From the NCBI GenBank assembly GCA_029861345.1, contig JAOTZM010000004.1, forward strand, positions 1 to 36,247: a stretch of 36,247 nucleotides of DNA. The letters run 5' to 3'. Positions 1-36,247 of this stretch are shown here, piece after piece. A program made the position numbers and the translations under genes. The first letter of the stretch is position 1; the number at the start of each line of letters is the position of its first letter. Under the pieces are notes generated by a model. It searched no databases. It was not told the DNA's origin and saw nothing but the letters and a program-made list of their open reading frames with translations. This stretch comes from Candidatus Nitrosopumilus sp. (lineage in GTDB: Archaea; Thermoproteota; Nitrososphaeria; Nitrososphaerales; Nitrosopumilaceae).

Positions 1-78
1 GATTTAGAGTCATGCTTTCAAATACATAAAAGACACGTTTATCCTTAAATTTGATACAATAGTAATAAAGTTGATTAA

Positions 79-255
79 ATGAGTGTAACGTGGAGAGAAA
101 GACTAAGCCAAAGAAGATTGGAAATAGAAATAGAAGGGCCAGAATACGACTACATACAAAGATACATTGAATCCTATTGCTCTGAGGCTGATCGTCTATG
201 TAAAAAAATTCATATGAATAAAACAGTAGATGAGGTAATAGACTATGAAAGATAA
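79..255 (+). CDS. hypothetical small protein (58 aa)
   Basis: A short ATG-initiated frame of 58 codons, charged and mildly helical (Arg/Glu-rich start, then Tyr-rich, two Cys near residues 34 and 41). I recognise no family. The next small frame begins inside its last codons (ATG at 245), an overlap typical of translationally coupled genes, which mildly supports both. It lies at the window edge next to decayed sequence, so it may be a remnant. Confidence 0.4.
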   Translation: MSVTWRERLSQRRLEIEIEGPEYDYIQRYIESYCSEADRLCKKIHMNKTVDEVIDYER

Positions 256-358
256 AAATTTTGATAAATTTACCAAAGGAGTTATTGACTCTATTCACAA
301 AAAAAGGGGATATGATCCTGATGATGACAATAAAAAAGAAATTACAACATTAACTTAA
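245..358 (+). CDS. hypothetical mini-protein (37 aa)
   Basis: ATG frame overlapping the previous small frame by 11 nt. The product is very hydrophilic, with Lys/Asp-rich composition and an acidic DPDDD stretch before a Lys-rich tail. No domain is recognisable. The overlap is the main support; chance cannot be excluded at this length. Confidence 0.3.
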   Translation: MKDKNFDKFTKGVIDSIHKKRGYDPDDDNKKEITTLT

Positions 359-450
359 ACACAATATCAGTGGTAATTCTAATTTTCATTTTATTTTGAA
401 TTATGATTTTATTGAATAAAAGGTCAGCATTATAATATCAAAAGATATTA

Positions 451-918
451 TTGTTGAAGGTAAGAATTAAACAACTATTTTATGTAAATCCATATCAAGG
501 GGTTTATTTAGGTAAAAAACTTCTTCTTGATTGAACATTGCATCATATTTTTTATTCAGATGGTGATGCAAAGAAAATTTCATGGGTTATTCAAACAAAT
601 GATTCAATAGTTGAACAGAATAGAAATCATGTTGATATCTACAAGGATAAAGTGACAAATGTACAATCAAAATATGTTGCACTTCATGTTGGTTTATTTT
701 GGGGAATTGGAGTTTTTATTATAAAAAATGAAGACAAAATCAAAATGAAATTAGATGAAAAAATAATGTATGATCATTTTATATACAATTCAAAAATTGA
801 AGATGAATTCATAGAAAAAAGAATCCAATTCATCAGACAATTAATAAAACAGAGAAAATTAAAAATAGAATTTGAGCTGATTGATTCAAATAAAAATCTA
901 GCTAGGAAAAATGTCTAG
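451..918 (+). pseudogene. degenerate RNase H-like fold protein, interrupted by in-frame TGA
   Basis: One frame runs from a TTG at 451 to a TAG at 918 but is broken by TGA at 532-534; the open part begins at TTG 538 (126 aa). The downstream part follows the order of RNase HI motifs. There is a first strand with YSDG, a TNVQSKYVALHVGL helix matching the NNxAEyxAL motif, a KMKLDEKIM strand where the third acidic residue sits, and a C-terminal SNKNLARK resembling the last motif. The usual Glu of the second motif is Lys here, so catalysis is doubtful. The upstream 27 codons (Tyr/Gly/Lys-rich) are in the same frame. Either the gene is broken or it starts at TTG 538. The family call is by motif pattern only. 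Confidence 0.4.
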
Positions 919-1245
919 TGTAAACAAGATTAAAATCAAAAATGGCAAATTACTTGGTGAGATCTCACTTGTTATGTACAATTAGATTATACATCAATTC
1001 ATCAAATAAAGATTTGTTCAACATCATTGACAACTAAAAATATTCAATTAGGATGATCAGTTGAAGTTTTCAAATGATTATTGAAATCTTTGTAAATATT
1101 TGAAAAAATCTAGATTTCAGAAATGAAAGCAGCATCTAAAAACACCAAATCAAATATTAAAATTCCAAAGACAGGAATAATTGAAATTATCAACATGATA
1201 ATGACTGTTAGGTTTATTTAGTATTCAACAAGTCATGGATCAATT
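919..1245. other. intergenic, AT-rich, with tiny ORFs only
   Basis: No convincing gene. A 24-codon frame (911-985) overlaps the end of the decayed gene upstream, and a 32-codon Lys/Ile-rich frame (ATG 1123 to TAG 1221) ends just before the copper protein. Both are too short and featureless to call. The stretch probably carries the copper-protein promoter. Confidence 0.5.
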
Positions 1246-1827
1246 ATGGCAGGTATAGACAAAGCCGCAATTGCATTTTCAGTTGCAATTGTTGCTATAG
1301 GCGTAGGATTTGCATTCTATATGGACGGTGTTCAAAATGCAGGCCCTACTGTTTCCGCTCCAGTAATTTCAAAGTCAATTGAGCCAGAAACTCAGATGGA
1401 TCCGTTTGCAGACATTGCAGACAAAGTCAAAGAAGAAGATTCAAAGATGGAGGAGAAAATGATGGAAGAAACTCCTGAAGAGGAAACTATGATGGAAGAA
1501 ACTGTAATGGAAAAATCAGTAGGACCACAAACACACAGTGTTGAAATTCCAGTTGGAACTTCAGTTCCAGGATGTGAAGAAACTAATTCATGCTACTTAC
1601 CAGCAGACATCACAATTAATGTTGGAGATACAGTAGAATGGCCTAATGTAGACACAGCAGCACATACAGTAACTAGTGGAAGTCCAGCTGATGGCCCATC
1701 AGGTGTATTTGATAGCAGTCTACTCATGGCAGATGCAACTTTTGCATTTACCTTTGAAGAGGCAGGCAGTTATGATTACTTCTGTATGGTTCACCCATGG
1801 ATGATTGGTAGTGTTACTGTGAACTAA
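1246..1827 (+). CDS. membrane-anchored plastocyanin-like blue copper protein
   Basis: Type I copper electron carrier, probably facing the outside of the cell membrane. Residues 7-25 form one hydrophobic helix (uncleaved anchor or signal). Residues about 45-92 are a Glu/Met/Pro-rich linker with repeated MMEE units, and the cupredoxin domain fills about 95-193. The copper ligands are visible: His140 in AAHTVTSG, then Cys180, His183 and Met186 in FCMVHPWM. Cys110 and Cys116 could form a disulfide. Ammonia-oxidising thaumarchaea encode many such proteins, thought to replace cytochrome c in electron transfer. The gene stands alone and converges on uvrC. The Met-rich linker could also bind copper, but that is inference. 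Confidence 0.9.
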   Translation: MAGIDKAAIAFSVAIVAIGVGFAFYMDGVQNAGPTVSAPVISKSIEPETQMDPFADIADKVKEEDSKMEEKMMEETPEEETMMEETVMEKSVGPQTHSVEIPVGTSVPGCEETNSCYLPADITINVGDTVEWPNVDTAAHTVTSGSPADGPSGVFDSSLLMADATFAFTFEEAGSYDYFCMVHPWMIGSVTVN

Positions 1828-1834
1828 CCAAAAC

Positions 1835-1855
1835 TTTTTCCTTTTTTCTTATTTT
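1835..1855 (+). terminator. poly-T terminator after the copper protein
   Basis: Two T-runs, TTTTT and TTTTTT, begin 8 nt after the stop codon with no hairpin, the usual archaeal intrinsic terminator form. It lies between two convergent genes and overlaps the end of uvrC. Confidence 0.6.
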
Positions 1856-3435
1856 ATCTGATTTTTACGAATAGTTCTATTATAGGCAACTCCAAATCTG
1901 TGTGTTTCATCTCGTGCATGTTGTAAAATTTTCAAAGAAGGTCTATCTTTAGAAATTAAAATAGGATTTTTCCTCTTTGGTACAAATACTTCTTCATTTT
2001 CTTTTGCCAAAGAAATACATCCAAGCTTCAATCCAAGAGATTTTAAAGATTTCATTGCAGCATTTAGCTGTCCTTTACCACCATCAATTACTATCAGATC
2101 AGGAAGATCAGCATTTTCTTCTAGCAACCTATAGTATCTTCGTTTGATAATTTCCCCAATCATAGCAAAATCATCTCTACCATAGACTGTTTTGATTTTG
2201 AATTTTCTATAATCTGATTTATTTGGTTTTCCACCAACAAACCTAGACATTGAACCTACTGCAAAATCTGCACCATGGTTTGAAATATCAAAACATTCAA
2301 TGACATTAGGAATTACAGGTAGATTTAGGATTTTTTTTAATTCAACCAGACCAGGATCGCCACCTTTTAAATGAATTAATTCGATATTTTTCAAAATAAG
2401 ATTTATGATGTCTTTTTTCTTTCCCTTAGTAGGAATCAGTATTTTTACAGCAAATCCAGCTTGTTCTGAAAGCAACAACTCTAATAATTTTTGATTATCA
2501 GGAAGTTCACTAACAAGAATAAATTTTGGAATTTTATGTGTTGAATAATATTGGTATAGAAAATTTGAAAAGGAGTTATCTCCAACTAGATCAAAAAAGA
2601 ATTTATCACTATCTCTAATCACACCATGAATCATTCTAAAATTCATAACGGTAGCAACCTGTTCTTGAATTCCTATACCAAAGTATTCTTCATCAGAATT
2701 TTTGACATATTCCATTTTTTGTTTAGTTTGAAGACTTCCAAGCCTGATCAAAGTATCTCGGATATCCTTTGCACGCTCGAATTGTTGAAGTTTGGCAGCT
2801 TGATGCATTTCTTCTTCTAATTTTTTTGTGAAAATTTTGGTCTGATTTTTCCCTTTGAGAACTTCTTCTAATGCGGCCACATGTTTTGGATATCTTTCTT
2901 CTGCATCTTTAAATTCACAAGGTCCCTCACAGTTTCCCAAATGATATTCTAGACATACCTTTTTTGGAAGAGTTTTACAGATTCTTATTTGAAATGCTTT
3001 TCTTAATGCCCCAATTGTAAGCAGTTTTGAACTTCCTTGAGTGAAAGGTCCAAAAGTTTTTCCCTTACCCAAAAATTTTCCGTCCCTAGTTCTTCTTGCA
3101 ACTAATAATCTGGGATATTTCTCATCAGAAATTCGAAGATATGTGTATCTCTGTTGATCTTTTAATTCAATATTGAATCTTGGGCGATATTTTTTGATCA
3201 TGTTTGATTCTAAAAGAAATGCTTCACTTTCATTATCAGTTAAAACAAATTCAATATTAGAAATATTTTTCACTAGTTTTTGAGTCTTGTAATTTTGGTT
3301 TTTGAGAAAATAAGATTTTACTCGATTTTTTAGATTCTTCGCTTTTCCAATATAGATAATTTTTCCATCAGAATCTTTCATCAAATATATTCCAGGATGT
3401 GTAGGAAGGATAATTTTAGAAATATTAAATGTCAT
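1849..3435 (-). CDS. uvrC: excinuclease ABC subunit C (short form)
   Basis: Makes the two incisions around bulky DNA lesions after UvrA/UvrB loading. The N-terminal GIY-YIG nuclease is clear (PGIYLMKDSDGKIIYIGKAK, then catalytic Glu in SEAFLLESNMIKKY). A Cys cluster follows (CLEYHLGNCEGPC), then a UVR motif near residues 205-235. The RNase H-like nuclease has Asp in CFDISNHGA, Asp in VIDGGKGQ and His in RDETHRF. The protein stops about 13 residues after that His, at 528 aa. Bacterial UvrC is about 600 aa and continues into tandem helix-hairpin-helix motifs, which are absent here. The ATG overlaps the uvrA stop (ATGA), so it is the last gene of a leftward uvrB-uvrA-uvrC operon. Archaeal uvrABC is generally regarded as acquired from bacteria. 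Confidence 0.95.
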   Translation of the reverse strand: MTFNISKIILPTHPGIYLMKDSDGKIIYIGKAKNLKNRVKSYFLKNQNYKTQKLVKNISNIEFVLTDNESEAFLLESNMIKKYRPRFNIELKDQQRYTYLRISDEKYPRLLVARRTRDGKFLGKGKTFGPFTQGSSKLLTIGALRKAFQIRICKTLPKKVCLEYHLGNCEGPCEFKDAEERYPKHVAALEEVLKGKNQTKIFTKKLEEEMHQAAKLQQFERAKDIRDTLIRLGSLQTKQKMEYVKNSDEEYFGIGIQEQVATVMNFRMIHGVIRDSDKFFFDLVGDNSFSNFLYQYYSTHKIPKFILVSELPDNQKLLELLLSEQAGFAVKILIPTKGKKKDIINLILKNIELIHLKGGDPGLVELKKILNLPVIPNVIECFDISNHGADFAVGSMSRFVGGKPNKSDYRKFKIKTVYGRDDFAMIGEIIKRRYYRLLEENADLPDLIVIDGGKGQLNAAMKSLKSLGLKLGCISLAKENEEVFVPKRKNPILISKDRPSLKILQHARDETHRFGVAYNRTIRKNQIK

Positions 3436-6251
3436 TTTTTTAATAATTTTTTCAAATACTTTCCAGTGTAACTTCCAGGGGCTTTTGAAACATCTTGAGG
3501 TGTTCCAGTAGATACAACTCTACCTCCTTCATCACCCCCTTCAGGCCCAAGATCAATTAACCAATCAGAATTTTTGATTACATCCATGTTATGCTCTATT
3601 ACTACCACAGTATTTCCCAAGTTAACCAATCTGTTAAGGACATCTAGCAATTTTTGAACATCTGCAAAATGCAATCCGGTAGTAGGCTCATCTAAGATAT
3701 AGAGAGTCTTTCCGGTACCTCTTTTTGATAGTTCTGAGGCAAGTTTTACTCTTTGAGCTTCGCCACCAGAAAGGGTGGTAGAGGATTGCCCCAACTTGAT
3801 ATAACCTAACCCAACATCATAAATTGTTTGTAATTTTCGTTTTATTGCAGGAACATTTTCAAAGAAATTCAACGCTTCGTAGACTGTCATATCTAAAATA
3901 TCTGATATATTTTTGCCCTTGTATAGTACAGTTAGGGTTTCAGAATTGTATCTCTTACCTTTACATTCATCGCATTTTACATAAACATCTGATAAAAACT
4001 GCATTTCAATTTGTTTGACGCCATCGCCATCACAAGCAAAACATCTACCATCTGCTACATTAAATGAGAATTGACCTGGAGCATACCCACGTTCTTTTGA
4101 CAATTCAGTATTTGCGTAAAGTTCTCTAATTGGGGTAAATGCTCCAATGTAAGTTGCAGGATTTGAACGAGGAGTCCTACCAATAGGAGATTGATCAATT
4201 GCAATTACTTTATCAATATTTTCCAAACCAACAATCTCTTTGTGACTTCCTGGTCTAACATTTGATTTGTAAAAATGATTTTCTAATGATTTAAGTAATA
4301 TATCATTTATCAAGGTAGATTTTCCAGATCCTGATACTCCCGTTACACAAACAAAAAGACCCAATGGGATTTCAACATCAATATCTTTTAGATTGTTTTC
4401 TGATGCGCTCTTGACAATTATTGAACCAGAAGGATTACGAGTTTTGCCTTGTAGAGTTATCAAAGAATTATTCTTTAGATAATCACCTGTAACTGATTTG
4501 TGTCCATTAAGAATTTTATCAACTGTCCCTTCGAAAACTACATTTCCACCATGCACACCTGCCCCAGGACCTAAATCTACTATCCAATCTGAATTTCGTA
4601 TAACTTCTTTGTCATGCTCTACAACAATTACTGTATTACCCAGATTTCGTAGCTTTGTTAGCGTTTTAATGAGTCTTTCATTATCACGTTGATGTAAACC
4701 AATTGTAGGCTCATCGAGGACATACAAAACACCAGTAAGATTAGAACCAATCTGTGTTGCTAATCTAATTCGTTGAGACTCACCACCAGATAATGTAGAA
4801 CTCAACCTGTTCAATGTAAGATAATTCAATCCAACATTCATTAAAAACTCCAGTCGTTCTTTAATTTCTTTTAGAACATCTCTAGCAATGTATTGCTCAT
4901 TTTCAGTTAATTTCAAAGCAGAGAAAAAGTCATAGCAGTGATCAATTGGCATATTACATACATCCATTATTCCTTTATCATTGATTTTGACTGCAAGGGA
5001 TTCAGGTTTTAGTTTTTTACCATTACATGTATTACAAGGAGTATCTCGCATGAACTGTTTTAACCATTCACGTTTTGATTCAGAATCAGTTTCCATAAAT
5101 ACACGTTGAAGATTTACTAAAACTCCTTCAAAGGCATCAGTGTATTGCCAAGACGAATCTCCAGATTTTGAATGATACCTAAAATCAATTAAATCATCAG
5201 TACCATATAGAATAATTTTAAGATGTTTTGGTTTTATTTTTTCAATTGGAGTCATTAAATCAAAACCAAACTTCTTTCCAACAGCTCTTAATGCTTGTCG
5301 TCTAAATGATGAAAACCTCCCACTCCAGGGAACAATTGCACCATCTAAAATTGACTTTGTTTTATCAGGAATTACTAAATCAGGATCAAATTCCATTTTT
5401 ACACCTAAACCATTACATGTTTTACACATGCCAAATGGAGAGTTGAATGAAAAAGTTCTCGGCTCTAGATCACCTACGGTTAATCCACAATAAGGACATG
5501 CGTTGTTTTGTGAGAAAATTTTTTCCTTTTTTTCAAATGCAATTAGTACATCACCCTTTGATGCCTTAATGGCAGCCTGAATTGCCTCAAAGAGTCTAGA
5601 TCTTTCAGATTTTTCAGTTATAATCCTATCAACTACAATCTCAATATTATGCCATTTTTGTCTGTCCAATGATGGAATCTCTTCATCTAGGCTCAAAATT
5701 TCCCCATTTAGGCGGATTCTGGAATAGCCATCCTTTTTGATTTGCTCAAATAATTTTTCATATGTCCCCTTTTTTCTCTGAATGATAGGAGACAAAATTA
5801 GAATTTTTTTTCCTTTAAAATCTTTGAGAACAGAATCACAGATCGTTTCAATTGACTGAGTAGATATTTTTCTTCCACAGTTTGTACAGTATGGAATACC
5901 AATTCTTGCAAAGAGTAATCTCATATAATCATAAATTTCAGTAGTTGTTCCTACAGTAGAACGGGGGTTTTTACTAGTAGTTTTTTGTTGAATAGAGATT
6001 GCAGGTGACAAACCTTCAATGGAATCAACATCAGGTTTGTCCATCATTTCTAGAAATTGACGAGCATATGCAGAAAGAGACTCAACATACCTTCTCTGTC
6101 CTTCAGCATAGATGGTATCAAAAGCCAGAGTAGATTTACCGGATCCTGACAAACCGCTAATAATTACTAGTTTGTTTTTTGGAATATCAACATCTAAGTT
6201 CTTTAGGTTGTGATGTCGTGCCCCACGAATCTTTAGTTTATTTTCGGCCAT
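3432..6251 (-). CDS. uvrA: excinuclease ABC subunit A
   Basis: Damage-sensing ABC ATPase of nucleotide excision repair; a dimer delivers UvrB to lesions. Length 939 aa is full size. The two ATPase halves each have a Walker A (GLSGSGKST near residue 33, GVSGSGKST in the second half) and an ABC signature (LSGGESQR, LSGGEAQR), each followed by an LDEPT Walker B. Zinc modules are visible as CxxC pairs (CPYCG with CKTCNG, CNTCNG, and CFACDG with CDECKG). The start overlaps the uvrB end by 14 nt and the end overlaps the uvrC start by 4 nt, implying one mRNA with translational coupling. Confidence 0.97.
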   Translation of the reverse strand: MAENKLKIRGARHHNLKNLDVDIPKNKLVIISGLSGSGKSTLAFDTIYAEGQRRYVESLSAYARQFLEMMDKPDVDSIEGLSPAISIQQKTTSKNPRSTVGTTTEIYDYMRLLFARIGIPYCTNCGRKISTQSIETICDSVLKDFKGKKILILSPIIQRKKGTYEKLFEQIKKDGYSRIRLNGEILSLDEEIPSLDRQKWHNIEIVVDRIITEKSERSRLFEAIQAAIKASKGDVLIAFEKKEKIFSQNNACPYCGLTVGDLEPRTFSFNSPFGMCKTCNGLGVKMEFDPDLVIPDKTKSILDGAIVPWSGRFSSFRRQALRAVGKKFGFDLMTPIEKIKPKHLKIILYGTDDLIDFRYHSKSGDSSWQYTDAFEGVLVNLQRVFMETDSESKREWLKQFMRDTPCNTCNGKKLKPESLAVKINDKGIMDVCNMPIDHCYDFFSALKLTENEQYIARDVLKEIKERLEFLMNVGLNYLTLNRLSSTLSGGESQRIRLATQIGSNLTGVLYVLDEPTIGLHQRDNERLIKTLTKLRNLGNTVIVVEHDKEVIRNSDWIVDLGPGAGVHGGNVVFEGTVDKILNGHKSVTGDYLKNNSLITLQGKTRNPSGSIIVKSASENNLKDIDVEIPLGLFVCVTGVSGSGKSTLINDILLKSLENHFYKSNVRPGSHKEIVGLENIDKVIAIDQSPIGRTPRSNPATYIGAFTPIRELYANTELSKERGYAPGQFSFNVADGRCFACDGDGVKQIEMQFLSDVYVKCDECKGKRYNSETLTVLYKGKNISDILDMTVYEALNFFENVPAIKRKLQTIYDVGLGYIKLGQSSTTLSGGEAQRVKLASELSKRGTGKTLYILDEPTTGLHFADVQKLLDVLNRLVNLGNTVVVIEHNMDVIKNSDWLIDLGPEGGDEGGRVVSTGTPQDVSKAPGSYTGKYLKKLLKK

Positions 6252-8190
6252 CTTTTAATTCAATCTCCTTTTCTAGTCTTTTTATTCTATCTCTGCATTC
6301 TATTGCTCGCTCAAAGTCTAAATCCTCAGAATATTTTTTCATTTGTGCATCTAAATCAATAATATCAGCTGCAAGATCATGAGATGACTTTAACTTTGAA
6401 TCATCTAATGTTGTTTCTTGTTCTGGAACTGATTTTACGATTGTTCTAGGGATGATGTTGTTCTCTTGATTGTATTGCATTTGTTTTTCTCTACGACGTG
6501 TAGTTTCTTCCATAGCATTTTTTATTGATTTTGTAATTGTATCAGCATACATTATCACAGTTCCATTTTCATTTCTTGCAGCACGACCACATGTTTGAAT
6601 CAGACTGGTAAAGTTTCTCAAGAATCCTTCCTTGTCTGCATCCAGAATTGCTACCAAAGAAACTTCAGGAATATCCAATCCCTCTCGTAGAAGATTAATT
6701 CCAACAAGGACATCAAATTCACCTAAACGTAATTGTCTGATTAATTCAGTTCTTTGTAATCCTTCAATTTCTGAATGCATGTAACGAACCCTAATTTGTT
6801 TTTTTGATAGGTATTCAGCCAAATCTTCTGCCATTCTTTTAGTTAATGTAGTAACTAAAACACGCTCAGCATGTTCTACTCTTTTGTTGATTTCGTTAAT
6901 CAAGTCATCCATTTGGTCCTTGGTAGGCCTGATCTCGACTTTAGGATCAAGTAATCCAGTAGGCCTAACTAGTTGTTCTGCAATTTTTGAGGACGTTTTT
7001 TTCTCATATTCTGAAGGGGTAGCTGAAACAAATATTGCATTTTTGACATATTCCTCAAACTCTTCAAATTGTAATGGACGGTTATCATATGCACTTGGCA
7101 GTCTAAAGCCATATGTTACAAGTTCTCTTTTTCTGGAATGATCACCCTTGTACATCCCATGAAGTTGTGGCAATGTCACATGCGATTCATCGATTACCAA
7201 AAGATAATCATCTCCAAAAAAATCCATCAAACAAAATGCTTTTTCTCCAGCCTTTCGTCCATCAAAATGTCTAGAATAGTTTTCAATTCCAGAACAATAG
7301 CCTAATTCTTCAATCATCTCTAAATCGTATTTTGTTCGCATCTCAAGTCTTTGTTTTTCTAGTTCATTTAGCTCAGGCAGACGTTTTTCTAATTCTTCTT
7401 TGATCGAATTGATTGCTTTTTTTCTAACGTCTTTGGCAATAAGATAGTGTTTTGCTGGAAAAATTTTGATTTGTAAAATTTTTCGTTTTTCCTTTAAAGA
7501 TACGTTATCAAGCAGACTAATTTTTTCTACTTCATCACCAAACAAAGAAATCCTAACTAGATCCTCAGAATATGCAGGAGTGATGCTAATTGTATCTCCC
7601 TTTACTCTAAAGTTTCCAGGTGCAACTTCAGTGTCATTTCTTTCATATCTAGCGTCGATGAATTTTCGGATAATCTCATTTCGTTTAATTTCATCACCTT
7701 TGTTAATTGTAATTGCCAAATCTTCCCAATCTTGAGGATTTCCAAGTGAGTAAATACAAGAAACAGTAGATACAATGATTGTAGGCTCCCCTGATAGAAG
7801 CATTGCAGTTGCCTCTAGCCTTAGTTTTTCAATCTTTTCATTTATCTGAGTATCTTTTTCGATATAGGTATCTGTTTGAGGAAGATAGCTTTCAGGCTGA
7901 TAATAGTCATAGTAGGAAACAAAGTATCCGACATGATTTTTTGGGAAGAACTGCTTTAGTTCTGAATAAAGTTGAGCCGCAAGGGTCTTGTTATGGGATA
8001 TAACCAGAGTATTTTTGCCTGTCCTGACTATAACATTTGCGATAGAAAAGGTCTTGCCGCTTCCTGTAACTCCAAGCAGAGTTTGGACTGTGCCTTTTTT
8101 TACACCTTCAACTAGGGCATTAATTGCCTGAGGTTGATCTCCAGTAGGAGCAAAATCAGATACTAGTTCAAATTGAGAGGTTTGTTCCAA
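6238..8190 (-). CDS. uvrB: excinuclease ABC subunit B
   Basis: Helicase-like damage-verification subunit that recruits UvrC. Walker A is GVTGSGKT, the DNA-clamping beta-hairpin carries YYDYYQPESYLP, the DEAD-like box is VIDESH, and a UVR motif (DLDFERAIECRDRI) at the C-terminus contacts UvrC. I choose the TTG at 8190 (650 aa). The family begins close to FELVSDF, and a TATAAG box lies 30 nt upstream, the spacing for a leaderless mRNA. An in-frame TTG at 8244 would add 18 residues (MFYSTNVSY...) that match nothing in the family. First gene of the uvrBAC operon. Confidence 0.95.
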   Translation of the reverse strand: MEQTSQFELVSDFAPTGDQPQAINALVEGVKKGTVQTLLGVTGSGKTFSIANVIVRTGKNTLVISHNKTLAAQLYSELKQFFPKNHVGYFVSYYDYYQPESYLPQTDTYIEKDTQINEKIEKLRLEATAMLLSGEPTIIVSTVSCIYSLGNPQDWEDLAITINKGDEIKRNEIIRKFIDARYERNDTEVAPGNFRVKGDTISITPAYSEDLVRISLFGDEVEKISLLDNVSLKEKRKILQIKIFPAKHYLIAKDVRKKAINSIKEELEKRLPELNELEKQRLEMRTKYDLEMIEELGYCSGIENYSRHFDGRKAGEKAFCLMDFFGDDYLLVIDESHVTLPQLHGMYKGDHSRKRELVTYGFRLPSAYDNRPLQFEEFEEYVKNAIFVSATPSEYEKKTSSKIAEQLVRPTGLLDPKVEIRPTKDQMDDLINEINKRVEHAERVLVTTLTKRMAEDLAEYLSKKQIRVRYMHSEIEGLQRTELIRQLRLGEFDVLVGINLLREGLDIPEVSLVAILDADKEGFLRNFTSLIQTCGRAARNENGTVIMYADTITKSIKNAMEETTRRREKQMQYNQENNIIPRTIVKSVPEQETTLDDSKLKSSHDLAADIIDLDAQMKKYSEDLDFERAIECRDRIKRLEKEIELKDGRK

Positions 8191-8214
8191 TAGATAAAAT
8201 CTTTGAAAACTGAA

Positions 8215-8220
8215 CTTATA
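8215..8220 (-). promoter_or_regulatory. TATA box of uvrBAC
   Basis: TATAAG on the minus strand lies 30 to 25 nt upstream of the TTG at 8190. That fits TBP/TFB-dependent transcription starting at or next to the start codon, and supports the shorter UvrB. Confidence 0.5.
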
Positions 8221-8453
8221 GCTAACGTTTGTTGAATAAAACAACTCCTAGTGGGTAGAAAATCAATCATGACTTAATACAAAATACAACTAAATGAAAT
8301 TAAGAAGGATCACTATTGCGATGCATTAATCTAATTCCAAAATAGCAGTATCCAAATAATTCACTTAATTATTGTCTATTCTATTCCAAAAATTCACATC
8401 TTATTTCATAATCATATACAAGAATATGAAACCAATTTCCAATTTTGGTAGGA

Positions 8454-8465
8454 TTATATTATAAA
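8454..8465 (+). promoter_or_regulatory. TATA-like box upstream of the truncated MEDS copy
   Basis: TTATATTATAAA lies just outside the left inverted repeat. About 25 nt downstream an ATG (8488) opens an 11-codon frame that ends inside the repeat (TAG 8521-8523), one base before the TTG of the truncated MEDS gene. Transcription from here would cross into whatever coding sequence follows the repeat. Confidence 0.4.
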
Positions 8466-8502
8466 CTACAGATTCTGTTTAACCTATATGGTAAGATATA
8501 TC

Positions 8503-8673
8503 ATCTTTAAGAAAGGGTTATAGTTTGACTCAAAATAACAACACCCTCTCTATTCATGAATGCTCACCATTTGAATTTCTAGATAACATGAAGGAGAATA
8601 AACATATCATAATGTTTGATGATAATACAGAATATTCAAAAAGTATTCAATTTAGTTTCTTAAAAAAAGGATT
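8503..8673 (+). repeat. 171-bp perfect inverted repeat, left arm
   Basis: By direct base-by-base comparison, 8503-8673 equals the reverse complement of 13772-13942 with no mismatch. It contains the last six codons and stop of the 268-aa MEDS-like gene and the first 49 codons of the 200-aa MEDS gene. Sequence diverges immediately at both ends (C versus T before it, C versus A after it). The arms are 5.1 kb apart and face each other. Confidence 0.97.
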
Positions 8674-8710
8674 CAAATCAAAAATTGTTCAGTTAGTTAA
8701 TTTTACATAG
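8525..8710 (+). pseudogene. truncated N-terminal copy of MEDS-domain gene
   Basis: TTG frame of 61 codons. Residues 1-49 are identical to the N-terminus of the intact 200-aa protein at 13318-13920. After the repeat ends, a 12-residue unrelated tail (FKSKIVQLVNFT) runs to a TAG. The fragment keeps HIIMFDD and the first helix of the domain but lacks most of the fold, so the protein is unlikely to work alone. Inversion between the repeat arms would restore a full-length gene here. Confidence 0.85.
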
Positions 8711-8822
8711 TTTAATTTGTTTTTGAGGATGCCGTTATTGTAAATACTCAATATTCTGGAAATTTAATAAAATATTTACTCATACAAACTGAACTTAAAA
8801 CAAGGAAGATATCAAATTAAGG

Positions 8823-9455
8823 TTACCATATAGGTTCATCAACCATTCTTAATCCATCATCAGTCACTTCAAAACCCATAATTTTTAGAGTTTGTTTGGC
8901 AGTGAGAGAATTTTTTTGTAGGATTTTTTGAGCTAAAATTGATCTAGAATTGGCTTGCATTTGTTGACCAATCTTATATTTTCCTTTAGTTGATTCTGGA
9001 ATTACCTTGATTACAGCAACTTCATCTAAGATTAAATTATTTTCTTGCAAAGGCTCGTAATGTCCCTCAGGCTGATATTTTTTCATCAGACAATTAAGTC
9101 CTAAGATTTTTTCTTCATCATGTTCCACTAAAACTGCCTTTCCTTTGATGACTACGCTGATGTAAAGAGTATCTGCTTGTGATGCATCAGTTGGATGTGA
9201 AAAATATGATGGCAAAAATTCTAGTTCCCTATCTACTTCAAAGCCTACTTTCTCATTTCTTGTAATATTGTCAAGCTTTTCTCCTCTTGTGTACGAATGC
9301 ATATAAATTGAATCATTAACAAATGCAAAATTCATAGGAATAATCTGCGGATAACCATTCTCATCAATACTTGCAATTCTTCCAACATGCTCTTCGGAAA
9401 GAAATTCTTTAATTTTTTCATAGGATTTTATTTCCAACCTTCCCAATAATTTCAA
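8823..9455 (-). CDS. pyridoxamine-5'-phosphate-oxidase-like flavin protein
   Basis: FMN (or F420) split-barrel protein of 210 aa. The N-terminal half has the family pattern: a helix ending in FLSEEHVGRIAS, then ENGYPQIIPMNFAFVNDSIYMHS and GEKLDNITRNEKVGFEVD. Next comes a strand with VVIKGKAVLVE and a late VIKVIPESTKGKYK, as in NimA/PNPOx-related proteins. The last about 45 residues (Gln/Lys-rich) are an extension of unknown role. Such proteins reduce small molecules with flavin; the substrate is not evident. It lies inside the segment bounded by the inverted repeat, next to an F420-type oxidoreductase two genes away. Confidence 0.8.
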   Translation of the reverse strand: MKLLGRLEIKSYEKIKEFLSEEHVGRIASIDENGYPQIIPMNFAFVNDSIYMHSYTRGEKLDNITRNEKVGFEVDRELEFLPSYFSHPTDASQADTLYISVVIKGKAVLVEHDEEKILGLNCLMKKYQPEGHYEPLQENNLILDEVAVIKVIPESTKGKYKIGQQMQANSRSILAQKILQKNSLTAKQTLKIMGFEVTDDGLRMVDEPIW

Positions 9456-9598
9456 ATCAAAAGGATTTATTGGAATTATCTAATAAACTAAATGAACACA
9501 AACATTTCTCTAGCAACAAAGTCTTTAAAAAATAAATTATAAATTTTAACTTTAATTGAAACAACAAAATTCTAAATGGAGCATTATGCCATAAAAAA

Positions 9599-9781
9599 AT
9601 GATGCATGACCCATATATTGATGAGTTAAAAAAGGAATTTGATGATTTGTATGATCATCTAAAAAAATTAAAAAAGAAACTTCTAAAGGCAAAATCCATG
9701 GAAACACAATCAAAAATCATCAAGCAAGTTGATTCAATAGCAAAAAAATGGAAAACAATCAAAAACAATCAGTTAAAGTAA
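9599..9781 (+). CDS. small coiled-coil protein
   Basis: 60 codons from the first of two adjacent ATGs (9599, 9602). Residues about 8-55 are strongly helical and Lys-rich with heptad-like Leu/Ile spacing (DELKKEFDDLYDHLKKLKKK), consistent with a short coiled coil. No family recognised. A second frame (ATG 9748 to TAG 9825, 25 aa, Lys-rich) overlaps its end and may be chance. Confidence 0.45.
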   Translation: MMHDPYIDELKKEFDDLYDHLKKLKKKLLKAKSMETQSKIIKQVDSIAKKWKTIKNNQLK

Positions 9782-9833
9782 CAAAATCTAGACTCAAGGA
9801 AAGAAAAGCAAAATCAAAAAAATAGCACTATTC

Positions 9834-9920
9834 TTATTCATCTAGTTCTTTTGCCAATACTTTGATTTCTAAAATTCTGCATGTTAGTTCTGTACATTCT
9901 TTTTTTATCTTAATATTCAC
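9834..9920 (-). CDS. possible mini-protein (28 aa)
   Basis: A GTG frame of 28 codons with two Cys (KKECTELTCRILEIK) and a Lys/Glu-rich helical pattern ending in LAKELDE. A TATATTT-like box sits about 20-25 nt upstream. The composition is protein-like, but the length makes this weak. Confidence 0.25.
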   Translation of the reverse strand: MNIKIKKECTELTCRILEIKVLAKELDE

Positions 9921-10036
9921 GGTGAGTAATTACAAATATAATCAAAAAAGAGAAATTTTCTAAAACTTGATTTTTTTCATCCAAACTTTTCATTAATGAA
10001 AATTGCTAAATTAGAGGATTAATCCTAAACAAATCT

Positions 10037-10450
10037 ATGGATGAGGGAGATCAAGAGCATGAAGAGACAATACAACAAGTATTAGAGATTCTAGAAGGAT
10101 GGGGTTCTGAATCAAAATTCATTTGGTTTAGAGAATTGCATAGAATTACAGATATTGACAAAGGATTACTTCGGAATATTCTCAATGAACTAAAAAAATC
10201 AAAAGAAATCAAAGACATGCATGGGACAAATAATAGAATATTTTTTTGCCTCAAAAAATATTATGTCAAATGCAGAGATGTAGAATTTAGATACAAAGGA
10301 AAAGAGATCATGCTAAGAGATGGAAGTAGAACTAAAGTCATTCAAGGAGCTACAAAATCCACAGAGCGTACAAGAAAAAGATTGGAGAAACAACAAAATA
10401 AGCGCAGAGCAAAGTCATTTACAAAACGCAAACGACCACACAAATCATAA
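10037..10450 (+). CDS. winged-helix-like protein with basic tail
   Basis: 137 aa. Residues 10-75 read as a helix-turn-helix fold: ETIQQVLEILEGWG, FRELHRITDIDKGLLRNIL as the HTH pair, then KSKEIKDMHGTNNRIFFCL as a beta wing. A short middle segment follows, and the last about 35 residues are very basic (RKRLEKQQNKRRAKSF and onward), suited to nucleic-acid binding. I recognise no named family, and DNA versus RNA binding is not decided by the sequence. The stop is one base from the end of the convergent gene at 10452. Confidence 0.65.
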   Translation: MDEGDQEHEETIQQVLEILEGWGSESKFIWFRELHRITDIDKGLLRNILNELKKSKEIKDMHGTNNRIFFCLKKYYVKCRDVEFRYKGKEIMLRDGSRTKVIQGATKSTERTRKRLEKQQNKRRAKSFTKRKRPHKS

Positions 10451-10451
10451 A

Positions 10452-10685
10452 TTAAAAAGAATCTTCGGCTTGCCTTCTCATAAGATTAGATTCAGCATGT
10501 TTGAGTTTTGCCGATTCAGTTACATCTTCAGTCATATCGTATAGTTGATGAAGTTCCATATTAGGAGTCAGTTCATCTTCTTTCTCATCTTCCAGATATC
10601 GTTCTAGATTAGCTAAGATTTTGACATTTTCTTCCAAGATTTCAAGACATTTTTTTACTTCTTCGGGAAAATTACCATTCATCAT
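10452..10685 (-). CDS. hypothetical acidic helical protein (77 aa)
   Basis: Predominantly helical, Glu/Leu-rich: residues 8-33 (EEVKKCLEILEENVKILANL) could form an amphipathic helix, and a second helix covers about 43-65. Two ATGs open the frame. No family recognised. It converges on the winged-helix-like gene with a single base between the two stop codons, so the pair must share terminator space or overlap in their 3' ends. Confidence 0.6.
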   Translation of the reverse strand: MMNGNFPEEVKKCLEILEENVKILANLERYLEDEKEDELTPNMELHQLYDMTEDVTESAKLKHAESNLMRRQAEDSF

Positions 10686-10741
10686 ATTTTGGAGTAACTA
10701 GCAAAGTAAATGATTTTCTATATATTAAAAAACTAGAGGTT

Positions 10742-11848
10742 TTATTGTTTAGCTCTTTCTCTGAGTGCTGGCATTACATGACTAGCAAATTTGTCAATAG
10801 AACCAAAGTAATTCTTTCCCCAGAATCTAATTACAAAGTGATTGACACCAGCATCCATAAATCGCTCAAATGTTGGGATGATATCTTCAGGAGTACCAAC
10901 TGCAGTAGATGAACGAGCAACAGCATCTGGAATTTTTGTTGCAGCTTCTCTCATCTTTATAATCCAACTTTGATCAGACATTGAATATTCTGTAAAGTAT
11001 TTAACAAAATCAAATCCTTCAATTTCTTTTAATCCATGAACTCGTAAGACTTCAGGTTTGAACAAACTTACTTTTACTGCTTCTTTCATTTTTGCCCATG
11101 ATTCTTCTGCATCTTCAGAAAAGTATACATCAATATCCAGGGCCATCTGGAAATTATCTTTTTCTTCTTGTGTTCTGTTGTGTTTGTCCATGGATACTTG
11201 AATTTGTTTTTTGTGATCTTCAAATAACTCAGGAGTGTAACCAATTGGCAACCATCCATCACCAAGTTTACCTGTTAATTCCAAAGTTCTCTTACCACCT
11301 GATGCCATGTAAGTTGGTGGGCGTGGTTTTCTAATTGGGGGTGCTTGTAAACATGCACCCTCTAACTTGTAATATTTTCCATCATAATCTACGGTGTTAT
11401 CAGGAGTGGATTGGTATAATGTATGAATAGTTTCAATTTGTTCTGCCCATTTAGAAACTGGTTTTTCAAATGGTATGCAAAATTCTTTCAAGTTTTGAGC
11501 TTCACCTGCACCAATACCTAAAATAGCCCTACCTTTTGAAACTCTATCAAGAGTAATTGCAGATAGTGCAATGTTGGAGGGATGCCTTCTAATTGCATCA
11601 GTTACACAGGTACCTAATTCCACATTGCTTGTAACTGCGGCAATTGCAGACAACATGACCCAAGGATCCAATACAATTGCATTTTTCCATTGTGGAACAT
11701 TGGTATGATCCATATAGAATATAGAATCATAACCGGTTTTATCAGCAAGAATACAAGCAGTCAAAATTTGATCTTCAGAATATCCGGCTCTTGCAACATT
11801 AAGCCCATTTTGAATACCAAATTTTATTTTTTTATCAGTCAAGTACAT
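10742..11848 (-). CDS. LLM-class F420-dependent oxidoreductase (Mer-like)
   Basis: Luciferase-like TIM-barrel enzyme, 368 aa. Family marks in order: FGIQNGLN at the first strand, AGYDS-type segment TGYDSIFYMDH, LGTCVTDAIRRHPSNIALSA, then DRVSKGRAILGIGAGEA, and KPRPPTYMASGGKRTLELTG with GDGWLPIG. This pattern is that of F420-dependent methylene-tetrahydromethanopterin reductase relatives. These proteins transfer hydride from reduced F420; the real substrate here is unknown. Thaumarchaea make F420 and carry several such paralogues, and no methanogenesis gene lies nearby. Next downstream of the Fe-ADH on the same strand, but a poly-T terminator separates them. Confidence 0.85.
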   Translation of the reverse strand: MYLTDKKIKFGIQNGLNVARAGYSEDQILTACILADKTGYDSIFYMDHTNVPQWKNAIVLDPWVMLSAIAAVTSNVELGTCVTDAIRRHPSNIALSAITLDRVSKGRAILGIGAGEAQNLKEFCIPFEKPVSKWAEQIETIHTLYQSTPDNTVDYDGKYYKLEGACLQAPPIRKPRPPTYMASGGKRTLELTGKLGDGWLPIGYTPELFEDHKKQIQVSMDKHNRTQEEKDNFQMALDIDVYFSEDAEESWAKMKEAVKVSLFKPEVLRVHGLKEIEGFDFVKYFTEYSMSDQSWIIKMREAATKIPDAVARSSTAVGTPEDIIPTFERFMDAGVNHFVIRFWGKNYFGSIDKFASHVMPALRERAKQ

Positions 11849-11913
11849 TTACCTCGGATTATTAGTTTAAAAAGTTTGATAAATTGCCCATTTCGCAGTT
11901 TATTAAGAAAATA

Positions 11914-11930
11914 GAAAAAAAGTAAAAAAA
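11914..11930 (-). terminator. poly-T terminator after the Fe-ADH
   Basis: On the minus strand two T-runs (eight and seven T, broken by AC) begin about 12 nt after the stop of the alcohol dehydrogenase. No hairpin is seen. Typical archaeal T-tract terminator. Confidence 0.55.
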
Positions 11931-11941
11931 ATTTGAATTTA

Positions 11942-12886
11942 TTATAGATTACCTGCTTTGATATCTTCAAGGCATTTTACAACATCATCTTTTGATATTG
12001 GAATTGGGTTTGGATCCAAATGTCCTTTATCAGTCATAACGACATCTGCAGCCTTTGAAACATCAGCTTTGAGTTCTAATTTGTCAAAGCCAAGTTTGTT
12101 CATAGCTTCCTTGAATCTGTCATAGAAGATTGATTTGTTATGCTTGTGTGCAACGGTAGTACAAGAGGACAGGGAATAACCATGTGGTACACCCTCATTT
12201 GAGAATACATAGGACAAAGCATGTCCAAGTGTTGTGGAGCAATTACCAAATCCCATTCCAGATAGCATTGAACCATATGGATAGTTCTCTGGTTTGTCAT
12301 TCATAATTGCATCATAGAGAATCTCAAATGCTTGTTTACATAGAGTCCTAGTCAAGTCATTACCGAGTTTGCTATCATAGCCTTCAGTAGCTTGAGCACA
12401 TGCATCACATACAGAATTGTTGAGAACTTGATCTGGAGTACCATCCATAAAATATGAATCGACTACAGCCATGTCAGCTAAGAATCTGTCTTCGTGTAAC
12501 AATTTCTTTTTTCCATCAAATTTCAGAACACAATAGGTTGTCATTTCAGCTCCAGTTCCAAAGGTTGTTGGAATTAAGATCTTTTCTTTTTTCATCTCCG
12601 GTGCAGCATATTTTACTACATCCATTGAACTTCCACCACCCAATCCAATTAGAACAGATGGGTCTTTGTCTTTGTATTCTGAAATTACAGCATTGACATC
12701 TTCAATTGATGGTTCAGGTTTTACTTTATCATACAGCATGTAATCCGTAATTCCCATTTTTGCTAACCATTTGTCAGAAAGTTTTGGCGGAACGGTTGTA
12801 ACAACTAGGGCATTTTTAGGATACTCTGTTTGACCAAGTGCGTCTTCTCCAAAGTTGATAACTTTTGGAATGCGTACTGTGTACAT
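11942..12886 (-). CDS. short iron-type alcohol dehydrogenase (semialdehyde reductase candidate)
   Basis: Fe-ADH/DHQ-synthase-like NAD(P)-dependent alcohol dehydrogenase of 314 aa, shorter than the usual about 380. The nucleotide-binding GGGSSMD is at residues 83-89, followed by PTTFGTGAEMT. Metal ligands by alignment of motifs are Asp161, Gln165 (usually His), His222 in GHALSY and His235 in PHG; Tyr226 replaces another conserved His. In Nitrosopumilus maritimus a related Fe-ADH was reported as the malonic semialdehyde reductase of the 3-hydroxypropionate/4-hydroxybutyrate cycle. This gene is a good candidate for that role, but orthology needs a sequence comparison. It is monocistronic, with a T-tract downstream. 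Confidence 0.8.
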   Translation of the reverse strand: MYTVRIPKVINFGEDALGQTEYPKNALVVTTVPPKLSDKWLAKMGITDYMLYDKVKPEPSIEDVNAVISEYKDKDPSVLIGLGGGSSMDVVKYAAPEMKKEKILIPTTFGTGAEMTTYCVLKFDGKKKLLHEDRFLADMAVVDSYFMDGTPDQVLNNSVCDACAQATEGYDSKLGNDLTRTLCKQAFEILYDAIMNDKPENYPYGSMLSGMGFGNCSTTLGHALSYVFSNEGVPHGYSLSSCTTVAHKHNKSIFYDRFKEAMNKLGFDKLELKADVSKAADVVMTDKGHLDPNPIPISKDDVVKCLEDIKAGNL

Positions 12887-13179
12887 AAATCAAAGGCATT
12901 ATTGATTATTATTATATCTTCATCTTCAAAACATCGATTAAATCGTGGAGTTTCCAGTAAAATTGATCAAAACCCTGCAATTTTGGTTGTCCAGATCTTT
13001 TCGTAAAAAAACAAAAATTGGTATTCTTTCAAGAGATCTTTTTGAAGATTGTTGTGTTAAATGCAAGTTGTATAATTAAACTCGTTAGCATCCCATAGTC
13101 TTGGTCGAATCTGTGGTTCTAAAAAACCAGTTTCTCCGGAAATCATGAGTTCAAATTTCATGGTTAACGGATATATCTT
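12887..13179. other. intergenic, possible 30-aa ORF
   Basis: Contains the upstream region of the Fe-ADH. The only protein-like frame is TTG 12987 to TAA 13079 (30 aa, basic start, C-terminal CCVKCKLYN with a CCxxC motif), too short to call. Otherwise I see nothing. Confidence 0.35.
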
Positions 13180-13326
13180 ATGGATAGCCTTGTAATTATA
13201 GCAGTCATCATTCTAGCAATTTCAGGGCTCACTAGAGGGCTTTTAACTAATTTTGAATTATCATTCAATCAGAATACCAACAAAATTCAATCAGGCCTAG
13301 AGATGATTTTTTTATTTTTATTTTAA
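13180..13326 (+). CDS. possible single-pass membrane mini-protein (48 aa)
   Basis: ATG frame whose residues 4-17 (LVIIAVIILAISGL) form a hydrophobic helix, followed by a polar Asn/Gln-rich segment and a Phe/Leu tail. The stop overlaps the end of the convergent MEDS gene by 9 nt. The tail is encoded by T-rich DNA that may in fact be the terminator of this stretch. Tentative. Confidence 0.35.
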   Translation: MDSLVIIAVIILAISGLTRGLLTNFELSFNQNTNKIQSGLEMIFLFLF

Positions 13327-13920
13327 ATCAAAACAAATTCCATCGCCTTTAGAAGATGTAAAAATCACGGTGTCATGAGTTTTTATTAATTCTTTAATCC
13401 AATTAAGGCGATTTTCTGGGGGAATCTCTGAAGTATTGTATGTACACATCCAAGAGCCATTAAAACTATGAAAAATTGAATCAGATTTTTTTTCCGATTG
13501 TAAAAAAGTTTCCATTCCTTTTTTTGTACTCATATCAAAATCAATCATTCCAACTATTCTATGAGGCACAGTAGTATCGACAGGGAATATTTTTCTTAGG
13601 AGTGTATCAAAAGGATCTTCTTGAGGATAATGAACAGCGTAGGGGCTCTGATAAACATTGAGAAGATTATCTTTTTTGTATTTATCTACATCAATACCAT
13701 AGTTTTTCATTTCTTTTTCAATTACATCTTTCTCATAGGGCATCACGTAAATTCCGGGTTCTCCTTTTTCTAATCCTTTTTTTAAGAAACTAAATTGAAT
13801 ACTTTTTGAATATTCTGTATTATCATCAAACATTATGATATGTTTATTCTCCTTCATGTTATCTAGAAATTCAAATGGTGAGCATTCATGAATAGAGAGG
13901 GTGTTGTTATTTTGAGTCAA
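13318..13920 (-). CDS. MEDS-domain sensor protein, intact copy
   Basis: 200 aa that read as one MEDS domain (the sensory domain described from DcmR and methanogen/methylotroph regulators). The visible order is HIIMFDDNTEYSKSIQFSFL (27-46), KKGLEKGEPGIYVMPYE (47-63), a YGIDVDKYKKDNLLNVYQ segment, then VGMIDFDMSTKKGME and a closing strand DTVIFTSSKGDG. MEDS domains are proposed to bind small hydrocarbon-like ligands and feed kinases or HTH domains; here no output domain is attached. The TTG start comes one base after the stop of the upstream MEDS-like gene (TAG-T-TTG), so the two are translationally coupled. Its first 49 codons lie in the right arm of the inverted repeat, so a flip would move the rest of the gene to the left promoter. 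Confidence 0.75.
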   Translation of the reverse strand: MTQNNNTLSIHECSPFEFLDNMKENKHIIMFDDNTEYSKSIQFSFLKKGLEKGEPGIYVMPYEKDVIEKEMKNYGIDVDKYKKDNLLNVYQSPYAVHYPQEDPFDTLLRKIFPVDTTVPHRIVGMIDFDMSTKKGMETFLQSEKKSDSIFHSFNGSWMCTYNTSEIPPENRLNWIKELIKTHDTVIFTSSKGDGICFDLK

Positions 13921-13942
13921 ACTATAACCCTTTCTTAAAGAT
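13772..13942 (-). repeat. 171-bp perfect inverted repeat, right arm
   Basis: Reverse complement of 8503-8673 without a mismatch. It spans the end of the 268-aa gene, the 1-nt junction and codons 1-49 of the 200-aa gene. Because this arm lies inside two continuous, coupled genes, it is probably the original and the left arm the copy. Confidence 0.97.
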
Positions 13943-14728
13943 ATTGTGAGGGGAATCTAGCATCACATAATTATGACATTTCAATAATTTTCTTAATGTT
14001 TTACGGTCTGGAATTTTATTTTTATTGTAACCACAAATACAGGAAATGTTTTTCTTTTCAAAGTATTGATCAATTTGTTTTTCAAGTACCAAGAATTCTG
14101 CAGATAAGCCATTTTTGAACCATTCAGTACAATCAATTCCTGCTAATCGCGTAGGTATTTCCAGTTTGTTTTTTTGATGAATTTGAGCAATTATTTGAAA
14201 TTCCTGTGCGGTGGCAGTTTCTTTATTTGAGAAGAGATCAGAATACAAAACATTTTCTACCGCAGGTAATTGTATCTTCTCAGAGGATATCAACCCCTGA
14301 GGAACGTCAGGATGAATAAAAAAATCGTTCATTATTTTATCTCTGAAATTTTTATTGTTCCATAGAAATAGAACATGTTCATGTCCTGAAAAGTTTTTCA
14401 AATATTTGCCAAGTTCTCTTTTTTGAATTTCATCCAGTATTTCTTCAATACCAGCATTAGTATCAAAATCAATCCGATTAAGCATCTCTTTTCTTATTGA
14501 TTCTATAATTATCTTAGAAGCCTCTTCATTAAACAGATCTGAAAATGTATTTTTTGTTAATGTATAATATGGAAATCGGTATTTACAAGGAAGTCTTGTA
14601 ATGGAACGAAGATAAGATATAATATCTCCTTTGATTTTATCACCAAATTTTGAAAAAACTGAGTCACTTGATTCTGCAAAGAGGACGGCAGCATTATTTA
14701 GACAAGGTTCGTATCCTTCATCTCTCAA
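13922..14728 (-). CDS. MEDS-like two-part sensor protein, start probably frameshifted
   Basis: 268 aa from a TTG at 14728. Residues 115-255 resemble a divergent MEDS domain: GHEHVLFLWNN, a long helical middle, RLAGIDCTEWF, ISCICGYNKNKIPDRKTL and KCHNYVMLDSP. The N-terminal 90 residues (with KGDIISYLRSITRLPCKY) I do not recognise. Upstream, the frame stays open back to a TGA formed by ATGAAAAAAA (ATG 14783-14781). If the A7 tract had six A, the gene would start at that ATG and gain the segment KKGGFFTEYQDSDIQSIL, so a one-base insertion or sequencing indel is likely. First gene of a coupled pair with the 200-aa MEDS gene. It is divergent from an RHH regulator gene. Confidence 0.6.
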   Translation of the reverse strand: MRDEGYEPCLNNAAVLFAESSDSVFSKFGDKIKGDIISYLRSITRLPCKYRFPYYTLTKNTFSDLFNEEASKIIIESIRKEMLNRIDFDTNAGIEEILDEIQKRELGKYLKNFSGHEHVLFLWNNKNFRDKIMNDFFIHPDVPQGLISSEKIQLPAVENVLYSDLFSNKETATAQEFQIIAQIHQKNKLEIPTRLAGIDCTEWFKNGLSAEFLVLEKQIDQYFEKKNISCICGYNKNKIPDRKTLRKLLKCHNYVMLDSPHNIFKKGL

Positions 14729-14842
14729 TATTGATTGAATGTCTGAATCTTGGTATTCCGTAAAGAATCCACCTTTTTTTCATTAATATGTTTTATTAAT
14801 AATTTTCAAATAGTTTATTAGAAAACCAAGAAGGCAAAAAAC

Positions 14843-14986
14843 ATGTCAAAAAGAATTACCATCATGTTAGATGTGGATAACTTAAAAAAACTTCACTTGT
14901 TGCAGGCCAAATTAATTAAAGAAACAAACTCTTCTGTAAGCTTTTCAAAAGTACTAAACGAAACAATTTCCAAAGCAATAAAATAA
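14843..14986 (+). CDS. small ribbon-helix-helix DNA-binding protein (47 aa)
   Basis: RHH-type regulator. The N-terminal strand SKRITIMLD is followed by helix 1 (NLKKLHLLQAKLIKETN), a turn and helix 2 (SFSKVLNETISKAI), the exact plan and size of single-domain RHH proteins, which bind operators as dimers. A TTTATTA box sits about 27 nt upstream of the ATG. It is transcribed away from the MEDS pair, with about 60 nt between the two likely start codons, so it could control both. That is inference from position. Confidence 0.75.
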   Translation: MSKRITIMLDVDNLKKLHLLQAKLIKETNSSVSFSKVLNETISKAIK

Positions 14987-15220
14987 AATAGGAAAAACTA
15001 AACCATATTGATTTTATAGGTATCAATCTTTCAGGTCACATAAATCAGCAATCAAGTCAATAATTCATTGTAAGTGGTTCAAAGATATTTGCTGCAACAA
15101 AGGGAAGAATAGGAAGTGGATCTTAACACATTGTCAAACGCATTAGCACTTGCTCCAACATTTACAACATAATACCTTCTAATCTAATATTATTATATTT
15201 TGTATTATTGACCAAGTAGT

Positions 15221-16498
15221 ATGATTATCCAAAATTTCAATGAATTGGCAACTTCAGGTAGTAAAAAGGATTGTCTAGAAATATTGGAGGCAGGTCTCCA
15301 AGCTGCAAACCCAGAAAACATCATTCTAAATTATGTAACACATAATCAAATCAAAATTGGGAACAAAGTAATCAATCTTAAGGAATATTCAAATATCTAT
15401 TCTATTGCCTTTGGAAAAGCTGGAGATTCAATGACTAGAGCGCTTAATGCCATAGTACCCATAAAGAGTGGAATAGTGGTCATTCCTAAGGGATCCAAGT
15501 CAAGAATCAAGGGTAAAAAATTTCAGATTTTTAATTCTAGGCATCCTAAACCAGATCAGACAAGCGTAAAGGCAGCAAAAGAAGTAATGAAATTTGTTCA
15601 AAACAGACGAAGTGGAGAATTAGTAATTTTTCTTGTTTCGGGAGGAGGCTCATCACTTCTTGCAATGCCAAATGAAATTACTCTTGATGATAAAATCCAC
15701 GTTACAAATTTACTACTAAAATCAGGTGCAACAATTCAAGAATTCAATTGTATTAGAAAACATCTATCAAAAATCAAAGGAGGGAAGTTGGTTGAGAACA
15801 TGAAATGTCATGGGATAGGTTTGATAATCTCAGATGTTGAAGGAGATGATCTTTCATCTATTGCATCTGGTACTACATACATGGATAATACAACATTTGC
15901 AGATGCGCTAGACATTATAAAAAAATACAAATTAACAAGAAAGATGCCTCTGGAGGTTTTAAAAGTTTTAGAAAAGGGGTTACAAACAGAAGATTTAGAA
16001 ACTCAAAAAAAATCAAAAATCGAAAACTATGTTATTGCAAATAATAATGATTGTTTGAAAGCGATGCAAAAGACTGCAAGGCAAATGAGTTACAGAGTTA
16101 CAGCAATACAAATTTTTGGAGAAATTAAAGATGCGGTAACAAAAATTCTTGAGAATATTTCAGATAAGCAAAAAACATGTCTTGTTTTTGGTGGCGAACC
16201 AACAGTAAGAGTTCTTGGAAAAGGAATAGGAGGAAGAAATCAAGAACTGGTTTTAAGAATTTTAAAAAATACTCAAAAATCAAAAAAAATGGTGATTGCA
16301 TCAATGGGAACAGATGGGATAGATGGGAATTCTGTTTTTGCAGGGGCAATTACAGAGAACATAAAAATTGATCCATCTGTGATGAAGGAATTTCTCAAAA
16401 ATAGTGATTCAGGTAGGTTCTTTCAAAAGCTAAAAGGAAACATTGTAACTGATTTTACTCATACAAATCTAATGGATATCGGTGTGATTTTAAGATAG
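15221..16498 (+). CDS. glycerate 2-kinase (MOFRL family)
   Basis: 425 aa. ATP-dependent glycerate 2-kinase (GckA/TtuD/MOFRL type), which phosphorylates glycerate to 2-phosphoglycerate for lower glycolysis. The N-terminal DUF4147 domain shows IAFGKAGDSMTRAL, FNSRHPKPDQTS, the Gly-rich VIFLVSGGGSSLLAMP and the Lys-containing EFNCIRKHLSKIKGGKL. ISDVEGDDLSSIASG follows. The C-terminal MOFRL domain has LVFGGEPTVRVLGKGIGGRNQEL and ASMGTDGIDGNSVFAGA. Length is as expected. Monocistronic, ending in a short T-tract near 16523 shared with the convergent protease gene. Confidence 0.9.
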   Translation: MIIQNFNELATSGSKKDCLEILEAGLQAANPENIILNYVTHNQIKIGNKVINLKEYSNIYSIAFGKAGDSMTRALNAIVPIKSGIVVIPKGSKSRIKGKKFQIFNSRHPKPDQTSVKAAKEVMKFVQNRRSGELVIFLVSGGGSSLLAMPNEITLDDKIHVTNLLLKSGATIQEFNCIRKHLSKIKGGKLVENMKCHGIGLIISDVEGDDLSSIASGTTYMDNTTFADALDIIKKYKLTRKMPLEVLKVLEKGLQTEDLETQKKSKIENYVIANNNDCLKAMQKTARQMSYRVTAIQIFGEIKDAVTKILENISDKQKTCLVFGGEPTVRVLGKGIGGRNQELVLRILKNTQKSKKMVIASMGTDGIDGNSVFAGAITENIKIDPSVMKEFLKNSDSGRFFQKLKGNIVTDFTHTNLMDIGVILR

Positions 16499-16552
16499 AT
16501 TAAAAAAATGCCAGAAAAGACCTAATTTTTTCCTCGTTTGGAAATATCATTA

Positions 16553-17446
16553 TTATTGCTTTAGTTTCTTGTTGACAAAAAATGCAACTCCAAAAAGCAT
16601 TATGGCAATTATAACATAGTTTAGGTAACCAAAGAAAAGAGGAGTATTAGTTATTCCGCCACCATAGAGATTCACCACTGCTCGAACATCATAATCAGAT
16701 ATCGTGTAAGATATACCTGAAGGTAAAAATGGATACACCTCAGGAGTTACCATGATGGAGCGAGATAGTAGCACGTCACCATCTCTAAAATATGGATGAT
16801 TATCATACATTCCATCAAAAATTGGATGTGCCAAGCCCAAGACATGTCCAATTTCATGTCTTATTACCATGTCAACATTAGAGTCTATCTTATCTCGTGT
16901 TGTGGGATCGAGATAGAATATAACCACATCAGAAAATCCATACTGAGATAGTGCAGTCTCTCCTCTTGCAAGCATTTTTCCAACAGGAGGAAATTGCTCA
17001 AATGTGATTGTTGTATCACAGCCAAAATCTGCAAAACTTGATCTTTCAGGTATTATCCTGTATTCAAAATTCCACATCCCACTAGTCTTTGTGTATTGTT
17101 CTATTTTGTCCTGCCATTCTTGTACAGATGCGGATGTTTTAGACATCATGGTTTTGTTTGCATCTGGAAAAGCAATATCAGAAAATTCCTGAGCACAAAA
17201 AACAGGAGACTTGTTTAGCCTATAGTCTGGAATGTAAAAGTAATTTTCAGAACTAAATTTGTTGTCGCCTGAAACAATAGAGAATACTAGAATGACTACT
17301 GCAATGCCAATAAGTCCTGAGACAATAATTTTTTTGCCTTTTCCTTGTTTTTTCAGTATTCTCGGGGATTTTCTATAGTTTTGTTTGTCTTTATCCATCC
17401 AGTCAAAAAACTTGTCTTCATTGTCATCTTTGGTCCAGTCAGTCAA
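16553..17446 (-). CDS. membrane-anchored matrixin-like zinc metalloprotease
   Basis: 297 aa. A basic N-terminal tail is followed by a membrane helix (about 39-58), a catalytic domain on the other side of the membrane, and a C-terminal helix (about 274-291) ending in Lys-rich residues. The zinc motif HEIGHVLGLAH at 197-207 is HExxHxxGxxH, and Met232 in SRSIMVTP fits the Met-turn, so it is a metzincin close to the matrixins. Cys84 and Cys143 could pair in the extracytoplasmic domain. Two membrane anchors are unusual for this group. It is monocistronic and the substrate is unknown. Confidence 0.85.
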   Translation of the reverse strand: MTDWTKDDNEDKFFDWMDKDKQNYRKSPRILKKQGKGKKIIVSGLIGIAVVILVFSIVSGDNKFSSENYFYIPDYRLNKSPVFCAQEFSDIAFPDANKTMMSKTSASVQEWQDKIEQYTKTSGMWNFEYRIIPERSSFADFGCDTTITFEQFPPVGKMLARGETALSQYGFSDVVIFYLDPTTRDKIDSNVDMVIRHEIGHVLGLAHPIFDGMYDNHPYFRDGDVLLSRSIMVTPEVYPFLPSGISYTISDYDVRAVVNLYGGGITNTPLFFGYLNYVIIAIMLFGVAFFVNKKLKQ

Positions 17447-17837
17447 GGGGCTCTATTTGAATACGTGACTTAATAGAATAATACATTTGTTCATAATTAT
17501 TCTTGGTTTTCTTGTCTGCATATTTTTCCATTGTTTTTAGTAGGTTCTATTCTTTTTTGTCACTACCAGAATAATTGTCTGAAATGTATTTGCAAAAAAC
17601 ACCATCTAACAACTTAAAGAATGGACATTTTCCCTCATACATGATATAGTTACGTAACCATGACTAAAAAAGAATTAGCAAGTACGGAACTAACAGAATC
17701 ATGTAAATCTTATCAAACATTTCAATTAATTTTTTAAAAATTTGTTTACATCATATATAGTTCTGTTTTGATTGTGGAAGAATTGTAGCATCATGAGAGT
17801 ATTGAGTTAATATTACCAATACCCTTGAAAAAAAGTT
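17447..17837. other. intergenic, AT-rich
   Basis: No convincing gene. A 25-codon frame (ATG 17660 to TAA 17737) is Lys/Thr-rich and featureless. A TATATA-like box lies at about 17754-17759, about 80 nt upstream of the RAM-domain gene, which would then have a 5' leader. Confidence 0.4.
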
Positions 17838-18098
17838 ATGTTAGCATACATGCTCTTAAACTGTAGTCCAGGTTCAGAAACTGAGGTGATCTCAGAGATT
17901 AGTTCACTTGCAGGAGTAATTGAGGTTAATGGAGTCTTGGGAAAATATGATGTCTTTGTAAAGATTTCAGCTGAGAATCCAGATAGTATAGAAATGACAG
18001 TATCTCAAATAAGAAAGATCAAGGTAATCAGCAGTCATACCCTCCCTGTAGTATATGGTCAAGGTGGAACAATTGACAGCGAAATAAATCAATCTTAA
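17838..18098 (+). CDS. stand-alone Lrp/AsnC ligand-binding (RAM) domain
   Basis: 86 aa matching only the C-terminal regulation-of-amino-acid-metabolism domain of Lrp/AsnC regulators: a first strand LAYMLLNCSPG, helix ETEVISEISSL, AGVIEVNGVLGKYDVFVKISA, then a helix (SIEMTVSQIRKI) and a last strand with SHTLPVVYG. No HTH precedes it, so it cannot bind DNA by itself. Such RAM proteins form dimers or higher rings and may bind amino acids or modulate a full-length Lrp partner. The start is the first ATG. Confidence 0.85.
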   Translation: MLAYMLLNCSPGSETEVISEISSLAGVIEVNGVLGKYDVFVKISAENPDSIEMTVSQIRKIKVISSHTLPVVYGQGGTIDSEINQS

Positions 18099-18165
18099 AT
18101 TTACAATTCCAATCAAATGGAAAAGGAAATGAAGTGTTTAGATAGGAGTTACCAAACTTTTTTCT

Positions 18166-18753
18166 TTAGTTAAGCTGAATTTCTGTGTTTATTCTATTTC
18201 TAATTTCATCATAAATTGAAATTTGTTTTGATGATTCAAATGATATAGGGATGCTTAATCCTAACAAATTGAAATAAGCAATGCCTTTTACTTTGAGATC
18301 TATTATCCCCTGTGTATTGACTATTGAATAAACTGCAGGCAATAAACTATTTTTTTGGATATTCTGAAATGAAATAATTTCTTTTGTTTGTCCAGGATAG
18401 ATCGTAGCATCAATTTTACTATTCCCACTTCCTATCGGAATATTGTTTATCAAAAGATCATAAGATAAATCAGGAATATATACTGGAAGTAAACCGTTAT
18501 TACTTAACCCAAAGATCAAATTAAAATTAATTCCATGAATCAGATCAAATGTTGCATCAAGCCAATTTCCTGAAAATGCATTTAGTCCTAATTTTAAAAG
18601 ATTGGACCAAGATAAAGACTCTAAATCAATGCTATGAAGATTTACTTCATTCAGACTAACACTGAGTTGAGTGTATGAATATGCAATTAATCCTCCAACT
18701 ATTACAATGATCACAATCAATATAGACACACCAATACCAACAGCTTTTTTCAT
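18166..18753 (-). CDS. membrane-anchored WHy/LEA14-like protein
   Basis: 195 aa. Residues 5-28 form one hydrophobic helix (signal anchor). The rest is a beta-rich extracytoplasmic domain with the LEA14/WHy pattern: FNLIFGLSNNGLLPVYIPDL (strand, turn, strand), a DLLINNIPIGSG hairpin, TIYPGQTKEII, and a closing strand IDLKVKGIAYFNLLG. WHy domains are linked to desiccation or stress protection, but in archaea the role is unproved. An insert (about 40-70) after the anchor is unusual. Confidence 0.7.
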   Translation of the reverse strand: MKKAVGIGVSILIVIIVIVGGLIAYSYTQLSVSLNEVNLHSIDLESLSWSNLLKLGLNAFSGNWLDATFDLIHGINFNLIFGLSNNGLLPVYIPDLSYDLLINNIPIGSGNSKIDATIYPGQTKEIISFQNIQKNSLLPAVYSIVNTQGIIDLKVKGIAYFNLLGLSIPISFESSKQISIYDEIRNRINTEIQLN

Positions 18754-18923
18754 GATTTTTGAAATGTTGTGTGAAATTAAGAATCTATCGTGATTTTCAA
18801 AAAATCATATAAAGTTATACAAAAATATCTAATCGAATGAATTTGATGATTTCAGAATAATTATTTCTCTTATATTGTATTAGTTTAAGGGAGAATTGTT
18901 TTTTATTTTTGAAAAAAAGAAAT

Positions 18924-19142
18924 CTAATGTATCAAAACAAATTGGTTTGATATTACCTTTCTCACGGTATTAAGATATTGCTTTCTAGTGCTTGGTACCA
19001 GTCTCCATCTAATTTGCATTTCTTTATCCAATTTTTGAGAAAATTCATCAAATTTTTTTCCGGATTTTAATTCGATTCTTGCAATATCAACTAGAAATTG
19101 CAACCGTAATCTTCTTCTCCAAGACTGAGAATATTCGTACAT
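18924..19142 (-). CDS. hypothetical basic helical protein (72 aa)
   Basis: I use the ATG at 19142; an in-frame GTG at 19178 would add 12 polar residues. The protein is rich in Arg/Lys and mostly helical: SQSWRRRLRLQFLVDIARIE, then GKKFDEFSQKLDKEMQIRWR, and PSTRKQYLNTVRKVIS near the end. The last part resembles tyrosine-recombinase or HTH-like helices only in general composition; I do not recognise a family. Confidence 0.5.
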   Translation of the reverse strand: MYEYSQSWRRRLRLQFLVDIARIELKSGKKFDEFSQKLDKEMQIRWRLVPSTRKQYLNTVRKVISNQFVLIH

Positions 19143-19338
19143 GTTATCATTTTTGTTTTCATGATCTTTAAGTATCACTACTAAATTTTACACTGATAAT
19201 TTTTAGAGGACAATAAGGACTATTGTAAAAATCCAGTATTGTAAGAAATCTTGGAATTCCAATAAAATGGCATCGTTGTGATTAGAGAGGGGTTCTTTTA
19301 AAAAAAACTAAAAGAGATTAGGAAAAAAAGAGAAGAGA

Positions 19339-19503
19339 TTAATCGTCCTTTGCCTTGTCATGACCTTTCTTGGCTGCATCTTTTGTACCCTCATAAGCTT
19401 TCGTTCCAACTTCTGCACCTTTCTCAACACCTTTTTTGCCAAGGTCGACACCTTTTTCAACACCACTTTCAGCAGTATCTTTGATTTTTTTTAAAAAACC
19501 CAT
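19339..19503 (-). CDS. Lys/Gly-repeat amphipathic mini-protein (54 aa)
   Basis: ATG frame of 54 codons. After GFLKKIKDTAE it is built of imperfect repeats of the type GVEKGVDLGKK, GVEKGAEVGTK and AYEGTKDAAKK, then an Asp/Lys tail. This is the composition of LEA-like or apolipoprotein-like proteins that are unfolded in solution and become helical on membranes or on drying. It lies one gene away from the WHy/LEA14-like protein, and both point to stress protection, though only by analogy. Confidence 0.7.
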   Translation of the reverse strand: MGFLKKIKDTAESGVEKGVDLGKKGVEKGAEVGTKAYEGTKDAAKKGHDKAKDD

Positions 19504-20100
19504 ACTTTTTCAGATATCTCATGATTTAGAAATCTTTCGTAATTTTTATTTTTAGGATTATACAATATTCTACAATCCAAAAAAGGATTAGTTGGCCGAA
19601 AATGTCATCTATTTTGAGAACTATACGTAATTTGCCCCAAAGAAGAGATCTAACTAGAACTACAAAGGACCGATGTTGATATGGGAAAAGAATATCTAAG
19701 CAGTACATGACAGATAAGGATTCAACATTTGGCAAAGTTACTAAAAAGGATGAAGATCAAACTCTAGTGGAACTGGAATAAAGGAGTGTAGGATGGCATG
19801 CTTATCCAAATCTAGACTCTTATCTGCTATTATACCATGGTTCCATACTTGTAGATAAGAGGTGGGCATGGAGTAATTTACCATAGTCTGTTTCAAATGT
19901 CTTCATGTAGTCGTAATTTCCATAATTGGGAATATAACTAAGATGTATGCAACGTCTTGCAGTGCATCATTAATTTTATCCTCTACAATTTTCGTATAAA
20001 TGATTAGGAAAATATATTACAGAAAGTTATACTTGAAAGATTACTTCATGTAAAGATGCAACTCAGTTCATTTGATGGATTGGGTTACATCCTTTCAATG
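19504..20100. other. decayed region with gene fragments
   Basis: No intact gene. Short protein-like frames remain on the plus strand (ATG 19602, 25 aa; ATG 19707 to TAA 19781, 24 aa with FGKVTKKDEDQTLVELE). On the minus strand, fragments continue beyond the HTH pseudogene (for example DKINDALQDVAYILVIFP). The density of stops in protein-like text suggests gene remains, not designed intergenic DNA. Confidence 0.45.
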
Positions 20101-20345
20101 TTATTTTTTCAGTAATGTGAGATATTTGATCAAGATACTCTCTGATCCTAGTTCTTTGGATGTCTCCAGTCTTTCAAGAATTGTAAATATTGTAGACTCT
20201 GGTTGAATGTCATTTGATTTTGTTACCTTGGAATATCAATGTTTAATGTCACCATCTATGGTGTTACAATTGATGTTCATCAGTTCTGCAATCTTTCTTG
20301 CTGAATATCCATGCGGTTTTTATGGAATGGTTGTGTTATAACCAT
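20101..20345 (-). pseudogene. HTH regulator pseudogene
   Basis: Reading leftward from ATG 20345 gives MVITQPFHKN. A one-base shift then joins the frame with GYSARKIAELMNINCNTIDG, a clear helix-turn-helix (residues 13-33), followed by DIKH, an in-frame TGA at 20236-20238 where TGG (Trp) would read through, then YSKV and a helical tail (STIFTILERLETSKELGSES) to TAA at 20101. The two lesions and the continuing protein-like sequence show a recently broken DNA-binding protein. The family is not named from sequence. Confidence 0.7.
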
Positions 20346-20353
20346 AGATCCCA

Positions 20354-20590
20354 TTGCTAGAAAAACAATTCAACCCAGATTTACTATACAACAGAATTGT
20401 TCATTACTATATTGACAAAAAAGGGTATTCAAAAGACAAGGCAAATGTAATTGCTCAATCAGTAGTACAAAAGGAAGCCCAAAGGAGAATATGTAAAAAT
20501 GAAAAATGCAAACATTTCTCCCATGATCATATTAGAAATTCTGAAACATGTCTAGTTGCAGACTGTGAGTGCGATAAATTTACTAAGTAA
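20354..20590 (+). CDS. small Cys/His-rich (zinc-binding?) protein (78 aa)
   Basis: TTG start at 20354, with a TTATAA box about 20 nt upstream. Residues 1-48 are helical (LYNRIVHYYIDKKGYSKDKA then ANVIAQSVVQKEAQRR). The C-terminal part holds CKNEKCKHFSHDH and TCLVADCEC, five Cys and several His that could bind zinc. No family recognised, but codon use and composition are gene-like. It ends 8 nt inside the convergent MBL gene. Confidence 0.65.
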   Translation: MLEKQFNPDLLYNRIVHYYIDKKGYSKDKANVIAQSVVQKEAQRRICKNEKCKHFSHDHIRNSETCLVADCECDKFTK

Positions 20591-21563
20591 AGTCATCTAA
20601 GGAGCTTTCTAGTAGAGGCTGAGCACTGATGCCTATTTTTCGCAAGTGTTCTGCAAACTCATCAACAAAACCATGTATCGTGTAAACTTGTTCTGCTCCA
20701 GATTGTATTACCATATCCACAAGGTCGTTAAAATCACAATGATCACTCATAGGAATTGAATAGTCCGTTCGCCTTCCAAAAGAGAATCTTGTGGATTGTG
20801 CCCATCCACTAAAACCTATTGTTACAGCACCATATTTTGACTTTATATCCTGAATGAATTTATTTTTCCCAGATAGCATCGGTGCGACCATAACCCAAGG
20901 TTTTTTTTCTAATAGACCATCTCTTTCTGCTTCAGAGTGACCAATTCCATCTTTGAGAGGAATTCCAAATTTTTGATGAAGTGAGTTCATCTCTTTTACA
21001 GAATCATGGAGATAAAGAGGGCCCCAATGGCCAAAGAGTTGAGTAATTGTTTGTGCTTTACCCAATTGATATCCCATTAAAATTACAGGGATACCTTTTC
21101 CATAAAGTTCAGAAATCAATTCATTTACCTGTTTTTGAATTTCGTCGTTTTTGGGAAAAGTAAATTCAGGTAGGCCAAACGTACATTCAGTAATCAAGGT
21201 TTTACATTTTGGGATTTTTGCACCTTGAAGAAATCCACGATTTCTAGTGCAGATATCACCAGTATAGAAAATATCATCAAAAAGTAATCCTTTTGCTCCG
21301 AGAATATGACCACTGTCTATTAGTGTAAAATCATCAAGAGAATCAACATGATTTTCCATCTTAAATCCACGAAGATTCGCTATTTCATTTGTCTCAATGG
21401 ATGATAAAATGGTCCCACCATTTTTTGAAGGAAGATGGTCAGAATGAGCATGAGAGACAAAGTTGATCCTGGCGGCATCAGTATTTTTTGGATCCAAGTA
21501 AACTCGTTTTTCATTAACCTCACACAGGATTCCATTTTTTGTCATCCTGATTTGTTTAAGCAA
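20583..21563 (-). CDS. metallo-beta-lactamase / beta-CASP exonuclease-like protein
   Basis: 326 aa. MBL-fold nuclease of the mRNA 3'-end-processing (CPSF/Exo) type. The metal motif HAHSDH is at 38-43; LIDSGHILGAKGLLF supplies a further His, FYTGDICTRNRGFL the Asp, and the C-terminal MSDHCDFNDL and IHGFVDEFAEHL fit the last metal and active-site His. The middle (GIPVILMGYQLGKAQTITQL) matches the beta-CASP region seen in DNA-ligase-associated exonucleases. Whether it works on RNA or DNA cannot be told here; no ligase gene is adjacent. The ATG start fits. Confidence 0.85.
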   Translation of the reverse strand: MLKQIRMTKNGILCEVNEKRVYLDPKNTDAARINFVSHAHSDHLPSKNGGTILSSIETNEIANLRGFKMENHVDSLDDFTLIDSGHILGAKGLLFDDIFYTGDICTRNRGFLQGAKIPKCKTLITECTFGLPEFTFPKNDEIQKQVNELISELYGKGIPVILMGYQLGKAQTITQLFGHWGPLYLHDSVKEMNSLHQKFGIPLKDGIGHSEAERDGLLEKKPWVMVAPMLSGKNKFIQDIKSKYGAVTIGFSGWAQSTRFSFGRRTDYSIPMSDHCDFNDLVDMVIQSGAEQVYTIHGFVDEFAEHLRKIGISAQPLLESSLDDFT

Positions 21564-21777
21564 TGAAAACGAATGGTATTAGATTTGATATAAATTGCAG
21601 GTTTCATCTATGTGGACTATAGATCAAACTATTTTTTGACAAGAATATATGGTGTAATGTTAATGATTCTTTTTTATGAGAATCCACATGATAGGCTAAA
21701 CAGTTAATGAACAAGATTACAACAACACCATGATTTTGTTGAAATTAAGAGATATTTTACTTCATTAAGAGAGACAT

Positions 21778-22581
21778 TCATGTTAAGAAATCAAGGAGCA
21801 TTCTACATACTTGTTCAGGTTTTTCAGCAAAGGGTGCATGTCCGGCATCTTGAATTATCTCTACATGGGATTTCTGGATAAATTCTTTGAATATTTCTGA
21901 ATGCTCAGGAGGGATTACCCGGTCTTCAATTCCCCAAATTATAAGAGTGGGAATATCGTCAATTAGTTTGAGTCTTTCTAGTCCTATCTGTGTGTTGGCA
22001 CTGTTTTCAAGAGTGGATTCAAATGCGTATTTGGCGTGTGGTAAGTTTATTCTTGCGATAAAACTTTCAACCAGTTTTGAGGGAACTCTTGTAGGATCTG
22101 CTACCATCTGTTCGAACACTTTTCTTACTTTATCAGGCGTAGGATTAATCGCCACCTGTAGGTATTCCTCTAACAATGGTGTGGGTTTTTTCAACATCCC
22201 CGAAGAGTCTACTAGTACGAGTTTTTCTATTTGATTTTTGTTTTTCATAGTTACTTCTGCTGCAATGTAACCCCCTAACGAATGACCCACAATACTTGTT
22301 TTACCATCATTGATTGCAAGCTCGTTTATGAAATCTGCCACAGTGTTCCTAAAATTTTCAATTGTATAATCCATTTTTACAGGTTTATCACTTTTACCAA
22401 AACCTGGCAGGTCCAGTGATATGGTATGAAAGTTTGCAGATAATGCATCAGGAAGATTAGCCCATCGATCCGCTGAAGATCCAAGGCCATGAATAAATAA
22501 AATATGCCTATCATTTCTTTTCCCAGATTCAAGATATCTTATTTTTAGCCCATTCAAATTTATCCAGCCTTCCTGCAACAT
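21778..22581 (-). CDS. alpha/beta-fold hydrolase
   Basis: 267 aa. The oxyanion-hole motif is HGLGSSADRW (31-40), the nucleophile elbow GHSLGG has Ser101, the acid is Asp220 in IIWGIEDRVIP and the base His248 in DAGHAPF. All catalytic-triad residues are in place and the length is normal. The closest overall shape is that of the esterase/C-C hydrolase/haloperoxidase-like group, and the substrate is unknown. TTG or ATG choice at the start does not affect the fold. Monocistronic. Confidence 0.88.
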   Translation of the reverse strand: MLQEGWINLNGLKIRYLESGKRNDRHILFIHGLGSSADRWANLPDALSANFHTISLDLPGFGKSDKPVKMDYTIENFRNTVADFINELAINDGKTSIVGHSLGGYIAAEVTMKNKNQIEKLVLVDSSGMLKKPTPLLEEYLQVAINPTPDKVRKVFEQMVADPTRVPSKLVESFIARINLPHAKYAFESTLENSANTQIGLERLKLIDDIPTLIIWGIEDRVIPPEHSEIFKEFIQKSHVEIIQDAGHAPFAEKPEQVCRMLLDFLT

Positions 22582-22969
22582 CTGTTTTATTTCTGGAACT
22601 AACTTTTATCTTTGTAGTGGTACACTTTTTGAGATTATTTTGGACTTAAAATTTGTTAGATTATAAGGGAAAGATCATTATGAAATAAATTTAATCAACA
22701 TAACATCTGTTAAGGATATTCTACTATTTCTCCTCTAAAGTTCTGCGTAAACGTAGATTCTTTTTGTTGGATTTGTAAACCATTTTGTAATATACAAAAA
22801 TTAGAATAGGAGATTTCAACAATACTAACAAAAGCAGATAATCACTTAATTCCAATCATCCATACTTTCCTTTGCATTTAGATAAAACTTGGTTTTTCAG
22901 ATGTTGTGTGTGATAATGAGGTATTTGGAGCAAACATATGAAATTGAAAGGGATTATATCAGTTTATTT
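22582..22969. other. intergenic with possible further pseudogene pieces
   Basis: No intact gene. On the minus strand short protein-like stretches persist (for example FYLNAKESMDDWN ending near 22850) beyond the stop of the pseudogene at 22970. The plus-strand frame at 22889-23080 lies opposite this and is a shadow. Confidence 0.4.
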
Positions 22970-23266
22970 CTAGGAGTTAGTCTCATATCCAATCGAATAG
23001 GTAAACTGTCCATTATAATCAACTTCTGTCCAGAATTTTTCTTCATCTATTTCTTTTCCTTAAGCAATTCATACGTTTAGAATTTTTTGGATAAACATTT
23101 GTGTAGTTTCATCAATTTGGTGTCTGACTCCTATTTCTTTTTCTATTCTATACCTTTCTTTGAATTTTTTTAGCAATTCTTTAAGGTGTCTGCCATTAAT
23201 CTGAGCAGTTTTTTCTTTTTTTGCAGCATGTAATTCTTTTTTTGAAATTAGATAGAAACCCCACAA
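22970..23266 (-). pseudogene. decayed hypothetical gene with two compensating frameshifts
   Basis: A TTG frame from 23266 encodes a Lys/Arg-rich helical N-terminus (ISKKELHAAKKEKTAQINGR, later MFIQKILN) to a TGA at 23069. The same frame resumes after a TAA with EIDEEKFWTEVDYNGQFTYS and ends at TAG 22970. The gap is bridged in the next frame by YELLKEK, so one insertion and one deletion about 25 nt apart would restore a single protein of about 98 aa. No family recognised. It could also be a short intact 65-aa gene followed by unrelated sequence, but the clean continuation argues for decay. Confidence 0.55.
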
Positions 23267-23604
23267 GGTTACTTTGAACTATTTTTAAAAAGATCTTGAT
23301 TTTGATTTATCTTTTCAAATTTATGTGATTCATGAATTATGATTTGCAAGTAGTTTCTGCTACAATTTTAGGAGTAACATTGATTTGATTTTACGAATAA
23401 TACAATTTCAGAATAAAAGTAAAGAGAAAATGAAAAAGGAGAGAATAGGATAAAAAACTATGGTTTAAAGTTATTTGATATTTATTCATATACGCAGAAA
23501 ACAATATATTTTATTAAACAAAAGTTCAATTTTTGTGGGATTTATTTATTATTTTCTACACATAGTAAAATTAGATCTTATTAATCTCAGAACCAATTAA
23601 GCTT
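23267..23604. other. intergenic, very AT-rich
   Basis: I see no coding frame, repeat or clear RNA structure. The sequence includes TATATTTTATTAAAC near 23510-23525, which could hold promoter elements for the zinc-ribbon gene that follows, but the distance is large. Confidence 0.4.
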
Positions 23605-23775
23605 ATGAATCAAACCCATGCATTCAGAAAAGAAAAACTCTACTGCAAATACTGTAAAGCAGCACCAACAATAGAGATTCCAAGTTTCATAGATCTTTCA
23701 TCACCTACAAGTGATGAGTTTGTGGAAAATGTCAGGTGCACCATTTGCAAGAATATAGGTTACGTAAGACGATAG
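23605..23775 (+). CDS. zinc-ribbon mini-protein (56 aa)
   Basis: ATG frame with two knuckles: CKYC (14-17) and CTIC (45-48), 27 residues apart, the spacing of a zinc ribbon. The tail NIGYVRR is basic. Likely a nucleic-acid or protein-binding zinc module with no enzymatic domain. First of three separate zinc-ribbon genes in a row on the same strand, each apparently with its own upstream region. Confidence 0.7.
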   Translation: MNQTHAFRKEKLYCKYCKAAPTIEIPSFIDLSSPTSDEFVENVRCTICKNIGYVRR

Positions 23776-23850
23776 ATTCCTTTTGATTGCTAGAACTTCA
23801 TAATTAGAGTTTTTTGAAAAATATTTAATCAATAAAGTGTATTTTTAATT

Positions 23851-23979
23851 ATGGTGAAATTATCAGATCTTAGAGTTTGTAACACTTGTTCTAATGTCTT
23901 TTCAAGAATAGGTGGAATGACAATTAAACACAACTGTCCTCACTGTGGATCCGAAAATTACGAAGAAATAGAAAAATAA
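23851..23979 (+). CDS. zinc-ribbon mini-protein (42 aa)
   Basis: ATG frame with CNTC (10-13) and CPHCG (29-33), a rubredoxin-like zinc ribbon of minimal length, followed by an acidic tail (SENYEEIEK). This plan is common among archaeal small zinc proteins; the function is unknown. Confidence 0.7.
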   Translation: MVKLSDLRVCNTCSNVFSRIGGMTIKHNCPHCGSENYEEIEK

Positions 23980-24128
23980 TGAAATAGCCATCATTCACAC
24001 ACATTAATTGTAGACTTAAGTAATGTAAAACGTGTGATTCGTGCCTATTAATCAAAATACATAAACCAAGATCGAATCAAAATTCGACCACGTATTTTCA
24101 AATTTACATTAATGAAACTAGATTTCCT

Positions 24129-24245
24129 ATGAGAGGATTATGCCACAAATGCCACTCTTCAGGAATAGAAGTTATTCTTACTGAGATAACAAGAAATGAG
24201 ATCGGAATATCTGAGATTCCTCTTTGTGACAAGTGTAGAAAGTAA
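24129..24245 (+). CDS. zinc-knuckle mini-protein (38 aa)
   Basis: ATG frame of 38 codons with CHKCH at residues 5-9 and CDKC at 33-36 near the C-terminus, again two zinc knuckles joined by a beta-rich linker (GIEVILTEITRNEIGISEIP). Very short but the symmetry of the motif pairs and two neighbouring paralogue-like genes support it. Confidence 0.6.
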   Translation: MRGLCHKCHSSGIEVILTEITRNEIGISEIPLCDKCRK

Positions 24246-24306
24246 ATTAGGTATTAGTAGATTTTTGATTCAACTAGTTGAGGTTTGCCAAAGTTTGGAT
24301 ATAGAA

Positions 24307-24624
24307 CTATTCTTCTGGTATTAGTTTTAGCTTGATTCTGATGTGAGATGCTGTTTTGTCTGGTATTCCAGGAGTTAAATCACAAGTAAAAAGAAATTTT
24401 TTGTTTTCGTAATGGTTTTTTCCTATGCTTACTTGTTCGACTATCTGTTTATCGTATGTTCCACAAAGGTTAATCCACTTATCATATTGTTTATTTTTCC
24501 GTAAGGTAGAATCAAAGAGTGAAATGGTAATCAAGTTGTTTACCTCCTCAAGGGCGATCATGTGAATTTCTTCAGGTGGAAAAGTTAAATTTTCAATTAA
24601 CACCTCTGGCATTATTTCACGCAT
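24307..24624 (-). CDS. hypothetical protein (105 aa)
   Basis: I recognise no family. It reads as mostly beta: VLIENLTFPPEEIHMIALEE, NNLITISLFDST, a middle KWINLCGTYDKQIVE, then KKFLFTCDLTPGIPDKTASH and a last strand IRIKLKLIPEE. The regular alternation of strands and turns suggests a small all-beta domain. Monocistronic; ATG start at 24624. Confidence 0.65.
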   Translation of the reverse strand: MREIMPEVLIENLTFPPEEIHMIALEEVNNLITISLFDSTLRKNKQYDKWINLCGTYDKQIVEQVSIGKNHYENKKFLFTCDLTPGIPDKTASHIRIKLKLIPEE

Positions 24625-24751
24625 TTAAAATTTTAAATTTTGTATGATAGATAACTTTTCTTATTCTATTTTGCTACGTTAGCCAAACTTTGAAATATAA
24701 AAATTCATGTTTACAAGACGAGATAAATAGACTAACTATTTACATAATTAT

Positions 24752-24829
24752 GGCCTCCGACAGGCGTTCAACTACGCTCTACAGAATTGCAAACCCTGTT
24801 GGAACGTATCAGTCTGTCGGAAGGTCGCC
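24752..24829 (+). ncRNA. candidate structured RNA upstream of purN
   Basis: A GC-rich island (about half G+C against about a third around it). The outer stem pairs 24752-24763 (GGCCTCCGACAG) with 24814-24826 (CTGTCGGAAGGTC), 12 base pairs with one bulged A and one G-U. The inner stem pairs CGTTC (24765-24769) with GAACG (24802-24806) and may extend across a bulged G. A third hairpin ACAG/CTGT is possible in the loop. A TAAATA box lies 26 nt upstream, and T-rich sequence follows. It matches no RNA I can name. A 31-codon ATG frame (24750-24845) also covers it, so a small peptide is the alternative. The strand is by inference. Confidence 0.5.
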
Positions 24830-24882
24830 TTTGAATATAATATGAATATATTTTCATTTTAAACTTTCTATTCTAGTTTTAC

Positions 24883-24930
24883 TGCCTTCTGTCCAGGCCA
24901 TACCTGTAGGCATTCAAGGTTGCCTTGTTG
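24883..24930 (+). other. second pair of hairpins in the purN upstream region
   Basis: TGCCT (24883-24887) pairs with AGGCA (24908-24912), enclosing CAGG-CCATA-CCTG (24894-24906). Directly after comes CAAGG-TTG-CCTTG. Together with the preceding structure this could be one longer RNA or part of a purN leader. The segment is again richer in G+C than its surroundings and has no open frame. Confidence 0.35.
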
Positions 24931-25043
24931 CGGATACTATTCTCAAAGAGGGGTAGAGATCTTTGCATGGTTCTATTACAAATGAATTGTATTAATGCAT
25001 GTCTCACATGCTTTAATTGTAGGCTTAATCTATTAATGACTAG

Positions 25044-25661
25044 TTGCTAAATCTAGGAATTTTAATCTCAGGTCGTGGGAGCAACATGGAATCTATCCTT
25101 AAATCAATTAAAAGAGAGAAAATCCCCATCAAACCAGCAGTTGTTATTTCAAATAAGCCTGATGCAGTGGGGCTGAAAATAGCTGAAAAGTTAGGAATCA
25201 ATATTGAGATTATTGAAAGTAAGGGGTTCAAAGGAACTAGATGGCAATATGACAAAAAGGTAATTGCAACTCTAACAAAATACGGGGTTACCCCAAGAAA
25301 TGGCCTTGTATGTCTTGCGGGATTTATGAGAATTATCAGTCCAGAATTTGTAAAAAAATACAAAAACAGAATTCTCAATATTCATCCTGCATTACTTCCA
25401 GCATTTCCAGGATTAGATTCACAAAAACAAGCATTGGATTATGGTTCAAAATATTCAGGATGTACAGTACATTTTGTGGATACAGGAATGGATACGGGTC
25501 CAATCATAATTCAGTCAGTTGTTAAAATCAAAGAGAATGACACAGAAGAGTCATTATCAAAAAGAATTCTTAAAGAAGAACACAGGATTTATTCCAAAGC
25601 AGTTGACCTGTTTGCCAGAAAAAAGATCAAAGTTTCGGGCAGAAGAACAGTAATCAGTTAA
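25044..25661 (+). CDS. purN: phosphoribosylglycinamide formyltransferase
   Basis: 205 aa. Transfers a formyl group from 10-formyl-THF to GAR in the third step of purine synthesis. The phosphate-binding loop is ISGRGSNMES (8-17), LVCLAGFMRIIS (88-99) is the family strand-helix, and the catalytic triad is Asn112, His114 (NIHPALLPAFPG) and Asp150 in VDTGMDTGPI. A TTG start with TTTAATT about 30 nt upstream fits a leaderless mRNA. The substrate GAR comes from PurD, and the cofactor from FolD, both within 4 kb. It ends 4 nt inside the convergent cupin gene. Confidence 0.95.
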   Translation: MLNLGILISGRGSNMESILKSIKREKIPIKPAVVISNKPDAVGLKIAEKLGINIEIIESKGFKGTRWQYDKKVIATLTKYGVTPRNGLVCLAGFMRIISPEFVKKYKNRILNIHPALLPAFPGLDSQKQALDYGSKYSGCTVHFVDTGMDTGPIIIQSVVKIKENDTEESLSKRILKEEHRIYSKAVDLFARKKIKVSGRRTVIS

Positions 25662-25981
25662 GAATCAGATCCACCAAAAAAATACAAAACTTTGAGCTCT
25701 TTTTTGTTTCCATAAAAATAATGTTCAATATTCTTTGCCACAAAGAATGCTTTGTCTTTTTCAATTTTGTAATCTTTGTCCTTGATTTTCAAAAAACCAT
25801 CACCAGAAATTATATAATATATCTCGTCGTTCTCATGAGGCTCTTGAGTATCTTCTTCTCCAGGCTTTAGGATCAAAATGCCAGCGGCCAAACTGAGTTT
25901 GTTGATAAAAGTATGAAAATAGGTATTACTTTTTTTTATTTTATTAATTGAGTCATTAATATCAAATTCTAGTTGCATCAC
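25658..25981 (-). CDS. small cupin protein
   Basis: 107-aa single-domain cupin. Motif 1 is seen as LKPGEEDTQEPHENDEIYYI with the His/Glu metal-ligand pattern (His49, Glu53), then SGDGFLKIKDKDYKIEKDKA, and motif 2 KNIEHYFYGN with the second His. Substrate unknown. It overlaps the ABM gene upstream by 4 nt (ATGA), so the two form an operon whose products probably act on the same small molecule. Confidence 0.8.
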   Translation of the reverse strand: MMQLEFDINDSINKIKKSNTYFHTFINKLSLAAGILILKPGEEDTQEPHENDEIYYIISGDGFLKIKDKDYKIEKDKAFFVAKNIEHYFYGNKKELKVLYFFGGSDS

Positions 25982-26262
25982 TGAGCAACTACGTTATAGA
26001 ATTTTGGAGATGGAGGTTGTTCCATAAAGGAGGATGCTTTTTTGTGAAGTTCTTCATGGTCTGGACTTTGGTGCATCTGACCAAATTTTTCAAGGTTTTC
26101 AAACTCTACAAGAACCCTGTGTTGCCCATCTTTTGTTTCCAATAATCTTCTTGAAATAAATCCGTCAAATTTTGAAACTACTTTGTTTGCCTCTGAAAAC
26201 CACTGCTTAAATTCATCCAAAGAATCGGGTTTTATTTTGACATCAGAGACTACGACGAACAT
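25978..26262 (-). CDS. antibiotic-biosynthesis-monooxygenase (ABM) domain protein
   Basis: 94-aa ferredoxin-like dimeric alpha+beta barrel: VVVSDVKIKPDSLDEFKQWF, the helix EANKVVSKFDGFISRRLLE, then HRVLVEFENLEKFGQMHQSP and a last helix DHEELHKKASSF. ABM proteins include quinone/heme oxygenases and degrade reactive aromatic compounds; no haem-binding or catalytic residue is conclusive here. First gene of a two-gene operon with the cupin. It is divergent from folD. Confidence 0.8.
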   Translation of the reverse strand: MFVVVSDVKIKPDSLDEFKQWFSEANKVVSKFDGFISRRLLETKDGQHRVLVEFENLEKFGQMHQSPDHEELHKKASSFMEQPPSPKFYNVVAQ

Positions 26263-26328
26263 ATAGGTACTTCATCCAGAACCATATAATTTCTTTTCTT
26301 AGATTTTCAGGAATAAACATTCCAAGGA

Positions 26329-26336
26329 TTAAATAT
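26329..26336 (+). promoter_or_regulatory. TATA-like box of folD
   Basis: TTAAATAT lies 28 to 21 nt upstream of the GTG at 26357, suggesting a leaderless folD mRNA and supporting the GTG as start. Confidence 0.45.
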
Positions 26337-26356
26337 CTACAGATCAAAAACAAATT

Positions 26357-27220
26357 GTGACAGGCATCAAGATTGACGGAAAAGTCATTGCACAGTCAGT
26401 AAAAGAAAGAGTCAGAAAAGCCGTAGAAGAGCTAAATACTCAGGGAGTTAATCCTTGTTTGGCTACCATCCTCATTGGAGAAAATCCGGCATCTGCAACA
26501 TATGTTAAAAATAAGCACAATGCATGTCAAGAAGTAGGAATAGCAACAAAAGATCATAAACTTGATGCAAATATTACTCAATCAGAACTAAGTAGCATTA
26601 TTGACAATCTAAATTCAGATAGTTCTGTTCATGGAATTCTGGTCCAACTTCCACTACCCAAACAATTGGATGAATTTACTACCACATCAAGAATATCACC
26701 ACTAAAAGATGTGGATGGTTTAACCCCACATAATGTAGGATTACTTGCAATGAAAAAAGCAGTATTGGTTGCATGTACACCATCAGGGATAATGGAAATT
26801 TTTGAGTATCACGGAATTAATTTAGATGGAAAAAATGTAGTTTTGATCAATAGAAGCAATTTGGTTGGAAAACCACTCTATCATCTGTTATTAGAAAAAA
26901 ATGCAACTGTGGTCACATGCCATTCTAGAACAAAGAATCTAACAGAGTTTTGTCAAGCTGCAGATATTGTCATTACAGGTGTAGGGGATAGAAACAAATT
27001 CACATTAACACCTGAAATGATTAAAGAAGATTCAATTGTAATCGATGTTGCAATATCGAGGTTCCAAGAAAAGTTAGTAGGAGATTCAGACTTTGATAAG
27101 ATTATCCAAAAAGCCTCTTTTGCAACACCAGTTCCAGGAGGAGTTGGCCCCATGACAGTTGCAATGTTACTAAAAAATACAATTACTGCAGCATCTTTGA
27201 GTAGTCAAATTGGAAGATAA
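26357..27220 (+). CDS. folD: methylene-THF dehydrogenase / methenyl-THF cyclohydrolase
   Basis: 287-aa bifunctional enzyme that interconverts 5,10-methylene-, methenyl- and 10-formyl-THF using NAD(P). Family marks: LIGENPASATYVKNKHNACQ with the catalytic Lys, HGILVQLPLP, KDVDGLTPHNVG, the Rossmann segment VVLINRSNLVGKPL and the closing PVPGGVGPMTVAMLLKNT. Length is standard and the start is GTG. It overlaps the cyclo-ligase gene by 11 nt, forming a one-carbon operon. It shows that this organism runs a THF-type one-carbon pool. Confidence 0.96.
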   Translation: MTGIKIDGKVIAQSVKERVRKAVEELNTQGVNPCLATILIGENPASATYVKNKHNACQEVGIATKDHKLDANITQSELSSIIDNLNSDSSVHGILVQLPLPKQLDEFTTTSRISPLKDVDGLTPHNVGLLAMKKAVLVACTPSGIMEIFEYHGINLDGKNVVLINRSNLVGKPLYHLLLEKNATVVTCHSRTKNLTEFCQAADIVITGVGDRNKFTLTPEMIKEDSIVIDVAISRFQEKLVGDSDFDKIIQKASFATPVPGGVGPMTVAMLLKNTITAASLSSQIGR

Positions 27221-27773
27221 TCCTGGAAAAAAATCACTGAGAAATCTTCTTTTAGAAAAAAGAGATAACACATCTTTTGATTTTATGAAGATTGCAAGTG
27301 AGAAAATGCAAAAAAGATTAAAGAAAATGAAGGTATTCAGAGATGCTCAAAAGATTGGAGCATATTATCCAATTGGAAGCGAAGTTTTAACACAGGATAT
27401 CATTCAAGAATTACTAAGTATTGGAAAAGAGGTATTTTTACCCAAAGTCCTAGGAGAGAAGATGGAATTTAGAAAAATTGTTGATTTTTCAAGCCTAGAA
27501 AAAGGTAATTTTGACATCATGGAACCAAAGGAGAATTGTCAAGTAGATAATTATCTAGATGTGATTTTGGTTCCCACCGTGGGGATATCACCAATTGGAT
27601 TGAGATTAGGGTATGGTCATGGGTTTTATGATAAATTTCTAGCAGACTACAAGACCATAACAATATCTTTGACTTTGGAAAAACAGATTGTAAAAAACAT
27701 TCCAAAAGCAGAGCACGATGTAATTATTGATTGGATTGTAACAGAAGATAGAATTTTAAAGACTCAGATATAA
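27210..27773 (+). CDS. 5-formyltetrahydrofolate cyclo-ligase
   Basis: 187 aa. ATP-dependent conversion of 5-formyl-THF to methenyl-THF, rescuing folate from a dead-end form. The family pattern is present: RNLLLEKRD, IGAYYPIGSEVLTQDI, VFLPKV, LDVILVPTVGIS, and the ATP-loop GLRLGYGHGFYDKFLA. A TTG start inside folD suggests translational coupling. Its end overlaps the convergent purD stop by 10 nt. Length is standard. Confidence 0.93.
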   Translation: MEDNPGKKSLRNLLLEKRDNTSFDFMKIASEKMQKRLKKMKVFRDAQKIGAYYPIGSEVLTQDIIQELLSIGKEVFLPKVLGEKMEFRKIVDFSSLEKGNFDIMEPKENCQVDNYLDVILVPTVGISPIGLRLGYGHGFYDKFLADYKTITISLTLEKQIVKNIPKAEHDVIIDWIVTEDRILKTQI

Positions 27774-29029
27774 GAAAGACCTTTTTGACCAATATCTTTT
27801 CTGCAATATTTATGAGGCCATGAGATTTTATCAGCTGCAGCATAAGTATTTGCAATTGCAGATTCTAAAGAGTCACCTAATGCTGTTACTCCTAAAACAC
27901 GTCCGCCATTTGAAAAAACTTGTCCATCTAGTTTTTTTGTTCCTGCATGAAAAACGTGCGCATCACTTGGAACAGAATCAAATCCGGAGATTTTTTCATT
28001 TTTGGCATATGACTCTGGATATCCCTCAGATGCTAAAACAACACATACTGCAGATTGGTGTTTCCAGTAAACAGGAGGCATTGATGACAATCTACCTTCA
28101 ACGCTTGCAATTAAATAATCATACAGATCAAAGTCCATCCTCATTGTAATTGGCTGACATTCGGGATCACCCATTCTTACATTATATTCTAAAACAAAGG
28201 GCTCATTATCTCTAATCATAATTCCAGCATACAAAAATCCCTTGAAAGAAATTCCCTCATTTTTCATAGATTGAATTGTTTTATCAATAATTTTTTCCTG
28301 GATTTTTTTTGCTAGTGTATCATCCACAATAGGAGTTGGAGAATAGGCACCCATGCCACCCGTGTTAGGACCTTTGTCATTATCAAAAATTCTCTTATGA
28401 TCTTGACTGGATGCCATTGGAATTGCAATCTTTCCATCAGAGAGAGCAATGTATGAGGCCTCAATTCCATCTATTCTCTCCTCTACAATGATACGATTTC
28501 CAGCCTTGCCAAATGCCTTTTTCACCAAAATTGTTTGAATTGCAAAAATTGCTTCTTCATTACTATTGCAAACAATAACTCCTTTACCAGCAGCAAGACC
28601 ATCAGCCTTTACTACCACATTGTAATCGAGAGATTCTACATAGTCTTGAGCTTTTTTTGCATCATCAAATATTTCAAAGCGTGCCGTCGGAATATCATTT
28701 CGTCTCATAAAGTTCTTAGCCCAAATCTTACTTGATTCAAGCTGTGCTGCTTGTTTTGAGGGGCCAAAAACTTTGAGATTGAGCTGATTAAATTTATCAA
28801 CAATTCCTGCTGCCAATGGGTCCTCAGGTCCAACCACTGTAAAGCAGTTATTTTCTTGAGCAAAATTAGATAATTCATCTAAATCATTCACATTTATGGG
28901 AATATTATTTTCAGTTCCGCCATTTCCAGGAGCGGTAAAAACAGTATCAACTTTAGGACTTTGAGATAGCTTCCATGATAATGCATGTTCTCGCCCACCA
29001 GAACCAACTACCAGAATATTTACCAACAA
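27764..29029 (-). CDS. purD: phosphoribosylamine-glycine ligase
   Basis: 421-aa ATP-grasp ligase that joins glycine to phosphoribosylamine to give GAR. N-terminal motif GSGGREHAL at 9-17, then FTVVGPEDPLAAGIVD, FGPSKQAAQLESSKIWAKNF, the ATP-grasp signature VVKADGLAAGKGVIVC, and SSQDHKRIFDNDKGPNTGGM and YNVRMGDPECQ near the end. Two TTG codons (29029, 29026) stand in a row, and TATATAA lies about 25 nt upstream. It points away from ileS, and the two share a short promoter region. The product feeds PurN. Confidence 0.95.
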   Translation of the reverse strand: MLVNILVVGSGGREHALSWKLSQSPKVDTVFTAPGNGGTENNIPINVNDLDELSNFAQENNCFTVVGPEDPLAAGIVDKFNQLNLKVFGPSKQAAQLESSKIWAKNFMRRNDIPTARFEIFDDAKKAQDYVESLDYNVVVKADGLAAGKGVIVCNSNEEAIFAIQTILVKKAFGKAGNRIIVEERIDGIEASYIALSDGKIAIPMASSQDHKRIFDNDKGPNTGGMGAYSPTPIVDDTLAKKIQEKIIDKTIQSMKNEGISFKGFLYAGIMIRDNEPFVLEYNVRMGDPECQPITMRMDFDLYDYLIASVEGRLSSMPPVYWKHQSAVCVVLASEGYPESYAKNEKISGFDSVPSDAHVFHAGTKKLDGQVFSNGGRVLGVTALGDSLESAIANTYAAADKISWPHKYCRKDIGQKGLSYI

Positions 29030-29047
29030 AAATTATCTTTTGTTCAA

Positions 29048-29054
29048 TTATATA
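29048..29054 (-). promoter_or_regulatory. TATA box of purD
   Basis: TATATAA on the minus strand, 25 nt upstream of the first TTG, implies a leaderless purD mRNA. The same short region also contains TTTATAAT (29092-29099) pointing at ileS. Confidence 0.5.
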
Positions 29055-29112
29055 ATCCAAATCTTGTGGAACCAATTTAGCTTTATAATGCCACCTGCAT
29101 ATCAAAATCCAG

Positions 29113-32100
29113 ATGGAACTTTCTACAAAATTTGATGCAAAAGAGATAGAATCCCAAGTAAAAGAGTACATCAAGTCAATTGATTTAGAAAGACAGATTT
29201 TTGCATCGGATAAACCTGAAAAAATTAGATTCATCGAAGGGCCCCCTACAATGAATGGAATCCCACATGCAGGTCATCTTAGAGGTAGAGTCATCAAAGA
29301 TTTATGGTATAGATTCAATACATTGTTAGGAAAAAAAATCGAATTTAACGGAGGGTGGGATACTCAAGGGCTTCCAGTGGAATTACAGGTTGAAAAAGAA
29401 TTAGGAGTAACAGGTGGAAAGACTGAAGCGATAAAACAATTTGGAGTTGAGAGAATTGTATCTGAATGTAAAAAAGTTGTTGAAAAATATAATAAAACAT
29501 GGATAGAAGTTGATGAATTACTTGGGATGTCATTTAATCATGACAAAGCATATTGGACTTTTAGAGATGAATTTATTGAAAGAGAGTGGCAAGTGCTAAA
29601 AAAAGCACATGAAAAAGGAATTTTAGAAGAAGACTTTACTGTTATTGCCTATTGCCCAAGTTGCCAAACATCACTTAGCCATGCAGAGGTAAATCAAGGA
29701 TATGAAGAAGTTAAAGATCCTTCATTATACTACAAAGTTAAACTAGTTGATGAAGATTCTTTTTTGATAGTATGGACTACCATGCCATTTACACTAGTTA
29801 CAGATGCAATGGTAGGTTTACAACCCAAAGAAGATTACGCTTATGTCAAAGTAGAAAATGAGACATGGGTTGTTGGAAAGACAAGACTAGAAGAATTCAT
29901 GACAGAGGTAAAAGTAGAGGAGTATAAAATTGAAAAAACAGTAAAAGGTTCAGAATTTGAAGGAAAAAAATACACCCACCCATTGTTGAATTTAATTCCA
30001 GGATTAAATGAATGTGCAGAATTAAATAATTTTCATGTTGCAGTCTCTGAATCCTTTGTTGATGTCAGTACAGGAAGTGGAGTGGTGCATTTATCTCCTG
30101 CAAACGGAGAAGAAGATATCAAAATAGCAAATAAAAGAAATGTAAAAATTTTTAATCCTATTGATGATGAAGTAAAATTTACTGCTCATGCAGGAAAATA
30201 CAGCGGAATGTTTGTCAGAGATGCAGACAGGATAATTGTAGAAGATCTAAAGGATTGTAACGCTCTTGTAAAGATTGGAAAAATAAAGCACAAATATCCC
30301 TTATGCTGGAGATCACGCCATCCTATTGTATGGCTTGCCAGAAAAGGTTGGTTTTACAAATTGGACCGCCTTGACAATAAAGCAATTGATGCAGCAGAAA
30401 GTGTAGAATACTTTTTTGAGCAACCAAAAAACAGGTTTCTGGGAATAATCAAAGAAAGACATCCTTGGTGTATTTCCCGAGAAAGAATTTGGGGTTGTCC
30501 ATTACCTGTTTGGGACTGCGAAGATTGTGGTGAAAAAAATTGGTTCTTTACAAGAAAGGAAATTGTTGATGCTGCAAAAAACCTTCCAGATGGACCAAAT
30601 TTTGAATTGCATAAACCATGGATTGACAACATCACGATAAAGTGCAGAAGATGTGGGAGTGTCAAAACAAAGAGAGAAGAATATGTTTTGGATACGTGGC
30701 ACAATAGTGGTTCTGCCCCATATTCATCATTGACAGATGAAGAATATTTAAAAGAAATTCCTGCTCCATTTTTTACAGAAGGGATTGATCAAACAAGAGG
30801 GTGGGCATATACTCTACTTATCGAAAATGTAATCTTAAACTATGGTCCCATTCCACCTTACAAGTCATTTTTATTCCAAGGACATGTCCTCGATGAAAAA
30901 GGAGGTAAAATGAGTAAAAGCAAAGGAAATGTTTTGGAAGGATCTGAGTTGCTACAAAAATATCCTGCAGATTTGGTACGCTTCTATTTCATGTGGAAAG
31001 CAAGTCCAATAGAGCCACTAAGTTTCAGTACTGAAGAATTAATGTCAAGGCCATATCAAGTAATCAACACCCTATTCAACCTACATCTTTACTTTGAACA
31101 AAATAGTAAATACGATAATTTTGATAAATCAAACACCATTGAATGGGCAAAACAAAATGATTTGTTAATTTCTCCTGATATTTGGCTCCTCTCAAAACTT
31201 CAAAAATTAATCAAGAAAATTACTGAAAAAAATCAAACGTGTAAATTTCACGAGGGTGCTAAATCAATTGACGATTTTATCATAAATAATCTTAGTCAAA
31301 TCTACATTCCAATTACTAGAGGAGAGTTATGGGATGAAGATGAGGAAAAGAAAAACAGGAGACTGGCAATATATTCAGTACTAGGAGAAGTTCTCAAAAC
31401 ACTTGATATTTTGATTCATCCATTTTGTCCATTTACTAGTGAATATCTTTATCAGACTGTTTTTGATGAAAAACAAAGTATCCTACTTGATAAATGGCCT
31501 AAATATCAAGAAACACTTGTCAGTGAAGAGATTGAAGAATCATTTGATATCATGAAAGATGTGGTATCTGTTTCTTCAGCAGCAAGAATGAAAGGAAAAC
31601 TAAAGAGACGATGGCCTCTAAATGAGGCACAAATTTGTGTAAGAAAAGGTCAAAAAATTAAACTTGGATCATTATCTGATTTGTTACAATCTCAGTTAAA
31701 CGTAGAAAATTTCAGGATAGTTGAAATGGAAAAAGAATCAGGATTAGAACAATTGTTAGAATTAAAACAATTAGAATTACCTGTCAAGGCAAATGTTGAA
31801 TTAGAAAGAAAGAGAATAGGACCTAAAGCAAAGCAACACATGGGAAGACTAGTTACAATGTTTGCAGAAACAAATCCCGAAGAGATTGTTTCATCATTAC
31901 AAAAAGATGGAAAATATAATTTTGATATTGATGGAGAAATCATTTCATTGGATAACGAAGATTTTGTTGTAAATTTTGATGCAGATGAAAACTTTGCTGC
32001 ATCAAAAAGAGACAATTACATTGTATTCATTTCAACATCACGAAACAAAGAGATGATGGCAAAAGGATTAGTAAAAGATATTGCAAGAAGACTTCAAACT

Positions 32101-32310
32101 CTAAGAAAAGAGAAAGGATACAATCCAACTGATGTTTTAGATGTTGCATCAATTCTTGATTTGGATAAAGAGTTACTTGATATGATTAAAGAAAGAGCAG
32201 AAGAATTGGCATTTTTGGTTAGAGTAAAGAAGATAGACTTTACAGAATCCTGCAAAGAATACAAAGATGATGATGTCGATGGACAGAAAATCAGAATATC
32301 AGTAGAATAG
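29113..32310 (+). CDS. ileS: isoleucyl-tRNA synthetase
   Basis: 1065-aa class I aminoacyl-tRNA synthetase charging tRNA-Ile. The HIGH motif appears as HAGH (52-55) after PPTMNGIP, the KMSKS motif as KMSKSKGN starting near residue 599, and the editing (CP1) domain lies between with VIWTTMPFTLVTD-type sequence. CPSC/CRRC-type Cys pairs indicate zinc sites (CPSCQ in the insertion, CEDCG, CRRCG). The C-terminal domain is long and Lys/Glu-rich, as in the archaeal/eukaryotic subtype. Transcribed away from purD. Confidence 0.97.
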   Translation: MELSTKFDAKEIESQVKEYIKSIDLERQIFASDKPEKIRFIEGPPTMNGIPHAGHLRGRVIKDLWYRFNTLLGKKIEFNGGWDTQGLPVELQVEKELGVTGGKTEAIKQFGVERIVSECKKVVEKYNKTWIEVDELLGMSFNHDKAYWTFRDEFIEREWQVLKKAHEKGILEEDFTVIAYCPSCQTSLSHAEVNQGYEEVKDPSLYYKVKLVDEDSFLIVWTTMPFTLVTDAMVGLQPKEDYAYVKVENETWVVGKTRLEEFMTEVKVEEYKIEKTVKGSEFEGKKYTHPLLNLIPGLNECAELNNFHVAVSESFVDVSTGSGVVHLSPANGEEDIKIANKRNVKIFNPIDDEVKFTAHAGKYSGMFVRDADRIIVEDLKDCNALVKIGKIKHKYPLCWRSRHPIVWLARKGWFYKLDRLDNKAIDAAESVEYFFEQPKNRFLGIIKERHPWCISRERIWGCPLPVWDCEDCGEKNWFFTRKEIVDAAKNLPDGPNFELHKPWIDNITIKCRRCGSVKTKREEYVLDTWHNSGSAPYSSLTDEEYLKEIPAPFFTEGIDQTRGWAYTLLIENVILNYGPIPPYKSFLFQGHVLDEKGGKMSKSKGNVLEGSELLQKYPADLVRFYFMWKASPIEPLSFSTEELMSRPYQVINTLFNLHLYFEQNSKYDNFDKSNTIEWAKQNDLLISPDIWLLSKLQKLIKKITEKNQTCKFHEGAKSIDDFIINNLSQIYIPITRGELWDEDEEKKNRRLAIYSVLGEVLKTLDILIHPFCPFTSEYLYQTVFDEKQSILLDKWPKYQETLVSEEIEESFDIMKDVVSVSSAARMKGKLKRRWPLNEAQICVRKGQKIKLGSLSDLLQSQLNVENFRIVEMEKESGLEQLLELKQLELPVKANVELERKRIGPKAKQHMGRLVTMFAETNPEEIVSSLQKDGKYNFDIDGEIISLDNEDFVVNFDADENFAASKRDNYIVFISTSRNKEMMAKGLVKDIARRLQTLRKEKGYNPTDVLDVASILDLDKELLDMIKERAEELAFLVRVKKIDFTESCKEYKDDDVDGQKIRISVE

Positions 32311-32511
32311 TTATTTCAAAGATTTAGAATGAGTGCAATGCAATCTACTGTTATTTATTAGAATCAGAAAACGTTTTCAATGCATCTCCACTAGAGTAAT
32401 GATATCAGGTTCCAAATCTATATTTTCCCAGAACTCTTGTGGAATTAATTTTAAAAACAGAATCAGATTTTTAAAAGAAACTTTTTATGTCTAGCATTGA
32501 CTGCAAATTCA

Positions 32512-33096
32512 ATGTCAGACTCCAATCAACATCATGTCGTAGGAGTTGAATTTCTCAAGCAAAATGGTGTAGATGTAGATGCTTTAATCAAAGAGTTAAC
32601 AATTAATGCATCAGTAGAATTTGTGGCATACTATTACTTTACAAACCTCAGATCATTCTGTACAGGTATGGAAGGAGAAGGGATCAAAGGAGTAATTGAG
32701 GATGCTAGACTTGAGGATTTGAGTCATTTTGAATCATGTATTGACAGATTATTTCAGCTTGGAGGAGAGTTTCCAAAAGACATTGTAGATTTTTGCAATC
32801 AAGCAGGTGCAGATTTCTTACAATCAGACAAAAGTACAACTCTAAAAGAAATTTTAGAAAAATGTCTAAAAGCCGAACAAGGTGCTATTATCAACTGGAA
32901 TAAAATATGTCAAATGACTCATGGAAAAGATCCTATGACGTATGATATTGCAGCAAGTATTCTTGCTGAAGAAATTGAACATGAATCATGGTTCTTAGAA
33001 TTGCTAGATGGTAGACCATCAGGACATATGAGAAGAAGATATTCTGGTGAGAGGCCACATACAGGCAAGCATTCTAGATCTCTGGATAATCTGTGA
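32512..33096 (+). CDS. DPS-like ferritin-family protein
   Basis: Four-helix-bundle protein of the archaeal DPS-like group that stores iron and protects from peroxide. Visible helices contain ASVEFVAYYYFTNLRSF, EDARLEDLSHFESCIDRLF, LKEILEKCLKAEQGAIINW and ASILAEEIEHESWFLELL; the Glu/His residues in AxxE, EDLSHF and EEIEHE form the di-iron site pattern. I start at ATG 32512 (194 aa), since TTTTTATG lies 30 nt upstream; an in-frame TTG at 32497 would add five residues. The C-terminal 25 residues are Arg/His-rich (RRRYSGERPHTGKHSRS), which could bind DNA as in bacterial Dps tails. Confidence 0.88.
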   Translation: MSDSNQHHVVGVEFLKQNGVDVDALIKELTINASVEFVAYYYFTNLRSFCTGMEGEGIKGVIEDARLEDLSHFESCIDRLFQLGGEFPKDIVDFCNQAGADFLQSDKSTTLKEILEKCLKAEQGAIINWNKICQMTHGKDPMTYDIAASILAEEIEHESWFLELLDGRPSGHMRRRYSGERPHTGKHSRSLDNL

Positions 33097-33097
33097 T

Positions 33098-33121
33098 TCT
33101 TTTCTTTTTTTCTTATTTTTT
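33098..33121 (+). terminator. poly-T terminator after the DPS-like gene
   Basis: T-runs of four, seven and six T begin directly after the TGA stop, without a hairpin. Strong archaeal-type T-tract. Confidence 0.6.
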
Positions 33122-33177
33122 GATATAATTTTTTAATCTAAAATCAACTAACTAGCTAGCTTTTAGCTAAAATGGGA

Positions 33178-33186
33178 TTATAAATA
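33178..33186 (+). promoter_or_regulatory. strong TATA box
   Basis: TTATAAATA, close to the archaeal consensus, lies 30 to 22 nt upstream of the ATG at 33208 and gives a leaderless mRNA for the next gene. Confidence 0.6.
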
Positions 33187-33207
33187 GAAAAAACGCATAT
33201 CAAAAAC

Positions 33208-33537
33208 ATGGTAAAACAGATTAGTTTGGATGCTTGGCAGATTCAACATTTAACAGAGCTGTTAGAAAAAGGTTCAGACATCGTTACAAAGACAAACAAA
33301 CCTATTGTACTATACAGACAAACCCTAGAAGAAGAAAATGACTCATATGAAGAAATAGTCTGCACTCTTACCAAGGGATACATTATTGAGCAAATGGTTA
33401 CATCAGGAGGAGTTTTGGTTCCGAGTTTCCATCAGCAATTTGTCTTTACAATTGAAGAATATCCTCAAGAACTATTGAGAAAAAGTAAGGATCGGTTTTT
33501 AGAGATGATTGACTTTCTTGAGGAGCAGTTAAAGTAA
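33208..33537 (+). CDS. hypothetical protein (109 aa)
   Basis: I recognise no family. It begins with helices (AWQIQHLTELLEKGSDIV), then a strand region with KPIVLYRQTL, an acidic turn EEENDSYEE and VCTLTKGYIIEQMVTSGGVL, and ends with a long amphipathic helix (RFLEMIDFLEEQLK). The codon bias and consensus TATA box make it a real, well-expressed gene. Monocistronic, between the DPS-like gene and sucC. Confidence 0.7.
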   Translation: MVKQISLDAWQIQHLTELLEKGSDIVTKTNKPIVLYRQTLEEENDSYEEIVCTLTKGYIIEQMVTSGGVLVPSFHQQFVFTIEEYPQELLRKSKDRFLEMIDFLEEQLK

Positions 33538-33545
33538 CGTCATAG

Positions 33546-33553
33546 TTAATAAA
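33546..33553 (+). promoter_or_regulatory. TATA-like box of sucCD
   Basis: TTAATAAA lies 32 to 25 nt upstream of the sucC ATG, at the expected distance for a leaderless mRNA. Confidence 0.45.
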
Positions 33554-33577
33554 GACCATAAAATTTATGACTTTTGC

Positions 33578-34684
33578 ATGCGTTTACTAGAATTTCAAGC
33601 AAAGGAATTGTTTCGAGAGTATGGGATAAATCTACTTGATAGCAAATCATCTACCAAGATAGAAGAAGGTAGAGAGCATGCAAAAGAATTAGGGTATCCA
33701 TTTGTTATTAAAATTCAGGTTCCAGTAGGTGGAAGAGGAAAGGCAGGAGGAATCCAAAAATGTCAAAACGATGATGAATTTGAGATTAAATACCCGCAAG
33801 TCATGGACCTGACAATCAAGGGAGAAAAGGCAAGAGCCATTCTACTTGAAAAGATGGCAGACATCAAAAAAGAGCTTTATCTATCATTATTCTTGAATCG
33901 TTCAAAAAGATGCTATACAATTATTGCATCAGCTGAGGGCGGAGTCGAAATTGAATCAGTAAAAAATCAAATTATTAAAGAAGTTGGATTAGGAGAGGTC
34001 TCAGATGAGGTTGCTCGAGAAGTTGCAAAAGAGATGGGATTAGAAGGAAAAACTGCAGAAGGGTTTGTGGATACGTTGAAAAAACTATCAAAACTTACAA
34101 TTGAAAAAGAAGCAGAGTTAGCAGAAATAAACCCACTTGCAATAATGCAAGATGATGCAATAATGGCACTTGATGGTAAATTTGTGACAGATGACAACAG
34201 TAACTTTAGACATCCAGAATTACAAAAATATCAAGAAAAATCAGAGATTGAAGAAAGAGCAGAGAAGAGTGGATTTTCACTTGTCGAGTTAGATGGAGAT
34301 ATTGCAGTTGTTGGAAATGGTGCAGGACTAGTAATGTCAACACTTGATATGTTATCAGATAATGGTGGAAAGCCAGCATGTTTCTTAGATGTTGGTGGTG
34401 GCGCAACTACAGAATCAGTTTATGAAGCATTAACATTGATAAGCAAAATGGATAAAATAAAAGGAATTCTTGTAAACCTATATGGTGGAATCGTAAAGAC
34501 AACCGTAGTTGCAGAAGCATTTCTAAAAGCATATGAGAATAATCTTATTGACTTGCCAGTATTTTCAAGACTCAAAGGTACTGAATCTGAGAAAGCAACA
34601 GAGATGCTTCAAGGGTCTAGAACCAAAATATTTGATTCAATAGAAGAAGCAATCAACGCTGCAGTTATGGAGGTAAAGAAATGA
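33578..34684 (+). CDS. sucC: succinyl-CoA synthetase (ADP-forming type) beta subunit
   Basis: 368 aa. ATP-grasp subunit that interconverts succinyl-CoA and succinate with nucleotide phosphorylation. Marks: LLEFQAKELFREYGI at the start, the ATP-grasp segment VIKIQVPVGGRGKAGGI, AEINPLAIMQDDAIMALDGKF and the CoA-domain sequence GGGATTESVYEAL with LVNLYGGIVK. The length is slightly below the bacterial about 388. The stop overlaps the sucD start (ATGA), giving a coupled heteromer. In thaumarchaea it serves the incomplete TCA cycle; the hydroxyacid-CoA ligases of carbon fixation are separate, fused proteins. Confidence 0.93.
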   Translation: MRLLEFQAKELFREYGINLLDSKSSTKIEEGREHAKELGYPFVIKIQVPVGGRGKAGGIQKCQNDDEFEIKYPQVMDLTIKGEKARAILLEKMADIKKELYLSLFLNRSKRCYTIIASAEGGVEIESVKNQIIKEVGLGEVSDEVAREVAKEMGLEGKTAEGFVDTLKKLSKLTIEKEAELAEINPLAIMQDDAIMALDGKFVTDDNSNFRHPELQKYQEKSEIEERAEKSGFSLVELDGDIAVVGNGAGLVMSTLDMLSDNGGKPACFLDVGGGATTESVYEALTLISKMDKIKGILVNLYGGIVKTTVVAEAFLKAYENNLIDLPVFSRLKGTESEKATEMLQGSRTKIFDSIEEAINAAVMEVKK

Positions 34685-35598
34685 TAGACATTTTTGACAT
34701 ACTAAAAGGAAAGCCTGAAGATTCAGATTACAAGAAAAAAGGAGTAATCATCCAGGGAATTACAGGAGCATATGGCTCACTTCATGCAAGAAACATGATG
34801 GCATATGGAACTAATGTTGTAGCAGGAGTCACCCCAGGAAAAGGAGGTCAGAAATTTGATGACAAGGTTCCAATTTACAATACAATGCAAGATGCAGTAG
34901 ATGCCACTAGTGCAAAGATTTCTATAATTTATGTTCCAGCAAAATTCTTCTTAGATGCTGCAAAAGATGCACTTGAGGCAGGAATTAAACTGCTTGTAGC
35001 AATTCCAGAACATGTACCAGTAAGGGACACTATGGAAGTATTGAATTTAGCAAATGAGAAAGGAGCCGTAATTATTGGCCCAAATACTCCGGGAATCATG
35101 ATTCCAGAGTTAATCAAAGTTGGAATCATGCCACCAATGCCATTTAAAGCAGGAAAGATTGCAGTTCTCTCAAAAAGTGGAACGTTACTCTATGAAATTT
35201 CAGATGCGCTTACCAATGCAGGATTTGGTCAATCAATTACAATAGGCATTGGAGGAGATCCCATAAATGGGACTAGAATGATCGATGCCTTTGACATGGT
35301 AAAAGATATTCCAGATTTGGAAGGAATGGTAGTAGTAGGAGAAATAGGAGGAGATTCGGAGGAAATTTTGGCTCAAAGAATTATTGATAGTGGATTTAAC
35401 AAACCAACTGTTGCATATATTGCTGGAAGAGCAGCACCAAAAGAAAAGAGAATGGGACATGCAGGAGCAATCGTGATGGGAACTTATGGTTCTGCTGAAT
35501 CTAAGGTATCTATGTTTAACAAAGCAAATATCCCTGTAGCAAAAAGGCCAGCTGAAGTACCTGTATTATTAGCAGGAAAGATGGAAAAATCCGATTAA
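34681..35598 (+). CDS. sucD: succinyl-CoA synthetase alpha subunit
   Basis: 305 aa. CoA-binding subunit carrying the phosphohistidine. Seen: VIIQGITGAYGSLHARNMMA (CoA-binding Rossmann loop), GVTPGKGGQKF, IAIPEHVPVRD, IIGPNTPGIM, LSKSGTLLYEI, and the active-site His260 in RMGHAGAIVMGTYGSAESK. Length is normal. It overlaps sucC by 4 nt; the L40e gene follows 31 nt downstream and may share the mRNA. Confidence 0.94.
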   Translation: MIDIFDILKGKPEDSDYKKKGVIIQGITGAYGSLHARNMMAYGTNVVAGVTPGKGGQKFDDKVPIYNTMQDAVDATSAKISIIYVPAKFFLDAAKDALEAGIKLLVAIPEHVPVRDTMEVLNLANEKGAVIIGPNTPGIMIPELIKVGIMPPMPFKAGKIAVLSKSGTLLYEISDALTNAGFGQSITIGIGGDPINGTRMIDAFDMVKDIPDLEGMVVVGEIGGDSEEILAQRIIDSGFNKPTVAYIAGRAAPKEKRMGHAGAIVMGTYGSAESKVSMFNKANIPVAKRPAEVPVLLAGKMEKSD

Positions 35599-35629
35599 AA
35601 TAAAAGAGAGAGATTCAGGAGAGAGCCAA

Positions 35630-35797
35630 ATGCCAATCACCGACCCTGAAAAGAAACGTATTGCCCAACAAGCACGTCTCGTAATGAAAATTTGCTTTAA
35701 CTGTGGATGCAGAAACGACATTGATGCTACAAGATGCAGAAAATGCAGAAATCCATACTTGAGGCTAAAGAACAGAAACCTTGGCGTTAAGAAATAA
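35630..35797 (+). CDS. rpl40e: 50S ribosomal protein L40e
   Basis: 55 aa, a zinc-ribbon ribosomal protein shared by archaea and eukaryotes. The N-terminus (DPEKKRIAQQARLVMKICFN) leads into CFNCGCRNDIDATRCRKCR, the four-Cys zinc site, and then a basic tail (LRLKNRNLGVKK). The family motif is unmistakable and confirms an archaeal origin. GGAGAG just upstream could be a ribosome-binding site, and sucD lies 31 nt upstream, so it may be read from the sucCD mRNA. Confidence 0.95.
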   Translation: MPITDPEKKRIAQQARLVMKICFNCGCRNDIDATRCRKCRNPYLRLKNRNLGVKK

Positions 35798-35799
35798 AA

Positions 35800-36048
35800 C
35801 TACAAATTCATCAACATTTGCCTATACTCTATAACTGCAGAATTTATTTCAGACTTGTGTTGTGTTATGAATGATTTTGCAGAATCAAGATTCTCTAATT
35901 CTTCAAGAGTTAGTTGTAGATCATCAGGCAATTGCTCATTGATTTGAAAAAGAACTTTAGCTGCCTCCACATATTGCCCAAGATTATCTGCATACTCAAA
36001 TGCCAATTTCATCCGATCAATTAAGGCATCAAATTCCTGTAGGGACAT
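35800..36048 (-). CDS. hypothetical helical protein (82 aa)
   Basis: I use the ATG at 36048 (MSLQEFDAL); an in-frame TTG at 36069 adds seven residues. It is entirely helical and acidic: QEFDALIDRMKLAFEYADNL, VEAAKVLFQINEQLPDDLQL, LEELENLDSAKSFI and a last helix. No family recognised. It converges on L40e with 2 nt between the stop codons. Confidence 0.65.
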   Translation of the reverse strand: MSLQEFDALIDRMKLAFEYADNLGQYVEAAKVLFQINEQLPDDLQLTLEELENLDSAKSFITQHKSEINSAVIEYRQMLMNL

Positions 36049-36142
36049 GTAAGAAATGTTGAAAATCAATACAAAAGACCAGGGTAATTACAAAATATCC
36101 AAAATCTAAAGACAAAAAAGCTTGTATTTTTGTAAATTTGTT

Positions 36143-36236
36143 GGACCGGTCGTCTAGTTTGGTTTGGATGACGCACTCACACTGCGTAAGGAAATCATTC
36201 CCGCAAAGGTCGTGGGTTCAAATCCCATCCGGTCCA
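36143..36236 (+). tRNA. tRNA-Val (anticodon CAC) with 19-nt insert in the variable region
   Basis: The acceptor stem GGACCGG (36143-36149) pairs with CCGGTCC (36229-36235), with A at 36236. The D-arm runs from GTCT (36152). The anticodon stem is ACGCA (36171-36175)/TGCGT (36183-36187) with loop CTCACAC, anticodon CAC at 36178-36180. The T-arm is GTGGG-TTCAAAT-CCCAT (36212-36228). Between the anticodon stem and AGGTC (36207-36211) are 19 extra nt (36188-36206) with a GGAA-ATCA-TTCC hairpin. Without them the tRNA is a normal 75 nt with a 5-nt variable loop. This points to a non-canonical intron, as known in archaeal tRNAs. Exact boundaries are uncertain. Confidence 0.9.
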
Positions 36237-36247
36237 CCTTTTCCAAG

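Follow-up and report, generated by a model that had tools for sequence, protein, structure and literature searches.

A perfect 171-bp inverted repeat in a Candidatus Nitrosopumilus genome, probably a one-way reverse copy of a MEDS-operon fragment

A 171-bp fragment from an apparent two-gene operon for a MEDS-domain protein is present twice, as the two arms of a perfect inverted repeat, in a 36,247-nucleotide stretch of contig JAOTZM010000004.1 of Candidatus Nitrosopumilus sp. (the whole stretch analysed, referred to here as the window). The gene content points to an ammonia oxidiser of the Nitrosopumilaceae. We consider it probable that the left arm is a recent, one-way, reverse copy of this operon fragment, that the truncated gene which it contains is probably inert, and that any inversion between the arms is at most rare and incidental. 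A reading made earlier from the sequence alone (the sequence-only reading) had seen in the same arrangement a phase-variable switch of a sensor gene; this was not supported, because only one orientation is found in 18 relatives, neither the arm nor the MEDS insertion is conserved, and no contig of the assembly carries the alternative arrangement.

The claim that the repeat is perfect was borne out: the two arms are identical at 171 of 171 bases, in opposite orientation, and their borders are abrupt, the match stopping at both ends such that the 60 bases outside the arms are 22% identical and the 60 bases inside 23%, as in random sequence. By chance, inverted repeats in the window would be expected to reach no more than about 16 bp, and a chance origin of the 171-bp repeat is excluded. 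Exactly two copies of the arm sequence are present in the entire assembly (1.74 Mb in 192 contigs). Such perfect identity implies that either: the duplication is recent; or that identity between the arms has been maintained. The earlier suggestion of a recent event is thus supported, while the gene conversion offered as its alternative is unlikely, as older homology around the 171 bp is absent; conversion of an old pair of repeats was rejected, since homology ends exactly at the arm borders.

Each arm spans an ORF boundary: it has the final 20-22 nt of the 268-aa ORF (codons plus stop), followed by 149 nt from the start of the MEDS ORF (200 aa). In the complete gene pair, the stop codon of the 268-aa gene abuts the TTG start codon of the MEDS gene, so that the pair looks like a translationally coupled operon. 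The 200-aa protein clearly belongs to the MEDS family (PF14417), scoring 50.3 bits against a curated cut-off of 29.8, with a profile match covering residues 27-182; the 268-aa protein matches the end of the MEDS profile only, at 24.6 bits, which is under the same cut-off. MEDS genes are common in this taxonomic family (67 of 250 genomes), but the gene pair reported here is strongly diverged and lies in a lineage-specific insertion. No relatives turned up when the MEDS and 268-aa proteins were compared with genome contigs in GTDB.

Which of the two arms is the older can be read from gene order. One related genome (G017) carries the pair in the same order at another site (L106:8900-9816, contig C5), with 69% identity for the 268-aa and 62% for the 200-aa protein; its first gene has an in-frame stop, and its second an in-frame loss of about 85 residues (about 10-95 missing). 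Another genome (G031) also has the same gene pair, more diverged. As the right-hand pair is intact, and its order is common to both of these genomes, the left arm is derived and the right arm is its source. The site of the right-hand pair is itself unusual: the spacer between the Fe-ADH and glycerate-kinase-like genes is 50-86 bp in the 16 relatives where both of these genes were detected and 2.3 kb in the window, and the MEDS pair lies beside Fe-ADH in none of the 18 same-genus relatives with the locus.

Apart from short, weak matches, nothing corresponding to the left arm was found in 60 related genomes, nor in the uvrB-PNPOx spacer of any relative. A sharp-edged copy that is absent from the relatives' orthologous site, with the donor intact, is what an ectopic or templated duplication leaves behind. 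The recipient spacer, next to the DNA-repair gene uvrB, ranges from 54 to 2737 bp among relatives, and this variation between species suggests that the site accepts foreign DNA. Neither microhomology nor a clear target duplication is visible at the left-arm junctions, where the spacer is too diverged among relatives to provide an empty site for comparison. Short matches elsewhere in the genome to the spacer left of the arm led to a dispersed dyad (described below), and not to the origin of the arm.

We propose that copying took place once: the 171-bp stretch at the junction of the lineage-specific two-gene MEDS operon may have served as a template where the uvrB-PNPOx spacer had a break or a stalled fork, and the copy would then have been inserted in reverse, 5.1 kb from its donor, in this variable spacer. 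The most likely route would be template switching during replication or break repair. The outcome would be a 61-aa stub frame, probably non-functional, together with an inverted repeat long enough to act as a substrate for homologous recombination, from which inversion could arise as a rare side effect and not as an evolved switch. The arm resembles known templated (template-switch) insertions and short inverted duplications in being a short, exact, nearby copy, reversed and with abrupt borders. It differs from the templated insertions of yeast break-repair, which are typically 5-34 bp long (PMC11724301), against 171 bp here, and also in that microhomology is not visible. No study of templated insertions in these archaea was found in the literature. 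Counting against copying, the TATA-like box and dyad that directly precede the arm would fit well with a promoter swap.

Table 1. Features of the window that bear on the origin of the inverted repeat
Feature	Position	Strand	Description
Variable uvrB-PNPOx spacer	8173..8822		650 bp here; holds the left arm
26-bp dyad TTCATAATC-N8-GATTATGAA (one mismatch)	8405..8430		Member of a family dispersed in the genome; upstream of the left arm
TATA-like TTATATTATAAA	8454..8465	+	38-49 bp upstream of the left arm; sequence match only
Left arm	8503..8673	+	Derived copy; end of 268-aa ORF and first 149 nt of MEDS ORF; without counterpart in relatives
Truncated MEDS frame, 61 aa	8525..8710	+	About 50 MEDS residues, then a foreign tail
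Inter-arm segment, 5.1 kb	8674..13771		PNPOx-like, three small ORFs, luciferase-like, Fe-ADH; ancestral orientation
Lineage-specific insertion with MEDS pair	12950..15170		Between Fe-ADH (egsA-like) and glycerate-kinase-like genes; borders approximate
MEDS-domain protein gene, 200 aa	13318..13920	-	PF14417, E 3e-13
Right arm	13772..13942	-	Source copy, within the intact 268-aa/200-aa MEDS gene pair
268-aa upstream partner gene	13922..14728	-	C-terminal part weakly MEDS-like, E 2.5e-5
Small ORF, 47 aa	14843..14986	+	Divergent from the MEDS pair; ribbon-helix-helix-like by eye

The segment between the arms is in its ancestral orientation. Eighteen genomes of the same genus carry the locus with uvrB linked to the luciferase-like gene. 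All 18 show the order uvrB-PNPOx-luc-egsA(-kinase) in the orientation of the window, with luc and egsA sharing a strand with uvrB as they do here; because all of these relatives match, we take the order in the window to be ancestral. The notion that the window might itself represent the flipped state was ruled out for the same reason. A mobile element ending in the two arms was also ruled out, as conserved core genes lie between them in ancestral order; nor, considering the features of a terminal-inverted-repeat transposon, was there a transposase between the arms or a clear target duplication outside them.

That the repeat could nevertheless work as a switch has to be weighed against these findings. 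In silico inversion of 8674-13771 confirmed the geometry described in the sequence-only reading, with a full 200-aa MEDS frame at 8525 and the 61-aa stub on the right, behind the 268-aa gene, and confirmed also that one full-length copy of the MEDS gene is retained in either orientation. In a phase-variable inversion, RadA-type or integrase-driven recombination between the arms would take the MEDS gene out of the operon that it shares with the 268-aa gene and place it behind the TATA/dyad promoter on the left, and the TATA-like box and dyad that precede the left arm fit with this. Arms of such length can be enough for recombination: an integrase from a Thermococcus plasmid inverts parts of the chromosome by acting on identical segments of as little as 104 bp (PMC8371274), and in Wolbachia, IS elements have been inverted between 23-bp repeats (PMC3004938). 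The likeness to the Thermococcus cases (IntpTN3; TKV2/TKV3) is that opposed identical segments of about 100 bp or more suffice as substrates (PMC8371274); the difference is that here no integrase was found in the window and no inversion was observed. Indeed, checking of window ORFs with Pfam found no recombinase or transposase among them, in agreement with the earlier statement that no recombinase gene is seen in the window.

The comparison of gene order in related genomes, which the sequence-only reading had put forward as a check, gave 0 of 18 relatives with the inter-arm genes flipped. As 60 relatives lack the arm, and the relatives do not carry the MEDS pair at this site, the invertible arrangement is not conserved, and a flip would move an egsA-like lipid gene which is probably essential. 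Invertons such as fimS and the Bacteroides capsule loci invert small segments at short recombinase sites and usually come with a recombinase of their own. They share with this locus inverted repeats flanking DNA beside a promoter; however, the arms here derive from a fragment of coding sequence and enclose 5.1 kb that includes core genes, and no flipping is seen, both orientations being found neither in relatives nor in the assembly, and a linked recombinase not among the window ORFs checked. In the part of the literature available to us, no case of phase variation by inversion in Thaumarchaeota was found. We therefore regard a phase-variable inversion as quite unlikely, and its particular form in which a recombinase-free 5.1-kb inversion by homologous recombination, born of a chance duplication, gives the MEDS sensor gene a different promoter and operon partner in each orientation, as very unlikely.

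The assembly itself bears on this question, and on whether the left arm is real. Two pairs of contig ends in our sample overlap by exactly 127 bp (one of these overlaps being the first 127 bases of the window), which we take as a hallmark of de Bruijn assemblers run at k = 127. Repeats that exceed k, as this one of 171 bp does, collapse in the graph, and the arms must have been placed with the help of read pairs or longer reads. The same short junctions arise in either orientation of the inner segment, so its orientation rests on spanning pairs. The assembler ran a single orientation through both copies of the repeat, and no contigs with the alternative (flipped) junctions are present in the whole 1.74-Mb assembly. 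A well-mixed flipping population would more likely have broken the contig at the repeat, so the unbroken contig argues, short of proof, against frequent flipping.

With a fragmented k = 127 assembly of this kind, the left arm might, though this is rather unlikely, be an artefact of the assembly or of the library, whether from chimeric reads or from a strain mixture misresolved at a repeat longer than k. Consistent with this, the arm is found in no relative and has no visible function, target duplication or microhomology. Against it, a spurious insertion would call for two chimeric borders of independent origin, each supported by reads that span over 127 bp, and would have to leave the old gene order intact to either side. 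Nor does the remaining sampled sequence of this assembly show similar inverted repeats: no further perfect inverted repeat of at least 40 bp was detected in about 211 kb of the same genome (sampled without four masked contigs and about 10 kb of masked sequence), or in about 350 kb of relatives.

The stub might have acquired a role, with a transcript from the left promoter giving a 61-aa partial MEDS peptide, or an RNA identical to the 5' end of the MEDS mRNA which modulates the full gene. The 61-aa open frame does lie behind the TATA-like box and dyad. However, the stub is conserved nowhere, it retains only about 50 of 200 residues and thus a small part of the MEDS domain match, and, because it lies in the sense orientation, its RNA would not pair as antisense with the MEDS mRNA. 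We consider such a role highly improbable, and prefer one-way copying, with an inert stub, as the explanation for the left arm.

Read in this way, the inverted repeat is a small and recent genome scar, and it cautions that a perfect inverted repeat with neat gene geometry does not equal a switch; comparison of gene order can identify the older arm. Were the flip to prove true, it would be an unusual, homology-driven phase switch for this archaeal group.

Several features near the two arms were observed in passing. In G021, a 2.7-kb stretch (L093:10660-13398) occupies the uvrB-PNPOx spacer, which suggests that insertions enter this spacer in more than one species. The edges of the insertion that carries the MEDS pair in the window (12886-12960 and 15150-15200) each keep a conserved ATTATTATTATATCTT-like spacer sequence, with one change, and these copies are possibly a target duplication or a retained promoter. 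The pair in G017 is near frames recognised by eye as integrase-like and IS5-like transposase-like, a context suggesting that the MEDS pair travels with mobile DNA. The kinase gene was not detected beside Fe-ADH in the stretches read of G013 (L086) and G017 (L090, where the stretch ends at a contig end), hence the Fe-ADH boundary may be rearranged in other lineages too.

The dyad upstream of the left arm has 8 exact copies of its TTCATAATC-N8-GATTATGAA pattern in this genome, against 0 for a reversed control pattern, in addition to near-copies. The copies, in the window and on contigs C35, C43, C63, C116, C143, C154 and C173, lie mostly in spacers near genes, and the dyad is rare in the genus (9 of 60 genomes, this one included). 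Its near-constant length of 26 bp suggests a protein-binding site, and it looks like the operator of a regulator. Between the dyad and the arm, a stretch of about 40 bp (8434-8475, TTTCCAATTTTGGTAGGATTATATTATAAACTA) matches parts of contigs C72 and C16 (L132, L134) at 83-88% identity, and is possibly a shared promoter element.
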